A DNA stretch of 64,000 nucleotides from Planctomycetota bacterium (GTDB taxonomy: Bacteria > Planctomycetota > UBA8742 > UBA2392). The first letter of the stretch is position 1. Each line of letters begins with the position of its first letter. The stretch is taken from NCBI GenBank assembly GCA_020848275.1, contig JADLAK010000065.1, forward strand, positions 62,001 through 126,000, in the 5' to 3' direction. The position numbers and the translations under genes are program-made. Of the stretch, positions 1-64,000 are shown one piece after another. The notes beneath the pieces were generated by a model. It saw nothing but the letters and a program-made list of their open reading frames with translations. It was not told the DNA's origin and searched no databases.

Positions 1-2
1 TT

Positions 3-308
3 AGGTCGAACTTTGAACTGAGAATGCCAGGTATCATCGACAAGCCGGAGTATGATTTGGCCGTTCGTATCGTTAAGGCATATTTCTACCCGTACGACCT
101 CCCCAGCTACGTCGCGGCCTTCCGTGGCTACCATGTGCAAGGCTTCAACGCGAGAAAGGTCGACAAGGCTTTTTTTGCATTTGCTAATGCCATAGACCCC
201 TTGGTTCACCTATTCCCACAGTATGTCCGACGCCTCGACCAGCCAATTCAACCTCCAGGCACCAGTCCAGTTGGATTGGGCGGCGAGTCAACTGATCCTG
301 CCCTGTGA
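3..308 (+). CDS. Partial ORF running in from the left edge, hypothetical
   Basis: The frame that contains the listed 94-aa ORF has no stop between base 3 and its ATG at 24. It may therefore be the C-terminal end of a gene that starts outside the window. The first ~75 residues look protein-like (AYFYPYDLPSYVAAFRGYHV), while the last ~20 overlap the next gene and are low in complexity. I recognise no family. It overlaps the start of the ATPase gene by 86 bases in another frame, so either that gene starts later or the two are translationally coupled. Coding status is uncertain. Confidence 0.4.
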   Translation, partial: RSNFELRMPGIIDKPEYDLAVRIVKAYFYPYDLPSYVAAFRGYHVQGFNARKVDKAFFAFANAIDPLVHLFPQYVRRLDQPIQPPGTSPVGLGGESTDPAL

Positions 309-3300
309 TGTACTCGTACTCGATTTTTCAGAAGGCAAGAGCGACAAAGAGCCTTGGTCTCTGCCTCTTCACTTTTGCGTTGTGTTCGAGGTGGCGCGGC
401 GCCAGCACGCGGGCCTGCAGGATCAAACCTATGTTCGCTACGACGGCGAATTCCAAGCTCCGCTGAACGGTCAGGCTTCGAGTTTCCAGCTCGACACCTT
501 GCCTACCGCAGGAACGGTCGCAAAAAAGTGGGAGCGAATGAATCTCTCGCCAGGCCAACGGTATGCCGACCCACGCGATCAGGACAAAGACACTTTTCAT
601 TACAACACTCAGCCCTACCGGCTCTACTTGAGGTGCAAAGGACCTAATGGACCTGGAGTTGTGAAGCTTGTTCCGCTTGAGGACGAAGATAAATCTACAG
701 GAACAACTTGCGCGGCCGAACTTACGGACCGGTACGTGACCCAATGCGTGAAACTTGGCCGCCAATTCAAGGTCACAGACAAACAAATCCTAAAACAGGG
801 CATTTACAGCAGTTTAAACCTACTTACACACCTGTTTACCGCTCACCTGCACAGCCGTCCAAAAGCCGGAGCGAGTCGATCCATGACGTGGGCGGAGCTG
901 AAACTGTGCTCCCTTGTCAGGGTTGGCAAAAAGTCATTCAAGCCGCTCGAGCCGCGGCAGATCAAGCTACTGTCCGTCCCACCGTACTCAGCACCAACGG
1001 CGAAACCCGAAATCGGTAAGGGCTCAGGCGCCCGATCCGGTCCAACTCGGAGGGCCACCAACGACTTACGCGACGCCCGTCTTTTTCACGCACATGGAGC
1101 GGATTCGTTTCTTGGGCGAATAGACGAACTCGCGCAACTTGAGCGGTTGATGCTGGATCGCGTCAATGGCGAGAAACCCCGCCACCAGGTTCTTTCCATT
1201 GTCGGAGGCGCCGGACACGGGAAAAGTCGGCTAGTAGCCGAGGCAGTATTTCGAGTCCAAGAAGCAATCAACCACAACGTCTGGTACGTTGCATTGGCGG
1301 ATTATCCCTCCACTGTTGATCTCTCGATGGCGGCCGCCACAGCCCTCAAACTCTCCAATTGCGAATCCAATCTTGGAGCAGTACTCGCCCGCGTTCTGGG
1401 CTCCAAGGAACCCGCGCTGATTGTCCTGGACAATGCCGAACATGTCTTGAACGCTTCGGCAACATTGGTTCGGGATTGTGTTGCGGCAAGCGGCCAAGTG
1501 CAGTTCGTTGTGACAAGCCGTGAACGACTGGCCATCGCTGGAGAACAAGCCATAGAGCTTCGACCGTTTCCGCTGCCTGAAACCACTGTTCCAGATGCGA
1601 GAACCTCAAGCAGCGCCGGCGAGTTGTCTCTACCCGACTGCGTCCAACTGTTTTTTGACCGTGCAATACAGGCTGGCGTGGAGGCCCACGTCCTGCGACA
1701 GCAGGTGGAGTCCATTGCAGATGTTTGCCGGCTCGTCGAGGGCATACCGCTTGCCATCGAGTTGGCTGCGCCGAAGGCCACCATTCTCAGTGTATCTGAG
1801 ATAGCCTCCGGTTTGCGGACTAGCATGGCGTTGCTCTCGTCCGAACAGCGCGACGTGCCGGGAAAACACAGATCGATGTTTGCGGCGCTAGAGTGGAGTT
1901 GGAGTCTGCTGTCCGTTGAAGAACGCGCCTTCCTTGTTCAGCTGGTCGTTTTTCAAGGAGGATGCACGTACAAGGCCATCACCGAAATCGTGCAGCTCCC
2001 CGTCCTGCAGTTAGGTGAACAAGTGCGGATCAGCACCCTGGCAAGGCTCGTTCGGGCGCACTTGGTTGTGACACAGATTCACCAAGGACAAAGTCGCTAT
2101 CGACTGCCACGCCTTGTCTGGCAATTTGCCCGAGCCAAGCTCACTGCGCTTCCGGCCGACATCGAAACGAACCTGTGTGTTAGGTATGTGGAGCATTACA
2201 CGCAGGCTGCCGAGACCATGGAGGCTGATTGCTCGCAGACCGACAAAAAGCCGTACCTGGATTTCCTTTGGTCCGAAGTCGGGAATTTTCAGGCGATCAT
2301 ATTCCTAGGTCTTGAGAATCCTCACTTACATCGAGCAGCTCAAGCAGCCGATTCCTTCAGGCATCTTCTCCAATTGAGCGTGGCTTGCCTTGACTTGACA
2401 GCCATACAACAACTTGGCGAAAAGGTCTTTTCTCGTCTCCCTTCGAGTGAAAACGTCCTGCGCCAATTGGTCTGCGAATGGATGTGCTGGGCCTACTTTG
2501 GTGTCTCCGATGCGGCAGGTTTCGCGCATTGGGCGAAGTATCTAAAGGATGTCAGCGGACCGATTGAAGCCCTCCCTCCAAAGGATCTGGCACGCTGGAA
2601 TCTGGTTGCGGGGCGCGCGGAGCTTCTGTGCGGCGACATGCATCCCGCGCACCAGTTCGCCACTGCGGCTAAGCACATGTTCGATGACCTTGGCGACAAG
2701 ACTAACGAAGCGGTCGCCGATCTGGTTATCGCTGAAGCGTCGCGGCACATTCACGGAACCAGGCCGACGGGCAGCGCCGCTTCGGCTACAGCATCAACGA
2801 ACGTGCGCGAATCGGACACGGTGAAGGCTGCGACTTCGTCACTTGCCACGTCTATCCAGCTCCTCATCCATGACCAGCCCGAGGCGGCTGCTCAAGAATG
2901 TTGGGCCGCAATCAATAAGCTGACAGGCACCCCCTATGTGAGATTCCTGGCTAACGCGTTTTTGCAACTCGCCCGAATCCGCTTGGCTTCCAACCGCTGG
3001 GTTGCAGCGCATCGTTTGGCCCACCTAGCCGATGACATGTTTCGGAAACTCCAAGACCACGTAATGATGGCGCATTGCGCCCTGCTCGCTGCTTTAGCCC
3101 TGGCTGGAGATTTATCTCAAAAACCCAATCCCGACAGCCAGAAACAGATGGCTCTTGCAACATTAACGTTCGACTTCGCTCAACGCGTACTTGAGCAGCA
3201 TGGATGTATGTTCCACCTAGCGATGCTTCATCAAGCTCGGGGAATCCTGCAACTCAATCTCGGCGCCTGTGGCGAAGCGGCGCGATCTCTGGCTCGCTCT

Positions 3301-3888
3301 TTCGAGGTCCTTGAACAACTACAGCTCGCTCGACAAGAAATTGAGGCGGCGAACCTAGCAGCGTTGGCATATTTCAGCTCGCGGGATTTCGGCGCGGCAG
3401 CAAAGTATCTCTTGTTTGTCGCCGTGGTCACTGCAAACCAGGGCGATGCAAGTTCAGCTCAACAGGCCGAGATCACGGCTGCTGCAATGCTTTGCCGTGC
3501 GGGCAAAGTTCACAACGCGCTTCGATTTCTCAAGGATCGGAACAAAGATTCGGACCTATCCCGTTGGGCCGCTGTCGATAAGAGCGCAACGGAATTTGTA
3601 GCTTGCCATGCCCGAGTCGAATTCGAGCGGCTTGAAGAAGCTTTGATTCTGTTGGAGGCGAAATCGACTGACTCCTGTGATAGCAACAACGAATTCAGCC
3701 CCACGACTGCAGACTGGCTTGAGCTTGCGTACTCTGCCGCAAAAATGGCGTTCGAACATAAAGACGTCCCCAACGCCAAGCGTGCGGCTACCGTTGCTCT
3801 CGCGTTAGTAAGTCGCCTGACGCCAAACGACATGGATAGCACCCGAATGTACGAGATCAGCCAGGCCGTAACCGCTTGGGCGCAATAG
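223..3888 (+). CDS. Large STAND-type ATPase (NB-ARC/LuxR-family-like) with TPR-like C-terminus
   Basis: This 1221-aa protein has three parts. Residues 1-~290 match nothing I recognise. Residues ~295-620 form a STAND/NB-ARC ATPase: Walker A GGAGHGKSR near 327, Walker B LIVLDNAEH near 400, a sensor-like FVVTSRE, and a GLPL-type EGIPLAIELAA. The remaining ~600 residues are helical and Ala/Leu rich, in the manner of TPR repeats that hold such proteins inactive until a ligand binds. There is no LuxR or SARP DNA-binding domain at either end. It is probably cytoplasmic, with no signal peptide or membrane segment. Base composition is lower in GC than downstream genes. Family members serve as transcription regulators or as anti-phage sensors; the sequence does not decide between these. 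The start at 223 has no strong ribosome site. Confidence 0.85.
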   Translation: MSDASTSQFNLQAPVQLDWAASQLILPCDVLVLDFSEGKSDKEPWSLPLHFCVVFEVARRQHAGLQDQTYVRYDGEFQAPLNGQASSFQLDTLPTAGTVAKKWERMNLSPGQRYADPRDQDKDTFHYNTQPYRLYLRCKGPNGPGVVKLVPLEDEDKSTGTTCAAELTDRYVTQCVKLGRQFKVTDKQILKQGIYSSLNLLTHLFTAHLHSRPKAGASRSMTWAELKLCSLVRVGKKSFKPLEPRQIKLLSVPPYSAPTAKPEIGKGSGARSGPTRRATNDLRDARLFHAHGADSFLGRIDELAQLERLMLDRVNGEKPRHQVLSIVGGAGHGKSRLVAEAVFRVQEAINHNVWYVALADYPSTVDLSMAAATALKLSNCESNLGAVLARVLGSKEPALIVLDNAEHVLNASATLVRDCVAASGQVQFVVTSRERLAIAGEQAIELRPFPLPETTVPDARTSSSAGELSLPDCVQLFFDRAIQAGVEAHVLRQQVESIADVCRLVEGIPLAIELAAPKATILSVSEIASGLRTSMALLSSEQRDVPGKHRSMFAALEWSWSLLSVEERAFLVQLVVFQGGCTYKAITEIVQLPVLQLGEQVRISTLARLVRAHLVVTQIHQGQSRYRLPRLVWQFARAKLTALPADIETNLCVRYVEHYTQAAETMEADCSQTDKKPYLDFLWSEVGNFQAIIFLGLENPHLHRAAQAADSFRHLLQLSVACLDLTAIQQLGEKVFSRLPSSENVLRQLVCEWMCWAYFGVSDAAGFAHWAKYLKDVSGPIEALPPKDLARWNLVAGRAELLCGDMHPAHQFATAAKHMFDDLGDKTNEAVADLVIAEASRHIHGTRPTGSAASATASTNVRESDTVKAATSSLATSIQLLIHDQPEAAAQECWAAINKLTGTPYVRFLANAFLQLARIRLASNRWVAAHRLAHLADDMFRKLQDHVMMAHCALLAALALAGDLSQKPNPDSQKQMALATLTFDFAQRVLEQHGCMFHLAMLHQARGILQLNLGACGEAARSLARSFEVLEQLQLARQEIEAANLAALAYFSSRDFGAAAKYLLFVAVVTANQGDASSAQQAEITAAAMLCRAGKVHNALRFLKDRNKDSDLSRWAAVDKSATEFVACHARVEFERLEEALILLEAKSTDSCDSNNEFSPTTADWLELAYSAAKMAFEHKDVPNAKRAATVALALVSRLTPNDMDSTRMYEISQAVTAWAQ

Positions 3889-4167
3889 AGTGAAAGGTGT
3901 GGTTTGCGCTGCTCAAGCAGGGATGACTTGGTAAGTGACATGCAGATCGTGGTCGGTGCCTTCTGGGCGTCTTTTTCATGCTCAACCACCGTAAATTTGA
4001 CGCATCCAGACGCAACCATTGCTAAACTCTCGACCGGCCAGGAATGGCTCTAAATTAGGGGTTCTGGGACGGAAGGTGGTGCAGCAACAGGAGTTGTGCG
4101 AGGACACCAAAACGCGCCAGTGGGGCGTTTCAAGACTGGGTGGGATGAAATCACGGACGTAGGAACC
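3889..4167. other. Intergenic region, 279 bases, nothing recognised
   Basis: No convincing ORF, tRNA or strong terminator is seen. The only structure is an imperfect inverted repeat around 4109-4132, in which AAACGC pairs with GCGTTT across a short loop. Confidence 0.5.
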
Positions 4168-4401
4168 ATGAGATACCGCCGAAGGCAATTTCATTGGTCG
4201 CCCGCCGAGACCGCCATGTGCGTCATCGGCGCAATCCTGGTGATCTTGTCCAGCCACATTGGCCGCGCGCTCGTGCCGGTGCTGGGCTGGCAGTCGGCGG
4301 GGCTGGACGACGGCACGACGGCGCTGATCGGCCTTGCGGCGATTGCGCTTGTCGCCATTCCGCTAGGCATCTGGTGGTTTTTCTGGAAATTCGCGCGTTA
4401 G
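4168..4401 (+). CDS. Small two-helix membrane protein, hypothetical
   Basis: The listed ORF starts at 4096. The ATG at 4168 is preferred because it begins just before a basic stretch (MRYRRRQFHW) followed by a clean membrane segment, and the upstream part is not protein-like. The resulting 77-aa product has two hydrophobic helices, roughly residues 17-38 and 52-73, and ends in a basic WFFWKFAR, typical of an inner-membrane hairpin with cytoplasmic ends. No family is recognised. It is the first of three similar small membrane proteins in a row (4168, 4439, 4883), which suggests a small paralogous group or operon. Confidence 0.6.
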   Translation: MRYRRRQFHWSPAETAMCVIGAILVILSSHIGRALVPVLGWQSAGLDDGTTALIGLAAIALVAIPLGIWWFFWKFAR

Positions 4402-4438
4402 CAAAAAACCGCCGAAACGCAGCAAAAGAGGTTGGCCT

Positions 4439-4729
4439 GTGGGATACGGTTGGGGTTCTCGAAAATGGAACGCATCCAATGATCCGCCCGAGGGCGCCGA
4501 TCCGGTATTCCTTATGGTCTTTGGGATACTCGCGGGCATCGTGGCGCTGATTCTTTCGCTGCCCATCGGCGAAATGGTCGGGGGATGGATACACCCCGGC
4601 AGCAACAACCAGACCTGCGACATTTTCATCGGGTTGGGCGTGGAAGCGGTGTTGTTCCTGCCGGTCATGATCTGGTTCGTGCGCCGCTGGATCAAACGCG
4701 CCGCACCACCAAAAAAGCCGTTGGAATGA
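4439..4729 (+). CDS. Small two-helix membrane protein, hypothetical
   Basis: This is a 96-aa product from a GTG start preceded by AGAGG at good spacing. Residues ~24-48 and ~62-84 are hydrophobic helices, and the C-terminus is basic (RRWIKRAAPPKKP), so both ends are probably cytoplasmic. The loop between the helices contains one Cys. Architecture resembles the neighbours at 4168 and 4883, although sequence identity between them is not obvious by eye. No function can be assigned. A GTNA-loop hairpin begins 10 bases after the stop. Confidence 0.65.
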   Translation: MGYGWGSRKWNASNDPPEGADPVFLMVFGILAGIVALILSLPIGEMVGGWIHPGSNNQTCDIFIGLGVEAVLFLPVMIWFVRRWIKRAAPPKKPLE

Positions 4730-4738
4730 TAACCAGAG

Positions 4739-4804
4739 CCCACTGCGTCAGCGGTGGGATTGATTCAAGTGCACGTGAGTTTATCCCATCGCTGACGCGA
4801 TGGG
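4739..4804. repeat. Two GTNA-loop hairpins in opposite orientation
   Basis: CCCACTGC-GTCA-GCGGTGGG (4739-4758) and CCCATCGC-TGAC-GCGATGGG (4785-4804) are hairpins with 8-bp stems and 4-base loops. Each is flanked on one side by GGCTC(C/T) or its complement, so the two are inverted copies of the same unit. A third copy with the same stem lies at 5409-5428. Confidence 0.8.
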
Positions 4805-4882
4805 CTCCAGGTCACACGGACGTGGCCCCATCAGCAAAAAGCCGCTGGAAGATTGACGGCGCAAACGTGATACAACGACGCC

Positions 4883-5161
4883 ATGGGTAACATCGAAGAA
4901 CGGAATTCACGGCGTGCGCGAATGTTCCGCTTCTGGGGCATCGTGGTCGGCGGCGACATTCTGCTCACGTTGTTTCTGTTCCTCGACACCACGCTGCTCG
5001 CGCGACCGGTTGCCTCGCTGATGGGTCTAAAACCGGATTCCGAGGAAGCCAAGCTCTACGCCGTCGTGTTCACGGTCGGTATAACGCTCGCCATCGCGAT
5101 CATTGCGGCAATCTGGTGGTTCGTAAGCGCGTTGCGGTCCGAACCGACGTTGCGAAGTTAA
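4883..5161 (+). CDS. Small two-helix membrane protein, hypothetical
   Basis: This 92-aa product starts MGNIEERNSRRARMFRFWG. It has hydrophobic helices at about residues 18-38 and 60-82, separated by a short polar loop (MGLKPDSEEAK). It ends in a short polar tail. The start is the ATG at 4883; no strong Shine-Dalgarno is visible. It belongs to the same architectural group as the two small genes upstream. No family is recognised, and a role in the membrane is the only inference supported. Confidence 0.65.
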   Translation: MGNIEERNSRRARMFRFWGIVVGGDILLTLFLFLDTTLLARPVASLMGLKPDSEEAKLYAVVFTVGITLAIAIIAAIWWFVSALRSEPTLRS

Positions 5162-5563
5162 AAACCAGACCAGCGCTTCAAGCCCGAAGGGCGGCACAGA
5201 AATAGCCCAGCCCGTGAGGGCTGGGAACGCGAACAAATAACGTCCAGAGCCCCGTCAGGGGCGACACAAAAGCGCCGGATACCTTAGTTGGAACCAATTG
5301 CTGTGCCGCCCTACGGGCTCCGACTATTGTTGCGTGCGATTCCCAGCGCTTACGCGCTGGGCTATTATTGTTTCGGCCCTGCGGGCCTCAGAAACAAAAG
5401 CCAAAACACCCATCGCTAACGCGATGGGCTCTGGTTCTCAGGCCAGATGCTTTTCCTAAAACCCAACACCTAAAACCCAATACCTCCTGACGCAGCAAAA
5501 CGATCAACGACCGACGTTAAACAGCATGGCCCTCGCATGGGCGAAGGCCATTGATCGTGTTTA
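5162..5563. repeat. Intergenic field of short palindromes
   Basis: About 400 bases without a gene. At least four hairpins are seen: CCCAGCCC-GTGA-GGGCTGGG (5206-5225), GCCCC-GTCA-GGGGC (5249-5262), CCCAGCGC-TTAC-GCGCTGGG (5342-5361) and CCCATCGC-TAAC-GCGATGGG (5409-5428). GGCCC-TGC-GGGCC lies at 5375-5387. Stems differ, but the four-base loops all read GTNA on one strand. No promoter or ORF stands out. Confidence 0.75.
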
Positions 5564-5650
5564 TGGTGCGCAGGGCGGGACTTGAACCCGCACACCCTTA
5601 CGGGCTCTAGCACCTCAAGCTAGCGCGTCTGCCAATTCCGCCACCTGCGC
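5564..5650 (-). tRNA. tRNA-Leu(GAG)
   Basis: Read on the minus strand, this is a full long-variable-arm tRNA. The acceptor GCGCAGG pairs with CCTGCGC, followed by discriminator A and an encoded CCA. The anticodon stem CTAGC/GCTAG encloses the loop TTGAGGT, giving anticodon GAG. The variable arm is AGCCCGTAAGGGTGT and the T arm is GCGGGTTCAAGTCCCGC. The long variable arm and anticodon agree on leucine (CUC/CUU codons). Confidence 0.95.
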
Positions 5651-5735
5651 GTGGGAGGAGAAAAGTAGCACCATCGTCAGGACTGTCAACCGCGCGAGGC
5701 CCGCAGGGTATGTCACTTTGAACAACAATAAATCT

Positions 5736-5833
5736 CACCGCAGAGGCGCAAAGACGCAGAGGAAAACACAGCTAGACCACAATGCGGGGTTTGGCAGTTC
5801 TCTGCGCCTCCGCGTCTCTGCGGTTTGCCGTTT
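5736..5833. repeat. Inverted repeat of the CCGCAGAGGCGCAAAGACGC type
   Basis: The left arm CCGCAGAGGCGCAAAGACGC and the right arm beginning TCTCTGCGCCTCCGCGTCTC are near reverse complements around a ~40-base centre. It lies between the tRNA-Leu gene and the ABC ATPase gene. Repeats of this wording occur dispersed in many unrelated bacterial genomes. Its role here is unknown; it could form a large hairpin in the leader of the ABC gene. Confidence 0.7.
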
Positions 5834-5950
5834 TTGTCGAGAGGAATTAGAGCACCCCCTGCCCTGAACAAGCCTTGCGGCGGCGGCCCCAGTGAAATAA
5901 CGTCAACTCCTCGAATCCCCGTGCGTACAAGCGGTATCCAGGAGGCGGCC

Positions 5951-7903
5951 TTGGCTCAGCAGAAGACCAGCACGCTGTATCAGCGCATGACAGAGCTCCT
6001 GCCGCCCGAACAGGCGCAGCGCACGGTCATCCATGACTCGGTCAAGGACGAGGTCGTCGCCCACCCGCTGCTCGACATCGAGCACCTCCAGACTTTCTTC
6101 CACACTGAGCGCGGCATCATTCGCGCCGTCGACGACATCAGCCTCAAGATCGGCGAGGGCGAAACCCTCGGCGTCGTGGGCGAATCAGGCTCGGGCAAGT
6201 CGATGACCGCGTACTCCATGCTCAAGCTGCTGCCGAGCCAAGCCGGCCGCATCGAAGGCGGCCAGATCAAGTGGAAGGACGAAAACGGCGGCGACGTCGA
6301 CCTCGCCAAGCTCAGCGACGCTGAACTGCGCAAGATTCGCGGCGGCGACATCGCCATGATCTTTCAGGAGCCGATGACCAGTTTAAATCCCGTGTTCACC
6401 TGCGGCGCTCAGGTAGTAGAAGCCCTGCGCCTGCACCTGGGCATGAGCAAGGCGGAAGCCTGGAAGCGCACTGTCGAGCTGTTCGACGAAGTCGGCATCC
6501 CGAGCCCCGAGGTGCGCGTTAAGCAGTACCCCTTTGAGCTTTCCGGCGGCATGAAGCAGCGCGTGATGATCGCGATGGCGCTGGCGTGCAACCCGCGCCT
6601 GCTGATCGCCGACGAACCGACCACCGCGCTCGACGTCACGATCGAAAAGCAGATTCTTGAACTGATCCGCGACCTTCAAAAGAAGCGCCGCATGGCGGTC
6701 ATGTTCATCACGCACAACCTCGGCGTCGTGGCCGAAGTGACCGACAAAGTCGCGGTGATGTACCGCGGCAAGATTGTCGAGTACGGCCGCGTGCTGGACA
6801 TCTTCAGCAACCCGCAACATCCATACACTAAAGGTCTTCTTGCTTGCCGCCCGCGCCTGACCACCAAGGCCGAGCGCCTGCCCACGGTCGAGGATTTCAT
6901 TACCGCCGACCGCAACGGCATCGTGCTTGACCCGACCGACCCGAACCTGCAGGTCGACGCCACGCGCAAAGTTACCAAACGCCGCGAGCAGATGGCCGAC
7001 TTCAACACGCCCGTGCTTGAGATGAAGGGCATCAAGCAATACTTCCCGATCAAGAAGGGCATACTCCGCCGCACCGTCGGCCACGTGAAAGCCGTCGATG
7101 ACGTGACGCTGACCGTCGGCAAGGGCAAGACGCTGGGGCTGGTTGGCGAATCCGGCTGCGGCAAGACGACACTCGGCCGCACGATCCTGCGCCTGATTGA
7201 GCCCACGGCGGGGCAGGTGTTTTACGCGGGCCGCGAAATCACGGGCATGCCGAGCGAGCAGTTGCGGCAGATGCGCCGCAAGATGCAGATCATTTTCCAG
7301 GATCCGTACTCGAGTTTGAACCCGCGCATGACCGTCGGCGCCGCGATCATGGAGCCGATGAAAGTCCACGGCCTGTACGGCAACTCGCGCCAGCGCGAGG
7401 AACGCGCGTTGTACCTGCTTGAGCGCGTGGGCCTGATGCCGGAACATCTGCGGCGTTACCCGCACGAGTTTTCAGGCGGCCAGCGCCAGCGCATCGGCAT
7501 TGCGCGCACGCTCGCGGTCGAGCCGGAATTCATCGTGTGCGACGAAAGCGTGAGCGCCTTGGACGTGTCCGTCCAGGCAGGCGTGTTGAATCTGCTGCTG
7601 GATTTGCAGGACGAATTCGGCCTGACGTACATTTTCATCAGCCACGACCTGTCGGTGGTGAAGTTCATCAGCGACGACATCGCGGTGATGTGCCCGGGCA
7701 AGACGCTGAAGGAACTGTGGGAAAGCGACAAGCGCGAGGGCGTGAACCCGGAGCACTTCGACCGAGGCGGGCACATCGTTGAATACGCCAGCGCCGACGA
7801 GATCGTGAATCATCCCAAACACGCCTACACCAAGCGCCTGATGGACGCGATTCCCGACCCGGACATCGAGGACATCAAGGCCCGCGTCACGGCCAAAGTG
7901 TAA
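5951..7903 (+). CDS. Fused peptide-type ABC transporter ATPase (DppD-DppF-like, two NBDs)
   Basis: This 650-aa protein carries two complete ABC ATPase domains of the oligopeptide/dipeptide/nickel importer class in one chain. Domain 1 has Walker A GESGSGKS (~77-84), signature LSGGMKQRV, Walker [13 protein letters not shown] and a C-terminal HPYTKGLL extension. Domain 2 has [17 protein letters not shown] and [12 protein letters not shown]. The TTG at 5951 is chosen as start because AGGAGG lies five bases upstream; the longer listed ORF starting at 5825 has no ribosome site. Near the end, ~25 extra residues ([19 protein letters not shown]) interrupt the usual Gly-Lys-Ile-Val-Glu segment of domain 2. 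No permease or binding protein lies nearby, so substrate is unknown. It energises a membrane importer from the cytoplasmic face. Confidence 0.9.
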
Positions 7904-7917
7904 GCACAGGAGCAACA

Positions 7918-10900
7918 ATGCGCCCTATCCAGACTTCGCTGACCGCCGCCGTCACTTTGACGGCGGTTCTTTTTCTGTGCGTGCGCACACCGGCCCGCGC
8001 CGAGCCCACCGCCGACGAAATCCGAAACCAGATCGCCGATGCCAAGTCGATGGCGCTGGAACTTGCGCAGTTGCCCGACGGCGCCGACGCCCTTGAACGC
8101 AAAGCCGCGCTCCTCGCCAAGGTTCCCGCCGCATTTGCCAAGATTGCCGCAACCAACGAGGGCCGCGCGCAGCTTGTCGAGGACCCGCAGATCGGCGTCG
8201 AAGGCTACATCGCCGGCGGCCTGAAAATTCCGGGGTTTGGCGGCGTCTCGGGCGAAATCAGCCCCAGCGGCGTGAAGTTCGGCGGCACCGTGCGCAACGT
8301 TTTCAAGGTCGGGGTCGCCGTAGGCGAACGCAGCGTCGACTTCCAGTCAGGCGGCGGCGCGGCTGTTGTCGGCGGCGTGGGCGGCTCGATCAGCAGCAGC
8401 GCGGGCTTCACGTGGGGCGAAAACATGAAGGCCGTCGACACGCTGCCGCGCCCGCCCGTCAGCGCGTTTTCAAAGGCCGTCGAAGAGGGCGTCAACAAAG
8501 TCATGGCCGCTCATCCCACCGAGGAAGCGCGCGGCACGCCGCAGGCGCAGATGGACCTCAAGGATGTTTTCGTCAACGCGGCGCAGACGGCGTTTGCCGA
8601 CGTGCGCAAGCTGACAGGCACCGAAGAAACCAAGGGCTTTGTGCCCGAGACGCTCAGCGTCAAGGCGTCGCGGTCGATCGACACGCCCTATGGCGGCGTG
8701 GCGGTCTCCAACGGCATCAAGGCCAACGTGCCGTCCAAGCCCGACCAGCCGATGGATATCCGCAACATCAACGAAACCTCGGTCAGCATCGAATACGGCA
8801 CAGAGAAGAGCCTCAAGGACGTCCGCCACGCCACGAAGTTTCTGCGCAGCGCCGAGGCCAAGGTCGGCTTCACGTTTTCGGTCAATGATGACGTGCAGGC
8901 GGGCGAGGTCTCCGCGGCGCGCAGGCAGCTCGCGGCAAAATTGCGCGCGGGCGCAAGCACCGCGGAAATCGGCCTTGAAATCGCGAAATCGCTTTGGCCG
9001 CTGCGGGTCACCGAAGACGCCTATTTGCAAAACATGCTGCTAAAGGCGGGCGAGGCGCTCGACGGCCTGTCGCTCGAGGAAGTCGTCAAACTTGTCGACC
9101 CGAAGGTCGGCGGCGTGCGGCTGTGTTTTGGCAAGGGCATGACGGAAGCCGACATCCCGCTGAGCGACTACGTCGAGCGGCTGGAGCAAATGGCCGACGC
9201 ACAGGCCAAGGGCGGCAATTACCTGCTTGGCCCCAGGCAAAAGCTCGACGGCGTGATGCTGGTCAGCGTCGACGCGCTGGCCGAGGGCTATCGCGGCACG
9301 CTCGACTACATCACCAGCCTGCGCGGCTACGTGCGCGACGCCAAGGGCAAGTTGTGGCTGGCGGGCACGCATGAAATCGGCGAAGAGCCGATCCCGACCG
9401 ACGATCTCGCGGTTGCGCTGGCGGCGATCTACAAGGCCGGCAACTCGCCATTCATCTCGCTCGACCCCGACGCCAACGACATGGCCGGGCCGCAGAAAGT
9501 GCGCATCGGCGGCATGCCGCGCGAACTTGAAAAAACCGGCTTTGTGCACGCGATGGTCGAGGCTGACTACCTGATGAAACAACTCGACCTCGGCGTCGTC
9601 GACGGCGGCGTGCCCGGGTACGAATCCACCATCGCGATCCTGCGCAAGACAAAGACCCCGTCGGCCGAGTTCGCCTCGCGCATGTGGTTTGTGCCCGGCG
9701 TTGCGCCTTGCGGCGACGTGCTGGTGACACGCGACGGCGACGCGCAGGCCGTGTGGTTCGAAAACCGCGTGCAGGTGCAGACGGAATCAATGCGGCGCAC
9801 GGGCCAGGGTTTAATTGGCATGGGCGAAAGCGACCCGATCTCGCGCCAGGCAGCGCGCAACCTGACGCGCTTTTTCCCGCAAATGTGCAAACAGCCGCAG
9901 GGCGCGAAATTCGCGCGGCTGCGGCAGGTGTTCGAGGTCGCGAAGCTTGCGGCGATCCTGCGCGCCCGCAAAGTGCAGAGCCCGGCGCTCGACGCCCTGT
10001 GCGCGCGCAAGCCCGCGACCGTCGCGATCAAGGACAGCTACAACGGCATCGGGCCGGTGCCGATTGCGGGCACGAGCTACCAGTTGTCCGGCGGCGCATC
10101 GGCGCGCGCGATTCCCGCCAAGGCGGTGATCGAAACGGACGCGCTGAAGCCGCTGATTGCCGAGGCAGGCAAGGAACCCATGCAGTTGGTGTCGATCGAA
10201 CTGCCAGAGCGCAGCGAGATCGACGGCTCGATCATCGGCGCCGTCAGCGCCGAGCTGTGGGTGAACAGCGCCAGCGCGCTGTTGAACAACGGCGAAACCG
10301 ACAAGGCGCTGGAAAAACTCAACGCCGCAGTGGCCGCCGACGCGGGCCTGCCCAACGCGCGGGCGCTGCGCGCGCTTTGCCGCCTGCAGAAGGGGCAATT
10401 CGAGGGCGCCATCGAAGACGCCGAAATCGCCAGCGCCGCAATCCCGGAACAGGCGGCGCTGCTGTCGCTGGTGAAAGTTTGCGGCGGGCAAATCGCGGGC
10501 GGCCTCGAAGTTGCGCAGCGCGTTGAAAAAGACTTCGCCGACAACGCCGACGTGCTCAGCCTGTGCGCGCTGAGCCGCATTTACGCCGAAGACTTCGCCG
10601 GGGCCGAAAAGACCGGCAACGCGGTGCTGGGCATGTCGCCGCTGGACTTCAACGGCCGCGTGATCCGCGCGATGCTGGGCGTGATGTACAACCTGTCGCC
10701 CGCCGACGCCACGCGCCGCGTGCGCGGCCTGCGTTCGATCCCCTTTGCAGTGGGCGAGGCCATGGCGCAGGGGCAGCTTGCGGTCGAAGGCTTCGACATC
10801 AAGCAGGCCGCTGAACACTACACCCGCGCACGTACGCTGCTGCGGGCCGCGCCGATCCCGCCGCCGGCGAAGGAAATCTACTTGAACGAGCTGCTGCTCT

Positions 10901-12390
10901 TGATGCAGGCGCAGGTTGCGGACAGGGCCGCCGATTTCGTCGAGAAGCTTGGCGAGGCGCAGGAGGCCCAGGCTTTGCGCGATGGCGGCTATGCCGCTGC
11001 GCTGGAGCTCAAGGACACCCATCCTGACTGGCCGATAACATGGCTGATCCTGGCCGGGATGAAATCGAAGAACGTGTCCGACGCCCAGCGGCGCGAGTTT
11101 TTCGTCAAGGCCGCGGCGCTCGACGTCGAGGCGGACCCCCTGCGGCGCGAGTTGAATTTGCAGTTGGGCACGCGCCACGCCGAGGCCGTGATCGCACTTG
11201 GCATGATCAACATCGTCGAGAAAGCCCGCAACGCCCACGAAGCCGCGGAGACGATGGACGCCATTGCGAAATTCACCGCGGGCGTTTCCTGCGGGCCGCT
11301 GTTCCGGCGCACCGCCGACTTCCTGAAGGAAAACGCCGACAAGCCCGAAGCCGAAATGAATGAGCTGGGCAAAAAGCTCGCGCCGCAATGGGCCGCCCAG
11401 GCCAAGGCCGAAATCCCCCAGGCCATCGCGCCCGACCCAGCCGACATCATGGCCTTCAACATTCTGGCGACGGCTTCAATGTTGATGGCGGGCGGCCCGG
11501 ACAACCTCGGCGACGCCGAACGCATGGCCGCGGGCATTGAGGCGCTGTGCAAGCCCATCAGGATGCTGCGGTTTAACGGCGGCTCGGAAGCTGCGCTGCA
11601 GCAGGCGACGACCGTCAGCATGAGCAACCTCAGCATGCTCGACTACCTGTTGGCCAAGCGCCCGGACGCCGAGAAGGCCGGGCAGGACCTGTTGGCCCAG
11701 GCGCGCGAGGGGAAGTTGACCGTCGCGCAAATCACCGCCGCCGCACAAAATTACGAGGACGAACGCCTCGCCCCGGTGGAGAAGCAACTGCCGTCGTCGG
11801 CGTCGGCGCTGGTGCGCTGGATGAGCCAGAAGCTTTTCAGCCGCTTCGAGGGCGACATGCTGCGCGAATATAGTGACTGGCTTGCGGCCAACAAACCCGC
11901 GGACGACCCGGAAGGCGCGGCAACCGCCGCGCGGCTGAAGCAACTGGGCGAAACCTTGCCGACGAGCAGCGACCTGTTGCAGGAGGCGATTACCAAGGCT
12001 GAATACGAATCGGAGTTGCGCGTCATTTCCAAGTGGGTCGACATGATGGGGCTGATCGTCAACCTCACCGACGCCATCGAGCCCATGCCCGGCGCCGCCG
12101 AGTTGCGCAAACAGGTCGCGAGCCTGCGCGCGCTGATGCAGGCCAAACGCTTTGCGCCCATCGCGCATGACTGGACTGCGTGGCGCGGCAGCGCAAGTTC
12201 GACCGGGGCGCCCACGCCGGCAACAGGGACGTCCACGCCGATCGAGACGATCAATCCGCCAGTGACACCGGTGGCAAACTCGGCTCCAGCGGACCAGGGC
12301 AACCTGGTCATTCCCGCCGCCATAAGCGCCGGCGCTGTCGTCCTAGCGCTGGCGCTGTTTCTGGGACTAAAGGCGCGACGCCGCCAATAG
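7918..12390 (+). CDS. Large exported TPR-like protein with C-terminal membrane anchor
   Basis: A 1490-aa product with an N-terminal signal peptide (cleavage probably after TPARA, ~residue 29) and one C-terminal hydrophobic helix followed by KARRRQ. It is therefore exported and anchored by its tail. The middle region (~450-650), with GYVRDAKGKLWLAG and RMWFVPGVAP, resembles planctomycete DUF1598-type proteins; this is from memory and tentative. Residues ~780-1130 contain TPR-like helical repeats such as SALLNNGETDKALEKLNAAV. The linker before the helix is Pro/Thr rich. It starts 15 bases after the ABC gene with AGGAG at good spacing. A terminator-like hairpin lies within its first 60 bases. 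Function unknown. Confidence 0.85.
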   Translation: MRPIQTSLTAAVTLTAVLFLCVRTPARAEPTADEIRNQIADAKSMALELAQLPDGADALERKAALLAKVPAAFAKIAATNEGRAQLVEDPQIGVEGYIAGGLKIPGFGGVSGEISPSGVKFGGTVRNVFKVGVAVGERSVDFQSGGGAAVVGGVGGSISSSAGFTWGENMKAVDTLPRPPVSAFSKAVEEGVNKVMAAHPTEEARGTPQAQMDLKDVFVNAAQTAFADVRKLTGTEETKGFVPETLSVKASRSIDTPYGGVAVSNGIKANVPSKPDQPMDIRNINETSVSIEYGTEKSLKDVRHATKFLRSAEAKVGFTFSVNDDVQAGEVSAARRQLAAKLRAGASTAEIGLEIAKSLWPLRVTEDAYLQNMLLKAGEALDGLSLEEVVKLVDPKVGGVRLCFGKGMTEADIPLSDYVERLEQMADAQAKGGNYLLGPRQKLDGVMLVSVDALAEGYRGTLDYITSLRGYVRDAKGKLWLAGTHEIGEEPIPTDDLAVALAAIYKAGNSPFISLDPDANDMAGPQKVRIGGMPRELEKTGFVHAMVEADYLMKQLDLGVVDGGVPGYESTIAILRKTKTPSAEFASRMWFVPGVAPCGDVLVTRDGDAQAVWFENRVQVQTESMRRTGQGLIGMGESDPISRQAARNLTRFFPQMCKQPQGAKFARLRQVFEVAKLAAILRARKVQSPALDALCARKPATVAIKDSYNGIGPVPIAGTSYQLSGGASARAIPAKAVIETDALKPLIAEAGKEPMQLVSIELPERSEIDGSIIGAVSAELWVNSASALLNNGETDKALEKLNAAVAADAGLPNARALRALCRLQKGQFEGAIEDAEIASAAIPEQAALLSLVKVCGGQIAGGLEVAQRVEKDFADNADVLSLCALSRIYAEDFAGAEKTGNAVLGMSPLDFNGRVIRAMLGVMYNLSPADATRRVRGLRSIPFAVGEAMAQGQLAVEGFDIKQAAEHYTRARTLLRAAPIPPPAKEIYLNELLLLMQAQVADRAADFVEKLGEAQEAQALRDGGYAAALELKDTHPDWPITWLILAGMKSKNVSDAQRREFFVKAAALDVEADPLRRELNLQLGTRHAEAVIALGMINIVEKARNAHEAAETMDAIAKFTAGVSCGPLFRRTADFLKENADKPEAEMNELGKKLAPQWAAQAKAEIPQAIAPDPADIMAFNILATASMLMAGGPDNLGDAERMAAGIEALCKPIRMLRFNGGSEAALQQATTVSMSNLSMLDYLLAKRPDAEKAGQDLLAQAREGKLTVAQITAAAQNYEDERLAPVEKQLPSSASALVRWMSQKLFSRFEGDMLREYSDWLAANKPADDPEGAATAARLKQLGETLPTSSDLLQEAITKAEYESELRVISKWVDMMGLIVNLTDAIEPMPGAAELRKQVASLRALMQAKRFAPIAHDWTAWRGSASSTGAPTPATGTSTPIETINPPVTPVANSAPADQGNLVIPAAISAGAVVLALALFLGLKARRRQ
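7946..7974 (+). terminator. Terminator-like hairpin inside the start of the TPR gene
   Basis: CCGCCGTC-ACTTT-GACGGCGG is a perfect 8-bp stem followed by TTCTTTTT, the form of an intrinsic terminator. It sits 28 bases downstream of the TPR-protein start codon and 43 bases after the ABC ATPase stop. It could end ABC transcription or attenuate the TPR gene. Confidence 0.5.
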
Positions 12391-12424
12391 CGCCAATCGC
12401 AACTCATCAATCGTCACGCAATGT

Positions 12425-12445
12425 CCATTTTAAAATGGGTATAAT
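12425..12445 (+). promoter_or_regulatory. Candidate promoter with palindromic operator
   Basis: The perfect 14-bp palindrome CCATTTTAAAATGG (12425-12438) is followed at once by TATAAT (12440-12445), a consensus -10 box. No good -35 is seen, as expected if the palindrome is an activator or repressor site. A second short inverted repeat (ACATTAA/TTAATGT) lies just downstream. The stretch is much richer in AT than its surroundings and precedes the gene at 12597. Confidence 0.45.
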
Positions 12446-12596
12446 TGACTCATTTATGACATTAATTTACATATAAAGTTAATGTGTCGGCAGCATTAGT
12501 CTCTAAATTATTCGCTTTAAGGCAGCAAGCCGCCGCCCATATTGCATAATTTGACTAATACAACAACACGACGATGCGCTTCAGGGAGGCCGGGCA

Positions 12597-12860
12597 ATGG
12601 CTAGATCCACTGATGTTGTCGCCAAGATTGGCGAAGTCTTCCATCAGCTCAACAACGACTTGAACCTCGTGTTGGGCCAGCTTGAGTTATGTCTGCGCGC
12701 AACCAAGGGAACCACCGAAAAGCTGCCGCAGCGGCTAGAGGCATTGCAACGCGCCGCACAGCGACTTGCCGACCACGTCAAGGAAGGCCAGGCGATCTCG
12801 CGCAAGCAGCGCGAGACGACGAAGGAAAAGAACCCCGACCGCCCTACGCCGGCAAACTAA
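12597..12860 (+). CDS. Stand-alone histidine-kinase dimerisation (DHp/HisKA-like) protein
   Basis: This 87-aa protein, with a GGGAGG ribosome site, corresponds to only the dimerisation/phosphoacceptor helices of a histidine kinase. EVFHQLNNDLNLVLGQLEL matches the H-box pattern (HE-NN-L-ILG), and QRAAQRLADHVKEGQAIS matches the second helix. No ATP-binding domain and no sensor part follow: the reading frame stops after a short charged tail. Known parallels are small Hpt-like or DHp-only proteins that dimerise with a kinase or bind a response regulator. His at residue ~17 would be the phosphorylation site. No kinase or regulator is adjacent. It overlaps the convergent gene on the minus strand by 17 bases. 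Confidence 0.7.
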   Translation: MARSTDVVAKIGEVFHQLNNDLNLVLGQLELCLRATKGTTEKLPQRLEALQRAAQRLADHVKEGQAISRKQRETTKEKNPDRPTPAN

Positions 12861-14376
12861 GGTAGCTCGCCAGCACCCAGTCGCAAAACGCCTTGTTGAA
12901 TTCGTCTTCGTCCTGCCCAAGTTCAATCAAGAGCATGTTCTGCAATTCCGCGCCGGTGGCCGCGGCTTTGTTTTCTTTCCTGCGCTGCGCAGAGTCCTTC
13001 GCCGCGCTCTTCACAAACGAAGTCAGCTTCTCGCGGCACTGCGTGACCAGAAATTCGGTCATGCAGAAGGCCTGGGCGATGCGCTGCTCGTCCGCGCCCT
13101 TGGCCTGGGCCGTGGTCATCTGCGTCAGCGTCGCCAGCTTTCCCGCCGCCGCCGTGCGCGCAATGCGCAAGCGCCAGCCCTCGGGCGTAATGCCCAGGCC
13201 CAGCAGGCTGTTGACGCCGCCGCTGTCGACCAGCGCCGCGGAGCTCTTAAGCGAAAAGACGGTGGTCTTGGTGCTGCCCATCATCTGCGCGCTCATGTAG
13301 TAGCCAAAGCCGCGCGTCAGCCAGTACAGCGACCAGCCGCAGGCCGCGGACATCACGCGGGTGCCGATTTCGTGGGCGACGGCGTCGCGCTGGCTGACAT
13401 CGTCATCGTTGTTGACGTTGAGCCACACCGTGCCGTTGGGGTTCTTGACAGGACAGCCGAAGCTTGCGGCGGCCTCGCGCCGGATAGCGGCGTCCTCGAT
13501 GCCGGAGCATTGTTCAACGAACTTTGCGAAGTCCTCGCGCACATTGAAGACGGTGAAGTGATAGCGCGTGGCGTCGCTGGTCCACTCCGGCGGCAGGTCG
13601 AGGCCCAGCAACTCGTGGCCCCGAACAAAGGAGGCGTCGGCGGCCTGCGCGCAGTGTTCGGACATCGATTCGCTCAGTTTGCCGGCATAGACATGCACCA
13701 GCGCGCGCTCGCCGCGGTACTTGGCGAAGCTGAGGCCGAGCTTTTCCTCGTAGGGCGTCTTTTCCTCGACCTTGGCGACCTTGGCGGCGCTTGCCCAGCC
13801 GGCGCGCGCGTTGGCCGCCTCTTCATCCTGCTTGCTCACCCATGCGTCGCCGACTTTGACGTGGTTGAGGACGGCGCGGGCGCGCTCGTAGCTGTCGCAG
13901 ATCAGCAGCACGTGGTGCAGCGCGATCAGACGCTGGTTGCGGTCGAGCTTTTTGTCGTCGACGAACTTGAATAGCGCCTCGGCCGACTTTTCGCGCACAG
14001 GCTTTGTTTCTTCCCACACCCTGGCCAGCATTTCCCTTTCGGCGCCGGCTTTGCAGGTGTTGGCCGTGGGCACGCCGCCTTCGGCCGATGCGACCCACTC
14101 CTTACCCTTCTTCTTGAAGCCCAGCACCTTGCGGGTTTCCTTGTGGTCGATGTCGTAGCGCAGGGCATAGTCGTAAAACGAGCGCGCATAGGTGAATATC
14201 CCCTTTTCGCGCGCGCTCTCGCCGCACTTGTAGCAGGTGTCGGCGAGGTTCTTGAGTTCCTTGGCGAGGGTCTTGTCGGGGTCGACGCCCACGTCCTGGG
14301 CAATGGCGGGAACGCCGGCGGTGACGGCAAACAGGCAGACGGCGGCAATGGTCAGGACGCGCAGGGATTGGCGCAT
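12844..14376 (-). CDS. Exported protein with degenerate zinc-peptidase (MA-like) motif
   Basis: The listed ORF begins at 14490. The ATG at 14376 is preferred because AGAGG precedes it and it opens a signal peptide (MRQSLRVLTIAAVCLFAVTA, cut near AIAQD). The mature ~485 residues are helical, with two nearby Cys (CYKCG) at the start. Near residue 350, AVAHEIGTRV followed by LYWLTRGFGYYM lines up with the gluzincin pattern HExxH...L-EGLA-Y, but the second zinc His is Arg and the downstream Glu is Arg. It is therefore probably catalytically dead or a binding protein. It is the last gene of a minus-strand run with VWA and CAP proteins and probably acts outside the membrane. Confidence 0.8.
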   Translation of the reverse strand: MRQSLRVLTIAAVCLFAVTAGVPAIAQDVGVDPDKTLAKELKNLADTCYKCGESAREKGIFTYARSFYDYALRYDIDHKETRKVLGFKKKGKEWVASAEGGVPTANTCKAGAEREMLARVWEETKPVREKSAEALFKFVDDKKLDRNQRLIALHHVLLICDSYERARAVLNHVKVGDAWVSKQDEEAANARAGWASAAKVAKVEEKTPYEEKLGLSFAKYRGERALVHVYAGKLSESMSEHCAQAADASFVRGHELLGLDLPPEWTSDATRYHFTVFNVREDFAKFVEQCSGIEDAAIRREAAASFGCPVKNPNGTVWLNVNNDDDVSQRDAVAHEIGTRVMSAACGWSLYWLTRGFGYYMSAQMMGSTKTTVFSLKSSAALVDSGGVNSLLGLGITPEGWRLRIARTAAAGKLATLTQMTTAQAKGADEQRIAQAFCMTEFLVTQCREKLTSFVKSAAKDSAQRRKENKAAATGAELQNMLLIELGQDEDEFNKAFCDWVLASYLSLPA

Positions 14377-14437
14377 GAGGACACCTCTTCTAGGCCCACG
14401 AGGGCGCCAGTGTAGCAACGCCCGGTGTTTAAACGAA

Positions 14438-14539
14438 CGTGGCGTGCCCCATCGGCACGCCACGCGTTGGCCAAAAATTGGTCGGCGCATTGTGGCTGCG
14501 GTTTCCTAACCGCAGCAGTAGCGAGCCCAAAGGTTCGCT
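14438..14539. repeat. Three consecutive hairpins between two minus-strand genes
   Basis: CGTGGCGTGCC/GGCACGCCACG (14438-14464, 11-bp stem), GCTGCGGTT/AACCGCAGC (14495-14516, 9-bp stem) and AGCGAGCC/GGTTCGCT (14520-14539, 8-bp stem with one G-T). They lie between the VWA gene and the gene downstream of it on the minus strand. No T-run follows, so they may be RNA-processing or repeat hairpins rather than terminators. Confidence 0.7.
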
Positions 14540-14565
14540 CCCGTTGGTCGCCCCCGGGGCACATT

Positions 14566-16203
14566 CTATTTCGGTGCGACGCCTGTGCGGTCGGAGTAAG
14601 TACCGCCCGTTATTTGCGCCAGCGCGTCCAGCAGCGGGCCGTAGTGCGGCCCGATGCCGACAGTGTTGATGACCACCTTGCGGAAGGTGTTAATGCGCTT
14701 GATGTCGGCGACGATGTTCTCCGGGTTGACGAACTTGCCGTCGCCCATCTGCGTTTTCGGGTCCACCTTCTTGCTGTCATCGCTGTAGGTCGGCGAGCCG
14801 TCGGTCAGGAAGAAAATCGTCTCGGCGCCGCACTGCAGGGCCGTTTCATCCCACGCCGGGTCGCCCTTGATGACGCCCTTTTCGGTGATGCTGTAGCCAT
14901 CGATCAGGCCGCCGTGGATGTTGGTCAGTTCCTTCCACTTCAGTCCCTCGACCAACTTGATGAACTTGTTCTTGTTGGCGTCGCTCGCCGGCACCAGAGA
15001 TTTGGTGTTGGGGTCGATGTAATCGCTGGGCGTATCGTAAATGACAACGTTGAACATGTAATCCGCCGGCAACTGCTTGAGCGTGTAGATCAGCTCGACC
15101 TTGGCGAGGTCCAGCTTGATCTTGACCTTGCTGTAGTCCGGCGGGTCGGGTTCAGGCATGGCCTCGGGCTCTTTGTCGTTTTTGTCGTTCTTCTTGTCGC
15201 CGCCGCCTGAGCCGCCGCCCGTAACGGGGCTCTTCGGTTTTTCAACCACGGGCTTGGGATCGGGTTTGGGTTGCGGCGGCATCTTTACCGGCCATTGCAT
15301 GGAGCCGGAAACATCGATGACAAAGACGACGCGTTTACCGACGGCGGGCGCCTCGAAGAACTGCGGGACCTTGCGGGCAGCGGAAGTCGGGCCGTCGCCG
15401 GCGTCCTTGGCGGCCTCAAAGCCGCCGATCGAAATCCACCAGCGCCAGAACTTCGCGTCAGTGTAGAGCTTCTGGCCGGTGATTGTCGCCAGGGCGTGGG
15501 CGGTGAAATAGAGCACGCGGTCGTTTTTGGTTTTCTCGAGGATGTTCACCAGCGCGAGCATCACGTTGTCGCGAATGGCTTTGTCGGTCTTGCGGGTCAC
15601 CATGCGTTCGGCGGCGACCACGCCCGTCAAAAGCACGATCACGCCCTTGTCGTCCCACATCGGGTCAAAGGCGTTGAGGACATCGGCGACGATGTAGCCA
15701 AGTTCCTTGCGTTTGGTTTCGCCGACGGCCTCCAGCGCCGCGGCCTTGAGGTAGATTTCCTTGGATTTGGAATCGACGGCGCAGGTTTTCAGCAGCGCCT
15801 CGCCCTTGGCAGTCTGGCTCATCGCCACGCCCGACAGCACCCAATAGGCCGGGAACAAATCCTGCCCGCGCGTCCACTTGACCACCGTGGAGGCGATTTC
15901 GTCCACGGCTTCATCGCTCTTGAGCTTGGCAATCGCGTTGGCCATGCGGTAGCCCGCGACGGCGTCCTTCTCGGCGAGCACGCACTTCAGGATAAGTTCC
16001 GCGGCTTTCTTGTTGTCGGCCTCGGCCATCACCTCGACGCCCGCCGCGCGGCGGCCGGGATCGGTGGCCGTGAGGCTGGGCTGTGCGCGCTTGATGATTT
16101 CATCGGGGCTGTCGGCGGCGACGGGACCGCCGGCAAAAAGCGCAAACCCGGCAACCAGCGTGGCCAAACCGACCAGCAACTTCGGCATCGTCATGGTTTT
16201 CAT
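14566..16203 (-). CDS. Exported HEAT-repeat/von Willebrand factor A domain protein
   Basis: A 545-aa product starting at the ATG at 16203, which follows GGGAGG; the listed upstream start has no such site. A signal peptide ends near GPVAADS. Residues ~30-230 are helical repeats of HEAT type. A VWA domain follows, with the metal-site motif VVFVIDVSGSMQ and a later FFLTDGSPTYSDD supplying the remaining metal ligands. A Pro/Lys/Gly-rich insertion (around PKPDPKPVVEKP) loops out of the VWA fold right after the DxSxS motif, which is unusual. The protein is likely periplasmic or surface exposed and binds a protein partner through Mg/Mn. It shares layout with the gene at 54305. It follows the CAP gene by 19 bases, so they are probably co-transcribed. 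Confidence 0.88.
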   Translation of the reverse strand: MKTMTMPKLLVGLATLVAGFALFAGGPVAADSPDEIIKRAQPSLTATDPGRRAAGVEVMAEADNKKAAELILKCVLAEKDAVAGYRMANAIAKLKSDEAVDEIASTVVKWTRGQDLFPAYWVLSGVAMSQTAKGEALLKTCAVDSKSKEIYLKAAALEAVGETKRKELGYIVADVLNAFDPMWDDKGVIVLLTGVVAAERMVTRKTDKAIRDNVMLALVNILEKTKNDRVLYFTAHALATITGQKLYTDAKFWRWWISIGGFEAAKDAGDGPTSAARKVPQFFEAPAVGKRVVFVIDVSGSMQWPVKMPPQPKPDPKPVVEKPKSPVTGGGSGGGDKKNDKNDKEPEAMPEPDPPDYSKVKIKLDLAKVELIYTLKQLPADYMFNVVIYDTPSDYIDPNTKSLVPASDANKNKFIKLVEGLKWKELTNIHGGLIDGYSITEKGVIKGDPAWDETALQCGAETIFFLTDGSPTYSDDSKKVDPKTQMGDGKFVNPENIVADIKRINTFRKVVINTVGIGPHYGPLLDALAQITGGTYSDRTGVAPK

Positions 16204-16222
16204 CCTATCCCTCCCCGGCGCT

Positions 16223-17323
16223 TCATTTGCGTTGTATGTCCCCGGAACGGTCCGCATCCCCGCCGCCGAAGTTCAACACCCAGTATTCGTTGGTGTTTCC
16301 CGCGCCGACATATTCCCAACCCATGACCATTCCGCGGTGGTGTTCGGCGGCCTTGTACCACACCCAGACAACAGCCTGGGCGTCAGGCGCGCGGCCGCAG
16401 TTTTCGCCGACGTTTGCGTTGCCGTAACCGGCCTTGCCGCAGCGATCCTTGGGCGTTTTGCCGTCAGGGTGATCTTCATAGATGTGTCCGACCTTCTTGA
16501 CGCTCTCGAGATACTTGGTGTGGCCCTGCGCGGCCTGGGACAACTTGAGTTCCACGATCAGCGCCTTCTTGCCCAACATCATGCGGTAATCGTTGACCGC
16601 ACGCACAACGGCGCGCGTGGCGTCGGTAATCTGCTTGTCCTTCATGCTGTCGTTCTGGCGCATGAGGCTGTCGTTCTCCTCGAGTTCCTCGCGCTTGATG
16701 TTGAAACTCGGCGCGCCGGCCTTGCGCATGTAATCCTCAGCCTTGCCGGCCTCCCATTTGCCGAGGCTTTCATCGAGTTCGCCAAGCCTGGCAGCAAACG
16801 CATCAAGCTTCGCCGCCGGTGTGGCGATGTCGAGCTTCATGTTCTTGGCGGCGTATCCCACAGGATCGTTCCAGATGGCAATCAGCGGCTGGCAGGCTTC
16901 GTCGACTTTGGGTTGAAGCTTGTTGTTGTCCGACTCCGTGTATTTGGGATCGAAGATCGCCTCAAGCGCGGCCGGCCGCCCCTTCACCAGGATCGCCCGC
17001 AGCTTGCCGCGCGTGACGCCGGCCTTGGCGATGGCCTCGGCGACGGCCTTGGCCGCCGCCTGCTCCTTGACGTCCTTGAGCGCCTTGACGACTTTCGCCC
17101 GGTCCTCCTCGCTTGCCGCGACCGCCTGTTTCAGGCCGCTGAACGCATCGTCGACTTTCTTGACGTCCGCGGGTCTTTCGGAGGTCCACTTCGACTTGAT
17201 GGTGCTGATCTGCTCGTTGAGCGAAGATTTGGCTTCCGCATGCACCGTAACGCACGCATTCAGGCCAAGGCACAACACCAGCAGCGCAACACCAGCTCGC
17301 ACACCCGCGACATTGAAAGTCAT
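16223..17323 (-). CDS. Exported CAP/SCP-domain protein (paralog 1)
   Basis: This is a 366-aa product from the ATG at 17323, preceded by GGAG; the listed longer ORF adds a non-protein-like head. A signal peptide with a Cys near its end (LCLGLNACVTVHAEA) is followed by a ~220-aa helical region. The CAP (cysteine-rich secretory/SCP) domain occupies the last ~120 residues: DYRMMLGKKAL, HTKYLESVKKVGH, VGENCGRAP, AEHHRGMV and EYWVLNFGG. These hold the usual His-Glu-His surface site. It is clearly paralogous to the next gene upstream (17455) over its whole length. CAP proteins in bacteria bind peptides, lipids or cell-wall material; the target here is unknown. Confidence 0.88.
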   Translation of the reverse strand: MTFNVAGVRAGVALLVLCLGLNACVTVHAEAKSSLNEQISTIKSKWTSERPADVKKVDDAFSGLKQAVAASEEDRAKVVKALKDVKEQAAAKAVAEAIAKAGVTRGKLRAILVKGRPAALEAIFDPKYTESDNNKLQPKVDEACQPLIAIWNDPVGYAAKNMKLDIATPAAKLDAFAARLGELDESLGKWEAGKAEDYMRKAGAPSFNIKREELEENDSLMRQNDSMKDKQITDATRAVVRAVNDYRMMLGKKALIVELKLSQAAQGHTKYLESVKKVGHIYEDHPDGKTPKDRCGKAGYGNANVGENCGRAPDAQAVVWVWYKAAEHHRGMVMGWEYVGAGNTNEYWVLNFGGGDADRSGDIQRK

Positions 17324-17454
17324 TGCACTCTCCAGGATCCTGGGGAGCAGTGTCAAAATCCCGCTTGGGGTTGCACAAGACCAAACCCGCAACCGGGCAT
17401 TTGAGACGGCTTCCGCGCTACAGGGGTAACGGGGTTCTGAAACAGCGTCCACAA

Positions 17455-18657
17455 CTAACGGCCTTTGCCTGCGCCGCCGCCGAAATTCTGCACCCAATAC
17501 TTGCCGCTGTGGCCCGCGCCGATGTGGATCCAGTCGCCGATCATCGAGCGATGGTGCTCGGCCGCGCGGTACCACTGCCACACGGCGTCCTCGCCGGCCT
17601 CGGCGCCCATCAGGCAGTTCTCGCCGGTGCTGCCGCCGTAGCCCGCCTTCTTGCAGCGTTCCTGGTGGGTCGCGCCGTCGGGATGGCCGGGCATGACGTG
17701 GCCGATTTCCTTGATGCTTTCCGAATACTTGGCGTGGCCCATGGCGGCCTTGGTGAGCGCGATGTCGATGCGCAGCGCCGCCTTGCCCAGCATCATGCGG
17801 TAATCGTTGAGCGCGCGCACGTGATCTTTCGAGAGGTCCGTGACGTTTTTGTCCTTGAGCGAATCATTGGCGGCCAGCGTGTCCTTGTTGGCCGCCGTTT
17901 CCTCGCGCTTGATGTCCATCATCGTCGTGCCCTGAGCGCGCAGCGTGGCCTCGGCGTTGGCCGCCCCGCCTTCCCACGTCGCAAGCTCCGACACCAGCCC
18001 GCCCAGGAGTTGCGCCAGCCCGTCAAGCTTCGCCGCGGGCGCGGCCAGGTCGAGCTTCATGTTCTTCACCGCGTAACCGATGGGGTCGCGCCACACCTCA
18101 AACAGCGGCGCGCAGGCGGCATCCACTTGCGGCTGCAGCGTGCAGCCGTCGGCTTCGGTGTATTTCGGGTCGGCAATGGCCTTGAGCGCGGGGCCGCGGC
18201 CGCCGGTAAGGACGCCGCGCAGGCGTTCACGCGTGACGTTGGCAGCGCGCAGGGCTTCGCCCAGCGACTTGGTCGCGGCTTGCTCTTTAAAACCTGCGAA
18301 AGTCTTGAGCAGTTTGCCGCGCAGGCCGGGGTCGGACTTCATCAGCTCGGCGAGCTTGGCGGCGGCTTCCTGCACAGACTGCGCGTCGGCGGGTTTGGCG
18401 GAGTCCCAGCGTTGCTTGATGGTGTTGATGGGGCCCGAGGCGTCGGTCTTGTCGCCCTCTGCTTCCTTCGGTTCTTCCTTGGCGTCCGGGTCTTTGCCTT
18501 CCTTGATGGCCTTTTCACGCTTGCGCTTGTCCTGCATGGCCTTGATGTAGGCGTCGTCGTCGTCGTTGCCTGCCTTGACCGATGTGGAAACAAGCACGCC
18601 AAGCGCGATGGCCAGGGCCACCGCGGCGACTCTCACCCAGATTGCCTTAACGGCCAT
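17455..18657 (-). CDS. Exported CAP/SCP-domain protein (paralog 2)
   Basis: A 400-aa product. The ATG at 18657 (MAVKAIWVRV) follows GGGGGCGAAT and is preferred to the in-frame ATG four codons earlier at 18669. A signal peptide ends near SVKAGND. A highly charged linker (DDDDAYIKAMQDKRKREKA) and a helical region precede the CAP domain, which has DYRMMLGKAAL, HAKYSESIKEIGH, STGENCLMGA, AEHHRSMIGDW and KYWVQNFGG. Many blocks match paralog 1 (for example DPIGYAVKNMKLD versus DPVGYAAKNMKLD), so this is a tandem duplication. It is the first gene of the minus-strand run. The charged linker is absent from paralog 1. Confidence 0.88.
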   Translation of the reverse strand: MAVKAIWVRVAAVALAIALGVLVSTSVKAGNDDDDAYIKAMQDKRKREKAIKEGKDPDAKEEPKEAEGDKTDASGPINTIKQRWDSAKPADAQSVQEAAAKLAELMKSDPGLRGKLLKTFAGFKEQAATKSLGEALRAANVTRERLRGVLTGGRGPALKAIADPKYTEADGCTLQPQVDAACAPLFEVWRDPIGYAVKNMKLDLAAPAAKLDGLAQLLGGLVSELATWEGGAANAEATLRAQGTTMMDIKREETAANKDTLAANDSLKDKNVTDLSKDHVRALNDYRMMLGKAALRIDIALTKAAMGHAKYSESIKEIGHVMPGHPDGATHQERCKKAGYGGSTGENCLMGAEAGEDAVWQWYRAAEHHRSMIGDWIHIGAGHSGKYWVQNFGGGAGKGR

Positions 18658-18801
18658 ATTCGCCCCCATCCGGAACGGACGGTCATTCTACGACATTTAG
18701 TGTAAAAATTGCCGCTATACCAACGGCGGATTATGAAAAACGTTACGGGCCGATGGCCCGAATTCGGGCAATCTCGCCGCCATTGGATTTCCACGGCGGG
18801 G

Positions 18802-19518
18802 TCACGCCTTGCGGGCCAGGCAGATCAGGCTTACGCCAAAGGGCAGGCCAATGAATCGCAGGGGAAGGCTTTCGGCCGCAAACAGCAGGTAAAGCAGCAG
18901 ATTCAGCGGCGAAAAGGGGACTTTTTCGGTGTCGCTGGCGGTTTCGCCACGGTCGGGGCGCAGCAGGCGTACTACCGCCACCGGCGGTAATAACAGACAG
19001 TTCAGCCATGAAAACCGGCGGATATTAAACCCGGCGGCCTGGACTTTCCCGCGAAGCTCAAAGTAGGTGTAGCGCCGCACGTGGTGTAACGCGCGGTCGT
19101 GGGCCGAAAACATCCACGGGTGCGCGGGCACGGTGAACAACGCGTGGCCGCCGGGTACTAGCACACGAGAAATCTCAGACAGCGCCGCGGCGTCATCGGG
19201 CACGTGCTCGAGCGTGTCGAGGCAAGTGACGAGGTCGAGGGAGCTGTCTCGCAAGGGCAGGCGCGTGAGGTCGGCCTGCATCAGGCTTTTGTGGCCGCGC
19301 GCGCGTGCGTGTTGCAGCGCCAGCGAACTTAGGTCCGCGCCCGCCTGCACCCAGGGTGCAACGCGCGAAAGCGTCATGCCCGTGCCGCAGGAGCAATCAA
19401 GGCCGCGGCCCGGCGGCACATATCGTTTCAACAGTGCGCGCACCGACGCCAGCCGCCCGCGAAACCACCAATGGCGGTCTTCGACGGAAGCCATGCGGGC
19501 GTATTCGGCTGAGTGCAT
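18802..19518 (-). CDS. Class I SAM-dependent methyltransferase (methyltransferase-11 type)
   Basis: A 238-aa product. The listed ORF begins further up, but MHSAEYARMASVEDRHWWF at 19518 is the usual start of this family. The SAM-binding loop is LDCSCGTGMTL, the acidic strand-2 end is GADLSS, and the later motif is DLVTCLDTLEHVPDD followed by LVPGGHALFTVP. The C-terminal ~60 residues are hydrophobic, suggesting membrane association. Proteins of this type are often found next to dolichol/polyprenol-type glycosyltransferases, as here, and methylate a lipid-linked or small-molecule acceptor. The substrate is not deducible. It lies 65 bases downstream of the glycosyltransferase gene on the same strand, so the pair is probably co-transcribed. 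Confidence 0.85.
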   Translation of the reverse strand: MHSAEYARMASVEDRHWWFRGRLASVRALLKRYVPPGRGLDCSCGTGMTLSRVAPWVQAGADLSSLALQHARARGHKSLMQADLTRLPLRDSSLDLVTCLDTLEHVPDDAAALSEISRVLVPGGHALFTVPAHPWMFSAHDRALHHVRRYTYFELRGKVQAAGFNIRRFSWLNCLLLPPVAVVRLLRPDRGETASDTEKVPFSPLNLLLYLLFAAESLPLRFIGLPFGVSLICLARKA

Positions 19519-19583
19519 GGAGAGGTTATAGAGAGCGGAGCCCGGGGAGAGGAGTGCGGAGTAAAAGCATCGTTCGACGGGCG

Positions 19584-20327
19584 CTACTCCGCTCTCGGCT
19601 CTTCGCTCTCGGCGCTGTATTCGCCCGAGCGCCAACGCCGGCGGATGCGCTGCACCTGCACCAGCATGCGAAAGCCGTCGCGAAGCAACCGCACCTTGCT
19701 GCCGGGAATCTCCGTCCAGTTCACGGGCACTTCGGCGACCTTGTGGCCGAGTTTGCGCGCGAGGTAAAGAATCTCGACGTCAAACGCGAAGCCGCTTTCG
19801 CGCGCCATGCCAAACAGCTTCGCTGCAACCCCGCCCTTGAAGAGTTTAAAACCGCACTGCGTGTCGCGGATGCCGCGCAACGCGCCCAGCCGCACCGCCC
19901 GGTTGAACCAGCGCCCGAGAAACCGTCGGATCGCGCTCGCGCGCACGATCGTTCCCTTGCCCTCGCGGCTGCCGATTGCGACATCCGCGCCCGCGGCCAG
20001 CGCGGCTTCCAGCCGCGCTAGTTCGTCCATGGTGGTCGCCCCATCGGCGTCGGCGAACAAGCGCAAATCGCCGGTGGCCGCAAGCATGCCGGCGCGAACG
20101 GCCGCGCCTTTGCCGCTGTTGCGATCGAGCGCCAGCAGCCGGACCTCTTTCACCAGAGAGGCGCGCTGCTGGACGACGGCCTGCGTGCCATCGCGCGAGC
20201 CGTCGTCGACGACGATGATCTCGAAGCTGCGGCCGGACTTCGTCAAGTACGCAATGGACGCGTCGAGAAACGCGGGCAGCCGCATCTCTTCGTTGAACGC
20301 GGGAATGACAAGCGAAAGATCGGGCAT
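19584..20327 (-). CDS. Family 2 glycosyltransferase (dolichyl-phosphate glucosyltransferase-like)
   Basis: A 247-aa GT2 enzyme: LSLVIPAFNEEMRL at the N-terminus, IIVVDDGSRDGT for nucleotide-sugar binding, NSGKGAAVRAGM, the metal-binding LFADADGATTMDE, and GIRDTQCGFKLF. The DTQCGFK motif is characteristic of the DPG/ALG5-like subgroup, which transfers glucose or similar sugars from a nucleotide sugar to polyprenyl phosphate at the cytoplasmic membrane face. There is no C-terminal membrane domain, so it may associate peripherally. Its partner is probably the methyltransferase just downstream. Confidence 0.88.
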   Translation of the reverse strand: MPDLSLVIPAFNEEMRLPAFLDASIAYLTKSGRSFEIIVVDDGSRDGTQAVVQQRASLVKEVRLLALDRNSGKGAAVRAGMLAATGDLRLFADADGATTMDELARLEAALAAGADVAIGSREGKGTIVRASAIRRFLGRWFNRAVRLGALRGIRDTQCGFKLFKGGVAAKLFGMARESGFAFDVEILYLARKLGHKVAEVPVNWTEIPGSKVRLLRDGFRMLVQVQRIRRRWRSGEYSAESEEPRAE

Positions 20328-20638
20328 CAGGCGGGAATATGAGTCGAGGCAGCGTCCACTTATAGGCCAAAGTTGGAAATCCTTGCCGGGGCTTGAGTTG
20401 ATCCCGGAAATCGGCCCGCGCCGAAGAGGGCCGACGCACTTGTGAAAATAGTTACCACTAATAGTTGCAGATACTTTACCAAGAAAAATAGTGAATAATA
20501 CCCTGCATTAGTTGGTATTTAACCAGTTTGATGGGATATATTTGCTCATACTTTAGGTTATTACCTACTAGATTACTAGGATATTAATTCGTTCTCTTAT
20601 TGTCATTCTCTCCTCTCACAAAGCTCCGAGGAACGACC
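20328..20638 (+). promoter_or_regulatory. AT-rich leader upstream of a secreted protein gene
   Basis: About 300 bases without a gene. The part from ~20440 to 20605 is strikingly AT rich compared with the rest of the window. It has several TA-rich boxes (for example TTGGTA...ATATAT around 20513-20545) and a TACTAGATTACTAGGATATTAA-like run near 20565. It probably carries the promoter of the gene at 20639 and perhaps that of the divergent glycosyltransferase. I cannot fix an exact start site. Confidence 0.4.
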
Positions 20639-23600
20639 GTGAACGACCTGCGCCGTGTTTTGAGGTTTGGTGCGTCAGTGGTGGTCGCAATCTTGGCGCT
20701 CGGCGCAATGGCGTCGCCGCTTGCCGCACAAGGCTCAGGCGGATACGTGCCCCCGCCGACGCCGCCGCCGCCGCCGGAGCCGCCCTTCCCCCCGGGTTAT
20801 GAGCTCCAGATGCGGCCGGGCTGGAAAGACCCTGTCGCGGGCGAAATCAAGCGCGCAGACAACCCGGGCAATGTTGTCTTTCAAATTGTTGTGTCACATA
20901 CCACTATGCCGCCGTCGCCTCCCGGCACGCTGGTCGACACCATTTCAGAAATCAAGTTTGCCAACATCGGCTCGGCAACTGCGACCGACATCGAAAGCTA
21001 CAAGCTGTGGACGGATACCAACGGCGACGGCGCGCCTGACAGCCAACTGGCTGTCTGCCCGCCCAGCAACCTGACTTTTGGCGGCCTCAACATTGCGGTG
21101 AACGCATCCTCCATACTGCACCTGATTGTCACCGCCGACGTTGCGCTGAAAGCGGTCAATCACCGGACGGTCCAGATTGAGATCAAGAAAGAGGACGTCA
21201 CGCTGTCGTCGCTGAAGGTCGAATACCCGGATTCCATTGCCAGCCAGGTCCATGAGGTCGCCGACGCACTGGCAACGCTCAACTTCAGCAATGGGCCGCA
21301 GGTAAGCGACGGCATCGTCCACCGCGGCGCAATGGCGGTCCCGGTGATGCAACTGCTTTTCGCAGCCGATGCTGATGGCCGGCCCGCGATCGTCCAATCG
21401 ATCGCGACCGTCGCCGCAGTCGGCAATACGGCGCAATATTCCGATATCGTGCGCATGCGCCTGTTCCGCGAAGTCGGGACGGCCAACGGGCTTGTGGACG
21501 GGCTGGACGTCCAGGTGGGCGGAGACGCGACAATCGCCGGGGGCTTCGACTATTTGTTCAGCGGGCTTGCCGTCAATCCTGTCGCCGCAGGCACAACGGC
21601 GACCTACCTGATCGTGGCGGACATCGCCGCGTCGGCCACAATCGGCGCCGTGGTCAAGTTCACGGTGCAGCGCGCCGCTGTCACCATTGACGGTTCCTGG
21701 AACGCGGCGGCTCCCATGCAGGTCACCGGCTCCAACCGCACGATCGCGAGCCTCTTCGCGCAGAGCCTCAATGTCGAGTCCACGCCCGCCGAGGCCACCG
21801 CAGGCGCGGCGCTGTCGACCATCGTCGTGAGGGCGCAGCTTGGCGACGGCTCGCCGGACACGGGCTTCTTTGGCCAGGTGACGGCCCTGGTTTTCAGCGG
21901 ACCCGTCGGCGTCTTCACGTCGACCAGCACCGTTTCCGTGCTGGCTGACGCCGGCGAGGCCACTTTCACCAACCTGTTCCTCACTACCTCGGGAACATAC
22001 CGCCTGCGGTTCGTTTCGGCGCCGGTCCCTTTCACCGCCGGTGCAGTCACGGATTTCTTCCAGGTTGTTGCGGCTGCACCCAGCCGGCTGTTCATTGCAA
22101 GTCAACCGCAAACTGGCCAAGTGGGCGCGGCTCTGCCGCCCCCGCCGGTCGTCCACGTGCTTGACGTTTATGGCAACGTTGCGACCTCTTTTGCCGGCAA
22201 CGTCAGCGCGATGCTGGTCAGCAATCCCGGCAGCTCCACGTTGACCGGCGGCGTGGTCGCCGCTGAAAATGGCGTGGCGACTTTCAGCAACCTGCAACTC
22301 AACCGCGTCGCCGCGGGTTACACACTCAGGTTTTCAGCCGCGTCGCTGATTGACTCTCCGGCCAGCTTGCCGTTCAGCGTGGCCATCGGCGATCCCGCAG
22401 CCATCGTGATCCTGCAGCAGCCGCAGAACACCACCGGCGGAGACGCGATGGTTATCGATCCACGGGTGCAAGTGGTGGATGTCGCCGGGAACGTCATTAC
22501 GTCCTACGGCGTCAACATTGATGTCGCCATTGCCAACAATCCCGGCAGCGGCACACTTTCGGGAACTGTCTCCAAGACGCCCGCCGCCGGCGAAGTGACG
22601 TTTTTCGGGCTGATCATCGACAAAGCCGGCCTCGGTTACACGCTTCATTTCACCAGCGGCGCGCTGATCGCCGTTTCCGGCTCTTTCGACGTCTATGTGG
22701 GTCCCGCGACGCGGCTTGGCGTCGTGCAGCAACCGGCAAACAGCACGGGCGGCATTGCGCTGCCCATGCAACCGGTAATCCACGTGCAGGACAACGGCGG
22801 CAACCTGATCGTGGGCGACACCACCAGCATAATCGAGGTGTCCATCACGGCGGGCTCGGGCGATGCCGGCGCAATGCTCTCCGGCGGCTTGATCGTGTCG
22901 GTGGCAGGGGGCGTCGCGAGCTTCTCCAACCTCGCCATCAACGTGGCGAGCGCCACGCCTTACACACTCACCTTCGTAACCACGACGCTGCCCGCCTATA
23001 CGCCGACCACGTCGGCTTCCTTCATCATCAGTGTCGGGCCCGCCGCGCGCGTAGGCCTGGTGACCCAACCGGGCCTCGCGACCATGGCTGTGCCGTTTGT
23101 GCAGCAGCCCGTCGCACAGATCCAGGACTTCGGCGGAAACCTGATTGCGGGCAGCAGCGCGTTGGTGACCGCGATGTTGTCAGTGAGTCCCCCGGGTGCG
23201 GCGCTGCAGGGCACGGCGACGACAAGCGCAACGGGTGGCGTCGCAAGCTTCGCCGGCCTGTCGGTCACTAGTCCCGGTCTCGGGTTTGTGCTGCTGTTCG
23301 AGTCACCCGGTCTCGTGCCGATTTCTTCAACTCCGTTCAATATCGCCAGCACCGCGACCAAACTTGCCGTCGTCGTGCAGCCGGGCACAGCCGTCATCGA
23401 CGTGTCTCTTGGCATTCAACCGGCTGTCGAGGTGCAGGACGCACTCGGCGTCGTGGTTTCCGCGGACAACTTCACCACCGTCACGGCGGAAATCGTGCCG
23501 GGAACCGGCGGCGGCGGCGCGGCGCTCACGGGCGATACGACCGTGGTTGTGGTCAACGGCCGCGCGACTTTCACAAACCTGGGGATCAGCTTGCAGGGCC

Positions 23601-24166
23601 TGGGCTACCAACTGCGCTTCACTTGTTTCCCGGCGCTGACGCTGGCGAACTCGACAAACTTCAATGTCGTGGGCGCCGCGGCAAGGCTTATGATCGTCCG
23701 CCAGCCCCTTGGCGCGTCCGCGGGCGAGCCGCTGGCCGCTCAGCCGAAGATCGTCATCGTCGACAGCAATAACTTGCCGGTGTTCGACGACAACACCACG
23801 GTCATCACGGCCTCGATTACGCCGGGGACCGGCAGCACATCGGCGAGCCTGTCGGGAACGTTGTCGATGACGACCGTCGCCGGCGTGGCGGACTTCACCG
23901 ACCTGCGCATCGACTGGCCCGGCATGAGCTACAGGCTCAGCTTCGGCGCTGTGCCGGTTGTCCAGCAGGCGGTGTCCTCAAGCTTCAGCATCACCGGCAG
24001 CGCACCTGCCGATGATGACGGCGGCCCAGCGAGCGTCGGCGGTGGCGGCGGCTGCTCGTCCTGTGGCGGCGGCGCACCGTGGCTGCTGGCGGCGGTCCTG
24101 GGACTGCTGGCCCTGCTCGGGATCGCCCGGCGGCGCGCGAGCTACAACGCTGTTTCAGAACCCTGA
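20639..24166 (+). CDS. Large secreted repeat protein with Cys-containing C-terminal anchor
   Basis: The GTG at 20639 is preferred to the listed TTG at 20600, because GAGGAA lies just upstream and the signal peptide then starts properly (ending SPLAAQG). The 1175-aa product has a Pro-rich stretch, a unique ~350-aa region, then about seven ~100-residue beta-rich repeats. These recur with phrases such as VVQQP, GGVASF-NL and LRF-S, in the style of bacterial Ig-like/filamin-type domains. The end is a tripartite tail: GGGGGCSSCGGG, a hydrophobic helix, then ARRRAS. This resembles MYXO-CTERM-type sorting signals. It should be exported and tethered or processed at the envelope. The stop codon lies in the left arm of element A. 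Confidence 0.85.
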   Translation: MNDLRRVLRFGASVVVAILALGAMASPLAAQGSGGYVPPPTPPPPPEPPFPPGYELQMRPGWKDPVAGEIKRADNPGNVVFQIVVSHTTMPPSPPGTLVDTISEIKFANIGSATATDIESYKLWTDTNGDGAPDSQLAVCPPSNLTFGGLNIAVNASSILHLIVTADVALKAVNHRTVQIEIKKEDVTLSSLKVEYPDSIASQVHEVADALATLNFSNGPQVSDGIVHRGAMAVPVMQLLFAADADGRPAIVQSIATVAAVGNTAQYSDIVRMRLFREVGTANGLVDGLDVQVGGDATIAGGFDYLFSGLAVNPVAAGTTATYLIVADIAASATIGAVVKFTVQRAAVTIDGSWNAAAPMQVTGSNRTIASLFAQSLNVESTPAEATAGAALSTIVVRAQLGDGSPDTGFFGQVTALVFSGPVGVFTSTSTVSVLADAGEATFTNLFLTTSGTYRLRFVSAPVPFTAGAVTDFFQVVAAAPSRLFIASQPQTGQVGAALPPPPVVHVLDVYGNVATSFAGNVSAMLVSNPGSSTLTGGVVAAENGVATFSNLQLNRVAAGYTLRFSAASLIDSPASLPFSVAIGDPAAIVILQQPQNTTGGDAMVIDPRVQVVDVAGNVITSYGVNIDVAIANNPGSGTLSGTVSKTPAAGEVTFFGLIIDKAGLGYTLHFTSGALIAVSGSFDVYVGPATRLGVVQQPANSTGGIALPMQPVIHVQDNGGNLIVGDTTSIIEVSITAGSGDAGAMLSGGLIVSVAGGVASFSNLAINVASATPYTLTFVTTTLPAYTPTTSASFIISVGPAARVGLVTQPGLATMAVPFVQQPVAQIQDFGGNLIAGSSALVTAMLSVSPPGAALQGTATTSATGGVASFAGLSVTSPGLGFVLLFESPGLVPISSTPFNIASTATKLAVVVQPGTAVIDVSLGIQPAVEVQDALGVVVSADNFTTVTAEIVPGTGGGGAALTGDTTVVVVNGRATFTNLGISLQGLGYQLRFTCFPALTLANSTNFNVVGAAARLMIVRQPLGASAGEPLAAQPKIVIVDSNNLPVFDDNTTVITASITPGTGSTSASLSGTLSMTTVAGVADFTDLRIDWPGMSYRLSFGAVPVVQQAVSSSFSITGSAPADDDGGPASVGGGGGCSSCGGGAPWLLAAVLGLLALLGIARRRASYNAVSEP

Positions 24167-24296
24167 GCGAGGCTATTTTCGCGCGCCGAGCGAGCAGATC
24201 AAGAAACCCGACCGAGCCGTATCCCCAGCGATACGGCGCACAGAGATGCGACGCTCGCCGCCGAAAAGAGCCCGCGAGAGGGTTTTGAATCAGCGT
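24147..24296 (+). repeat. Structured dispersed element, copy A
   Basis: Terminal arms ACGCTGTTTCAGAACCCT and AGGGTTTTGAATCAGCGT pair at 16 of 18 positions plus one G-T. Inside are GAGCGAGGC, CGAGCAGATCAAGAA, a hairpin GCCGTATC/GATACGGC and GAGATGCGACG-TCGCCGC. All but the hairpin sequence are shared with copy B at 42668. The left arm includes the last codons and the stop of the upstream gene. Confidence 0.8.
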
Positions 24297-24459
24297 CTAA
24301 GAGCATGTTCAAGAAGCCGCTCGCCAGAAACTGCTTGCGGCGAGCTTCGCTGGACGGCGTTCGCCTCGCCGCAGTGGCTGCTATTCGCTCTCCGTCGCGT
24401 GTAGTGTTAGAGCATTTCCAGAAAAGCGATAAGATCGGGCCATCCTTGAGGAGTCGCCC
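24297..24459. other. Intergenic remainder with one hairpin
   Basis: Contains the inverted repeat GCGGCGAG...CTCGCCGC around 24337-24380 and the leader of the next gene. No ORF is supported. The segment may be a more distant relative of the element next to it, but I cannot align it convincingly. Confidence 0.4.
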
Positions 24460-27400
24460 ATGCTTCACGCTCGCCGCGGGGTGCTGGTCATGGCCGCGTT
24501 TTTTTCATTTCTGGCCGCGCTTGGCGTCACGCCCACGAGCGGGCAGGAGGTGGAAACGCCGCCTGAAGCACCCGCCGAAAAACCTGCCGATGTCGTGGGC
24601 GAGTTGCGGCCGTTCCTCAAGGCCGAGCCCGCCGCCGAAGATTGCAAGGCGCTCGCCACTAAGGCTGCCGAAGGCGACGAAGAAGCGAAGAAAGCTGTGC
24701 TGGCCGCGCGCCTGACGTATGTAAGCGCGCTCTGCGAGGTGTCGGGCAAATACAAGCGGCCCTCGCGCGAACTCGCCCATGAATGCCTGCGCCAGGATGT
24801 CCAGTGGGTGCGCGCAATGCAGGACTTCGAGGCGCTGCTGCTTGGACCGGACTGCGACGCCGTGTTCGCGGCCTACCAGGCGCTCAAGCCGCGCTTTCGC
24901 CACGCAGGCGCGGCGCTGGCCAAGGTCGTCCACCACGCCTGGCGTTGCGGAAACCTCGAGGCGATGGCCGCCGCAGCCAGGCTCGAGCCGGGCGACTACT
25001 GGGTGAAGGTCGCCCTGGCCTACACCGGCGTCAACATCGCCCCAAAGGAAGCCGTCGAAATCCTGCTGGAGGCGGCGCCCAACGTTATCGCGTTTGCCAA
25101 GTTCGCGCTCGAGTTCGAGCCCTCGCAATTTGCGCCCGCCAACAAGCGGCCGCCGGTCTCGACGGGCGACTCGAATTTCGCGAACTACCAGGAGTGCTTC
25201 TCGAACACTGTCCTGAACTGGATATGGGACCTGCCCTTTGAGTGGTACACCAAGCGGTTTACGGAGCACATGGGAGCGCTGGCGCTCAACGCCGACGACG
25301 CCGAATACGTCCGGGAACTCGAGAAGCGCCTGGCCAAGGCCCTGGGCAAAGCTGAGCCGTCCACGCAGGCCACGTTGCTCAAGGGTTTCAACGCCATCGC
25401 CATCACCGCCGTAGGCCCCCAGCCCAAGCGCGAGTGGTTCGAATGGGCTGAAATCGCGTCCTTCTGCGGCGGCCCTGCAATGGCCGGCTTCGGCCTCTAC
25501 AGCACACCGCCTTATTGCGACGCCCACGACGATCGCACAGCGGGCGCGGTTGTGTCGTACATGTCGGAGCCGGGCATCGGCTACCTGCAACGGGTGGTGC
25601 TGTCATTTGGCGTGCGCGCGGGCGATGACGTGCTGGCGCTGCTGGCGCCGCGCGCGGTGATCGTGCTGGACGAAGACAGTCTCGACGCCTACCGCAACAT
25701 CGCGCGGTCGTTTATGCGTTTTGGCGAAAGCTACAAGAAGCAACTGCGCGCCTACGCGACGGCGCTGGAGGCCACGAAGGTCGCCGATCTCGTCGAGATC
25801 GCCCGCATCATCACCGCCGGCAAATGGGAGGAACTCGATAAGCGCAAGGGCGCGCGCATTTCATTGACGCCCTCGCAAAAGGGATCACTGCTGGCGGCCT
25901 TTGCCGACGAGCGCGAAGTGAGAGCCGCGGGCGGCCTCGAACACCTTTACTACGCCGACCGCGCGGTTTTCTGCGACGGCTGCCGCCGTGTGCACCAGGC
26001 CCTTGGCGCGCACATCGAACTGCTGAAGCTCGTCGCCAACAGCAAGGACGTTTGCGCGCGCAACACGGCGTTTTTCCGCTTTGCGGATTTCCGCCGCCGC
26101 AACTTCGCGCCCGCCGCGTGGCCGCGCCTCGACGGGATGCTGAAAGTGCTGGATAAAGACGGCGGCACCGCATTGCGTGACTTCCTCGCGGGTTTTGAAG
26201 CGGGCGACGAGTCCGTGTGCCTGCTTGAGACCGGGCGCCTGGCCCTGGCCGAGGCGGGCAAGCCGATCGATTCGCGCCTGCGCCGGCTGCTCTCCGACGG
26301 CGCGAACCGTTGGGGCGGCCTTGCGCCGGGACTGGCCGCCGCCGCGGCCTTTGCCGACCGCGATTATGTCTCGCGCGTAAACCTCATGCGCCAGGCGGAG
26401 GCGCTTGCGCCGACGGATTTCGACGTGCACTACCATTACGGCCCGCGCGATCAGGACATCGGGACCTTCAGCGGTGCGAACTGGGAGGTCGTAGCCCGCA
26501 TCACCATGCGCATGCTTCTGCTGCGGCCGTTTTGCATGGAGTCCATCGCCTATGCCACGACATTTGTGATGCGCCGCGGCGTGGGGCTTGCGCTTCCGAT
26601 CGCGCTGTATTCGATCAGCATCCATCGCTGCATGGCGTTGCTATCACATTGGCGCGCCGTGACGCCGGCGCAGTACGCCCTGTACAAGATGCTGAACGTG
26701 CTTGGCTTCATGCGTCGCATGAGCGTGGTGTCGGCGCCCATCGCAAGCGACAGCCGAGAGGCGGACATCCGGAAGTTCGTGTCGACGGTGGCTTATGGCG
26801 AAAACCGCTGGTGGCCGATCGCCTGGCTGGCGCTGTTTGGCTGCCGCGTTTTCAACGGCGACCTCGCGGCGGTCGAGTACTGCAACACGCTGGACATGAA
26901 CGACGTGAACAACCTGCTGAATGCCGCGATGCAGACCTGTAATCTTTCGCCCAAGCGCGCCATCGACTGGGTAGTGAAGGCCGACGACCTCGGCGTCAGC
27001 GGTTACGGACGCTTTGTCGGCACCCAAACCCTGTGTTTTGCGCACGGCAAGCAAGGCCAGATGTCGAGCGTGCTGGAGCGTTACAAGGAAATGCGCGGCG
27101 GGCGCAACGGCCGACCGGAGTACCTCGACCTCTACCTGCTGTCGGGGATTCTGGCCGGCAACAAGCACGAGACGCTGCCCAAGGCCATCGAGGCAGTCTC
27201 GAAGTTCGAGCTGAGCAAGGGCGGCGAATTTTCCTTCGTGTGGCGGCGCGCGCACATGGCGGCGGGCCTTCACGACAAACTGGCCGACATTCCCAACATC
27301 GCGGTCGACCGTGCACCCGAATATTCGGGCAATTTCGAGTATTCGCGCCTGTTTCATGAGGCGCGCGCGCTTCTGGACAAAGGCGACTTCGACGAACTGG

Positions 27401-27957
27401 CCGCGCGCACCGCGCCCTACGTCGAGCTCAACGTCGAGGACGGCATGGGCGTCTACCTCGACGCCGCGCTGTTACGGGCTTTGGCGGCCAAAGAAGCGGG
27501 GGCGGACTTCGGCTGGAAGGAAGGCTCGCGCAGCATCAAGGTCGTCGATGAAAAGTTCGTCGCATTCTTCGACGCCACCGACCGCTACATCGACAATTCA
27601 CTGCTTCGCATCCTTGCCGGCACGCGTACCGTCGACCAGCTTGCGCTTATGAACGAGCTGCACCGGGAAGGCGCGTTTGACGGCTTCCTTTGGCAGGGGC
27701 TGGCGTTCTCCGAGCGCCCCAAGGCCCATTGCGGCAGCGGGGTCGCAAGCGTCGATGAGATGTCCGCCCACGACGCTTACGTTCACGCCCTGCTGCTGTA
27801 CCTGATCGGCGACAACAACCAGGGCAAGGCGTGGGTCGATTACTGCCTGTCTTTCAACCAGCGCGGCAGCCACGAATACCACGTCATCCAATGGCTGCTG
27901 GAGAACCGCTTCCGGGAGAAAAAGGAAGAAAAGAAGGAAGACGAGAAGGACGGCTGA
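24460..27957 (+). CDS. Large exported protein of unknown function
   Basis: A 1165-aa product from an ATG with GAGGAG upstream. The first ~30 residues form a signal peptide (VLVMAAFFSFLAALGVTPTS), followed by an acidic Pro/Glu linker. The rest is largely helical, with scattered Cys (CDAVF, CDGCRR, CNLS), without a recognisable catalytic motif. Segments near residues 130-200 and 900-1100 have an alternating helix pattern reminiscent of TPR-like solenoids. The C-terminus is Lys/Glu rich (EKKEEKKEDEKDG). It is probably periplasmic. It stands alone between element A and bshC, 40 bases from the latter. I recognise no family. Confidence 0.8.
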   Translation: MLHARRGVLVMAAFFSFLAALGVTPTSGQEVETPPEAPAEKPADVVGELRPFLKAEPAAEDCKALATKAAEGDEEAKKAVLAARLTYVSALCEVSGKYKRPSRELAHECLRQDVQWVRAMQDFEALLLGPDCDAVFAAYQALKPRFRHAGAALAKVVHHAWRCGNLEAMAAAARLEPGDYWVKVALAYTGVNIAPKEAVEILLEAAPNVIAFAKFALEFEPSQFAPANKRPPVSTGDSNFANYQECFSNTVLNWIWDLPFEWYTKRFTEHMGALALNADDAEYVRELEKRLAKALGKAEPSTQATLLKGFNAIAITAVGPQPKREWFEWAEIASFCGGPAMAGFGLYSTPPYCDAHDDRTAGAVVSYMSEPGIGYLQRVVLSFGVRAGDDVLALLAPRAVIVLDEDSLDAYRNIARSFMRFGESYKKQLRAYATALEATKVADLVEIARIITAGKWEELDKRKGARISLTPSQKGSLLAAFADEREVRAAGGLEHLYYADRAVFCDGCRRVHQALGAHIELLKLVANSKDVCARNTAFFRFADFRRRNFAPAAWPRLDGMLKVLDKDGGTALRDFLAGFEAGDESVCLLETGRLALAEAGKPIDSRLRRLLSDGANRWGGLAPGLAAAAAFADRDYVSRVNLMRQAEALAPTDFDVHYHYGPRDQDIGTFSGANWEVVARITMRMLLLRPFCMESIAYATTFVMRRGVGLALPIALYSISIHRCMALLSHWRAVTPAQYALYKMLNVLGFMRRMSVVSAPIASDSREADIRKFVSTVAYGENRWWPIAWLALFGCRVFNGDLAAVEYCNTLDMNDVNNLLNAAMQTCNLSPKRAIDWVVKADDLGVSGYGRFVGTQTLCFAHGKQGQMSSVLERYKEMRGGRNGRPEYLDLYLLSGILAGNKHETLPKAIEAVSKFELSKGGEFSFVWRRAHMAAGLHDKLADIPNIAVDRAPEYSGNFEYSRLFHEARALLDKGDFDELAARTAPYVELNVEDGMGVYLDAALLRALAAKEAGADFGWKEGSRSIKVVDEKFVAFFDATDRYIDNSLLRILAGTRTVDQLALMNELHREGAFDGFLWQGLAFSERPKAHCGSGVASVDEMSAHDAYVHALLLYLIGDNNQGKAWVDYCLSFNQRGSHEYHVIQWLLENRFREKKEEKKEDEKDG

Positions 27958-27997
27958 TCAAAACTGATTCCCCGGGCGAATTAGGTATAACGCTTGC

Positions 27998-29578
27998 GTG
28001 CACTTCGAGCCCTACGATTACGCGCGTGTCGCGACGTCCAATGACCTGGGCGTGCGCTACATCGCTGATTTCCCGCGCGTCGAATCGTTCTACGCCTCCG
28101 ACTACGCCTCGCCCCAGGCGCTGAGCACCCACGCGCTGAAGCTGCTCAACCGCACCTGGCGCTCGCGCTACGACCGCAACGCCACCGCGGATTTGCTCGA
28201 CGCCTATGCGCGCGGCCACGGCGCGCCGGCACCGGTGCTCGAAAACATCGCGCGCCTGCGCGACAAGACCACCGTTTGCGTGATGACCGGCCAGCAGGCG
28301 GGCCTTGGCGGCGGCCCGCTCTTCTTCCTCTACAAGGCCGTGACCGCCATTCGGCTGGCCGACGAACTCGAACGCGTCGGCGGCGTGCCCGTCGTGCCGG
28401 TATTCTGGAACGCCAGCGACGACAGCGACATCGAGGAGGTCAACCGCTTCCGCAGCATCGCCGACGGCAAGCTCCAGCGCTTCCGCTTCAACCTCGAGTC
28501 CGGACGCCGCCCCGTGCGCGACGTGCGGCTGCCCGAACGCAAAGATCCGCAGTGGGAAAAACTATTCGCGCTTTTACCCGAGGGCCCCGGCAAATCACGC
28601 GCGCGGCTGTGGCTTGAACACGCCGCGGGGCAGGATTTCGGCAGCGCATTCACCGAGCTGGTCCTCGATCTGCTCAGCGCGCGCGGGCTTGTGGTGGTTG
28701 AGCCCAAGGCGCTTACGTCGCACCCGGACTGGAAGCGCATCCTGGCGCTGGAGATTGACCAGCGCGACGTGCATCGCCTTGCCATGCGCCGCGTTTCCGA
28801 CCGCCTCGAGTCGATGGGGTTTTCCGCGGGCGTACCCGTAACCAACCAGGTCAACCTGTTCCAGGTTGTCGATGGCGAACGCCGCCGCATCGTCAGCGAG
28901 GGAACGAAGCTCGTGGTGGACGGCGTGCACGGGACAACGACGAAATCGGCGCTGATTGCGGCGTTGCGCAAGGACCCTGCAGCCTTCACACCCAACGTGC
29001 TGCTGCGGCCGGTGGTGCAAAACGCGATCTTCCCGACCGTGGCGTATGTCGGCGGCCCTGCGGAGATCGCCTACCACGCGGTGCTCAAGCCATTGCACCG
29101 ATCGGCGGAGGTCTTCATGCCGGCGCTGTTCCCGCGCATGTCGATCACGCTGCTCGAAAAGGGCGATCCCTTCAGCGAGGTGTTGGCGTTCCGCTCAAAG
29201 CTGAAGTGGCGGCAAACCGAGGCGGACATCCTGTTCGCATCGGCTGAAAACCATTTGCACGCTGATTTTGCGCAACTGCGCGCCGACCTGCAGGGCCTGG
29301 CGCGGCCGATGGAGGCAGAACTCGCAAAGTTTGAAAAGCGCAGTTCGCGCTCGGTGGCAAGCGTGCGCCACAAGGTCCAGCATGAGCCTCTGGATATCTC
29401 CAAGGGCGGGCGCGAGATGCAAGCACTGCTGGCACGGTACTTTCCGGATGGCAACGCCCAGGAACGCGAACTCACCTTTGCGGGCGAATACGCACGGCGC
29501 GGCGACTCATTAATAGAGGTTCCGTTCCAACACCCGAACATCTTTGATTTTAGGCACTTCGCGGTGAAGCCAACGTGA
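27998..29578 (+). CDS. bshC: Bacillithiol biosynthesis cysteine-adding enzyme BshC-like
   Basis: This 526-aa protein matches BshC in length and motifs: CVMTGQQAGLGGGPLFFLYKAVTAIRLA near residue 95 and VPVFWNASDDSDIEEVN soon after are the family hallmarks, forming a Rossmann-like nucleotide/cysteine site. BshC joins cysteine to glucosaminyl-malate in the last step of bacillithiol synthesis in the cytoplasm. The start is a GTG with no clear ribosome site, and MHFEPYDYARV fits the usual N-terminus. BshA and BshB are not in this window. Because BshC-like proteins also occur outside proven bacillithiol producers, the exact thiol is unproven. Confidence 0.88.
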   Translation: MHFEPYDYARVATSNDLGVRYIADFPRVESFYASDYASPQALSTHALKLLNRTWRSRYDRNATADLLDAYARGHGAPAPVLENIARLRDKTTVCVMTGQQAGLGGGPLFFLYKAVTAIRLADELERVGGVPVVPVFWNASDDSDIEEVNRFRSIADGKLQRFRFNLESGRRPVRDVRLPERKDPQWEKLFALLPEGPGKSRARLWLEHAAGQDFGSAFTELVLDLLSARGLVVVEPKALTSHPDWKRILALEIDQRDVHRLAMRRVSDRLESMGFSAGVPVTNQVNLFQVVDGERRRIVSEGTKLVVDGVHGTTTKSALIAALRKDPAAFTPNVLLRPVVQNAIFPTVAYVGGPAEIAYHAVLKPLHRSAEVFMPALFPRMSITLLEKGDPFSEVLAFRSKLKWRQTEADILFASAENHLHADFAQLRADLQGLARPMEAELAKFEKRSSRSVASVRHKVQHEPLDISKGGREMQALLARYFPDGNAQERELTFAGEYARRGDSLIEVPFQHPNIFDFRHFAVKPT

Positions 29579-29858
29579 TCGTCACAGTTGCATCCCTAAT
29601 GTGGCTAAAGCCTTGCATCCATGCGGGGCGGGCGTACGGTGGGAACTCTTAAACTGACAGAAATCGTGAAGATTATTAGTCACGGGGCGAACCTTGGCCG
29701 CTAAGGCCCGTTTGGAATTCGAGTAATACCCGAAATCCGGCCTAATTGGCCCGAAAGTTTTTCCGCGGTTCGCCGCGAGGAATGTTCGACTGACGCGCGC
29801 AGTGATCCCGGGGAAGACCTGCACGCACCAGCGGACAAGGAATACGAAGGAGGGGGTC
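29579..29858. other. Intergenic leader, 280 bases
   Basis: No ORF is supported. The segment has mixed composition and ends with a strong ribosome site (AAGGAGGGGG) for the next gene. It probably holds that gene's promoter, which I cannot place. Confidence 0.4.
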
Positions 29859-31547
29859 GTGGCACAACAAGAGCAAAACTACGAGGAGCAGCCCGCTGAT
29901 CAGCAGTATTACGATCAGCAGCAGGCCGAGGAAATGGCCGCCGGTGAAGCCCAGGCCAAGGAACTCACGGCGCTGGCGACGGTGCCGTGGATCGCCATTG
30001 CGTTTGCGGGCCACATGCTCCTGATCGTGGTCGCCTGGTTCATGGTTCCGGTGATGCCGCCGGGCAACAAGATCGAGGTGATCTCGAGCCAGGTCGACAC
30101 CAAGCCCTTTCCGCCCGAGCCCGAACGCAAGCCCGAGGAAGAAGTTGAATATCCCAAGGACGAGCCGCCGACTGAGGACCCGACGGAAGACCCGAAAATC
30201 GTCGAGGACGCCCAGGACGACCGCAACGAAGACAAGACCGACTCGCCCAACAAGTCGCTCGCTGAAAACCCGAACAACGACCCGTCAAACGCGGAATCGC
30301 CGCACCCCAACCGTGGCCCCAACAGCTCCGTCGGTCTCGGCGGCGGCGGCGGCGGCGGCGGCGGCCGTGGCGGCAAGGGCGGCTTCGAAAATCGCCGCGC
30401 CCGCGGCGGCGGCGGCATCAAGCTCGACCGCGTGAAGGCCGCGCTTGAGTGGCTCAAGGATCACCAGAACAACCTGGGCTTCTGGAGCGCGACGCGCTTC
30501 AGCGACGACACCAAACGCACCAACGCCCGCAAGACCTACAACGTCGAGTTTGTCAACGTCGGCCAGGCCAAGGGCGACATCGGCTGGGATCAGTCGGTCG
30601 ACATCGGCCTGACCGGCATGGCCCTGCTGGCCTTTGTCGGCGCGGGCTTTGACCACAAGCAGGGCGAGTACAAGGAAGCCTGCCGCCGCGCCGTCATGTA
30701 TATCCGCGGCCAGCAAAGTCCTGATGGCTGCTACGGCGCCAAGGATGACGAACACTTCATGTACAACCACGCCATCTGCGCCATGGCCATGGCCGAGGCT
30801 TTCGGCCTCTCGGGCGACAACCTGCTGAAGGGTCCCGCCGAAAACGCGGTGCGTTTCATCCTGCAGGCGCAGAACCCGGGCCTGGGCTGGCGCTACGGCG
30901 TGCGCCCCGGCGTCAACGACAGCTCGGTCACGGGTTGGATGGTGCTGGCGCTCAAGAGCTGCAAGATGGCCGGCCTCGAGTTCGACACCACGCAGTGCTA
31001 CGCCGATGCGGCGAAGTGGCTGGACTCGGTCACCGCGCCCTACAGCGGCTATCCCAAGACCGGCTACAACGAACCTGCGGGCAACAACGCCAGGCTGCGC
31101 GCCGCGCAGGATTATGAAAACAACCCGTCGATGGACGCGATCAACATCATGTCGATGCTGTTCATGAACCAGCCGGGCAAAGATTCCAAGAACCGCGACC
31201 TGCAGGCCCAGGCGAAGGCCTGCCACGAGTTCCTGCCGGCATGGGAGCAGAAGAAGATCGACTATTATTACTGGTACTACGCCAGCCTCGCTCTCTTCCA
31301 GATGGGCGACACCTACTGGAAGAAGTGGGACGACGCAATGTCAAAGGTGCTGATGGCGCACCAGCGCGGCTTCATCGAAGGCGACAAGGGCAGCAACAAG
31401 GATACCCTCGACGAGCACGGCAGTTGGGACTCCGTGGACGCCTGGGGAACTGCCGGCGGACGAGTGTACAGCACCGCCATCAACTGCCTGACGCTCGAGG
31501 CGCACTACCGCTACATGCGCCTGGGTGAAAAGAAGGATCCTCACTAA
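29859..31547 (+). CDS. Membrane-anchored squalene-cyclase/prenyltransferase-fold protein (paralog 1)
   Basis: The GTG at 29859 directly after AAGGAGGGGGTC is preferred to the listed start at 29802. The 562-aa product has a Gln-rich cytoplasmic head and one membrane helix (~residues 45-67, WIAIAFAGHMLLIVVAWFMV). A long acidic/proline linker follows (PEPERKPEEEVEYPKDEPP), then a Gly run. The remaining ~360 residues form an alpha/alpha barrel of the squalene-oxidase/prenyltransferase repeat type: ALEWLKDHQNNLGFWSAT, QSPDGCYG, NPGLGWRYG. The catalytic DXDD of true cyclases is not seen, so a binding or structural role is likely. The head plus linker resembles TonB/ExbD-style energy-transducing anchors. 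It is paralogous to the gene at 31804 and ends in a strong terminator. Confidence 0.85.
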   Translation: MAQQEQNYEEQPADQQYYDQQQAEEMAAGEAQAKELTALATVPWIAIAFAGHMLLIVVAWFMVPVMPPGNKIEVISSQVDTKPFPPEPERKPEEEVEYPKDEPPTEDPTEDPKIVEDAQDDRNEDKTDSPNKSLAENPNNDPSNAESPHPNRGPNSSVGLGGGGGGGGGRGGKGGFENRRARGGGGIKLDRVKAALEWLKDHQNNLGFWSATRFSDDTKRTNARKTYNVEFVNVGQAKGDIGWDQSVDIGLTGMALLAFVGAGFDHKQGEYKEACRRAVMYIRGQQSPDGCYGAKDDEHFMYNHAICAMAMAEAFGLSGDNLLKGPAENAVRFILQAQNPGLGWRYGVRPGVNDSSVTGWMVLALKSCKMAGLEFDTTQCYADAAKWLDSVTAPYSGYPKTGYNEPAGNNARLRAAQDYENNPSMDAINIMSMLFMNQPGKDSKNRDLQAQAKACHEFLPAWEQKKIDYYYWYYASLALFQMGDTYWKKWDDAMSKVLMAHQRGFIEGDKGSNKDTLDEHGSWDSVDAWGTAGGRVYSTAINCLTLEAHYRYMRLGEKKDPH

Positions 31548-31564
31548 TCGTCACAGAGTTTCGC

Positions 31565-31597
31565 ACCGGCCCGCATTTCTGCGGGCCGGTTTTGTTT
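31565..31597 (+). terminator. Intrinsic terminator
   Basis: ACCGGCCCGC-ATTTCT-GCGGGCCGGT is a perfect 10-bp stem followed by TTTGTTT. It lies 18 bases after the stop of the first cyclase-like gene, so the second paralog should have its own promoter. Confidence 0.9.
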
Positions 31598-31803
31598 GGC
31601 TGGAGCATTTCCAATTGCTCTGTTGAAATCCGTCTCCCCCGCGGGGCGCGTAGGAGCTCGCCACACGACGTTGTCAGCCCAGCTACCTCCGACCGGAACT
31701 GAGAAGTCCTCGGCGTGCTGGGCAGATTCGCTCTTTCAAATGGGCTCCGCCGCGAACCGTCCGGGTTTCCCGCCGTTTGAACATGCAACCGGAGAACCTT
31801 CCC
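31598..31803. other. Intergenic region between the two cyclase-like genes
   Basis: About 200 bases after the terminator. It contains the long-range stem GCCCAGC/GCTGGGC around 31677-31723 enclosing a smaller hairpin. No ORF is supported. The promoter of the next gene must lie here. Confidence 0.4.
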
Positions 31804-33366
31804 ATGCGTGGCGTGCGCGGACCCTTGCTGCTGCTTGTACTGTCGGTGCTCGCGCTGATCGGCGTTTCGCTGTTGCTCGTGCCGCGCGCACGAAACACGG
31901 AACACCGCAGTGAAGACCTGGCGGCCACGGGCGATTCTCAGGGAGTTCCCATCGCACCCGGCTTCGGCAACGAAACCGCTGCGCCGGCCAGCAACCGCAA
32001 ACCCGCGGACGCCGCCGAAGTCGCGCCCGGGCCCGAGGCCGCCGGCAACCGGCTCGCCACAACAGCGCCCGGCCCGGCAAGCGACGACCCTGCGCAGGCG
32101 CAACCCCCTTCCGGGCCTGACGCACCCGAGCCTGACGATGGCGCGCCGCCGCAAATCGGCCCATCGACCCCCGTGGAGGAAGACCCCGAGACCGACCCTG
32201 TGCTCCCGGGCAAAGGCGTCAAAATGCGCGTCAACAGCAAGCTCGATTGGCTGGCTGCGCACCAGCACGACGCGGGCCAGTGGCGGGCTTCGCTTTTCGG
32301 CGAGGACACCAAACGCAAGTCCGCCACGCGCTCGTACAACGCCGAGCTCGAAAACATCGGCATCGCCAACGCCGATGCGGCGGCCGACGAAACCTACAGC
32401 GTCGGCGTCAGCGGGCTCGCGCTGCTGGCCATGAGCGGCGCGGGCTACGACCACAAGGAAGGCCCTTACAAGCCCGTGGTGCGCAAAGCCCTGCTGAAAC
32501 TCAAGGAAGCGCAACGCGAGGACGGCTGCCTTGCCGACCCCGCTTGCGGCGGCGTGTTGCTGAACCACGTGCTCGCGCTGGCCGCGTTTGCCGAGATGTA
32601 CGCGTTGTCGGGAGACAATCTGCTCAAGACGATTGTCGAAAAAGGCGCGGGTTTCCTTGCCGAGTGCCAGCGCGACAATGGCGGCTGGGGCGACGAGGCG
32701 GACGGCGCGGAAAGCAACACCCGCGCCACGGCCTGGGCGGTGCTGACTTTCAAGACCTGCAAGATGGCGGGCATCGAACGCGACTACGAACCCATGAAGC
32801 GCGGCGCCGCGTTCATGGAGTCGCTGACGGTCGGCGAAGGCGACGAAATTCGCACCTGGTATGACGAGCGCAACCAGTTTCGCCCCGGCATCACAGCCAA
32901 CGCGTCACTGGACGCCATGAACGTGGTTTGCCAGTTGATGACGGCGCGCATGAACCGCGACCACCCGACGATCAGGGCGCAGGTCAAACGCATCGCCGCG
33001 CATTTGCCGAGCTGGACTATCGGCGACGTCGACCTGGAATGCTGGTACTGGACAGGCCTCGCGGTGTTCCAGTCAGGCGACACCCCGGTCGGGAAGCGAA
33101 GCGGCGCGGACGAGACGAGGGAGCCGCCGGAACTTACGGCCGGGCAGAAGTGGCTTGAGGCGGTCACAACCGTGCTGACGGAACACCAGCGCGGGTTTGC
33201 TCCCGCTGACAAACAGGCCGAGGCGACGGCGGAAACCCTGGACGAGTACGGAAGCTGGGACGCCGTGGATGTCTGGTCGCGCCAAGGCGGCCGCGTCTGG
33301 ACCACCGCCATGGCCTCGATCGTCTTGGACATCACCTTCCGCTATATGCGCGTCAGCGGCAGGTAG
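31804..33366 (+). CDS. Membrane-anchored squalene-cyclase/prenyltransferase-fold protein (paralog 2)
   Basis: The ATG at 31804 is chosen over upstream in-frame starts because GGAG precedes it and it begins the membrane helix (MRGVRGPLLLLVLSVLALIG). The 520-aa product has a short cytoplasmic head, one helix, and a ~120-residue Pro/Ala/Asp-rich linker. The barrel domain is parallel to that of the gene before: KLDWLAAHQHDAGQWRAS, YDHKEGPYKPVVRKAL, REDGCLADPA, NGGWGDEADG, LDEYGSWDAVDVW. Shared phrases (TFKTCKMAG versus ALKSCKMAG; GSWDxVD) show clear paralogy. No DXDD catalytic motif is visible. The domain would lie outside the cytoplasmic membrane. Confidence 0.85.
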   Translation: MRGVRGPLLLLVLSVLALIGVSLLLVPRARNTEHRSEDLAATGDSQGVPIAPGFGNETAAPASNRKPADAAEVAPGPEAAGNRLATTAPGPASDDPAQAQPPSGPDAPEPDDGAPPQIGPSTPVEEDPETDPVLPGKGVKMRVNSKLDWLAAHQHDAGQWRASLFGEDTKRKSATRSYNAELENIGIANADAAADETYSVGVSGLALLAMSGAGYDHKEGPYKPVVRKALLKLKEAQREDGCLADPACGGVLLNHVLALAAFAEMYALSGDNLLKTIVEKGAGFLAECQRDNGGWGDEADGAESNTRATAWAVLTFKTCKMAGIERDYEPMKRGAAFMESLTVGEGDEIRTWYDERNQFRPGITANASLDAMNVVCQLMTARMNRDHPTIRAQVKRIAAHLPSWTIGDVDLECWYWTGLAVFQSGDTPVGKRSGADETREPPELTAGQKWLEAVTTVLTEHQRGFAPADKQAEATAETLDEYGSWDAVDVWSRQGGRVWTTAMASIVLDITFRYMRVSGR

Positions 33367-33451
33367 AAATTGCCTGGCCTATAATTCGGCTGAGAGAATG
33401 TAGCGGGACGGGCGTTCCTATTGCCCCGTCAAGGCTCTATTATCCCGGCGC

Positions 33452-35032
33452 ATGACGCGCTCAAAACGCAATCGCGGAAAAAACAAACCTGTGGCTGGGG
33501 CTTCCAGCCCCGGCACGCCAGGCGTCCATACACCGTCGGCGACCAATGCGCTGGGGCCAGGAGACCCCAGCCGCGCGCCCGATCCCACCGCGCCCACGGC
33601 ATCGAAGGCCACGGACCAAATTAAAAAGCCCGCGCCGCTGCCGCGCCCGTTTGCGGCGCTGGGCGCCGATTACGGCCAGTTGTTGAAGATGCGCAACGTG
33701 CGCGTGCTGATCGCCTTTGCATGCGTGGTGATCGCGCTGATTTTCGGCTTCTACCTGTCTGAAATTTTCGTGCCGCTGTTGTTTGCGCTGGGCGTGGCCT
33801 ACGTGCTCAACCCGTTGGTCGACGGCCTCGAGAAAAAGGGTTTAACGCGTGCGCGCGCGGTGCTGTTCGTTTTCGCGGGCTTCGTTGCCGTCTCGCTCGC
33901 TTTTGGAAGCTGGTTCGTGACTTCGATTGTCTCCGACGTGCGGCAGATCGGCTCGCAGATCGGCGACGTCATCAACGACGTGCGTGAGCACCAGAAGGAA
34001 TGGGTCGCGGGCTGGAACCAGAACGCGCCCGGGTTCATGCGCATCAGCGAAGATGTCGAGTTCGATTCCGTGCTCGAGGTCGTGAAGGACAAAGTCGCGC
34101 CGCAACGAACCGCCGTGGGCTCGCCGGAAGAAAAACAGGCGGCGGCGGCGCTGGCGGGGGTGAAGGTCCAGTACCTTGGCCAGTTGCAGGCGCTGGACAC
34201 CAACCACGACCTCGAGCTCACGGAGGGCGAGCTGAGCGCCAGCGCGATCAAACTTGCCGACGTCGACAAGAACGAAAAGGTCAGCATCGACGAATGGTAC
34301 CTGCTGCACCGCGTACCCGGCGACAACGCGGGCGAGCGCACCATCGCGCCCGAAGCCCGCGCCGTGGCCGAGGGCGTATTTGGCTTTGTCAGCAAGGGCC
34401 TGCTTTGGACGCTGGGCCTGGTCCTCTTCATCACGCTGGTGCCGATCTACACCTGGTATTTCATGATCGGGCTCGACGACATGAGCGAAAAAATCGAGGC
34501 ATGGCTGCCGGGCCGCCACCGCGAACGCAGCATGCGAATCCTGCGCGAGATCGACGGCATGGCCAAGGCGTTCTTCCGCGGTCGCCTGCTGGTTGTGCTG
34601 ATCATCAGCGTGCTCTCGACGATCCTGTTCATGGCCTTTGGCGTGAAGTACGCGTTTTTGCTTGGCCTGATGTCGGGGCTTGGCGTTCTCATCCCGTACT
34701 TCAGTTTCGTCGCGGGCTGGCTGCCGGCGCTTCTGCTCATGTCAATTGCGCCCAACGTGAACTGGGTTTCGATCGGCGGCATGAGCGCAATCTTCTTTGT
34801 CATCCAGGCGTTTGAGCAATATTTCCTGACGCCCAGGCTGCTGGGCAACGCGGTCGAGCTTCACCCCGTCACGCTGCTGGTCGGCGTGTTCGTGATGTCG
34901 GCGCTGTTCGGGTTTTTCGGCGCGTTGCTTGCCGTGCCGCTTACGGCGATTGCCAAGACGCTGGGCCGCGAGTTCGTGCTACCGTATTTCAAGGCGCTGG
35001 CCGACGAAAAACCCCCGCCCGCAACGTCTTAA
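33452..35032 (+). CDS. AI-2E family (PerM/UPF0118) transporter with inserted EF-hand pair
   Basis: A 526-aa membrane protein; typical family members have ~350 residues. The AI-2E permease fold is recognised from FVPLLFALGVAYVLNPLVDGLEKKGLTR at the N-terminal side and, at the C-terminal side, YAFLLGLMSGLGVLIPYFSF, FEQYFLTPRLLGNAVELHP and GALLAVPLTAIAK. Two additions explain the length. The first ~65 residues are a disordered Pro/Ser/Ala head encoded partly by repeat-type palindromes. The second lies in the large extramembrane loop, residues ~245-290, where DTNHDLELTEGE and DVDKNEKVSIDE fit the 12-residue calcium-binding EF-hand loop. Family members export small molecules or ions; the substrate is unknown. 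It may be calcium regulated. Confidence 0.88.
   Translation: MTRSKRNRGKNKPVAGASSPGTPGVHTPSATNALGPGDPSRAPDPTAPTASKATDQIKKPAPLPRPFAALGADYGQLLKMRNVRVLIAFACVVIALIFGFYLSEIFVPLLFALGVAYVLNPLVDGLEKKGLTRARAVLFVFAGFVAVSLAFGSWFVTSIVSDVRQIGSQIGDVINDVREHQKEWVAGWNQNAPGFMRISEDVEFDSVLEVVKDKVAPQRTAVGSPEEKQAAAALAGVKVQYLGQLQALDTNHDLELTEGELSASAIKLADVDKNEKVSIDEWYLLHRVPGDNAGERTIAPEARAVAEGVFGFVSKGLLWTLGLVLFITLVPIYTWYFMIGLDDMSEKIEAWLPGRHRERSMRILREIDGMAKAFFRGRLLVVLIISVLSTILFMAFGVKYAFLLGLMSGLGVLIPYFSFVAGWLPALLLMSIAPNVNWVSIGGMSAIFFVIQAFEQYFLTPRLLGNAVELHPVTLLVGVFVMSALFGFFGALLAVPLTAIAKTLGREFVLPYFKALADEKPPPATS
33493..33571. repeat. Repeat-type palindromes inside a coding region
   Basis: GGCTGG/CCAGCC (33493-33509) and GCTGGGG/CCCCAGC (33550-33571) resemble the intergenic hairpins of this window, for example that at 43000. 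They lie in the N-terminal disordered head of the AI-2E permease. Either they were inserted and translated, or the true start is further downstream. Confidence 0.55.
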
Positions 35033-35034
35033 GA

Positions 35035-35109
35035 CATACACGGATGGACAGGATGTACACGATGTAAAACTTCCGGCCTGATCCTGTTTATCCTGCCTAT
35101 CCGTGTATG
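35035..35109. repeat. Long inverted repeat, possible bidirectional terminator
   Basis: CATACACGGATGG-ACAGGAT on the left pairs with ATCCTG-CCTATCCGTGTATG on the right. It starts 2 bases after the permease stop codon and ends 27 bases before the NUDIX start. Repeats of this wording occur dispersed in many genomes. Confidence 0.75.
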
Positions 35110-35135
35110 CAGTTTTAGCTGGTAAGCTTTCAGCC

Positions 35136-35639
35136 ATGTCACGGCCCGTCGACATCCACACCGACAGCACGCCCACCAACATCCGCGTTGCGGCGCGCGC
35201 GATGATCATCGAGCACGGCAAGCTTCTGGTGATGACCTACAAGGACGAAAAGGGCGGCTGGTGCGTCACTCCCGGCGGCGGCATCCAGAAAAAAGAAACG
35301 CTGCGCGAGGGACTGGTGCGCGAGGTGCGTGAGGAACTCGGCATCGACATCGAGGTCGGCGATATCGTGTACGTGCGCGAACTGCTGGGCTCGCGCGCGA
35401 AGGTGAAATTCGGCGGTATTACCGACGAAACCCACCAGCTTGAAATGTTCTTCCGCTGCAAGCGCCGCGGGCAGCCCAAAATCGGCGGCAAGCCCGACCA
35501 CTTTTGCACGGGTTTTGTCTGGGCGCCGCTGGAGGAACTGCCTGCATTGGGGTTTTTTCCGGGTACGCTCGCCACGCGCCTGGCCGCCGACGTCGCCGCC
35601 GGTTTCAGGCCGATCAATAATTATCTGGGAGATGCTTGA
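35136..35639 (+). CDS. NUDIX hydrolase
   Basis: A 167-aa protein from the ATG at 35136; the listed upstream start lies within a repeat. The full NUDIX box is present: GGGIQKKETLREGLVREVREELGI fits GX5EX7REUXEEXGU, with the Glu residues binding Mg2+. These enzymes split nucleoside diphosphates linked to another group, often removing oxidised or toxic nucleotides. The N-terminal strand IRVAARAMIIEHGKLLVM is typical. The C-terminal part (DHFCTGFVWAPLEELPALGFFP) is specific to the MutT/ADP-ribose-type branch but does not fix a substrate. It lies 72 bases upstream of the comF-like gene on the same strand. Confidence 0.9.
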   Translation: MSRPVDIHTDSTPTNIRVAARAMIIEHGKLLVMTYKDEKGGWCVTPGGGIQKKETLREGLVREVREELGIDIEVGDIVYVRELLGSRAKVKFGGITDETHQLEMFFRCKRRGQPKIGGKPDHFCTGFVWAPLEELPALGFFPGTLATRLAADVAAGFRPINNYLGDA

Positions 35640-35711
35640 GCGTCGGAGAGCGTTAGGGCATTTGCCAACTCTCTACCTCTCTATCTCTCCAACGCTCACG
35701 CCAACCCGCTT

Positions 35712-36479
35712 ATGCTCATCTCGCCTGCCAAATCTCTCGTCAGCGGCATATTCGACCTGCTTCTTCCCCGCCATTGCGCCGTCACCGGGCGTCCGCTGGC
35801 GCCCGACGAACGCGGCTGCATCAGCGCCGAGGCCGCACGCGCCATTAGACTTGCCGCCGCGGACTATTGCTCGCGTTGCGGCGCGCCGCAGGGCCCCGGC
35901 GTCGGCGTCGTGTCGGTCTGCGGCCGCTGCAAGGACTTCAAGGACGGCTTTGGGACCAGCGAAGTTGTCGCCGTCGGCGACTACGAGGGCAGCCTGCGTG
36001 AAATGTGCCTTGCGCTCAAGTTCGGCGGCGCACGCGCCGTGGCAAGGCCGCTCGCCGCATGGCTGGTTGCGGCGCTGATTGACCGCGGCATCGACAAGAA
36101 AATCGACGTGATCGCGCCCGTGCCCCTGCATGCCATGCGCGAATTCGGGCGCGGCTACAACCAATCGGCGCTGATCGCCAACCAGGTGGCCAAGGCCCTG
36201 CGCAAGCCGATGCTGCCGCGCCTGGTTGCGCGAACCCGCGCGACCGAACGTAACGCGTTGCTGGATGTGCCGACGCGCCGCAAGAACGTCGAGGGCGCAT
36301 TTGCCGTGCGCAAACGCATGGCTGCGCGCATCAAGGGGAAATCAGTCCTGGTCGTCGATGACGTGATGACCACCGGCGCGACAATCGCCGAAGCAGCACG
36401 CGTACTGACGAAGGCCGGAGCAGGCGACGTGTTTGCAGCCGTCGCGGCACGCTCCACGGTAGGCGCGGACAGCGCTTAG
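35712..36479 (+). CDS. ComF family phosphoribosyltransferase-like protein
   Basis: A 255-aa protein with ComF layout. The N-terminal zinc-ribbon Cys pairs are CSRCGAPQ and CGRCKDF, plus an isolated CAVTGR. A helical middle follows (MCLALKFGGARAVARPLA), then the phosphoribosyltransferase fold with PVPLHAMREFGRGYNQSALIA, RTRATERNALL, RRKNVEGAF and the PRPP loop VLVVDDVMTTGAT. ComF proteins take part in DNA uptake or recombination; the exact reaction is not established. The usual Gln in the RTxxTxxQ motif is Asn here. No other competence gene is in the window. Confidence 0.88.
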   Translation: MLISPAKSLVSGIFDLLLPRHCAVTGRPLAPDERGCISAEAARAIRLAAADYCSRCGAPQGPGVGVVSVCGRCKDFKDGFGTSEVVAVGDYEGSLREMCLALKFGGARAVARPLAAWLVAALIDRGIDKKIDVIAPVPLHAMREFGRGYNQSALIANQVAKALRKPMLPRLVARTRATERNALLDVPTRRKNVEGAFAVRKRMAARIKGKSVLVVDDVMTTGATIAEAARVLTKAGAGDVFAAVAARSTVGADSA

Positions 36480-36481
36480 TG

Positions 36482-36566
36482 GCATCGACCTCTAGGTCGA
36501 TGCGCCGTTGCCCATAGTCACCGCCGATGGCGGCGACAAAAGCACACGGACCTGGAGGTCCGTGCT
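36482..36566. repeat. Pair of short perfect hairpins
   Basis: GCATCGACCT-CT-AGGTCGATGC (36482-36503) and ACGGACCT-GG-AGGTCCGT flanked by AGCAC/GCT (36541-36566). Both contain ACCT...AGGT at the loop end, so they look like diverged copies of one unit. They follow the comF-like stop codon. Confidence 0.75.
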
Positions 36567-36711
36567 ACGGTTTCCAGCGTCCGGTAACTCTCTATCGGAC
36601 GCAATTTGTGCAAACTTTTGCCCTCTCCAACCAATCTTTTTCTCAACCGGGTTGCCGATTCCTGCCGAAGACAGGTTTGCGCCGCATTGGCGCCGTCATC
36701 GGAGATCGCAT

Positions 36712-37659
36712 ATGTCATCGCGCAACAGTCGTCGTGGCCGCGGCCAAAACCGCGGAGTGATCCTCATCGGGGGCGCAGTCGTCCTCGTGGGCCTCGTAGT
36801 CGGCACCGTGTTCATTTTCAAGCCGAGCGGCGCCAATACTAAACCGGCGGACAACGCCGTCGCCGACGCGCTGCCGGAAGCGGGCAACCCTTCGGCCCCG
36901 GCTGCGGAGAACAAGCCCAGCGTCAACCTTTCGCAGCTTGCGAAGGTCGCCGCCGAGGCGCGCGCCACGATCGCGCTGCCGCAAGGTGATGCCCGCGAAA
37001 AGTCGCTGCGCGAAACCTACGGCGCGCTGGCCGCGCTGCTTGAGGGCCCGCTGCCGACCGACGAACGCGAGAAGTTGATCGAGCCCTTCCACGCCGTGAC
37101 AACGGAGCTTTTCCTCAGCCCGACGCACAACGAATTCAGCGTCAACTATGTGGTGAAGGGCGGCGACAAGATTGACAGCATCGCCCGCAGCGCGGGCATC
37201 AGCAACAACCTGCTGACCGACCTCAACGCCATGCCGCGCGGCTTCAACAAGCTACGCATCGGCGACAACATGAAGCTGCCCAAGGGCAAGCCGCACATCG
37301 AGGTGCGCAAGCAGGACTACTGCTGCAGCGTCTATCTCGGCGATTACCTGGTACGCCAGTACGTCGTCGCCCACGGCAAGAACAACAACACGCCTGAAGG
37401 CCGCACCACCATCAAGGACATGCAGGTGAACCCCGACGCGGAAGCCCGCGGCCCCGGCGACCCGCGCGCCGAGATGAAACTGCGCTGGATCGGCCTGACG
37501 CCCTACAACGACCGCACGGGCATCGGCTTCCACGGCACCAAGGAGCCCAACAGCATCCCGGGCCAGACCTCACGCGGTTGCATCCGTATGAAAGACAACG
37601 ACGTGGTCGAACTCTACGACTTCGTCCGCATCGGCAACGCCATCGAAATCAAAGCCTAG
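36712..37659 (+). CDS. LysM domain L,D-transpeptidase (YkuD) with N-terminal membrane anchor
   Basis: The start is the ATG at 36712, with GGAG upstream, beginning MSSRNSRRGRGQ; the listed ORF from 36508 has an unlikely head. The 315-aa product has one membrane helix (~residues 15-40) and a spacer. A LysM domain follows (NYVVKGGDKIDSIARSAGI...LRIGDNMKLPKG) that binds peptidoglycan, then a YkuD catalytic domain with HGTKEPNSIPG and the active-site motif SRGCIRM. Such enzymes make 3-3 crosslinks or attach proteins in the periplasmic murein. It is paralogous to the next gene. The presence of active-site Cys and His suggests activity. Confidence 0.92.
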   Translation: MSSRNSRRGRGQNRGVILIGGAVVLVGLVVGTVFIFKPSGANTKPADNAVADALPEAGNPSAPAAENKPSVNLSQLAKVAAEARATIALPQGDAREKSLRETYGALAALLEGPLPTDEREKLIEPFHAVTTELFLSPTHNEFSVNYVVKGGDKIDSIARSAGISNNLLTDLNAMPRGFNKLRIGDNMKLPKGKPHIEVRKQDYCCSVYLGDYLVRQYVVAHGKNNNTPEGRTTIKDMQVNPDAEARGPGDPRAEMKLRWIGLTPYNDRTGIGFHGTKEPNSIPGQTSRGCIRMKDNDVVELYDFVRIGNAIEIKA

Positions 37660-37669
37660 TTGTTGCAGG

Positions 37670-37755
37670 CCGGAGTCCGTTGTCCGGAGTCCGGAGTCGT
37701 GAAACTGACCTAACCAAATTGGGACGCCGGACACTGGACCCCGGACCCTGGCCTC
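37670..37755. repeat. TCCGGAGTC-type repeat cluster
   Basis: GGCCGGAGTCCG, TCCGGAGTCC and GGAGTC on the left face partial reverse complements on the right (GACGCCGGACACTGGACCC, CGGACCCTGGCC). The segment between the two transpeptidase genes could fold into an imperfect hairpin. Confidence 0.5.
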
Positions 37756-37765
37756 GGAGCTAAAC

Positions 37766-38728
37766 ATGCGTCACTTCCTTGCCTTTGTCGCACTGACTGT
37801 GTTCTTCTCGGGCTGCACCTTGACCGGCAGCCAGGGCGGCGATGCCGTCCGTAACGAAGAACCCGCGCCGGCCAAGGCGGTCGTCGAGCAGCCCACGACC
37901 ACGCCCGCCGATGACGGCCACTTCGGCGACCCGACCTTCGAGAAGGAAGTCGTTTCCGCCGAGCCCGAAACGCCCGCGATCACCGCGCCCGCACGCGACA
38001 CCGACCTCACGCAGGGCCTCGACCTGAAGGCCAAGGGTGAACTCCGCGCCGCACGCATGTCGCTCACGTTGGCGCTCAGCCGCAAGCTGCCGGCCGCCGA
38101 CGAAGCGGATGCGCTCAGCGCACTGGACGAGATCAACGGCAAGATTTTCCTTAGCACCGGTGACGACGGCGACATGCAAATCTACGAAGTGAAGAGCGGC
38201 GACACGCTGGGCGCTATCGGCGCAAAGTTCAAGACCACCGCCGAGTTCATCAAGCGTCTCAACGAAATGAAGAAGGACACGATCTTCGTCGGCCAGCGCC
38301 TGCACCTGCCCAAGGGCGAGTTCTCTCTGGTAGTGCGCAAGGAACGCTTCGTGATGGACCTGAAACTCGACGGCGCATTGATTAAGCGGTACCGGGTTGG
38401 CTTAGGCCTCAACAACAGCACGCCTGTGGGCGAGTTCGTGGTCAAGAACCGCATCCCGGAGCCCGCTGACGGCAGTTGGCCCTACGGCCACGAGAAGCAC
38501 CGCCTTGGTTCGCGCTGGCTCGGGCTCAAGAGCGACGCCGGCCACAGGGGTTACGGCATCCACGGCTGCCCCGCGAGTGAAAACGGCGCAATCGGCGGCG
38601 AGTGCTCGCAGGGCTGCGTGCGCCTGACCAACGAAGACGTCGAGGAAATCTACGACATCATCCCCATCGGCGCCAAGCTTACGGTGGTCAGCGACAAGTC
38701 GCTGGTTGAGAAACCCACCCGCCGCTAA
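37766..38728 (+). CDS. LysM domain L,D-transpeptidase, lipoprotein
   Basis: A 320-aa lipoprotein: MRHFLAFVALTVFFSGC ends in a lipobox, with Cys at about residue 17. After a Pro/Ala/Glu spacer, a helical stretch and a LysM domain (MQIYEVKSGDTLGAIGAKF...IFVGQRLHLPKG) comes the YkuD domain with HRLGSRWLGL, GIHGCPASENGAIGG and the catalytic SQGCVRL. It is expected to act on murein from the outer leaflet of the inner membrane or from the outer membrane. It lies 107 bases downstream of its paralog at 36712 and ends in a strong terminator. The insertion PASENGAIGGEC between the two active-site motifs contains extra Cys residues. Confidence 0.92.
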   Translation: MRHFLAFVALTVFFSGCTLTGSQGGDAVRNEEPAPAKAVVEQPTTTPADDGHFGDPTFEKEVVSAEPETPAITAPARDTDLTQGLDLKAKGELRAARMSLTLALSRKLPAADEADALSALDEINGKIFLSTGDDGDMQIYEVKSGDTLGAIGAKFKTTAEFIKRLNEMKKDTIFVGQRLHLPKGEFSLVVRKERFVMDLKLDGALIKRYRVGLGLNNSTPVGEFVVKNRIPEPADGSWPYGHEKHRLGSRWLGLKSDAGHRGYGIHGCPASENGAIGGECSQGCVRLTNEDVEEIYDIIPIGAKLTVVSDKSLVEKPTRR

Positions 38729-38745
38729 AGGAACAAGAACAGTCC

Positions 38746-38774
38746 AAAAGAGCCCGCCCCGTGCGGGCTCTTTT
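38746..38774 (+). terminator. Intrinsic terminator
   Basis: AAAAGAGCCCGC-CCCGT-GCGGGCTCTTTT: a perfect 12-bp stem ending in four Ts, 18 bases after the lipoprotein gene stop. Confidence 0.9.
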
Positions 38775-38834
38775 GCTTAACGCCGTTGCGCAGCCCGCGG
38801 TCTCGTGCCAGCATGCACCCACCCCGCGCCTCCC

Positions 38835-39536
38835 ATGCCCGAGTCCACTTCCAAACCGGTCGCCGCCGACGCTGCGCTTCCCAAACGCGTGCGGACGCTT
38901 ACGTTGCTTGCGGGGCTGACGCTTGCGATGCTCCTGCTGCTGGGAGCCACGGGCCTGGCCAGTGTCACCCTGATGTACGTCACTTCGCCCCTTCATGGCG
39001 GCCAATACAACCGCTACGAACAATTGCCCGACCTTGAAGACACCGTCGTGAAGACCGTAATCTCGCTACGCCCGCTGATTAAAACCGTACACATGTATGG
39101 ACCATATGTGACCGTGCTGTTGAGCGGTTTTGCCGCAATCCAATGCATAAGCGTTTCCCGGTTACTGGCCAAATCCGAGGATTCGAAGCAGCGCTCCCGC
39201 GGGCGGCTGGTTGCAATGCTGGGAAGCACCGGCGGATTTTTGCTGGCGCTGGCGGTGCTGGCGCAGGCCGCCGCCGGAACGTTCGCGGCCTGGGGCATGA
39301 GGTCGCTGGACGACTCTTTTTTGCGTTCGGGCTCGGCGCCGGCTATCGCCGCGCTGCAACCGGACGCTCAACTGGATGAAACGCGCACGGAGGCCTTCGT
39401 CGGTTTTCATATTCGGGAGCTGAATTACCCGGTGGGCATCTGCGCGCTGATGTTGCTGGCCGCGATGTCCATGGCCAGGACCGCCGCACAGGCGTCCGGG
39501 CCGCCCGCAAAACCTTCGGAGCAAAACAAGGTCTGA
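38835..39536 (+). CDS. Four-helix membrane protein, hypothetical
   Basis: A 233-aa product from the ATG at 38835 (MPESTSKPV). About four hydrophobic helices are seen, near residues 22-45, 83-103, 125-150 and 200-220, with a longer loop after helix 3 (FLRSGSAPAIAALQPDAQLDE). No motif is recognised. It ends 4 bases before the antiporter start, so the two are probably co-transcribed and may form one system. No ribosome site is obvious. Confidence 0.7.
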   Translation: MPESTSKPVAADAALPKRVRTLTLLAGLTLAMLLLLGATGLASVTLMYVTSPLHGGQYNRYEQLPDLEDTVVKTVISLRPLIKTVHMYGPYVTVLLSGFAAIQCISVSRLLAKSEDSKQRSRGRLVAMLGSTGGFLLALAVLAQAAAGTFAAWGMRSLDDSFLRSGSAPAIAALQPDAQLDETRTEAFVGFHIRELNYPVGICALMLLAAMSMARTAAQASGPPAKPSEQNKV

Positions 39537-39540
39537 GATC

Positions 39541-41103
39541 ATGCATCGCCTTTCCTTTGCATTGATTGCCGTGCTGCTGATGGTCGTTGCGGCGGCGGCT
39601 CCCGGTGTGCAGGCGCAGTCGCTTCCGATTGCGTCCGCGCCGCCGGCGGCACACGAGGAAAAAGCCGGTCAAGATCACGCCGCGGCATCGGCCGAACACG
39701 AACATCACGGGGTTGTCGGGGCCAGGATGGGACTTTGGCTCATCATTCCCTTTGCGGGCATTTTGCTGTGCATCGCGCTGTGTCCCCTGTTTACCCCCAA
39801 GTTCTGGCATCACCACTACGGCAAAGTTGCGGCGGGCTGGGGTGCGTTGGCGCTGCTGCTAATGATCCTGGTGGGCGAAGGCGGCGGTGGCGGGCTCATG
39901 CCCGCTCTGCAAAGCGGCGCCCACGTCTACCTGGGCGATTATCTGCCCTTCATCATCCTGCTGTTGACGCTCTTCACCATCGCGGGCGGCATCTACGTCA
40001 AGGGCGACTTCCGCGGCACGCCCGCGACCAACACAACATTGCTGCTGATCGGCACGCTGATCGCAAGTTTCGTCGGCACAACCGGCGCGTCGATGTTGAT
40101 GATCCAGCCGGTGCTGCGCGCCAACAAGGCGCGCAAACGCAAGGCGCACATCTTCGTGTTTTTCATCTTCCTGGTCTCGAACGTCGGCGGTTCACTCACG
40201 CCGCTGGGCGACCCGCCGCTGTTTTTGGGTTTCCTCAAGGGCGTCGACTTTTTCTGGACCATGCACCTCGTGCCCGAGACCAGCTTTGCCGCGGGCTGTC
40301 TGCTCGTCGCGTTTTTCATCATCGACACCATGATGTACCGCAGGGATCCGCTGCCGCCCATGGACCCGGCGGCGCCGCGCGAAAAGTTCGGCATCCAGGG
40401 CGCGCACAACCTGTTGTTTTTGGGCGGCATGATCGCGGCGATTGTCGGCAGCGCGTCGCTGCCGAACTCGATCCCGGCCTTGGCGGGCAATATCGCGCTA
40501 GGCGATCTCGTGCAGCTTCCCATCGCGGGCGTCTGTCGCGACGTAATCATGCTGTTGATGGCGGCCCTGAGCCTCGCGACGACTGCAAAGGCCATCCGTG
40601 TGGCCAACAACTTCAACTGGGCGCCCATCAAGGAAGTCGCCAAGCTGTTCGCGGGCATTTTCATCTGCATGGTGCCCGCGCTTGCTATCCTCAGCGCCGG
40701 TTCTCACGGGCAACTCGCCTTTATCGTCAACAGCGTGCAGCAACCCTGGCAGTACTTCTGGGCCACGGGCTCGCTCTCGAGTTTCCTAGACAACGCGCCG
40801 ACTTACCTGGTGTTCTTCCAGACCGCGCAATCGACGCCGATGGCCGAGTTCGCCGCGCGCGGCCTCTCGCCCGACCCGGTCAGCCACCTCGTCGACATGC
40901 CGCACATTATCCTGGCGTCGATTTCCTGCGGCGCGGTGTTCATGGGCGCCAACACCTACATTGGCAATGCCCCGAACTTCATGGTCAAGGCCGTTGCCGA
41001 GCAAAACGACGTCAAGATGCCAAGCTTCCTCGGCTACATGCTCTGGAGCATCTGCATCCTGATCCCGCTCTTTATCGTGATGTCGTTTATCTTCTTCCGG
41101 TGA
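39541..41103 (+). CDS. NhaD-like sodium:proton antiporter
   Basis: A 520-aa integral membrane protein of the ion-transporter superfamily. The first ~25 residues look like a cleavable signal peptide, followed by a His/Glu-rich external segment (HEEKAGQDHAAASAEHEHH). The core has ~12 helices and includes GTTGASMLMIQPVLRANKARK and VSNVGGSLTPLGDPPLFLG. This pair is typical of the NhaD/citrate-permease-like group in which the NxGGxLTPxGDPP stretch forms the ion path. It exchanges sodium for protons across the inner membrane. A His-rich periplasmic head may sense metal or pH. It follows the small four-helix gene by 4 bases and overlaps the convergent gene at 41087 by 17. Confidence 0.88.
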   Translation: MHRLSFALIAVLLMVVAAAAPGVQAQSLPIASAPPAAHEEKAGQDHAAASAEHEHHGVVGARMGLWLIIPFAGILLCIALCPLFTPKFWHHHYGKVAAGWGALALLLMILVGEGGGGGLMPALQSGAHVYLGDYLPFIILLLTLFTIAGGIYVKGDFRGTPATNTTLLLIGTLIASFVGTTGASMLMIQPVLRANKARKRKAHIFVFFIFLVSNVGGSLTPLGDPPLFLGFLKGVDFFWTMHLVPETSFAAGCLLVAFFIIDTMMYRRDPLPPMDPAAPREKFGIQGAHNLLFLGGMIAAIVGSASLPNSIPALAGNIALGDLVQLPIAGVCRDVIMLLMAALSLATTAKAIRVANNFNWAPIKEVAKLFAGIFICMVPALAILSAGSHGQLAFIVNSVQQPWQYFWATGSLSSFLDNAPTYLVFFQTAQSTPMAEFAARGLSPDPVSHLVDMPHIILASISCGAVFMGANTYIGNAPNFMVKAVAEQNDVKMPSFLGYMLWSICILIPLFIVMSFIFFR

Positions 41104-41566
41104 TCATCATCAGGGCGTAGACAATCGCCGCCGCGGCCAACAGCGTAATCAAAAACACCAACGCCAGCTTTCCGGCCGACAGACGGCCCGGTTTGATTTT
41201 GGCCGTGGCTTTGCCCTGCAAGCCCTGCACGGCAATGCCGCGCTGAGCCAGCGCCTCGCGCATGCGCCGCGCGGTCTTGACCGACGTGGGGTGCGAAACT
41301 TCCTGCAGCGCCGCCGTCGGCGCCTCGACTTCGTCGCCGCCCATGTCTTCGTTGCCGTAAATGCGCATTGCGGCGTCGTAAGATTCCGCCGGGACCTGCA
41401 CCAGAAACCGTGCGTTGCGGGCCTCGATGCGCGCCTCGATGTTCTCGGCCTCGAGGTAGGTGCACACCAGCCGCGCCGTCACATGGTCGCCCTCGCTGCA
41501 GACGGGCACCCACTCGCGCTCGTCGCGCGTTGTTTCATCCATGCGGCTGGCGAATTCCTCGGGCAT
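41087..41566 (-). CDS. DUF2007-like protein with C-terminal membrane helix
   Basis: A 159-aa product. The ATG at 41566 (MPEEFASRMDE) is used; a GTG three codons earlier is also possible. The N-terminal ~75 residues (PVCSEGDHVTARLVCTYLEAENIEARIEARN...VPAESYDAAMRIY) follow the pattern of DUF2007, a small ferredoxin-like domain of putative signal-transducing proteins. A linker and one C-terminal helix (LALVFLITLLAAAAIVYALM) anchor it with the domain in the cytoplasm. It begins 12 bases after the hemE stop on the same strand, so they are probably co-transcribed. No specific function is known. Confidence 0.75.
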   Translation of the reverse strand: MPEEFASRMDETTRDEREWVPVCSEGDHVTARLVCTYLEAENIEARIEARNARFLVQVPAESYDAAMRIYGNEDMGGDEVEAPTAALQEVSHPTSVKTARRMREALAQRGIAVQGLQGKATAKIKPGRLSAGKLALVFLITLLAAAAIVYALMMITGRR

Positions 41567-41578
41567 GGTTATCACCGT

Positions 41579-42616
41579 TCACTTGCGGGTCGCTTCGTGG
41601 ACGTAATCGACCAGCGCGACCACGTTGTCGACCGGCGTCCTGGGCAAAATGCCGTGGCCAAGGTTGAAAATGTGGCCGGGTTTGCCGCCCGCGTCGTCGA
41701 GCACTTGTCGGGCCTTGCGCTTGACGGTGTCGCGGTCGGCAAACAACACGATCGGGTCGAGATTGCCCTGCACCGCTTTGACCCCGAGCTGCTTCCAGGC
41801 GGGCGCAATGGGCGTGTGCCAGTCGAGCCCGATCACGTCGCCGCCGGCCTCGGCCATCATCGGCAGCAACGTCGACGTGCCGACGCCGAAATGAATTTTC
41901 GGCACCGCCTCGCCGACGGCCTGCAACACCTGGCGCGAATAGGGCTGCACGAACTCGCGATAATCCGCGGGGCTGAGCGTACCGACCCAGCTATCGAATA
42001 GCTGAACCGCTTGAACGCCTGCATCGATTTGGGCCAACAGATAAGCCGCCACCACGCGCGAAAGTTTGGCCATCAGCGCGTGCCATGCGCCCGGGTCGGA
42101 GTACATCAGCGTTTTGGTGTGGATGAAATTGCGCGAGCCCTCGCCTTCAATGGCGTAGGCGGCCAGTGTAAACGGCGCGCCCGCAAAGCCGATCAGCGGG
42201 ATGTCCGGCGGCAGCGCCGCGCGGATCATTTTAATCGCGTCATAGACAAAGGGCATGCTCTGGCGCGGGTCGGGCTCGCGAAGCGCGTCGATCGCCTTGC
42301 CGTCGCGGACGGCAGGCGTGAGCTTCGGACCTTCGCCCTCCAGGTATTTAAGTTCGAGCCCCATCGTTTCGAGGATGGGAAGTAGATCAGCGAACAGGAT
42401 CGCCGCATCGACGCCCAGCCGCTTTTGCGCGGTCACGGTCACTTCGCAGGCGAGTTCGGGTTTCTTGCAGAGTTCAAGAAAGCTGTGTTTGCCGCGCACA
42501 GCCTGGTACTCGGGCATGTAGCGGCCGGCCTGACGCATCAGCCAGATCGGGGTGACGTCCGTGGCCTCGCCCCGGCAGGCCTTGAGGAATCTCGAATTTA
42601 ACAGGCGTTCGTCCAT
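41579..42616 (-). CDS. hemE: Uroporphyrinogen decarboxylase
   Basis: A 345-aa cytoplasmic enzyme that removes four carboxyl groups from uroporphyrinogen III to give coproporphyrinogen III in haem synthesis. The signature PIWLMRQAGRYMPEYQAVR lies near the N-terminus; the two Arg residues bind substrate. ILFADLLPILETMG, LIGFAGAPFTLAAYAIEG and FNLGHGILPRTPVDNV are also standard. Length is normal. The ATG at 42616 (MDERLLNSRF) is preferred to the TTG seven codons earlier. No other haem gene is in the window. Confidence 0.97.
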   Translation of the reverse strand: MDERLLNSRFLKACRGEATDVTPIWLMRQAGRYMPEYQAVRGKHSFLELCKKPELACEVTVTAQKRLGVDAAILFADLLPILETMGLELKYLEGEGPKLTPAVRDGKAIDALREPDPRQSMPFVYDAIKMIRAALPPDIPLIGFAGAPFTLAAYAIEGEGSRNFIHTKTLMYSDPGAWHALMAKLSRVVAAYLLAQIDAGVQAVQLFDSWVGTLSPADYREFVQPYSRQVLQAVGEAVPKIHFGVGTSTLLPMMAEAGGDVIGLDWHTPIAPAWKQLGVKAVQGNLDPIVLFADRDTVKRKARQVLDDAGGKPGHIFNLGHGILPRTPVDNVVALVDYVHEATRK

Positions 42617-42667
42617 CAAACTGACTCTAGCAGTCAAAACGTGCCCGTGTAGACTTCGAACGTGTAG

Positions 42668-42832
42668 AGGGCTTTTCCAGATGATCTGAGCGAGGCTTTT
42701 GCGGAGCGCCGAACGAGCAGATCAAGAAGCGCGAGCGTCCGCGTGGCTGAAGGCCACGCAAAGCGAGCGCGACGCCGAGATGCGACGTTCGCCGCCCGCA
42801 CAAGCCCGCGAACGGTCATCTGGATAAGCCCT
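42668..42832 (+). repeat. Structured dispersed element, copy B
   Basis: Arms AGGGCTTTTCCAGATGA (42668-42684) and TCATCTGGATAAGCCCT (42816-42832) pair at 16 of 17 positions. The inside carries GAGCGAGGC, GCGCCGAACGAGCAG, a hairpin GCGTGGC/GCCACGC and GACGCCGAGATGCGACG, as in copies A and C. The right arm ends 2 bases before tRNA-Leu(CAA). Confidence 0.85.
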
Positions 42833-42834
42833 TT

Positions 42835-42923
42835 GCCTAGGTGGCGGAACTGGCAGACGCGGCGGATTCAAAATCCGCAGTCCTTCACTGGGCGTGTGGG
42901 TTCAACTCCCACCCTAGGCACCA
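42835..42923 (+). tRNA. tRNA-Leu(CAA)
   Basis: Acceptor GCCTAGG pairs with CCTAGGC, followed by A and an encoded CCA. The anticodon stem GCGGA/TCCGC holds the loop TTCAAAA, giving anticodon CAA (UUG codons). A long variable arm (CAGTCCTTCACTGGGCGT) and T arm GTGGGTTCAACTCCCAC confirm a leucine tRNA. Confidence 0.96.
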
Positions 42924-42999
42924 TAATTCTGATTTCCTCAACCTGATCGCCCAATTCTTCCGATGAACCGTTACCGGACATGAGCCGGGAAGCTGTTTC

Positions 43000-43046
43000 G
43001 TGGGGCGGGCCTCTGGCCTGCCTGGCAGGCTGGAAGCCTGCCCCAC
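43000..43046. repeat. Hairpin in the mltA leader
   Basis: GTGGGGC-GGGC pairs with GCCT-GCCCCAC, with a second small hairpin (CCTGCC/GGCAGG) in the loop. It ends 13 bases before the MltA start codon and resembles the palindromes in the AI-2E permease gene head. Confidence 0.7.
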
Positions 43047-43059
43047 CATTGGAGATTCC

Positions 43060-44265
43060 ATGCATCTTCGTGCCGCCGCGATCACCCTGACTGCCGTCCT
43101 CTGCATCTTCACCACCGGCTGCGCCACCGCCGAAAAAGACCCCTATCGCGAACTTGGGCCTGGCGAGCTCGCGTTGCGCAAGATCACCGACGCGCGCGAA
43201 ATTCCCGACTTCACCGAGGCGCTCAAGAATACCGACGACCTCGACGCCGCCATCGCCCACAGCCTCAGCTACCTCGCCAAGCCCTCGTCGCAGAGCTTCT
43301 TTCCCAGCGCGGGGCTGACGCACGAACAAGTGCGCGTCAGCCTCGAGGAATTCCGCGCGATGTTGGCTGACGGCGATGACGCCAAGACCCTCAACGCCGA
43401 AATCCGCCGCCGCTTCGACGTCTACACCACCGTCGGCTATGACGGCGAAGGGACGATCCTCTACACCGGCTATTACACGCCGATTTTCGAGGCCTCGCTG
43501 ACACGCGACGACCGCTTCCGCTACCCGCTGCACAAGCTGCCCGCCAACCACGTCAAAGACCCGCTGACCGGTGAAACCAAGGGCCTGCGAGGCGAAGAAG
43601 GCAGCATCGACCCCAACTATCCCACCCGCCGCGAATTGCTGAACTCCGGCATGCTCGACGGCACCGAACTCGTGTGGCTCAGCGACCCGGTCGAAGCTTA
43701 CGTCGTGCAGGTGCAAGGCAGCGCGATTTTGCGCCTTGCCGACGGCACGGAATTCGAGGTCGGCTACGCGGGAACGAACGGCCGGGAATATAAGTCGATT
43801 GGGGCTGAGCTGATTAAACGCGGAAAACTTACGAAGGCGGAATTAAACCTCGACAGCATCGTGCGTTACTTCCGCAAGAACCCGCAGGACTTCGACGCCA
43901 TCACCGGCGCCAATGACCGCTACGTGTTCTTCCAGCAAAACAGCGGGGGCCCCTTCGGCTGCCTGAACGAACAAGTGCTGCCCGACCGCTCCCTCGCAAC
44001 CGACAAAACGATTTTCCCGCGCGGCGGCCTGTGCCTCGTTGAAACCGTACTGCCGACGCACCGCAACAGCGCGCGCAAGGTCAGCCGGTTCATGCTTGAC
44101 CAGGACGCCGGCGGCGCCATCCGCGCGCCGGGCCGCGCCGACATCTACTGGGGCAGCGGCGACGCCGCGCAGCAACGCGCCGGCCGCACGCGCTCCGAAG
44201 GCCGGCTGTATTACCTTGTGCTGAAAGACCGCGAACTGCGGGGCCGCGAAAAAGTTGCGAAGTAG
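43060..44265 (+). CDS. mltA: Membrane-bound lytic murein transglycosylase A, lipoprotein
   Basis: A 401-aa lipoprotein from the ATG at 43060, with GGAG upstream. The signal peptide ends in a lipobox (CIFTTGC). MltA features are present: TGYYTPIFEASLTRDDRFRYPLH, VQVQGSAILRLADG, NDRYVFFQQNSGGPFGCLNEQVLP and the C-terminal GRADIYWGSGDAA, which carries the catalytic Asp of the 3D double-psi barrel. It cleaves glycan strands of peptidoglycan with formation of 1,6-anhydromuramic acid, from the inner face of the outer membrane. Together with the two L,D-transpeptidases in this window it points to a real murein wall. Confidence 0.93.
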   Translation: MHLRAAAITLTAVLCIFTTGCATAEKDPYRELGPGELALRKITDAREIPDFTEALKNTDDLDAAIAHSLSYLAKPSSQSFFPSAGLTHEQVRVSLEEFRAMLADGDDAKTLNAEIRRRFDVYTTVGYDGEGTILYTGYYTPIFEASLTRDDRFRYPLHKLPANHVKDPLTGETKGLRGEEGSIDPNYPTRRELLNSGMLDGTELVWLSDPVEAYVVQVQGSAILRLADGTEFEVGYAGTNGREYKSIGAELIKRGKLTKAELNLDSIVRYFRKNPQDFDAITGANDRYVFFQQNSGGPFGCLNEQVLPDRSLATDKTIFPRGGLCLVETVLPTHRNSARKVSRFMLDQDAGGAIRAPGRADIYWGSGDAAQQRAGRTRSEGRLYYLVLKDRELRGREKVAK

Positions 44266-44325
44266 GGACACGCGGCCGCGTGTCCGCGAAGCGCGCTCGC
44301 CCGGTGGACACGCGGCCGCGTGTCC
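44266..44325. repeat. Two copies of a perfect 20-bp palindrome
   Basis: The palindrome GGACACGCGGCCGCGTGTCC occurs at 44266-44285 and again at 44306-44325, separated by 20 bases. The first begins right after the mltA stop codon. A variant lies at 60144-60163, and both that copy and the second one here are followed by CTACG. Confidence 0.9.
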
Positions 44326-44338
44326 CTACGATAACGCC

Positions 44339-44776
44339 GTGCGGCTGTTCATCGACAAGCCCGTCAAACGCCTCCCGACGCCCTTTGAGTCCTGCTCGAT
44401 GTTCTTTCTGGCGGGGGGCGCGGGAATGATTGCGCTTCAACGCATGATTCAACACGACGCGACTTTCTGTCCCCTGCGCGCCGTCACCACCATCCCCTGC
44501 CCGCTTTGTGGCGGCACGCGCGCGGTCATGGCATTGGTCAGCGGCGACCCGCCGCTGGCTATTAGATACAACCCGCTGGCGCTGATCCTGCTTGCGGCGA
44601 TGGTCTACAGCACGATGTGTTATCTGCTGATCGTGCTGCCCTGGGGCCGACGGCCCGAAGTTGAAATGTCCGGGCGCGAACTACGATTGTCCTCGCTGCT
44701 GATTCTCGCCGCTTTTGCGGCCAACTGGGTCTATGTGATTTCGGCGGGCATGTATAAGGTACCCTTGGTGCTATAG
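44339..44776 (+). CDS. DUF2752 membrane protein
   Basis: A 145-aa product from a GTG at 44339; the listed upstream start at 44255 would run through the palindrome pair. It carries the DUF2752 signature CPLRAVTTIPCPLCGGTRAVMALVSGDP followed by AIRYNPLALILL: a CPxCGxTRA core in the loop before a helix and NPL at the start of the next. About three membrane helices are expected. The Cys residues may bind metal or be redox active. The function of this family is not established. It ends 12 bases before dnaX, so co-transcription is likely. Confidence 0.82.
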   Translation: MRLFIDKPVKRLPTPFESCSMFFLAGGAGMIALQRMIQHDATFCPLRAVTTIPCPLCGGTRAVMALVSGDPPLAIRYNPLALILLAAMVYSTMCYLLIVLPWGRRPEVEMSGRELRLSSLLILAAFAANWVYVISAGMYKVPLVL

Positions 44777-44788
44777 CCGCAATCTCCC

Positions 44789-46240
44789 ATGGCCGAACCG
44801 GCAAAAACTGAACGCCCCCACGGCTACACCGTGATGGCGCGCAAGTACCGCCCCCGGCGCTTTGCCGACATCGTGGGGCAGCCGCACGTCGTGCAGGCGC
44901 TGACCAACGCGCTTTCGACGGGGCGGCTGGCGCACGCATTCTTGCTGACGGGGTCGCGCGGCACGGGCAAAACCAGCACCGCGCGTATTTTGGCCAGCGC
45001 GCTCAACTGCATGAAGGAAGGCCGCAAGGATTTTGAGCCCTGCGGCGAGTGCCCAAGCTGCGTCGATATCTCGGGCGGCGAGGACATGGACGTGATCGAG
45101 ATGGACGCGGCGTCCAACAGCCGCGTCGACGACATCCGCGAACGCCTGCTCAGCATCGACACCAAGCCGGCCCGCGGGCGCTTCCGCATTTATATTATCG
45201 ACGAAGTGCACATGCTTTCGACCAGCGCCTTCAACGCGCTGTTGAAGACGATCGAAGAACCGCCGGCGCACGTAAAATTTATTCTCGCGACGACCAACCC
45301 GGAAAAAATCCCCGAGACGATTTTGTCGCGCGTGCAGCGTTACGATTTCCGGCGCGTGACGCTGGCTGAAATCACCGAACGCCTGCAAAGCATCTGCGCG
45401 GCCGAAGGCCTGACGCCCGAGCCTGACGTGTTGCGCACGCTGGCCGAACTCTCCGAGGGCGGCCTGCGCGACGCGCTCTCACGCCTCGACCAGCTTGCGG
45501 CATTTGCGGGCGCCAAGGCGACATTGGCCGACGCTGAGCGCGTGTTCGGCCTGGTCAGCCGCGGCAAACTGTTGACGCTGCTGGAATCACTCAGCAAAGG
45601 CGACCTCAAGGCGGGCATTCTATTTGCCGAAGATGTGTTCGATTCAGGCAAGGACGCCGCGGAAGTGCTTGGCGCGATGGTCGGTTTAACCCGCGCGCTT
45701 CTACTTGTGGCGGCGGCGGGCAATGACACGCGCGGCGTCGAGGTCATGGCCGACGAATTGCCGCGGCTGCGCGAAGTCGGCGCGCGCTTTGGCATCGAGG
45801 GCCTGGTGTATCTTGCCGAGATGCTCACCGATTGCCGCCAGCGTGTGCGACGTGCGGCGTTTCCGCGCGTCGTGGTTGAAACAACGATGGTCAAACTCGC
45901 GATGCTGAAAAATCTGAAGCCGCTTGATCAATTGATCGCGCAGCTTGAGTCGCCGGAATTTGCGCAAGAATCTTTCACGAAGTCAGAAGGCCCCGGAGGC
46001 GCGAATGAACGGGCTCCGGAGACGAATCGGCACGCCGCCCCTGTCACCGATGCGTCAAATTTTCTTGCACCCGCACGAGATTCATTACAAAAGGCAGTCG
46101 GCGGAACCGAAAAAACAGTGCCCACAGTTGCACAAGACAACACAAAAACAGGACCTAATGACGCACGAATGAAGCGCGCCCCGACCGAAGAGGAGTCGCA
46201 AGCGATCGGTGAGCTAAGGCGTAAGTTCCGTGCTAAATAG
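44789..46240 (+). CDS. dnaX: DNA polymerase III subunit gamma/tau
   Basis: A 483-aa clamp-loader ATPase. Present are YRPRRFADIVGQPHVVQAL, Walker A TGSRGTGKTSTAR, the zinc-binding Cys cluster (CGECPSC plus the upstream CMKEG), Walker B IYIIDEVHMLS, sensor 1 FILATTNPEKIPETILSR and a sensor 2 region. The C-terminal tail (~100 residues) is short and polar, so the tau-specific part is reduced compared with E. coli (643 aa). No slippery A-run for programmed frameshift is evident by eye. The protein loads the sliding clamp in replication. It is followed by ybaB, the usual neighbour. Confidence 0.96.
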   Translation: MAEPAKTERPHGYTVMARKYRPRRFADIVGQPHVVQALTNALSTGRLAHAFLLTGSRGTGKTSTARILASALNCMKEGRKDFEPCGECPSCVDISGGEDMDVIEMDAASNSRVDDIRERLLSIDTKPARGRFRIYIIDEVHMLSTSAFNALLKTIEEPPAHVKFILATTNPEKIPETILSRVQRYDFRRVTLAEITERLQSICAAEGLTPEPDVLRTLAELSEGGLRDALSRLDQLAAFAGAKATLADAERVFGLVSRGKLLTLLESLSKGDLKAGILFAEDVFDSGKDAAEVLGAMVGLTRALLLVAAAGNDTRGVEVMADELPRLREVGARFGIEGLVYLAEMLTDCRQRVRRAAFPRVVVETTMVKLAMLKNLKPLDQLIAQLESPEFAQESFTKSEGPGGANERAPETNRHAAPVTDASNFLAPARDSLQKAVGGTEKTVPTVAQDNTKTGPNDARMKRAPTEEESQAIGELRRKFRAK

Positions 46241-46373
46241 AAGTTACGTACGACGTTGCATTATTTCATCGTGATTTTCGTTGAACTGGCCAACCAGTCA
46301 TTTATATATTTAGGCACAGAAAAGGATTCCTCAACAAAGTCACTAATGTTGGCGAAACCTTAAAGGGGGAAGT

Positions 46374-46694
46374 ATGGCCGGCTTGGGGAACTTTTCCGAG
46401 CTCATGAAACAGGCCCAGCGCATGCAGCGCGACATGGGCAAGGTTCAAGAGGAGCTTAAGGATCGTTATGTCGAGGCCGCCGCAGGCGACGACGCCGTCA
46501 AGGTCGTTTGCTCGGGCGCAGGTGAGATCATCAAGATCGAGATTTCGCCGGAAGCCGTCGACAAAACCGATATGTCGCTTCTTGAAGACCTGGTGCTGGC
46601 GGCCGTAAACGCAGGCCTGAAGAAGGCTGAAGACCTGCGCCACGCGGAACTCGCCAAAGTCACCGGGGGCATGAACCTGCCGGGCCTGTTCTAG
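46374..46694 (+). CDS. ybaB: YbaB/EbfC family nucleoid-associated protein
   Basis: A 106-aa DNA-binding protein that forms dimers and coats the nucleoid. It has the conserved start FSELMKQAQRMQRDMGKVQEEL, the middle strand VKVVCSGAGEIIKIEISPE and a C-terminal helix with AELAKVTGGMNLPGLF. A strong ribosome site AAAGGGGGAAGT precedes the ATG. It lies 133 bases after dnaX, as in most bacteria. The third usual member, recR, is absent and a Crp/Fnr-type regulator gene follows instead. Confidence 0.95.
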   Translation: MAGLGNFSELMKQAQRMQRDMGKVQEELKDRYVEAAAGDDAVKVVCSGAGEIIKIEISPEAVDKTDMSLLEDLVLAAVNAGLKKAEDLRHAELAKVTGGMNLPGLF

Positions 46695-46801
46695 AAGTAG
46701 CGCCGGTCGCGGCGGACAAGGACAAGCAAATGGACGGAATCGAACCTGCGACATTGGACGTACAGACATCGAGAATTACCACGAGAAAGGAACACACGAA
46801 G

Positions 46802-47491
46802 ATGCACTCCACGGACTCGCTTGGGGAAATACCGCTGTTCAAAGGACTGTCAGAGAAAATCATTTCGAAGCTTGAGGGTCACAGCACCGTCAAGCGCATT
46901 GAAGAGGGCGAGACTTATTTCCGCGCCGGAGAACTCCCTCGGCATTTCAGCATCGTCGTCTCCGGCCAGCTCAAGCTTTTCCGTATCAACAAGGCCGGCA
47001 AGGAGCAGGTGTTCAGCTACGCCCAGCCCAACGACGCGGTCGGGTTTGTCGCCGTCACCGACCCCTACCGCGCGTGGCCCGTTGATTGCGTCGCCCGCAC
47101 CACCACGGAAGTAATCGAGATCGAGCTTGCCTCACTGCGCGAAATCCTGCGCAGCGAACCCGCTCTCGCCCACCAGTTCATGACCGAGCTGTCGAAGCAT
47201 TTGCTGCGCATGGTCCAGCTTGTCGACCAGTTGTCGCTCAAGGACGCGCACAATCGCCTCGCGCACTGGCTCGAAACGTGGATCACCCGCAATTACCCCG
47301 ACAGCGGCGACAAGGAACTGATGCTGGTGCTGCCTTATACGCAGAGCGAAATCGCCGCGCAGATCGGGACTGTCCGCGAAGTTGTTTCGCGCGGCTTCTC
47401 GAAGATGGAAAAGGACGGCATTCTCAAGACCTCGGGCAAACGCGTGACGATCCAGTCCCGCGCGCGCCTGCGTGAAATGGCGAATGTCTAA
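46802..47491 (+). CDS. Crp/Fnr family transcription regulator
   Basis: A 229-aa regulator. The ATG at 46802 (MHSTDSLGEIPLFKGL) gives the usual family N-terminus; an in-frame ATG at 46730 with AAGGA upstream would add 24 residues. The cyclic-nucleotide-binding-type barrel runs from ~10 to 120 (GETYFRAGELPRHFSIVVSGQLKLFRI), followed by the dimer helix and a C-terminal winged helix (LPYTQSEIAAQIGTVREVVSRGFSKMEKDGIL) that binds DNA. The Arg/Ser pair that binds cAMP in CRP is not evident, and no Fnr-type Cys cluster is seen. The effector is therefore unknown. Confidence 0.92.
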   Translation: MHSTDSLGEIPLFKGLSEKIISKLEGHSTVKRIEEGETYFRAGELPRHFSIVVSGQLKLFRINKAGKEQVFSYAQPNDAVGFVAVTDPYRAWPVDCVARTTTEVIEIELASLREILRSEPALAHQFMTELSKHLLRMVQLVDQLSLKDAHNRLAHWLETWITRNYPDSGDKELMLVLPYTQSEIAAQIGTVREVVSRGFSKMEKDGILKTSGKRVTIQSRARLREMANV

Positions 47492-47552
47492 ACGGTCCTG
47501 CGGACCGTTTAGAGAGCGAAGCGTTGAGGCCTTTGGGCGAAAGCCCAAAGGC
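47488..47552 (+). repeat. Two strong hairpins after the Crp/Fnr gene
   Basis: CTAAACGGTCC-TGC-GGACCGTTTAG (47488-47512, 11-bp perfect stem) overlaps the stop codon. GCCTTTGGGC-GAAA-GCCCAAAGGC (47529-47552) is a perfect 10-bp stem with a GAAA tetraloop. No T-run follows either. Confidence 0.85.
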
Positions 47553-47693
47553 TGATCGCGAAGCGGCTCGTCTGAGGCCGGTGCAGCACCTTGGCGAAGT
47601 CGGAAGCGCGCAGAGAAACCTGCCGCAAAGCAAGTTTCCGCTGGGCACATCAGCGGCGTTCCAGTGCACCTTGACTGTTGAGTTCGGGCAACG

Positions 47694-47725
47694 ACCGGCC
47701 GGGGAAACCCGGCCGGTTGTTATTT
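47694..47725 (+). terminator. Intrinsic terminator
   Basis: ACCGGCCGGG-GAAA-CCCGGCCGGT followed by TGTTATTT. The perfect 10-bp stem with a GAAA loop ends the Crp/Fnr transcript and overlaps the end of the convergent reductase gene. Confidence 0.85.
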
Positions 47726-48229
47726 GCGGTAACTCAGCATCACCAACCCGCTGTTGTAGGCCCTGGCGCGGACAAACCTCAACGCGAGTCTCCTGGTCCC
47801 GGCGGGGAACAGAGCCAGGCCGCCGCCCAGCACCAGGGGGTGCACGGCGATCATCGCTTCGTCAATCAGGCGCGCGTTGGCGAAATGTTTCACCAGTTCG
47901 CCGCCGCCCATCAACCACAGGTTCTTGCCGTGCGACCGGCGAAGCCTTCGCACCAGCGCCGCGGGGCTTCGCGATGTGAATTCAACGCGCGCGTCCTTGT
48001 ACCTCGCGGGCGCATGCGTGAAGACGACGCAGCGGCGGCCGGGGTAGGGCCACTGCGGGAAGGTCAGGCAAAGTTCGTAACTCTTGCGGCCCATCAGCAC
48101 CACATCGATGCCCGCCAGGAACCTGCGGTAGCCGTAGTCCTGGTCGGAGAAAAGCCAGTCGATTTCGCCCCTGGGACCGGCGATGTAGCCGTCAAGGCTT
48201 GTCGCAATGAACAGTTGGACCTTGCGCAT
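47720..48229 (-). CDS. DHFR/RibD-type reductase
   Basis: A 169-aa protein of the dihydrofolate-reductase fold, closest in style to the YwjB/RibD C-terminal group. Motifs are VQLFIATSLDGYIAGPRGEIDWL at the N-terminus, DVVLMGRKSYEL for the NADPH pyrophosphate, and LWLMGGGELVKHFANARLIDE with the Gly-rich NADPH loop. Such proteins reduce pterin- or pyrimidine-like compounds with NADPH; the substrate of this clade is not established and it should not be taken as FolA. A GC hairpin (48241-48258) lies just upstream of its start. It is convergent with the Crp/Fnr gene. Confidence 0.88.
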   Translation of the reverse strand: MRKVQLFIATSLDGYIAGPRGEIDWLFSDQDYGYRRFLAGIDVVLMGRKSYELCLTFPQWPYPGRRCVVFTHAPARYKDARVEFTSRSPAALVRRLRRSHGKNLWLMGGGELVKHFANARLIDEAMIAVHPLVLGGGLALFPAGTRRLALRFVRARAYNSGLVMLSYRK

Positions 48230-48240
48230 CGAAATACTGT

Positions 48241-48258
48241 GGCGCGGAGCCCCGCGCC
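48241..48258. repeat. Short GC-rich hairpin
   Basis: GGCGCGG-AGCC-CCGCGCC: 7-bp perfect stem, 12 bases upstream of the reductase start codon on the minus strand. Confidence 0.7.
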
Positions 48259-48261
48259 AGG

Positions 48262-48480
48262 CGAGAAAAAAAGATGAGGCCCTCGCGGGGCAATCACGAG
48301 GGCCTCGATACTACTCCGCTCCCGGGCAAAGAGCGGTGCACGGTTGTCGTGCGTTTTAACTAATGCAAACCGTGTTCCTAACCAGACGTTCGCAAGCTGT
48401 GATCGCGAAATGGCGCGGGTCGCAGCCCAAGCCATTTTGGCCAATTAATTTTTGCCGCCTCGTCCCAAATTAATGCAGCG
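48262..48480 (-). ncRNA. Candidate small RNA ending in a strong terminator
   Basis: On the minus strand, GAGGCCCTCG and CGAGGGCCTC form a perfect 10-bp stem followed by ATCTTTTTTTCT (48265-48306), a strong intrinsic terminator. No minus-strand gene lies upstream of it; the nearest gene to the right is on the plus strand. Before it, read in the same direction, are the hairpins GCACG/CGTGC and CCGCTC/GAGCGG. The 5' end is a guess and no promoter was identified with certainty. Confidence 0.35.
48265..48306 (-). terminator. Intrinsic terminator on the minus strand without an assigned gene
   Basis: The 10-bp perfect stem GAGGCCCTCG/CGAGGGCCTC with an 11-base loop is followed on the minus strand by ATC and seven Ts. 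It precedes the reductase gene and would stop transcripts entering from the right. Confidence 0.85.
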
Positions 48481-48487
48481 CAATTTT

Positions 48488-48515
48488 CCACACAGTGTGG
48501 GGAATATTCCCCACA
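48488..48515. promoter_or_regulatory. Two overlapping perfect palindromes, likely operator
   Basis: CCACACAGTGTGG (48488-48500) and the 20-bp TGTGGGGAATATTCCCCACA (48496-48515) share the bases TGTGG. They lie ~130 bases upstream of the sigma54-activator gene in an AT-rich stretch. Overlapping symmetric sites suggest cooperative or competing binding of dimeric regulators. Confidence 0.6.
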
Positions 48516-48643
48516 TCGTACCGTACAGTTAGTTATTAATTGCGCAAATCGCTACCCAGTAGCAGGTTGGATTGAGTATGTTGGTAAATGCCATTTAGCT
48601 ACCGTTGGATGCTCAATCACACTTCCACGAAATAGCTTACAAA

Positions 48644-49982
<1,339 letters not shown>

Positions 49983-49996
<14 letters not shown>

Positions 49997-50150
49997 GCTG
50001 GCCGCGAAGTTTTTCCAGCACCTCGAAGCCGACCTCGACCGCTTCCGAACGATGGCGAAACTTCGCCAGCGTAGCCGCGTCGGCCTCAAGTTCCTTGACC
50101 AGCGCCGCCACGCGCGCTTTGGCGCCCGCCGCCTGCTCGACGCGCGCCAA
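49983..50150 (-). pseudogene. C-terminal gene fragment, unknown family
   Basis: An open minus-strand frame too short for the ORF track encodes ~55 residues of protein-like helical sequence (VAALVKELEADAATLAKF, FEVLEKLRGQPKPA) and stops inside the end of the sigma54-activator gene, overlapping it by 14 bases. The only possible start is TTG, with no ribosome site, and an in-frame stop lies a little further up. Upstream DNA is decayed IS material. It may be the tail of a gene cut by a past insertion, or a very small gene. Confidence 0.35.
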
Positions 50151-50306
50151 ACAGCCACGGTCAACCCTCGGCCCAATTCAGGACCCCAAGGGGGTGAATT
50201 AAGGTCTCATACGGCGAAAAATTCACGTTGGACATCTCGCCGCAACAATAGAGTGAGCGGCAAGGGAGACCGCCGGACGAAAACTACTCGACCGATTTAT
50301 CCGACT
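50151..50306. other. Intergenic region between two remnants
   Basis: No ORF is supported. The stretch CCAATTCAGGACCCCAAGG onwards changes in composition compared with both sides, as expected at an old insertion boundary. Confidence 0.35.
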
Positions 50307-50580
50307 TCAGCGGCAAATATTTCGGTAACGGTCACAGTAGTTTGCGCCGTCCTTCTCGGCCACCAGCAGATAGAGCAGCAGAACCATTTTGGACAACGGC
50401 AGCTTGGCCGCATGCAGCAGCGTGCCGGCGGTTGCGCTGGCCTGATGGCCGCAGGACTTGCACTCGATCACGTCATAGCCGCGAAGCTCGTAGCCTCTCT
50501 TGTGGTCGCAGGCGCGGGCAGATGAGGCCGCCGGGCCGGTGCGCTTTGACCAGCGCTTGGCGGCAGGCGTCATCAGTGGC
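50307..50580 (-). pseudogene. IS1595-family transposase remnant, frameshifted and truncated
   Basis: Read on the minus strand, two frames together give the N-terminal zinc ribbon of IS1595-type transposases: DDACRQALVKAHRPGGLICPR in one frame, then CDHKRGYELRGYDVIECKSCG and ATAGTLLHAAKLPLSKM in the next. Joining them across a single extra C near 50513 restores the CPRC...CKSC zinc site. After LLVAEKDG the similarity stops and a stop codon follows, so the catalytic DDE region is missing. An in-frame TAG precedes the first part. No terminal inverted repeats were found. It is a dead mobile-element relic. Confidence 0.65.
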
Positions 50581-50850
50581 CTAAACGCGCCTGGCCTCGA
50601 CGAGGTTGTCAGGCACCGGAAGCAAAAGCACCGCTTGGCTATGCGCGGCATGCGCAAAGCGAGCTCGACTACCGCGGCGGGCGTGGCAACAGAGGTGGTT
50701 TGTGGTTGACGTTCGACAGGAGTCTCCCAAAGGACTCCCTCAGGCTACAATACCATACGCCAGAACCTAACTTTGGTGGTTACCCTTCCGACGGGAAGAA
50801 CGGGTACCCCTACGTTGTTTATGGGTAGTGCGTAGTTTCAGGAGATCCGT
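50581..50850. other. Leader region of the ABC export operon
   Basis: About 270 bases without a supported ORF. A short hairpin GGAGTC-TCCCAAA-GACTCC lies at ~50719-50737, and a good ribosome site AGGAGA precedes the next gene. The promoter of the three-gene operon must lie here but no clear -35/-10 pair is seen. Confidence 0.4.
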
Positions 50851-52005
50851 ATGCGCTGGCGACGGGGTTTGCTGTGGGCAGTGGCAGCGACGCTGGCTTT
50901 GGCCGCCGTGCTGTGGTTTCTCATTTTCAAGCCCGTGCAGGTGGTCGGGCATAGCGTAGAGCGCGGAGAAGTGCGCGAGGAGTTCCCCGGCGTGGGCTCG
51001 ATCGAATATGAACGCGTGGCCGTGCTGGGCTTTGAAGTGGCTGGGCGGATCACAGATATCGAAGTGAAACAGGGCGATCGCGTCAAGGCCGGACAGGTAC
51101 TGGCGCGCATTGATACGGAGGTCTATCGCTCTGAAGAAGCGGCGGCGGCCGAGAATGTCGAATTCACCCGTGCATCGGTTCTTCGCCTGAAAGCCGACAT
51201 CGCGCGCGCGCAGGCCTCACACGAGGGCGCCAAGGCGCATGCCAAACGTCAGGAAGCGGCGTTTCGCACTCACTCGGTTTCGCAGGATACGCTGGATCAA
51301 GCCCTGGAGCGCCTGGCCGTGACAGAGGCTGAACTGGCCCGGGCTGAGGCTGCATTGAGCGAAGGCGAGCGCCTTGTCGGGTCGGCGCTCAAGAGCCTGG
51401 AAGGCGCGCGCGCCCGCCTTGCACGCGGCACACTGATCAGCCCCATGGATGGCGTGCTGATCGCAAGATTAGCCGAGCCCGGCGATGTGGCCGTTACAGG
51501 CGGCGTGATTCTGCGGGTGGGCGACAACTCCGTGGTCTGGGCCAGCGTCTGGGTTGATGAGTCGTTCCTGGCGAAACTGAAAATCGGACAATCGGCCCGA
51601 GTCGTGCTGCGTTCGGACCCTGCAGGGGCACTTGAAGCGGCGGTGGCCCGCATTGGCCAGGAGGTTGATCGTGAATCGCGCGAACTCGTCGTGGATCTTC
51701 TGATCAAGAACGCGCCGGTGACGCTCGCCACGGGCCAGCGCGCCGACGCGTCGATTTTCGGCCAGATCGCGAAGGACGTCACGTTCGTGCCGGCGTCATA
51801 TATTCTGACGCGCGGCGGGGTGTCATCGGTCTGGGTCAACGACGACGGCCGCGCTTCACGCCGGGAAGTGGAAACAGGTCTGCAAAGCCGCGAGCGTGTC
51901 GAAATCAAGGACGGCCTGAAGGAAGGCGAACAGGTTATTCGGCCAGTTGCCGGCGCGGCTTTGACGGAAGGCGCGCGGGTCGGCGTCCAGGAACCACAGC
52001 CATGA
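50851..52005 (+). CDS. HlyD/MacA-type membrane fusion protein of an ABC exporter
   Basis: A 384-aa periplasmic adaptor. One N-terminal helix (~residues 8-28, LLWAVAATLALAAVLWFLIF) anchors it. Then come a beta-barrel/lipoyl half (VLGFEVAGRITDIEVKQGDRVKAGQVLARID), a long coiled-coil hairpin (~90-190, EALERLAVTEAELARAEAALSEGERL), the second lipoyl half (LISPMDGVLIARLAEPGDVAVTGG) and a barrel domain (VWVDESFLAKLKIGQSARVVL). It links the permease to an outer-membrane channel or acts on released substrate. AGGAGA precedes the start. The gene overlaps the permease by ATGA, so the three genes form one operon of DevB-DevC-DevA/MacAB style. Confidence 0.93.
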   Translation: MRWRRGLLWAVAATLALAAVLWFLIFKPVQVVGHSVERGEVREEFPGVGSIEYERVAVLGFEVAGRITDIEVKQGDRVKAGQVLARIDTEVYRSEEAAAAENVEFTRASVLRLKADIARAQASHEGAKAHAKRQEAAFRTHSVSQDTLDQALERLAVTEAELARAEAALSEGERLVGSALKSLEGARARLARGTLISPMDGVLIARLAEPGDVAVTGGVILRVGDNSVVWASVWVDESFLAKLKIGQSARVVLRSDPAGALEAAVARIGQEVDRESRELVVDLLIKNAPVTLATGQRADASIFGQIAKDVTFVPASYILTRGGVSSVWVNDDGRASRREVETGLQSRERVEIKDGLKEGEQVIRPVAGAALTEGARVGVQEPQP

Positions 52006-53213
52006 TGGACCTGGCAGTCAAGGATATCCGGCACGACCTCGGCCGATTTGTACTGACGGCCGTGGGGCTGGGGATGCTGCTTTCAGTCGTGCTGGCTATG
52101 ACCGGCATCTACAATGGCATGGTGGTTGACGCCACTGTTCTTCCCGATTCGCTCGCGGCGGATCTCTGGGTCGTGCAGCGCGACACGCAGGGCCCCTTTG
52201 CCGAAAGCTCGCGCGTGCCGCAGCGTTTGGCTGAGCGCCTCCGCGCCGTTCCCGGCGTGGCCAGGACGCGAAGTTATGTCACGTTCAACGCGCAGCAGAC
52301 CACGCCGGAAGGCGCAACCCGGCGCTTTATGGCGGCAGGGCTTTCGTGGCCGGACGACCAGGGTGACATGCTTCCGCTGGCGCAGGGACGCGCATTGCGC
52401 GCTCCGCATTATGAGCTGGTGGCGGACGCTTCGTTGAACCTGCCGCTTGGCTCTCAATTCATGATCGGTCGCGATTCCTACACGGTGGTGGGCGTAACAC
52501 GCGGCATGGTGAGTTCAAGCGGCGACCCCATGCTGTTTGTCAGCATCGCAGACGCGCTCAAGGTCCAGAATGACCTGGTCAATGAAGCCATGCGCCTTGA
52601 AACCGAGGCGCGCATCGGGCGAGTGAGGCGCAGCGCATTTGGCCGCGACCCCGCGAACCTGACGCGGGCCGCGCAGTCGCAGTTGCCGGCTCTGGTGCCG
52701 CCGCCGGTCAGCGCGGTGCTGCTGGATCTGGAGCCCGGCCAGGACGTCGAATCTGTCCGGGAGCGCCTTTCGCATTGGCCGGACATCACCGTTTATTCGA
52801 CAGATGAGCAGCGTGCGCTTCTGGTGCGCGGCGTGATTGACCGCGCCCGCAGGCAGATCGGGCTGTTTCGTGCGCTGCTGGTCATTATCTCGGCCATCGT
52901 CATGGGCCTGATCGTTTACACCATGACGCTGGACAAGATGCACTCACTGGCCCTGCTCAAGCTGCTGGGCGCCAGACGCTTCGTGATTCTGCGCTTGATC
53001 GTTGAGGAGGCACTGCTGCTGGGCCTGCTCTCGTTCATTGTCGCGCTGCTGATAGGTGAGTTCATGTTTGACCTCTTCCCAAGGCGCGTGCTTGTCGGCG
53101 AAGCTGACCGACTCGCGCTGGCATTGGTCGTTGCGGGTATTTCTGTGGCTGCGGGCATTGTGGGCCTGCGCAAGGCGCTTTCTGCAGATCCCAACCAGGT
53201 GCTGGCATCGTGA
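52002..53213 (+). CDS. FtsX/DevC-like ABC exporter permease
   Basis: A 403-aa permease. Helix 1 is at ~15-40 (FVLTAVGLGMLLSVVLAMTGI), then a ~230-residue periplasmic domain, then three helices near the C-terminus (ALLVIISAIVMGLIVYTM, LLLGLLSFIVALLIG, ALVVAGISVAAGIVGL). This is the four-helix FtsX/MacB arrangement used by mechanotransmitting ABC systems. It starts with ATGATG overlapping the adaptor stop and ends by overlapping the ATPase start (GTGA). A DevC-like assignment fits the short length. Exported substrate unknown. Confidence 0.92.
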   Translation: MMDLAVKDIRHDLGRFVLTAVGLGMLLSVVLAMTGIYNGMVVDATVLPDSLAADLWVVQRDTQGPFAESSRVPQRLAERLRAVPGVARTRSYVTFNAQQTTPEGATRRFMAAGLSWPDDQGDMLPLAQGRALRAPHYELVADASLNLPLGSQFMIGRDSYTVVGVTRGMVSSSGDPMLFVSIADALKVQNDLVNEAMRLETEARIGRVRRSAFGRDPANLTRAAQSQLPALVPPPVSAVLLDLEPGQDVESVRERLSHWPDITVYSTDEQRALLVRGVIDRARRQIGLFRALLVIISAIVMGLIVYTMTLDKMHSLALLKLLGARRFVILRLIVEEALLLGLLSFIVALLIGEFMFDLFPRRVLVGEADRLALALVVAGISVAAGIVGLRKALSADPNQVLAS

Positions 53214-53926
53214 CCCCATCTGAATCCAACATCGTCTTGAGCGCGGATTCTCTCTCCAAGGTTTACGGAGAGGGCACCCTGCGCGTGGAGGCACTCAAAC
53301 CCACGACGTTCACTGCGCATACAGGAGAGGTCGTCGCCATCCTGGGCCCCTCGGGCTCCGGAAAGTCCACGCTTCTGACAATTCTCGGGCTCATAAACCC
53401 GCCGACGACCGGCTCGTTGCGCATTGGTCAAACGAAGGTCATTGAAAAAGGCCGCGCGGTCGCAAACCTCGATCAGCAGCGCCGGCAGCAGATAGGGTTT
53501 GTTTTCCAGCGATCCAATCTCATCCCGTTCCTGAGCGCCGAAGAAAACGTGCGGCTGGCGCTGGAGCTGGATGACGTGCCGCCCGCTCAATCCCGCGCGC
53601 GCTCTCGAACAATGCTGGAGGGCTTGGGGCTTGGCAAACGGCTCCACGCGCTGCCCTCGCGGCTATCCGGTGGAGAGGCGCAACGCGTGGCCATTGCCCG
53701 TGCACTGATCCACAAGCCCGCCGTCGTGCTCGCTGACGAGCCAACCGCATCGCTTGACAGCCACCGCGGGCGTCAGGTCATGGAGCTCTTCCGCGAAGCC
53801 GCGCGTTCGCAGGGCGCGGCTGTGCTGGTTGTGACCCACGACCACCGCACCCTTGACCTCGTTGACCGCATCCTCGATATGGAAGACGGCGTGCTGTCAG
53901 AGAAGGCCGTCGCGGCGCCGGGCTAG
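53210..53926 (+). CDS. LolD/MacB-type ABC transporter ATPase
   Basis: A 238-aa ATPase of the lipoprotein/macrolide-export class. Walker A is GPSGSGKST, the Q-loop region is IGFVFQRSNLIPFLSAEENV, the signature is LSGGEAQRVAIARAL, Walker B is VVLADEPTASLD and the switch His is in VLVVTHDHRTL. It begins with GTG overlapping the permease stop and completes the three-gene export operon, powering the complex from the cytoplasm. Confidence 0.95.
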   Translation: MTPSESNIVLSADSLSKVYGEGTLRVEALKPTTFTAHTGEVVAILGPSGSGKSTLLTILGLINPPTTGSLRIGQTKVIEKGRAVANLDQQRRQQIGFVFQRSNLIPFLSAEENVRLALELDDVPPAQSRARSRTMLEGLGLGKRLHALPSRLSGGEAQRVAIARALIHKPAVVLADEPTASLDSHRGRQVMELFREAARSQGAAVLVVTHDHRTLDLVDRILDMEDGVLSEKAVAAPG

Positions 53927-54135
53927 GCCGGCCGTGATGCTTCCCGCCGCGCCCGCCTTGATTGCGTACACCACTGCGGTCGCGAGCTCAAGTTCCACCA
54001 AACATGGCGAAATCTGCTTACTACAGGCACAGGTGGGAACCGAAGACGACCGACAACGCCGATTAGGTGGCGTTTTTGATCATGTGACGATTGGAGATGA
54101 CTTGATTCCCGGCGTTGCCAGAATCGCAAAAACAC
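53927..54135. other. Intergenic region after the ABC operon
   Basis: No ORF is supported and no strong terminator is seen directly behind the ATPase gene. The listed 53853-54473 ORF runs through a tRNA and is not real. Confidence 0.5.
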
Positions 54136-54168
54136 AAGCCGCCCCTAGATTGGCTCTAGGAGCGGCTT
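54136..54168 (-). terminator. Terminator of tRNA-Ala
   Basis: On the minus strand, AAGCCGCTCCTAGA pairs with TCTAGGGGCGGCTT (one mismatch) and is followed by GTGTTTTT. It begins 8 bases after the tRNA 3' end. Confidence 0.8.
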
Positions 54169-54175
54169 TGGTGTT

Positions 54176-54251
54176 TGGTGGACCGGAAGGGATTCGAACC
54201 CATGACCCCCTGAATGCCATTCAGGTACTCTACCAACTGAGCTACCGGCCC
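54176..54251 (-). tRNA. tRNA-Ala(GGC)
   Basis: Minus strand. Acceptor GGGCCGG pairs with CCGGTCC (one G-T), with discriminator A and an encoded CCA. The D arm is TAGCTCAGTTGGTAGAGTA. The anticodon stem CCTGA/TCAGG holds ATGGCAT, giving anticodon GGC. The T arm is ATGGGTTCGAATCCCTT. It reads GCC/GCU codons. Confidence 0.96.
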
Positions 54252-54304
54252 GTAGTTGTGGCGCGAAATCGTACATCGCGCCGCCAAAGCCGCAACGGGC
54301 CAAC

Positions 54305-56059
54305 CTATTTGCCGCCGACGGGCCGGCGGTCGTCGGGGCCGATCAGCGGGCCCTCGTGCGGCTTCTTTGGGCCGCCAATGGCCGGCACGGGGTCTGCCTG
54401 GATCGTCTTGGCCCTGGCGCCCACTTTCGCCAGCGAGCCCAAGCCCGCGCCCGCGATCTGCTCAAGCAGGTAATCGTCGCTCTCGCCGACACCCACGCAG
54501 TTGATCTCGACCTTGCGAAACAGGTTCATGCGCCGCACGTCGCGCACGATGTGGAATGTAACCGCGTAAGGCCCGGTGTAACGCACGCGGCCCTGAACCA
54601 CGCCGCCGCTGGTGTGGCTCTTGCCCGCTTCGCGGTCAACGCTGCCCTTCATGCCCGTGGTGAGTTCGCCAAGGCCCGGGTAGTCGTCGGTGTTGGGCGC
54701 GCCGTCGCTCAGCACGAAAATCGTGTCGCAGCCGCCCGCAAACGTCGCGGCGTTGACGTGTTCGTCGTCGCCGGAAATCAGGCCGCCCACACCCATGCGA
54801 AACGCGCGCACGATGCCGCCGTGCAGGTTGGTGTCGCCCATCAGCGTGCCGTTGGGGCGGTCGGGGCCCACGGGCCCGGGCGTGATCGCGTCGAGTTCGG
54901 CGATCGCAGACCCGACGTTGCGTTCCGTCGCGAGCAAGAAACGCCGGGTGCATTCCAGCAGCTTGCACTCCGTGCCGAACGTGACCACGAAAAAGCTCGC
55001 GTCCTCGGGAAGCCGCCGCAGCGACAGCTTCAAAACCTCCCGTGCGGCGTCAAAGCGGCATTTAACACGGTCCCAGGGGATGCCTTCCTCTTTGACTTCG
55101 GGTTTATCGCCGGGCTTGCCCGTGACCACGCGCTTCTTGAGGTCGGCGATCTCTTCATCTTTAAGCGGGATCAGCATCGAGTCTGACAAATCGATCACAT
55201 ACGCGATGCGCTTGCCGCGGCCCTCCAGCCCGAAAAATGTCGGGCGCCTGGCCGCTGTCTTGCCCTTGTCGTCCTCGGGCAGCGCAGGCTTGGCGTCAAG
55301 CAGCCGCAGCCACGGCTCTGCGTTGAGCCACAGTTTTTCCGTCAGGAAAACGCGGGCGAGATGCCGCGCGATGATCAGCTTCGTGTCTTCGGCGAGTTTG
55401 GCGTTGTCGAGCTGGTTGATCACCGCGCGGGCCGCCGCGATGAATTCCTTTTCCTTTGACAAGTCCGCCAGATACAGCAGGGCGCCAGCGCAGGCCGACA
55501 GCACCACGCGTTGTTCAAGCGCGTTGCCCAGCTTGCCCTCAAGCAGTTTGGGAATGACCGGCAGGACTTCCTTCCTGGCGCTGTGGGCCAGCGCACTGAT
55601 TGCCGCCGCACGCTCGAATTCCGTGGCGCCGCGGGCATTGATGACTTCAAGCGCGGCTTCACAGCCCAGGCGCGGCACGCAGGTCATCAGGGCGTTGTAG
55701 GTCAGCCAGCCATCGAGGTCCTTGTGCTGGTCCTTGGCGAAATCCCAAAGCGGCTTGGCGCCGGTCGCCTTGAGCTTGGTCGCGCCGAGCTCGCCCAGCG
55801 CACCCGCGACGAGATACTTCACCTGGTTGGCAGGCGTTTCAGCGGTCTTGTAGCGTTCGGCCAGTACGCCGACGGCGCGTTCGTCGCCCGTATACGCCAG
55901 GCCGAATATGCCCTCGCTGCGGCGCAGCAACGCGCCGATGCCGCGCGATTCGTCGTATGCCGTTTTCGCGCGGTCGTAGGCGGCGGGATCCTGGGCCGAT
56001 GCGAGGGTCACGACTGTTGCGAGACACAGGACAATTCCAAGCGTGCGGGTTCGGTGCAT
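54305..56059 (-). CDS. Exported HEAT-like/VWA domain protein (second locus)
   Basis: A 584-aa product from the ATG at 56059, which follows GGAGG; the listed start at 56107 lacks one. A signal peptide ends near TLASAQD. About 250 residues of helical repeats follow (ALGELGATKLKATGAKPL, AAISALAHSARKEVLPV). The VWA domain begins RIAYVIDLSDSMLIPL with an intact DxSxS metal site, and continues with TIFVLSDGAPNTDD. The last ~60 residues end in a charged tail (KKPHEGPLIGPDDRRPVGG). It shares layout with the gene at 14566, but here no CAP gene is adjacent. It is likely periplasmic or secreted, with a metal-dependent protein-binding role. Confidence 0.88.
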   Translation of the reverse strand: MHRTRTLGIVLCLATVVTLASAQDPAAYDRAKTAYDESRGIGALLRRSEGIFGLAYTGDERAVGVLAERYKTAETPANQVKYLVAGALGELGATKLKATGAKPLWDFAKDQHKDLDGWLTYNALMTCVPRLGCEAALEVINARGATEFERAAAISALAHSARKEVLPVIPKLLEGKLGNALEQRVVLSACAGALLYLADLSKEKEFIAAARAVINQLDNAKLAEDTKLIIARHLARVFLTEKLWLNAEPWLRLLDAKPALPEDDKGKTAARRPTFFGLEGRGKRIAYVIDLSDSMLIPLKDEEIADLKKRVVTGKPGDKPEVKEEGIPWDRVKCRFDAAREVLKLSLRRLPEDASFFVVTFGTECKLLECTRRFLLATERNVGSAIAELDAITPGPVGPDRPNGTLMGDTNLHGGIVRAFRMGVGGLISGDDEHVNAATFAGGCDTIFVLSDGAPNTDDYPGLGELTTGMKGSVDREAGKSHTSGGVVQGRVRYTGPYAVTFHIVRDVRRMNLFRKVEINCVGVGESDDYLLEQIAGAGLGSLAKVGARAKTIQADPVPAIGGPKKPHEGPLIGPDDRRPVGGK

Positions 56060-56240
56060 GCGCGCCTCCATTGCGCCGATTTTAGGCCTTGAGCAAAGGT
56101 AGCTCAACGTCAGCTTCGTGTTTCGTGCTACGTGTTACGTGTTTCGTGAATGTCAAAGACACACCCGTGGCACGAAGCACGTTTCACGTAACACGTCGCG
56201 CAATGTCGCGGCGGGGGGTAAAGTCGGAGCATGGCAAAGG

Positions 56241-56401
56241 GAGCCCTTCTCGGAAACCCGCGTGTGGCATATGCGCCGCGCCGGGCGAGCAGCCCAAGGA
56301 ACCCGAGCGACGCATGGCTGGAAGCCATGTTGAGTGAGGGTGACGCCGGGATGCGAAGGCCGCCGCAAGCAGATGACCACGAGGTTTTTCGAGATGGGCT
56401 C
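56241..56401 (+). repeat. Structured dispersed element, copy C
   Basis: Arms of 33-34 bases (starting GAGCCCTTCTCGGAAACCC and ending GGTTTTTCGAGATGGGCTC) pair at about 27 positions. Inside are GGGCGAGCAG-CCAAGGAA, CCGAGCGA, the hairpin CATGGC-TGGAA-GCCATG and GTGACGCCGGGATGCGAAG, matching copies A and B. The right arm contains the GAGG ribosome site and the ATG of radA. Confidence 0.75.
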
Positions 56402-57770
56402 TAAAAAAGCAAAGTTGGTGTTCGTGTGCCGCGAATGCGGCCATTCTTCGGTCAAATGGCTCGGCAAGTGCCCCCAGTGCAACGCCTGGAACAGTTACGC
56501 CGAGGAGATCGACCCCGAGGCGATTCGGCCCTCGCGGCGATCGATGCTCAACACGCCCAGCAAGCCCGAAGCCCTGCGCGAAATCAAAGCCAACGCCGCC
56601 AATCGCCTCAAGACCGGCATCGGCGAACTCGACCGCGTGCTGGGCGGCGGGCTCGTGGCGGGCAGCGCCGTGCTGTTCGCGGGCGCGCCGGGCATCGGCA
56701 AAAGCACGCTGACGCTGCAGGCCGCCAACAAGGTCGCACTATTGGGCAACCCGGTCCTGTACATCACGGGCGAAGAAAGCGCCGAGCAGATCAAGCTTCG
56801 CGCAACGCGGTTAAAGTGCGACGCGGCAGAACTCTTCGTCGTGGCGGAAACCAATCTCGACGCGATACGCAATCACCTCGCGAACATCAAACCTGCGCTG
56901 GCAATAGTTGACTCCGTGCAGACGCTTTATGACCAGGAACTGCCCAGCGCGCCGGGCAGCGTCGGGCAGGTGCGCGAGTGCGCCGCCGCCATCATCATGC
57001 AGGCCAAGGCCAGCGGCACGCCGGTGTTTCTCGTCGGCCACGTGACGAAAGACGGAAACGTCGCGGGCCCGCGCACGCTGGAGCACATGGTCGATACCGT
57101 GCTGAGCTTCGAGGGCGAAAAATACCAGAGCTACCGCCTGCTGCGCGCGAGCAAGAACCGCTTCGGCGGCACGGGCGAACTCGGAGTCTTCGAAATGCGC
57201 GGCGACGGATTGGCCGAGGTCGAAAACGCCAGCCGCATCTTCCTCGATGAATACGACCACGCGCGGCCGGGCTGCACGGTCGTCCCCGCCGCGGAGGGCA
57301 CGCGTGTGCTGCTGGTCGAGGTGCAGGCGCTGGTGACGCGCAGCCCGATGGCAAACCCGCGCCGCCGCTTTACGGGGCTCGATCAAAATCGCGCGCACAT
57401 GCTTTTAGCGGTGCTGGAACGCCGCGCGGGTCTAAGGTTGGCCGAGTTCGAGGTGTATCTAAACATCGTGGGCGGCGTGCAGGTTGAAGAACCCGCCGCG
57501 GATCTGGCCGCGTGCTTCGCGGTCGCTTCAAGCGCGCGCGAGATCAAGCTGCCGCCCAGCACTGTGTTCATCGGCGAAGTCGGTTTGTCGGGTGAAGTCC
57601 GCAACGTGGCTACGTTGCAGCAGCGGCTGGACGAATCGAGCAAGCTGGGTTTCACGCAGGCCGTGATCCCGCGCCAGCGCGGCAATCAGTTGCGCACGCC
57701 ACGCGACATGAAGCTGATCCAGCTCGCCGACCTGCGCGAAGGCCTCGAAAAGTTCTTCCTGGTCGAATAA
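56394..57770 (+). CDS. radA: DNA repair protein RadA
   Basis: A 458-aa RecA-like branch-migration ATPase. The N-terminal zinc finger is CRECGHSSVKWLGKCPQC. The ATPase core has Walker A GAPGIGKST, Walker B ALAIVDSVQTL and the RadA-specific RASKNRFGGTGELGVFEM. The C-terminal Lon-protease-like domain follows (MANPRRRFTGLDQNRAHMLLAVLE, VGGVQVEEPAADLAACFAVASS, FIGEVGLSGEVRNV). The ATG at 56394 (MGSKKAKLVFVCREC) gives the normal N-terminus; the listed 56334 start would read through element C. The ribosome site and start codon lie in an arm of that element, so translation could depend on RNA folding. Confidence 0.96.
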   Translation: MGSKKAKLVFVCRECGHSSVKWLGKCPQCNAWNSYAEEIDPEAIRPSRRSMLNTPSKPEALREIKANAANRLKTGIGELDRVLGGGLVAGSAVLFAGAPGIGKSTLTLQAANKVALLGNPVLYITGEESAEQIKLRATRLKCDAAELFVVAETNLDAIRNHLANIKPALAIVDSVQTLYDQELPSAPGSVGQVRECAAAIIMQAKASGTPVFLVGHVTKDGNVAGPRTLEHMVDTVLSFEGEKYQSYRLLRASKNRFGGTGELGVFEMRGDGLAEVENASRIFLDEYDHARPGCTVVPAAEGTRVLLVEVQALVTRSPMANPRRRFTGLDQNRAHMLLAVLERRAGLRLAEFEVYLNIVGGVQVEEPAADLAACFAVASSAREIKLPPSTVFIGEVGLSGEVRNVATLQQRLDESSKLGFTQAVIPRQRGNQLRTPRDMKLIQLADLREGLEKFFLVE

Positions 57771-57882
57771 CCATTTCCGCACCGCTCGATTTGTCCTGCG
57801 CGAATTCGCGAAGTCTTTCCGCGTTTGCATTCCGGCACGCCGGCCGGCGCCCCGTAACAATCTCAACCAATCGGGGACCGCC

Positions 57883-59121
57883 ATGAAACTCGCGCTCAGT
57901 CTTGTAGCCATCCTGTTCGCCGCACAACTCGCCGCCGCAGACCTCGCCAAGGAAGCGCCCAAGCGCCAGTGGGCCAAGGGTGCAGACAGCATCGAGAAAC
58001 TTCCGAGTGATTGCACGGCCCTGACGCTTTCCGAGACCGGCGACGCGGCATTCAAGTCGTTGGCGCGCCTGAGCAAGCTGAAGCAACTGGAAATCATTGG
58101 TTTTGGCAGCCGCGTCACCGACGCGGGCCTCGCGCACATTGCGGCGTTGGCGTCGCTGGAGGAACTCTATTTCCAGCACTGCGAAGAGATCACCGACGCG
58201 GGTATTCCGCACATCGCAAAGCTCGCAAATTTGCAACGCCTGAATCTCGAGGGCTGCATCGGCATCAGCGACAAAGGCGTCGAGGCGCTGGCGATTGCCA
58301 AAAAGTTGCAACACCTGAACCTCGCGTTCTGCGCCAACATCACGGGCGCAGGGTTGGGGAAGTTCGCCGCCAACCTGCGCACTCTGCGCGTCGACAGCAC
58401 GCCGTCCTTCGGCGACGCGGGCATGAAAGCGATCGCCGCGGCCAGGGATCTTTCTGAACTTCGCATCAGCGGCAGCGGCGTCAGCAACGCAGGCCTGGCG
58501 GAACTCGCGAATTTCAAACTGTTGAAGGCGCTTTATGTCGGGGGCCCGGCCTTCAACGACAAGGCCTGCGGCGTCGTCGCCGCGTTGACGGGCCTTGAAA
58601 CGCTGGACATCGGCTTTTCGCCCATCAGCGACGCGGGCGCGGCGAAATTCGCGGGGATGGTCAACCTCAAGCGGCTGGTAATCGGCTTCTCGGACATCGG
58701 CGACGAGACCCTGAAGGCCGTCGCAAAGTTGCCGAAGCTCGAAAGCCTGTTCGCGAGCCAGACGCTGGTGACCGGTGAAGGCGTCGCGGCGTTGAGCGGC
58801 CACAAGGCCCTGCGCGAACTTCACCTCGGCGGCACGGAAACCGACGACAGCGCCTGCAAGGCGCTGGGCACGATCAAGACGCTGACGTGGCTGAACCTGC
58901 ACGGCACGGCGGTCACGGATGAAGGCATGGCCGAACTGAAGAACCTGACGGCGCTGGAAATCCTCGACATCAGCGATTGCGGCGGCATCAGCGACAACGC
59001 CGTGGACTCACTCTCGGCGCTCAAGGCGCTGAAGACGCTTCACGTGCAGCAAACCGGCCTGAGTAAAAACGGCCAGGAGGCGCTGATCAAGGCGCTGCCG
59101 ACCTGCAAGGTATGGGCGTGA
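57883..59121 (+). CDS. Secreted leucine-rich-repeat protein (RNI/AMN1-like), paralog 1
   Basis: A 412-aa product with a signal peptide (MKLALSLVAILFAAQLAAAD). It has about fourteen ~24-residue LRRs of the cysteine-containing/RNI style: LEELYFQHCEEITDAGIPHIAKL, LQRLNLEGCIGISDKGVEAL and LEILDISDCGGISDNAVDSL. The repeats fill the whole mature protein and form a curved protein-binding solenoid. It is paralogous to the gene at 62585. No enzyme domain is present. It is likely secreted or periplasmic. Confidence 0.9.
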   Translation: MKLALSLVAILFAAQLAAADLAKEAPKRQWAKGADSIEKLPSDCTALTLSETGDAAFKSLARLSKLKQLEIIGFGSRVTDAGLAHIAALASLEELYFQHCEEITDAGIPHIAKLANLQRLNLEGCIGISDKGVEALAIAKKLQHLNLAFCANITGAGLGKFAANLRTLRVDSTPSFGDAGMKAIAAARDLSELRISGSGVSNAGLAELANFKLLKALYVGGPAFNDKACGVVAALTGLETLDIGFSPISDAGAAKFAGMVNLKRLVIGFSDIGDETLKAVAKLPKLESLFASQTLVTGEGVAALSGHKALRELHLGGTETDDSACKALGTIKTLTWLNLHGTAVTDEGMAELKNLTALEILDISDCGGISDNAVDSLSALKALKTLHVQQTGLSKNGQEALIKALPTCKVWA

Positions 59122-59125
59122 CGGC

Positions 59126-60127
59126 CTAGGTCCGGCGTTCGCTGTCGAGGTGCGCCATGGCCTGCGCGGGGTAGCGGTCGCCGGCGGTGGCACCGGCCGG
59201 CACGGCATTTTCGATCTGCGCGAGGTCGTCCTTCGACAGTTTGACCTCGAGCGCGCCGAGCGACTCCTTCAGCCGCGGGCGAGTGCGCGCACCGACCAGT
59301 GGGACGATATCGTCGCCGCGCGTCAGCACCCAGGCGATGGCGACTTGCGCGACGGTAGCCCCGCGCGCATCGGCGATTTTGCGGAGCGCCTCGACCAGCT
59401 TCAGGTTCTTGTCCACGTTATCACCGCCAAAACGCGGCAAATACGCGCGGAAGTCACCTTTGGCCAGCGGCTTGTCCTTGTCCCAGTGGCCGCTGAGCAG
59501 CCCACGCGACAGCACACCGTAGGCGGTAACGCCGATGCCGAGTTTGCGGCAGGTCGGTAGAATGTCGGCCTCGACGCCGCGCGACATCAATGAATACTCG
59601 ATCTGCAGGTCGGCTATGGGATGCACCTTGGCAGCACGCTGGATCGTCTCCGCACCCACCTCGGACAGGCCGATGTGTCGCACATGACCGGCCTTGATGC
59701 ATTCGGCAATGGCGCCGACGGTGTCCTCAATGGGCACGGAGGGGTCAAGGCGGCCGGGACGGTAGATATCGATGTAGCTCGTGCCCAGCCGTTTCAGGCT
59801 GTAGGCCAGGAAATTTTTCACGGCGACCGGGCGGCAGTCGACGCCGTTCCAGCCGCCCATCGCGTCGCGCAAGCCGCCGAACTTCACGCTGATCTGCACG
59901 TTCTCGCGTTTGCGGCCCTTGAGCGCCTGCGCGATCAGCATTTCGTTGTGGCCCATGCCGTAGAAGTCGCCGGTGTCGAGCAGCGTCACGCCCGCATCGA
60001 TGGCGGCGTGGATGGTCGCGATGCCTTCGGCCTCGTCGGCGGGACCGTAGAGGTCGCTCATGCCCATGCAGCCAAGGCCGATGGCGCTGACTTTCGGGCC
60101 GGTTTTGCCGAGTGCGAGAGTTTTCAT
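59126..60127 (-). CDS. Aldo/keto reductase
   Basis: A 333-aa NADPH-dependent oxidoreductase of the TIM-barrel AKR family. The catalytic Asp and Tyr are in [14 protein letters not shown] and the Lys is in QISVKFGG. The usual catalytic His position (QHR-D in related enzymes) reads [16 protein letters not shown], a variant seen in part of this subgroup. The NADP-binding C-terminal part is [17 protein letters not shown]. It reduces aldehydes or ketones; the substrate is unknown. The gene is convergent with the LRR gene, with stops 4 bases apart. A GGACACG-type palindrome lies just upstream of its start. Confidence 0.92.
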
Positions 60128-60143
60128 CGTGCGTCTCCATTGC

Positions 60144-60163
60144 GGACACGCTGCCGCGTGTCC
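60144..60163. repeat. Variant of the GGACACGCGGCCGCGTGTCC palindrome
   Basis: GGACACGCTGCCGCGTGTCC followed by CTACG, differing by one base from the two copies at 44266 and 44306. It lies between the aldo/keto reductase start and the stop of the MORN-like gene. Confidence 0.85.
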
Positions 60164-60168
60164 CTACG

Positions 60169-60618
60169 TTAGATTTCCGCGCCGTGATGATAGCGGCGCT
60201 GGGCGACTATTGCGCCGAACTTGTCGAGTTCAACGCACAGCCCGTGTTTCAAACCGCCCGCATACTCCTCAATCCAGGTAATGCCGCGCGTGTAATGGGT
60301 GGTGCGCGTGCCGTGCTCAACCCCGTCGACGAAAAAGCGTTCGCACTTGGGCGTGCCGTCGAGGTAGTAGTTCATCCAGCGGCCGTGCGCCACGCCTCGG
60401 TGGAAAGTTTTTTCGGCGAATTTCGTTTCGCTTTCCTCGTGCCACAATTCCCACAACCCGTCCTTCTCGCCGTCGCGGTAGCGCCCGCGCTCGGCGATGC
60501 GCCCATTTTCATGTCTTGACTCGTAAAGACCGTGGCGGATTTCAACACCGCTGTCAATTCGCACCTCCCAGCGTTGCCGCAGGCGGCCGGAATCGTCACG
60601 GATTTCGCGTTCAAGCAT
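60169..60618 (-). CDS. MORN-repeat-like protein
   Basis: A 149-aa product from the ATG at 60618 (MLEREIRDDSGRLRQ); the listed start at 60777 adds a repeat-derived head. It consists of ~5 copies of a G-x-HG-W-Y pattern: IRHGLYESRHENGRIAERGRY, KDGLWELWHEES, AHGRWMNYYLDGTPKCERFF and LKHGLCVELDKFG. Such MORN-like repeats form a beta solenoid; in bacteria they occur in toxin-antitoxin and membrane-associated proteins, mostly uncharacterised. No signal peptide. A cytoplasmic binding role is only a guess. Confidence 0.75.
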   Translation of the reverse strand: MLEREIRDDSGRLRQRWEVRIDSGVEIRHGLYESRHENGRIAERGRYRDGEKDGLWELWHEESETKFAEKTFHRGVAHGRWMNYYLDGTPKCERFFVDGVEHGTRTTHYTRGITWIEEYAGGLKHGLCVELDKFGAIVAQRRYHHGAEI

Positions 60619-60954
60619 AGTCATGCAGATGGCGGACAGCAGATAGCAAGACGTCATCAGATTCTGCCTGCGATTCGCGCCATCCGCTATCCGCCATCTG
60701 CTGCAAGTCGCCACTGCCAATGAACGTCCGTGACTTCGGCCCCGTCGCTTGCAAAGCAGTGCTTTGCCGCGCGACATCTCGCTTCGCTCGACTTACGCGA
60801 ACGGGCTCTGACAAAGCGATCTCCAAACGGATGCACCCTGGTTGGAGGCTGCCAAAAGCTGCAAACAACTCACCACTTGTTCCGTGCAATCGGGGCAAAC
60901 TTTTTTCAGAACAAATTGGGCGACTCAGAATTTCAAGGGATACGGTCTAAATGT
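60619..60954. repeat. Intergenic region with nested inverted repeats
   Basis: About 335 bases. GCAGATGGCGGA (60625-60636) faces TCCGCCATCTGC (~60688-60703), and AGCAGATAGC faces GCTATC inside it. GCAAAGCAGTGCTTTGC is a further near-perfect palindrome at ~60752-60768. The divergent genes on each side probably share promoters here. The listed N-terminal extension of the next gene through this DNA is not supported. Confidence 0.6.
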
Positions 60955-62529
60955 ATGGAGCGCAAACCCCTATGGTTCTCTTCTCCTCCTTCCCCGGCTC
61001 TTCCCGCGCTCCAGGGAGATCTTGAAGTTGACGTCGCTGTGGTTGGCGGCGGAGTCGCTGGACTCACAGCCGCACTGCTTCTGCAGACTTCGGGAAAATC
61101 AGTAACCCTGATTGACGCCCGGAGGATCGGCCACGGCGAAACAGGCGCGAGCACGGCCCACCTCACTGAAATATTGGATACGCGCTATTACAGGCTCGAA
61201 TCCAGCTTCGGTGAAAAGGGCGCCGCGCTCGCGGCCGAAGCAAGCCGGGCCGCCATCAACCAAATCGAGGGTTTGGCCCTCAAATCGGAAGATGGCGGCT
61301 GCGGTTTTGCGCGTGTTCCCGGGTACCTGTTTGCCCAATCCCGTTTCCAGGCCGATGAACTTGGCCATGAACTCGACGCCATGAGCCGCATTGGCGTCAA
61401 TGCCACCTGGGTCGAAAAAACGCCGCTGCCCGGCCGCATCAAGGGCGCGCTGAAAATCGAGCGCCAGGCGCAGATCGACCCGTTGACCTACCTCAACCAC
61501 CTCGCGCAACGCTTCATCGCCGCGGGCGGCAAGATCTACGAAAACACGCCGATGACCGGCTACCACGACGGCGAACCCTGCCGCATCGAGACGCCCGCGG
61601 GCGTGATCAAGGCCCGCGATGTCCTCATGGCCACGCAGGTGCCGGTGTCCAACCGGGTATTCATCCACACCAAGGTTGCGGCCTACCGCAGCTACGCGAT
61701 ATGCGGTCGCGTCGACGGACGAAACATCGAAGCCGGCCTGTACTGGGACATGTACGACCCCTACCACTACATCCGCACGTATACAGACGGCAAAAAGACC
61801 TACCTGATCGTCGGCGGCGAAGACCACAAGACCGGTCAGGAGCCCGACACCCAAGAACGCTTCCGCAAGCTTGAAGCGTACACGGCCAGGCGTTTTGGCC
61901 GCGTAGCGATAAGCCATCGCTGGTCGGGCCAGATTATCGAGACCCATGACGGCCTGCCGTTTTTGGGTTTGAATTCCGCAAGCCAGCACACCTACATCGC
62001 CACGGGCTATGCCGGCAACGGCATGACATTCGGGACGATGGGCGCGATGATATTCGCCGACGCGGTGCGCGGCCTGCACAACCCCTATGCCGAGCTGTTC
62101 CAGGCCACGCGCGTCAAACCGCTGGCGCTGGCCGGCGCATACCTGACGGAAAACCTCGACTTTCCTTACCACTTCGCGGCCGACCGGTTACGTCCCGGCG
62201 AGATCAACAACGCCGACGAAATCGCCCCCGGAGACGGCAAGCTTTTGCGCGTGAACGGCAAAATGCTTGCGGTCTCGCGCCGCGAAGATGGCCAACTGGA
62301 CGTTCTCTCGGCGGTGTGCACGCACCTGGGATGCCACGTTCATTGGAACACTGCCGAGAGAACCTGGGATTGCCCCTGCCACGGCGGGCGCTACAGCGCC
62401 GACGGCGCCATCCTCAATGGCCCGCCGATCGGCCCGCTGGCCAAGGAAACCCTCGACCAGCCCGAAGTTCGCCCGCGGCCCAAAACCCGCCGGCGCCCAC
62501 GCCCGCAAAGCCCCGAAGCCCAGCTTTAA
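60955..62529 (+). CDS. FAD-dependent oxidoreductase (DAO type) with C-terminal Rieske domain
   Basis: A 524-aa flavoprotein from the ATG at 60955 (MERKPLWFSSPPSPALPALQ). The N-terminal Rossmann fold DVAVVGGGVAGLTAALLLQ and TLIDARRIGHGETGAS bind FAD. The middle is of the glycine-oxidase/DAO type, with WSGQIIETHDGLPFLG and YIATGYAGNGMTFGTMGAMI at the FAD-closing end. The last ~80 residues are a Rieske [2Fe-2S] domain with CTHLGCHVHWN and WDCPCHGGRY, where two Cys and two His bind the cluster. The fusion passes electrons between a small substrate and the cluster. This arrangement is widespread but its substrate is generally unknown. The C-terminus is basic and Pro rich. Confidence 0.93.
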   Translation: MERKPLWFSSPPSPALPALQGDLEVDVAVVGGGVAGLTAALLLQTSGKSVTLIDARRIGHGETGASTAHLTEILDTRYYRLESSFGEKGAALAAEASRAAINQIEGLALKSEDGGCGFARVPGYLFAQSRFQADELGHELDAMSRIGVNATWVEKTPLPGRIKGALKIERQAQIDPLTYLNHLAQRFIAAGGKIYENTPMTGYHDGEPCRIETPAGVIKARDVLMATQVPVSNRVFIHTKVAAYRSYAICGRVDGRNIEAGLYWDMYDPYHYIRTYTDGKKTYLIVGGEDHKTGQEPDTQERFRKLEAYTARRFGRVAISHRWSGQIIETHDGLPFLGLNSASQHTYIATGYAGNGMTFGTMGAMIFADAVRGLHNPYAELFQATRVKPLALAGAYLTENLDFPYHFAADRLRPGEINNADEIAPGDGKLLRVNGKMLAVSRREDGQLDVLSAVCTHLGCHVHWNTAERTWDCPCHGGRYSADGAILNGPPIGPLAKETLDQPEVRPRPKTRRRPRPQSPEAQL

Positions 62530-62584
62530 TCTGCTCCGGCACCCGCGGCCTGCGTATTATGCGAGGCCCGTCTCCGGAGTTCCC

Positions 62585-63946
62585 ATGCGCCTTGCCCTGA
62601 TCGCCGTCCTTGCCTTCCTGCCCGCACTTGCGGCGCAAACCCCCTCCGTTGACAGCGCCGAGAAAGCGCGCGAATTGGCCGAGGACACGCGCGAACTCAA
62701 GGTCTACACCGCCGACGACGCGGCGCTCAAGGCGCTGACAAAGCTGAAGAAAATCGAAAAGTTGAGCGTGTCGGCGCGCAACAGCGCACTTTCGCAAACC
62801 GGCTACGAGGCCGTTGGCTCGCTTACGACGCTGACGCAACTTGAGATGATCGATTGCACTTCGCTGGACGACGAGGCGCTGCGCTCGCTCTCGTTTTTGA
62901 CGGCCCTGACATCTCTGCAACTCGACGAGCCCGGCAAAATCTCCGCCGCGGGCCTGCGGCATCTGCAGGAGATCAAAGGCCTCAAGCGGCTGGAAATCCT
63001 GCACTGCACCACGCTGGACGACGCGTGCCTGAAAAACATCGGCGCGCTCAAGGGCCTTGAAGTGCTGACGCTCGAAAACTGCGGCGCCTGCACCGACACG
63101 GGGCTAGGCTATCTCGGCGAGCTCGGCCTCAAGCGTTTCGCGTTCACCAACCAATTCGAGATCGACGGTTCGGGCCTGGCGAAGATGAAACTTGAGGGCG
63201 TGGAATTCCTGAACCTCAACGGCGCCGATCTCGAAAACGACGGCCTCAAGGCGCTGGGCCGTTGCGCTGCCCTTATGACGCTCGATTTTGGCACGTTGTC
63301 GTCGGACGTTGCGGCGTTCAAGGAAATCGCGAAGTGCAAGGCGCTGCGCAACCTCACCGTGATGATGGTCGAGCAGCCCCCGGAAATCTTCGACGTGATT
63401 GGCGAGTTGGCGGCGCTGGAGGTTCTCGACATCAGCTTCTGCAACATGACCACTCCCTGCACCCGCAGCTTCTCAAAGCTGGCGAACCTGCGCGTGCTGG
63501 ACCTTACCGAGACGGAACTCGGCGATGCGGCTTTGGAACCCATCGGCAAACTGGCCAAGCTTGAAAAGCTGGGGCTTGGGAAGTGCGTAATTACCGCCGC
63601 GGGCGTCAAACACCTCGCCGGTTGCCAGGCATTGAAGGAACTCAACGTCGCCAACACGGGCGTGGACGATGCGGCGTGCGTCGAGATCGGGAAGCTCAAG
63701 AAACTCGAGAAGATTGAACTGCGCGGCGCGCCGATAACGATCAGCGGCGTTGACGCGCTCTCGCGCCTGACATCGTTGAAGGAAGTGGACTTCACAGACT
63801 GCGAGAAGGTTTCGGACGCGTGCCTGGTATTGCTGGCGGGCGTAAAGACGCTGACCTACCTCAATTTCAAAGGCTGCAAATCCCTCAGCCCCGAGAAAAT
63901 CGCCGACCTCGCCAAAGCACTGCCGCTGTGTTTGATCATTAAATGA
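62585..63946 (+). CDS. Secreted leucine-rich-repeat protein (RNI/AMN1-like), paralog 2
   Basis: A 453-aa product from the ATG at 62585, with GGAG upstream; the longer listed start lies inside the previous gene. The signal peptide is MRLALIAVLAFLPALAAQT. The mature protein is ~16 RNI-type LRRs (LTQLEMIDCTSLDDEALRSL, LKRLEILHCTTLDDACLKNI, LTYLNFKGCKSLSPEKI). The start motif and repeat style match the gene at 57883, which suggests duplication. The C-terminal LCLIIK is unlike an anchor. Protein-binding role; partner unknown. Confidence 0.9.
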   Translation: MRLALIAVLAFLPALAAQTPSVDSAEKARELAEDTRELKVYTADDAALKALTKLKKIEKLSVSARNSALSQTGYEAVGSLTTLTQLEMIDCTSLDDEALRSLSFLTALTSLQLDEPGKISAAGLRHLQEIKGLKRLEILHCTTLDDACLKNIGALKGLEVLTLENCGACTDTGLGYLGELGLKRFAFTNQFEIDGSGLAKMKLEGVEFLNLNGADLENDGLKALGRCAALMTLDFGTLSSDVAAFKEIAKCKALRNLTVMMVEQPPEIFDVIGELAALEVLDISFCNMTTPCTRSFSKLANLRVLDLTETELGDAALEPIGKLAKLEKLGLGKCVITAAGVKHLAGCQALKELNVANTGVDDAACVEIGKLKKLEKIELRGAPITISGVDALSRLTSLKEVDFTDCEKVSDACLVLLAGVKTLTYLNFKGCKSLSPEKIADLAKALPLCLIIK

Positions 63947-64000
63947 AAGGGCTGTTCAGCCCCGGCCGCGAGGCCGGCAGAACAGACTTTCGTGCTTTGG
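63947..64000. other. Right edge, short palindrome
   Basis: GGCTGTTCAGCC and CCGGCC-GCGA-GGCCGG lie directly after the LRR stop, a possible terminator or repeat hairpin. The window ends before the next gene. Confidence 0.45.

Follow-up and report, generated by a model that had tools for sequence, protein, structure and literature searches.

A conserved EF-hand pair, predicted to bind calcium, in the extramembrane domain of a planctomycete AI-2E-family permease

An AI-2E-family permease encoded in the window, the 64,000-nucleotide stretch of a Planctomycetota contig analyzed here, carries a pair of EF-hands predicted from sequence and structural model to bind Ca2+. The preliminary description of this DNA had proposed an AI-2E-family permease with two EF-hand loops lying between its N- and C-terminal permease blocks, and both points were borne out: the 526-residue product matched PF01594 (AI-2E_transport) over both blocks (192.8 bits versus a curated Pfam cut-off of 34.3), an EF fold was recovered by modeling, orthologues agreed, and both loops fell between the two PF01594 stretches, the C-terminal one of which spans residues 296–504 (model positions 116–322). 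The PF01594 search placed the permease at a single locus in its own genome (features in Table 1). We favor, with moderate confidence, the reading that the pair is a calcium clamp in the extracytoplasmic TM3–TM4 domain, although Ca2+ binding itself is a prediction. The interpretation given in the preliminary description is partly supported; planctomycete AI-2E proteins contain several calcium-type loop modules, of which the EF pair is one.

Table 1. Features of the permease gene and its EF-hand insert (positions in the window)
Feature	Position	Strand	Basis
AI-2E family permease gene with EF-hand insert	33452..35032	+	ORF, 526 aa; PF01594 E 1.1e-56, two stretches
Basic Pro-rich N-terminal extension, aa 1–82, predicted cytoplasmic	33452..33697	+	charge counts; low pLDDT
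N-terminal permease block, TM1–TM3, about aa 83–156	33698..33919	+	hydropathy peaks 88–118, 138–154; basic loop 123–135
Extramembrane domain TM3–TM4, aa 157–312, predicted extracytoplasmic	33920..34387	+	acidic, between basic cytoplasmic-type loops
EF-hand 1 entering helix, aa 225–248	34124..34195	+	H225–248 in full model; H10–33 in insert model
EF-hand loop 1, DTNHDLELTEGE, aa 249–260 (D249–E260)	34196..34231	+	D1 and E12 in 15/15; beta bridge at position 8
Inter-loop linker, 9 residues, aa 261–269	34232..34258	+	helix 263–269 in model
EF-hand loop 2, DVDKNEKVSIDE, aa 270–281 (D270–E281)	34259..34294	+	D1 and E12 in 15/15; beta bridge at 277
EF-hand 2 exit helix, about aa 280–285	34289..34306	+	H279–285 in full model; H64–71 in insert model
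C-terminal permease block, about aa 313–526	34388..35029	+	PF01594 match; most invariant columns of family alignment

The protein resembles other AI-2E/PerM/UPF0118 members (PF01594; Escherichia coli TqsA and YdiK, Halobacillus andaensis UPF0118) in both permease blocks and in its overall hydropathy pattern, and differs from them in a TM3–TM4 domain of about 158 residues that holds the EF pair, compared with about 65–80 residues in loop-less relatives (e.g., L018, L020, L048 and L050). From hydropathy and positive-inside charge counts, we infer a topology with the N terminus inside, three membrane passes and the insert outside. Family means for K+R and D+E were 11.7 and 3.8 in the N-terminal extension and 14.9 and 27.9 in the acidic domain 157–312, while residues 338–380 are basic. 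A cytoplasmic N terminus was found by PhoA fusion in the H. andaensis UPF0118 protein (PMC7221264). TqsA (7nb6) was the best PDB match of the whole AlphaFold model (E = 1.3e-5; TM scores 0.28/0.39 with a low-confidence model), which had a mean pLDDT of 57.5, a pTM of 0.34, a poor membrane part and pLDDT below 50 over residues 1–75, and is too weak for placing the EF domain relative to the membrane part. The insert was among its best-modeled regions, with block means up to 81.

Both loops carry the expected residues at ligand positions 1, 3, 5, 9 and 12, and to that extent their earlier designation as canonical 12-residue calcium loops stands; position 6, however, which is usually Gly in EF-hand loops, is non-canonical in both, being Leu in loop 1 and Glu in loop 2. 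The strict PROSITE EF-hand pattern calls for Gly or another turn-tolerant residue at this position, so that both loops of the window protein fail it; loop 2 passed in 8 of the 15 family members and loop 1 in none (0/15). Counted from start to start, the loops lie 21 residues apart, and a linker of 9 separates them; the separation of 23 residues reported previously was a miscount. Given the non-canonical position 6, Ca2+ affinity may be low, or one of the sites may be structural without metal.

The EF-hand assignment draws on family profiles and structural models, no Pfam EF-hand model having reached its cut-off in the window protein. EF-hand_1 scored 12.2 bits with the whole protein and 16.7–16.9 bits with the insert alone against a cut-off of 25.4, and Pfam-based annotation would therefore overlook the pair. 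Across the family, EF-hand_1, EF-hand_6 and EF-hand_7 each matched 13/15 members at E ≤0.1 (best 1.3e-7), and a profile of the insert (A4) matched 271 PDB sequences at E ≤0.1 (best 6.6e-8), nearly all of those among the matches listed being named as calcium-binding or EF-hand proteins. Modeled alone by AlphaFold, the insert adopted a helix-loop-helix-loop-helix arrangement with pLDDT 86–89 over residues 21–70 and short strands at positions 7–8 of loop 1 and 8–9 of loop 2. The paired EF-hand architecture thus forms in the model, as two helix-loop-helix units with their loops linked via a short beta bridge. Foldseek searches with this model returned EF-hand proteins for essentially all of the best 50 PDB matches (EFhd2, calmodulin, centrin, lanmodulin and others); among the matches listed, probabilities were mostly near 1 and many superposed at 1–2 Å rmsd, although the short query kept E-values at 0.05 or higher.

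Orthologues of the permease (n = 14, 46%–56% identity to the window protein) were found in the bacterial family to which the window belongs, and all keep both loops, including the ligand residues that the preliminary description had expected in close orthologues (14/14). The 87-residue insert (aa 216–302) has only six invariant columns across these 15 sequences (A15, Q31, D34, E45, D55 and E66), four of which (D34, E45, D55 and E66) are positions 1 and 12, the +X Asp and −Z Glu, of the two loops. In all 15 sequences, positions 3 and 5 are D, N or S throughout both loops (D or N in loop 2), position 8 is L, I or V (V or I in loop 2) and position 13 is hydrophobic or aromatic (W or Y in loop 2), while position 9 is D, S, T, N or E with the exceptions of one Q and one K, both in copies of loop 1. 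Position 6 is Leu or Met in 15/15 copies of loop 1 and Gly in just 8/15 copies of loop 2; Pro occurs at position 2 in none of the family's loops. A single-sequence scan of genome contigs found no relatives. An alignment query yielded 14 Planctomycetota MAG loci, which were not added to the orthologue count because their sequences are apparently identical to those of the 14 orthologues.

The same genomes contain other short-linker EF pairs (EF-hand_5, PF13202) with the 21-residue start spacing, such as DTNNDGKLDRTEIPADRLKEIDADGDGFVSLREF in L085, and this shared spacing identifies the insert as an ordinary short-linker EF pair placed inside a permease. Elsewhere, however, many such pairs follow one another in a row, whereas the window protein has one pair inside a polytopic permease, and its loop 1 differs from those pairs in having a hydrophobic position 6. 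L085 itself (G000 contig C104) is a large open frame; its roughly 14 EF-hand loops, many of them paired at 21 residues, come after a Pro-rich stretch and a segment judged FecR-like by eye. Lanmodulin, whose EF loops are closely spaced like those of the window pair and carry Pro at position 2, was among the best structural (8fnr, 8dq2) and profile (8fns, 6mi5) matches of the insert; it is a secreted lanthanide binder, and its Pro at loop position 2 is absent from the window family. EfhP of Pseudomonas aeruginosa likewise has two EF-hands and a probable periplasmic location, but it is a small, independent protein whose position 6 is Gly, whereas the window pair is part of a transporter (PMC9132961). 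Loop chemistry of the same kind also occurs outside EF-hands, in the Dx[DN]xDG loops of thrombospondin and many secreted proteins, as described in one survey (PMC3123361); the loops of related AI-2E proteins, often spaced by 15–21 residues, belong to this non-EF kind, whereas those of the window protein, with flanking helices and Glu at position 12, are true EF-hands. A term search of that survey gave no mention of transporters or permeases (PMC3123361). We found no literature joining AI-2E with EF-hands, and the preliminary description likewise knew of no described calcium-gated AI-2E/PerM transporter; papers containing both "AI-2E family" and "calcium" concerned other subjects, as judged by title and abstract.

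A tree of the permease blocks with the insert removed (65 rows) placed the EF pair at a single origin (support 100/99) within the window's family, and L018, a loop-less AI-2E protein of the same class, as sister of that family (95/90). We had also considered the pair as a remnant of ancestral loops once present throughout the clade; this idea was dropped, as the tree shows a single gain and the sister L018 is without a loop.

Calcium-type loops are present in other AI-2E permeases of Planctomycetota, a phylum in which AI-2E matches were found in 248/294 genomes. Among 93 delimited TM3–TM4 inserts, taken from many Planctomycetota families, plus a few inserts from other phyla, with the window's family and L019 left out, 28 contain Dx[DN]x[DN]G cores, compared with 0.66 expected by shuffling (maximum 4). 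Loci outside the family comprised the best or split PF01594 hits together with the top matches of a profile (A5) derived from loop-bearing proteins, and this selection, made partly by similarity to loop-bearing proteins, means that 28/93 is not a prevalence. Loop-bearing Planctomycetota AI-2E permeases have 1 to 13 such loops at the same site as the EF pair (e.g., DLNADKAWEPGEPLLRDLDADGAYDPSY in L117 and DHNKDGVVDPGEVFSDLDGDGRWD in L100; further examples are L171 and L187), and none of the surveyed AI-2E proteins has a core in its C-terminal block. On the tree, the Dx[DN]x[DN]G label requires 11 changes, with well-supported branches forcing at least 5, which indicates that calcium-type loops came into or left the same spot several times, the EF pair being a separate gain. 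Pfam reported no calcium-binding family in any of eight loop-bearing relatives scanned.

At one extreme, L019 (1459–3426, − strand), from another Planctomycetota family, is an AI-2E permease in an open frame of 669 residues; its membrane blocks enclose 13 Dx[DN]x[DN]G cores, spaced for the most part at 15 residues, and Pfam reports AI-2E alone. Another AI-2E lineage (L175, L176, L180, L181, L182 and L030) has one loop, DEDGDGxRRxGLAEQ or similar, in which position 9 is not acidic. Nine AI-2E proteins or fragments from outside Planctomycetota (L048–L055 and L057; insert delimited in six) had no loops, a set too small for phylum specificity to be claimed, and a plasmid search covering other phyla found nothing. 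Gene neighborhoods of the loop-bearing relatives outside the family revealed no shared partner, with noisy ORF calls in the high-GC DNA.

The neighbors of the permease in the window's family point to no clear pathway. Those conserved in most of the 14 MAG loci encode a squalene-hopene-cyclase-like repeat protein, a NUDIX hydrolase, a ComF-type phosphoribosyltransferase and two L,D-transpeptidases. In the window, two tandem squalene-hopene-cyclase-like repeat proteins (29802–31547 and 31777–33366) adjoin the permease, and a homologue of the first is near the permease in 13/14 MAG loci; tandem genes encoding LysM and L,D-transpeptidase domains lie downstream (36508–37659 and 37766–38728), with homologues of both near the permease in 10/14. 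An AI-2E permease match was obtained in every one of the 16 genomes of the family except G007, and PF01594 matches in 13/14 well-known control genomes. No LuxS match was found in the 16 family genomes, several of which are incomplete, versus 5/14 control genomes, which makes AI-2 export doubtful. AI-2 is thus unlikely to be the substrate, and the family name AI-2E is probably misleading in this bacterial family. Other members of the permease family have been assayed for Na+(Li+)/H+ antiport in the E. coli laboratory strain KNabc (PMC9134010).

If the pair acts as a clamp, Ca2+ from the envelope or surroundings would fill one or both loops, and the filled loops would be locked to each other via the beta bridge; the clamp would hold the extracytoplasmic domain in the shape needed by the transporter, and the protein would be stable and active only if outside Ca2+ were adequate. 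Ca2+ is usually plentiful outside the cytoplasm, and for a domain predicted to lie there gating is no more likely than a structural role. The non-canonical position 6 and the absence of any loop from the sister protein L018 count against a clamp. The pair could instead be a sensor in which changes in external Ca2+, or in a different di- or trivalent ion, switch the permease on or off, making transport calcium-gated. Such a sensor would fit the strong constraint that preserves all main ligands of the paired EF-hands, the non-canonical position 6 could shift affinity down to the range of outside Ca2+, and the probably periplasmic EfhP binds Ca2+ with an affinity of 13.7 µM and is regarded as a relay of Ca2+ signals (PMC9132961); we nonetheless regard a sensor as unlikely, since Ca2+ is usually high outside the cytoplasm, the predicted location of the domain, relatives without loops exist, and the conserved neighborhood contains no partner or conserved Ca2+-signaling gene.

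Still less probable, in our estimation, is an EF fold that works without metal, or with Mg2+ or other ions, purely as a spacer or protein contact. The Leu or Met at position 6 in every copy of loop 1 and the sub-threshold Pfam scores of the window protein would suit it, but a spacer would not need positions 1 and 12 to be invariant and positions 3, 5 and 9 to be almost always oxygen ligands across 15 divergent sequences. The reading of the loops as fortuitous matches within a disordered, acidic stretch outside the membrane is refuted by their conservation and fold: the segment is indeed acidic, and shuffling the window insert gave a single loop in 1,448 of 200,000 trials, but a pair with a 9-residue linker arose in 0/200,000 and is present in the window protein and 14/14 orthologues, the fold is confidently modeled, and both profile and structure searches match EF-hands. 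Two published observations are among the grounds on which we favor the calcium clamp over a sensor or a metal-free or non-calcium fold: according to the survey by Rigden and colleagues, Dx[DN]xDG loops serve structural or regulatory functions and are biased toward proteins that are periplasmic, secreted or at the cell surface (PMC3123361), and in EfhP alteration of +X and −Z eliminated Ca2+ binding (PMC9132961).

Calcium-type loops in other Planctomycetota AI-2E permeases, missed by Pfam in 8/8 of those scanned, are new here, and they recur at a single site within the phylum, a pattern suggestive of selection there for dependence on Ca2+. Their presence at this site in many relatives suggests that Ca2+ stabilizes or controls the loop-bearing planctomycete permeases. 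More tentatively, and as a proposal that we consider improbable rather than remote, Planctomycetota may have a broad class of calcium-dependent permeases, an AI-2E lineage whose extracytoplasmic domain acquired EF pairs or tandem Dx[DN]x[DN]G loops on several independent occasions at the same place and in which outside Ca2+ controls transport; if true, Ca2+ control via extracytoplasmic AI-2E loops would be a form of transporter control hitherto undescribed. AI-2E permeases are very widespread yet poorly understood, and an extracytoplasmic domain predicted to bind metal would offer an experimental handle on them.
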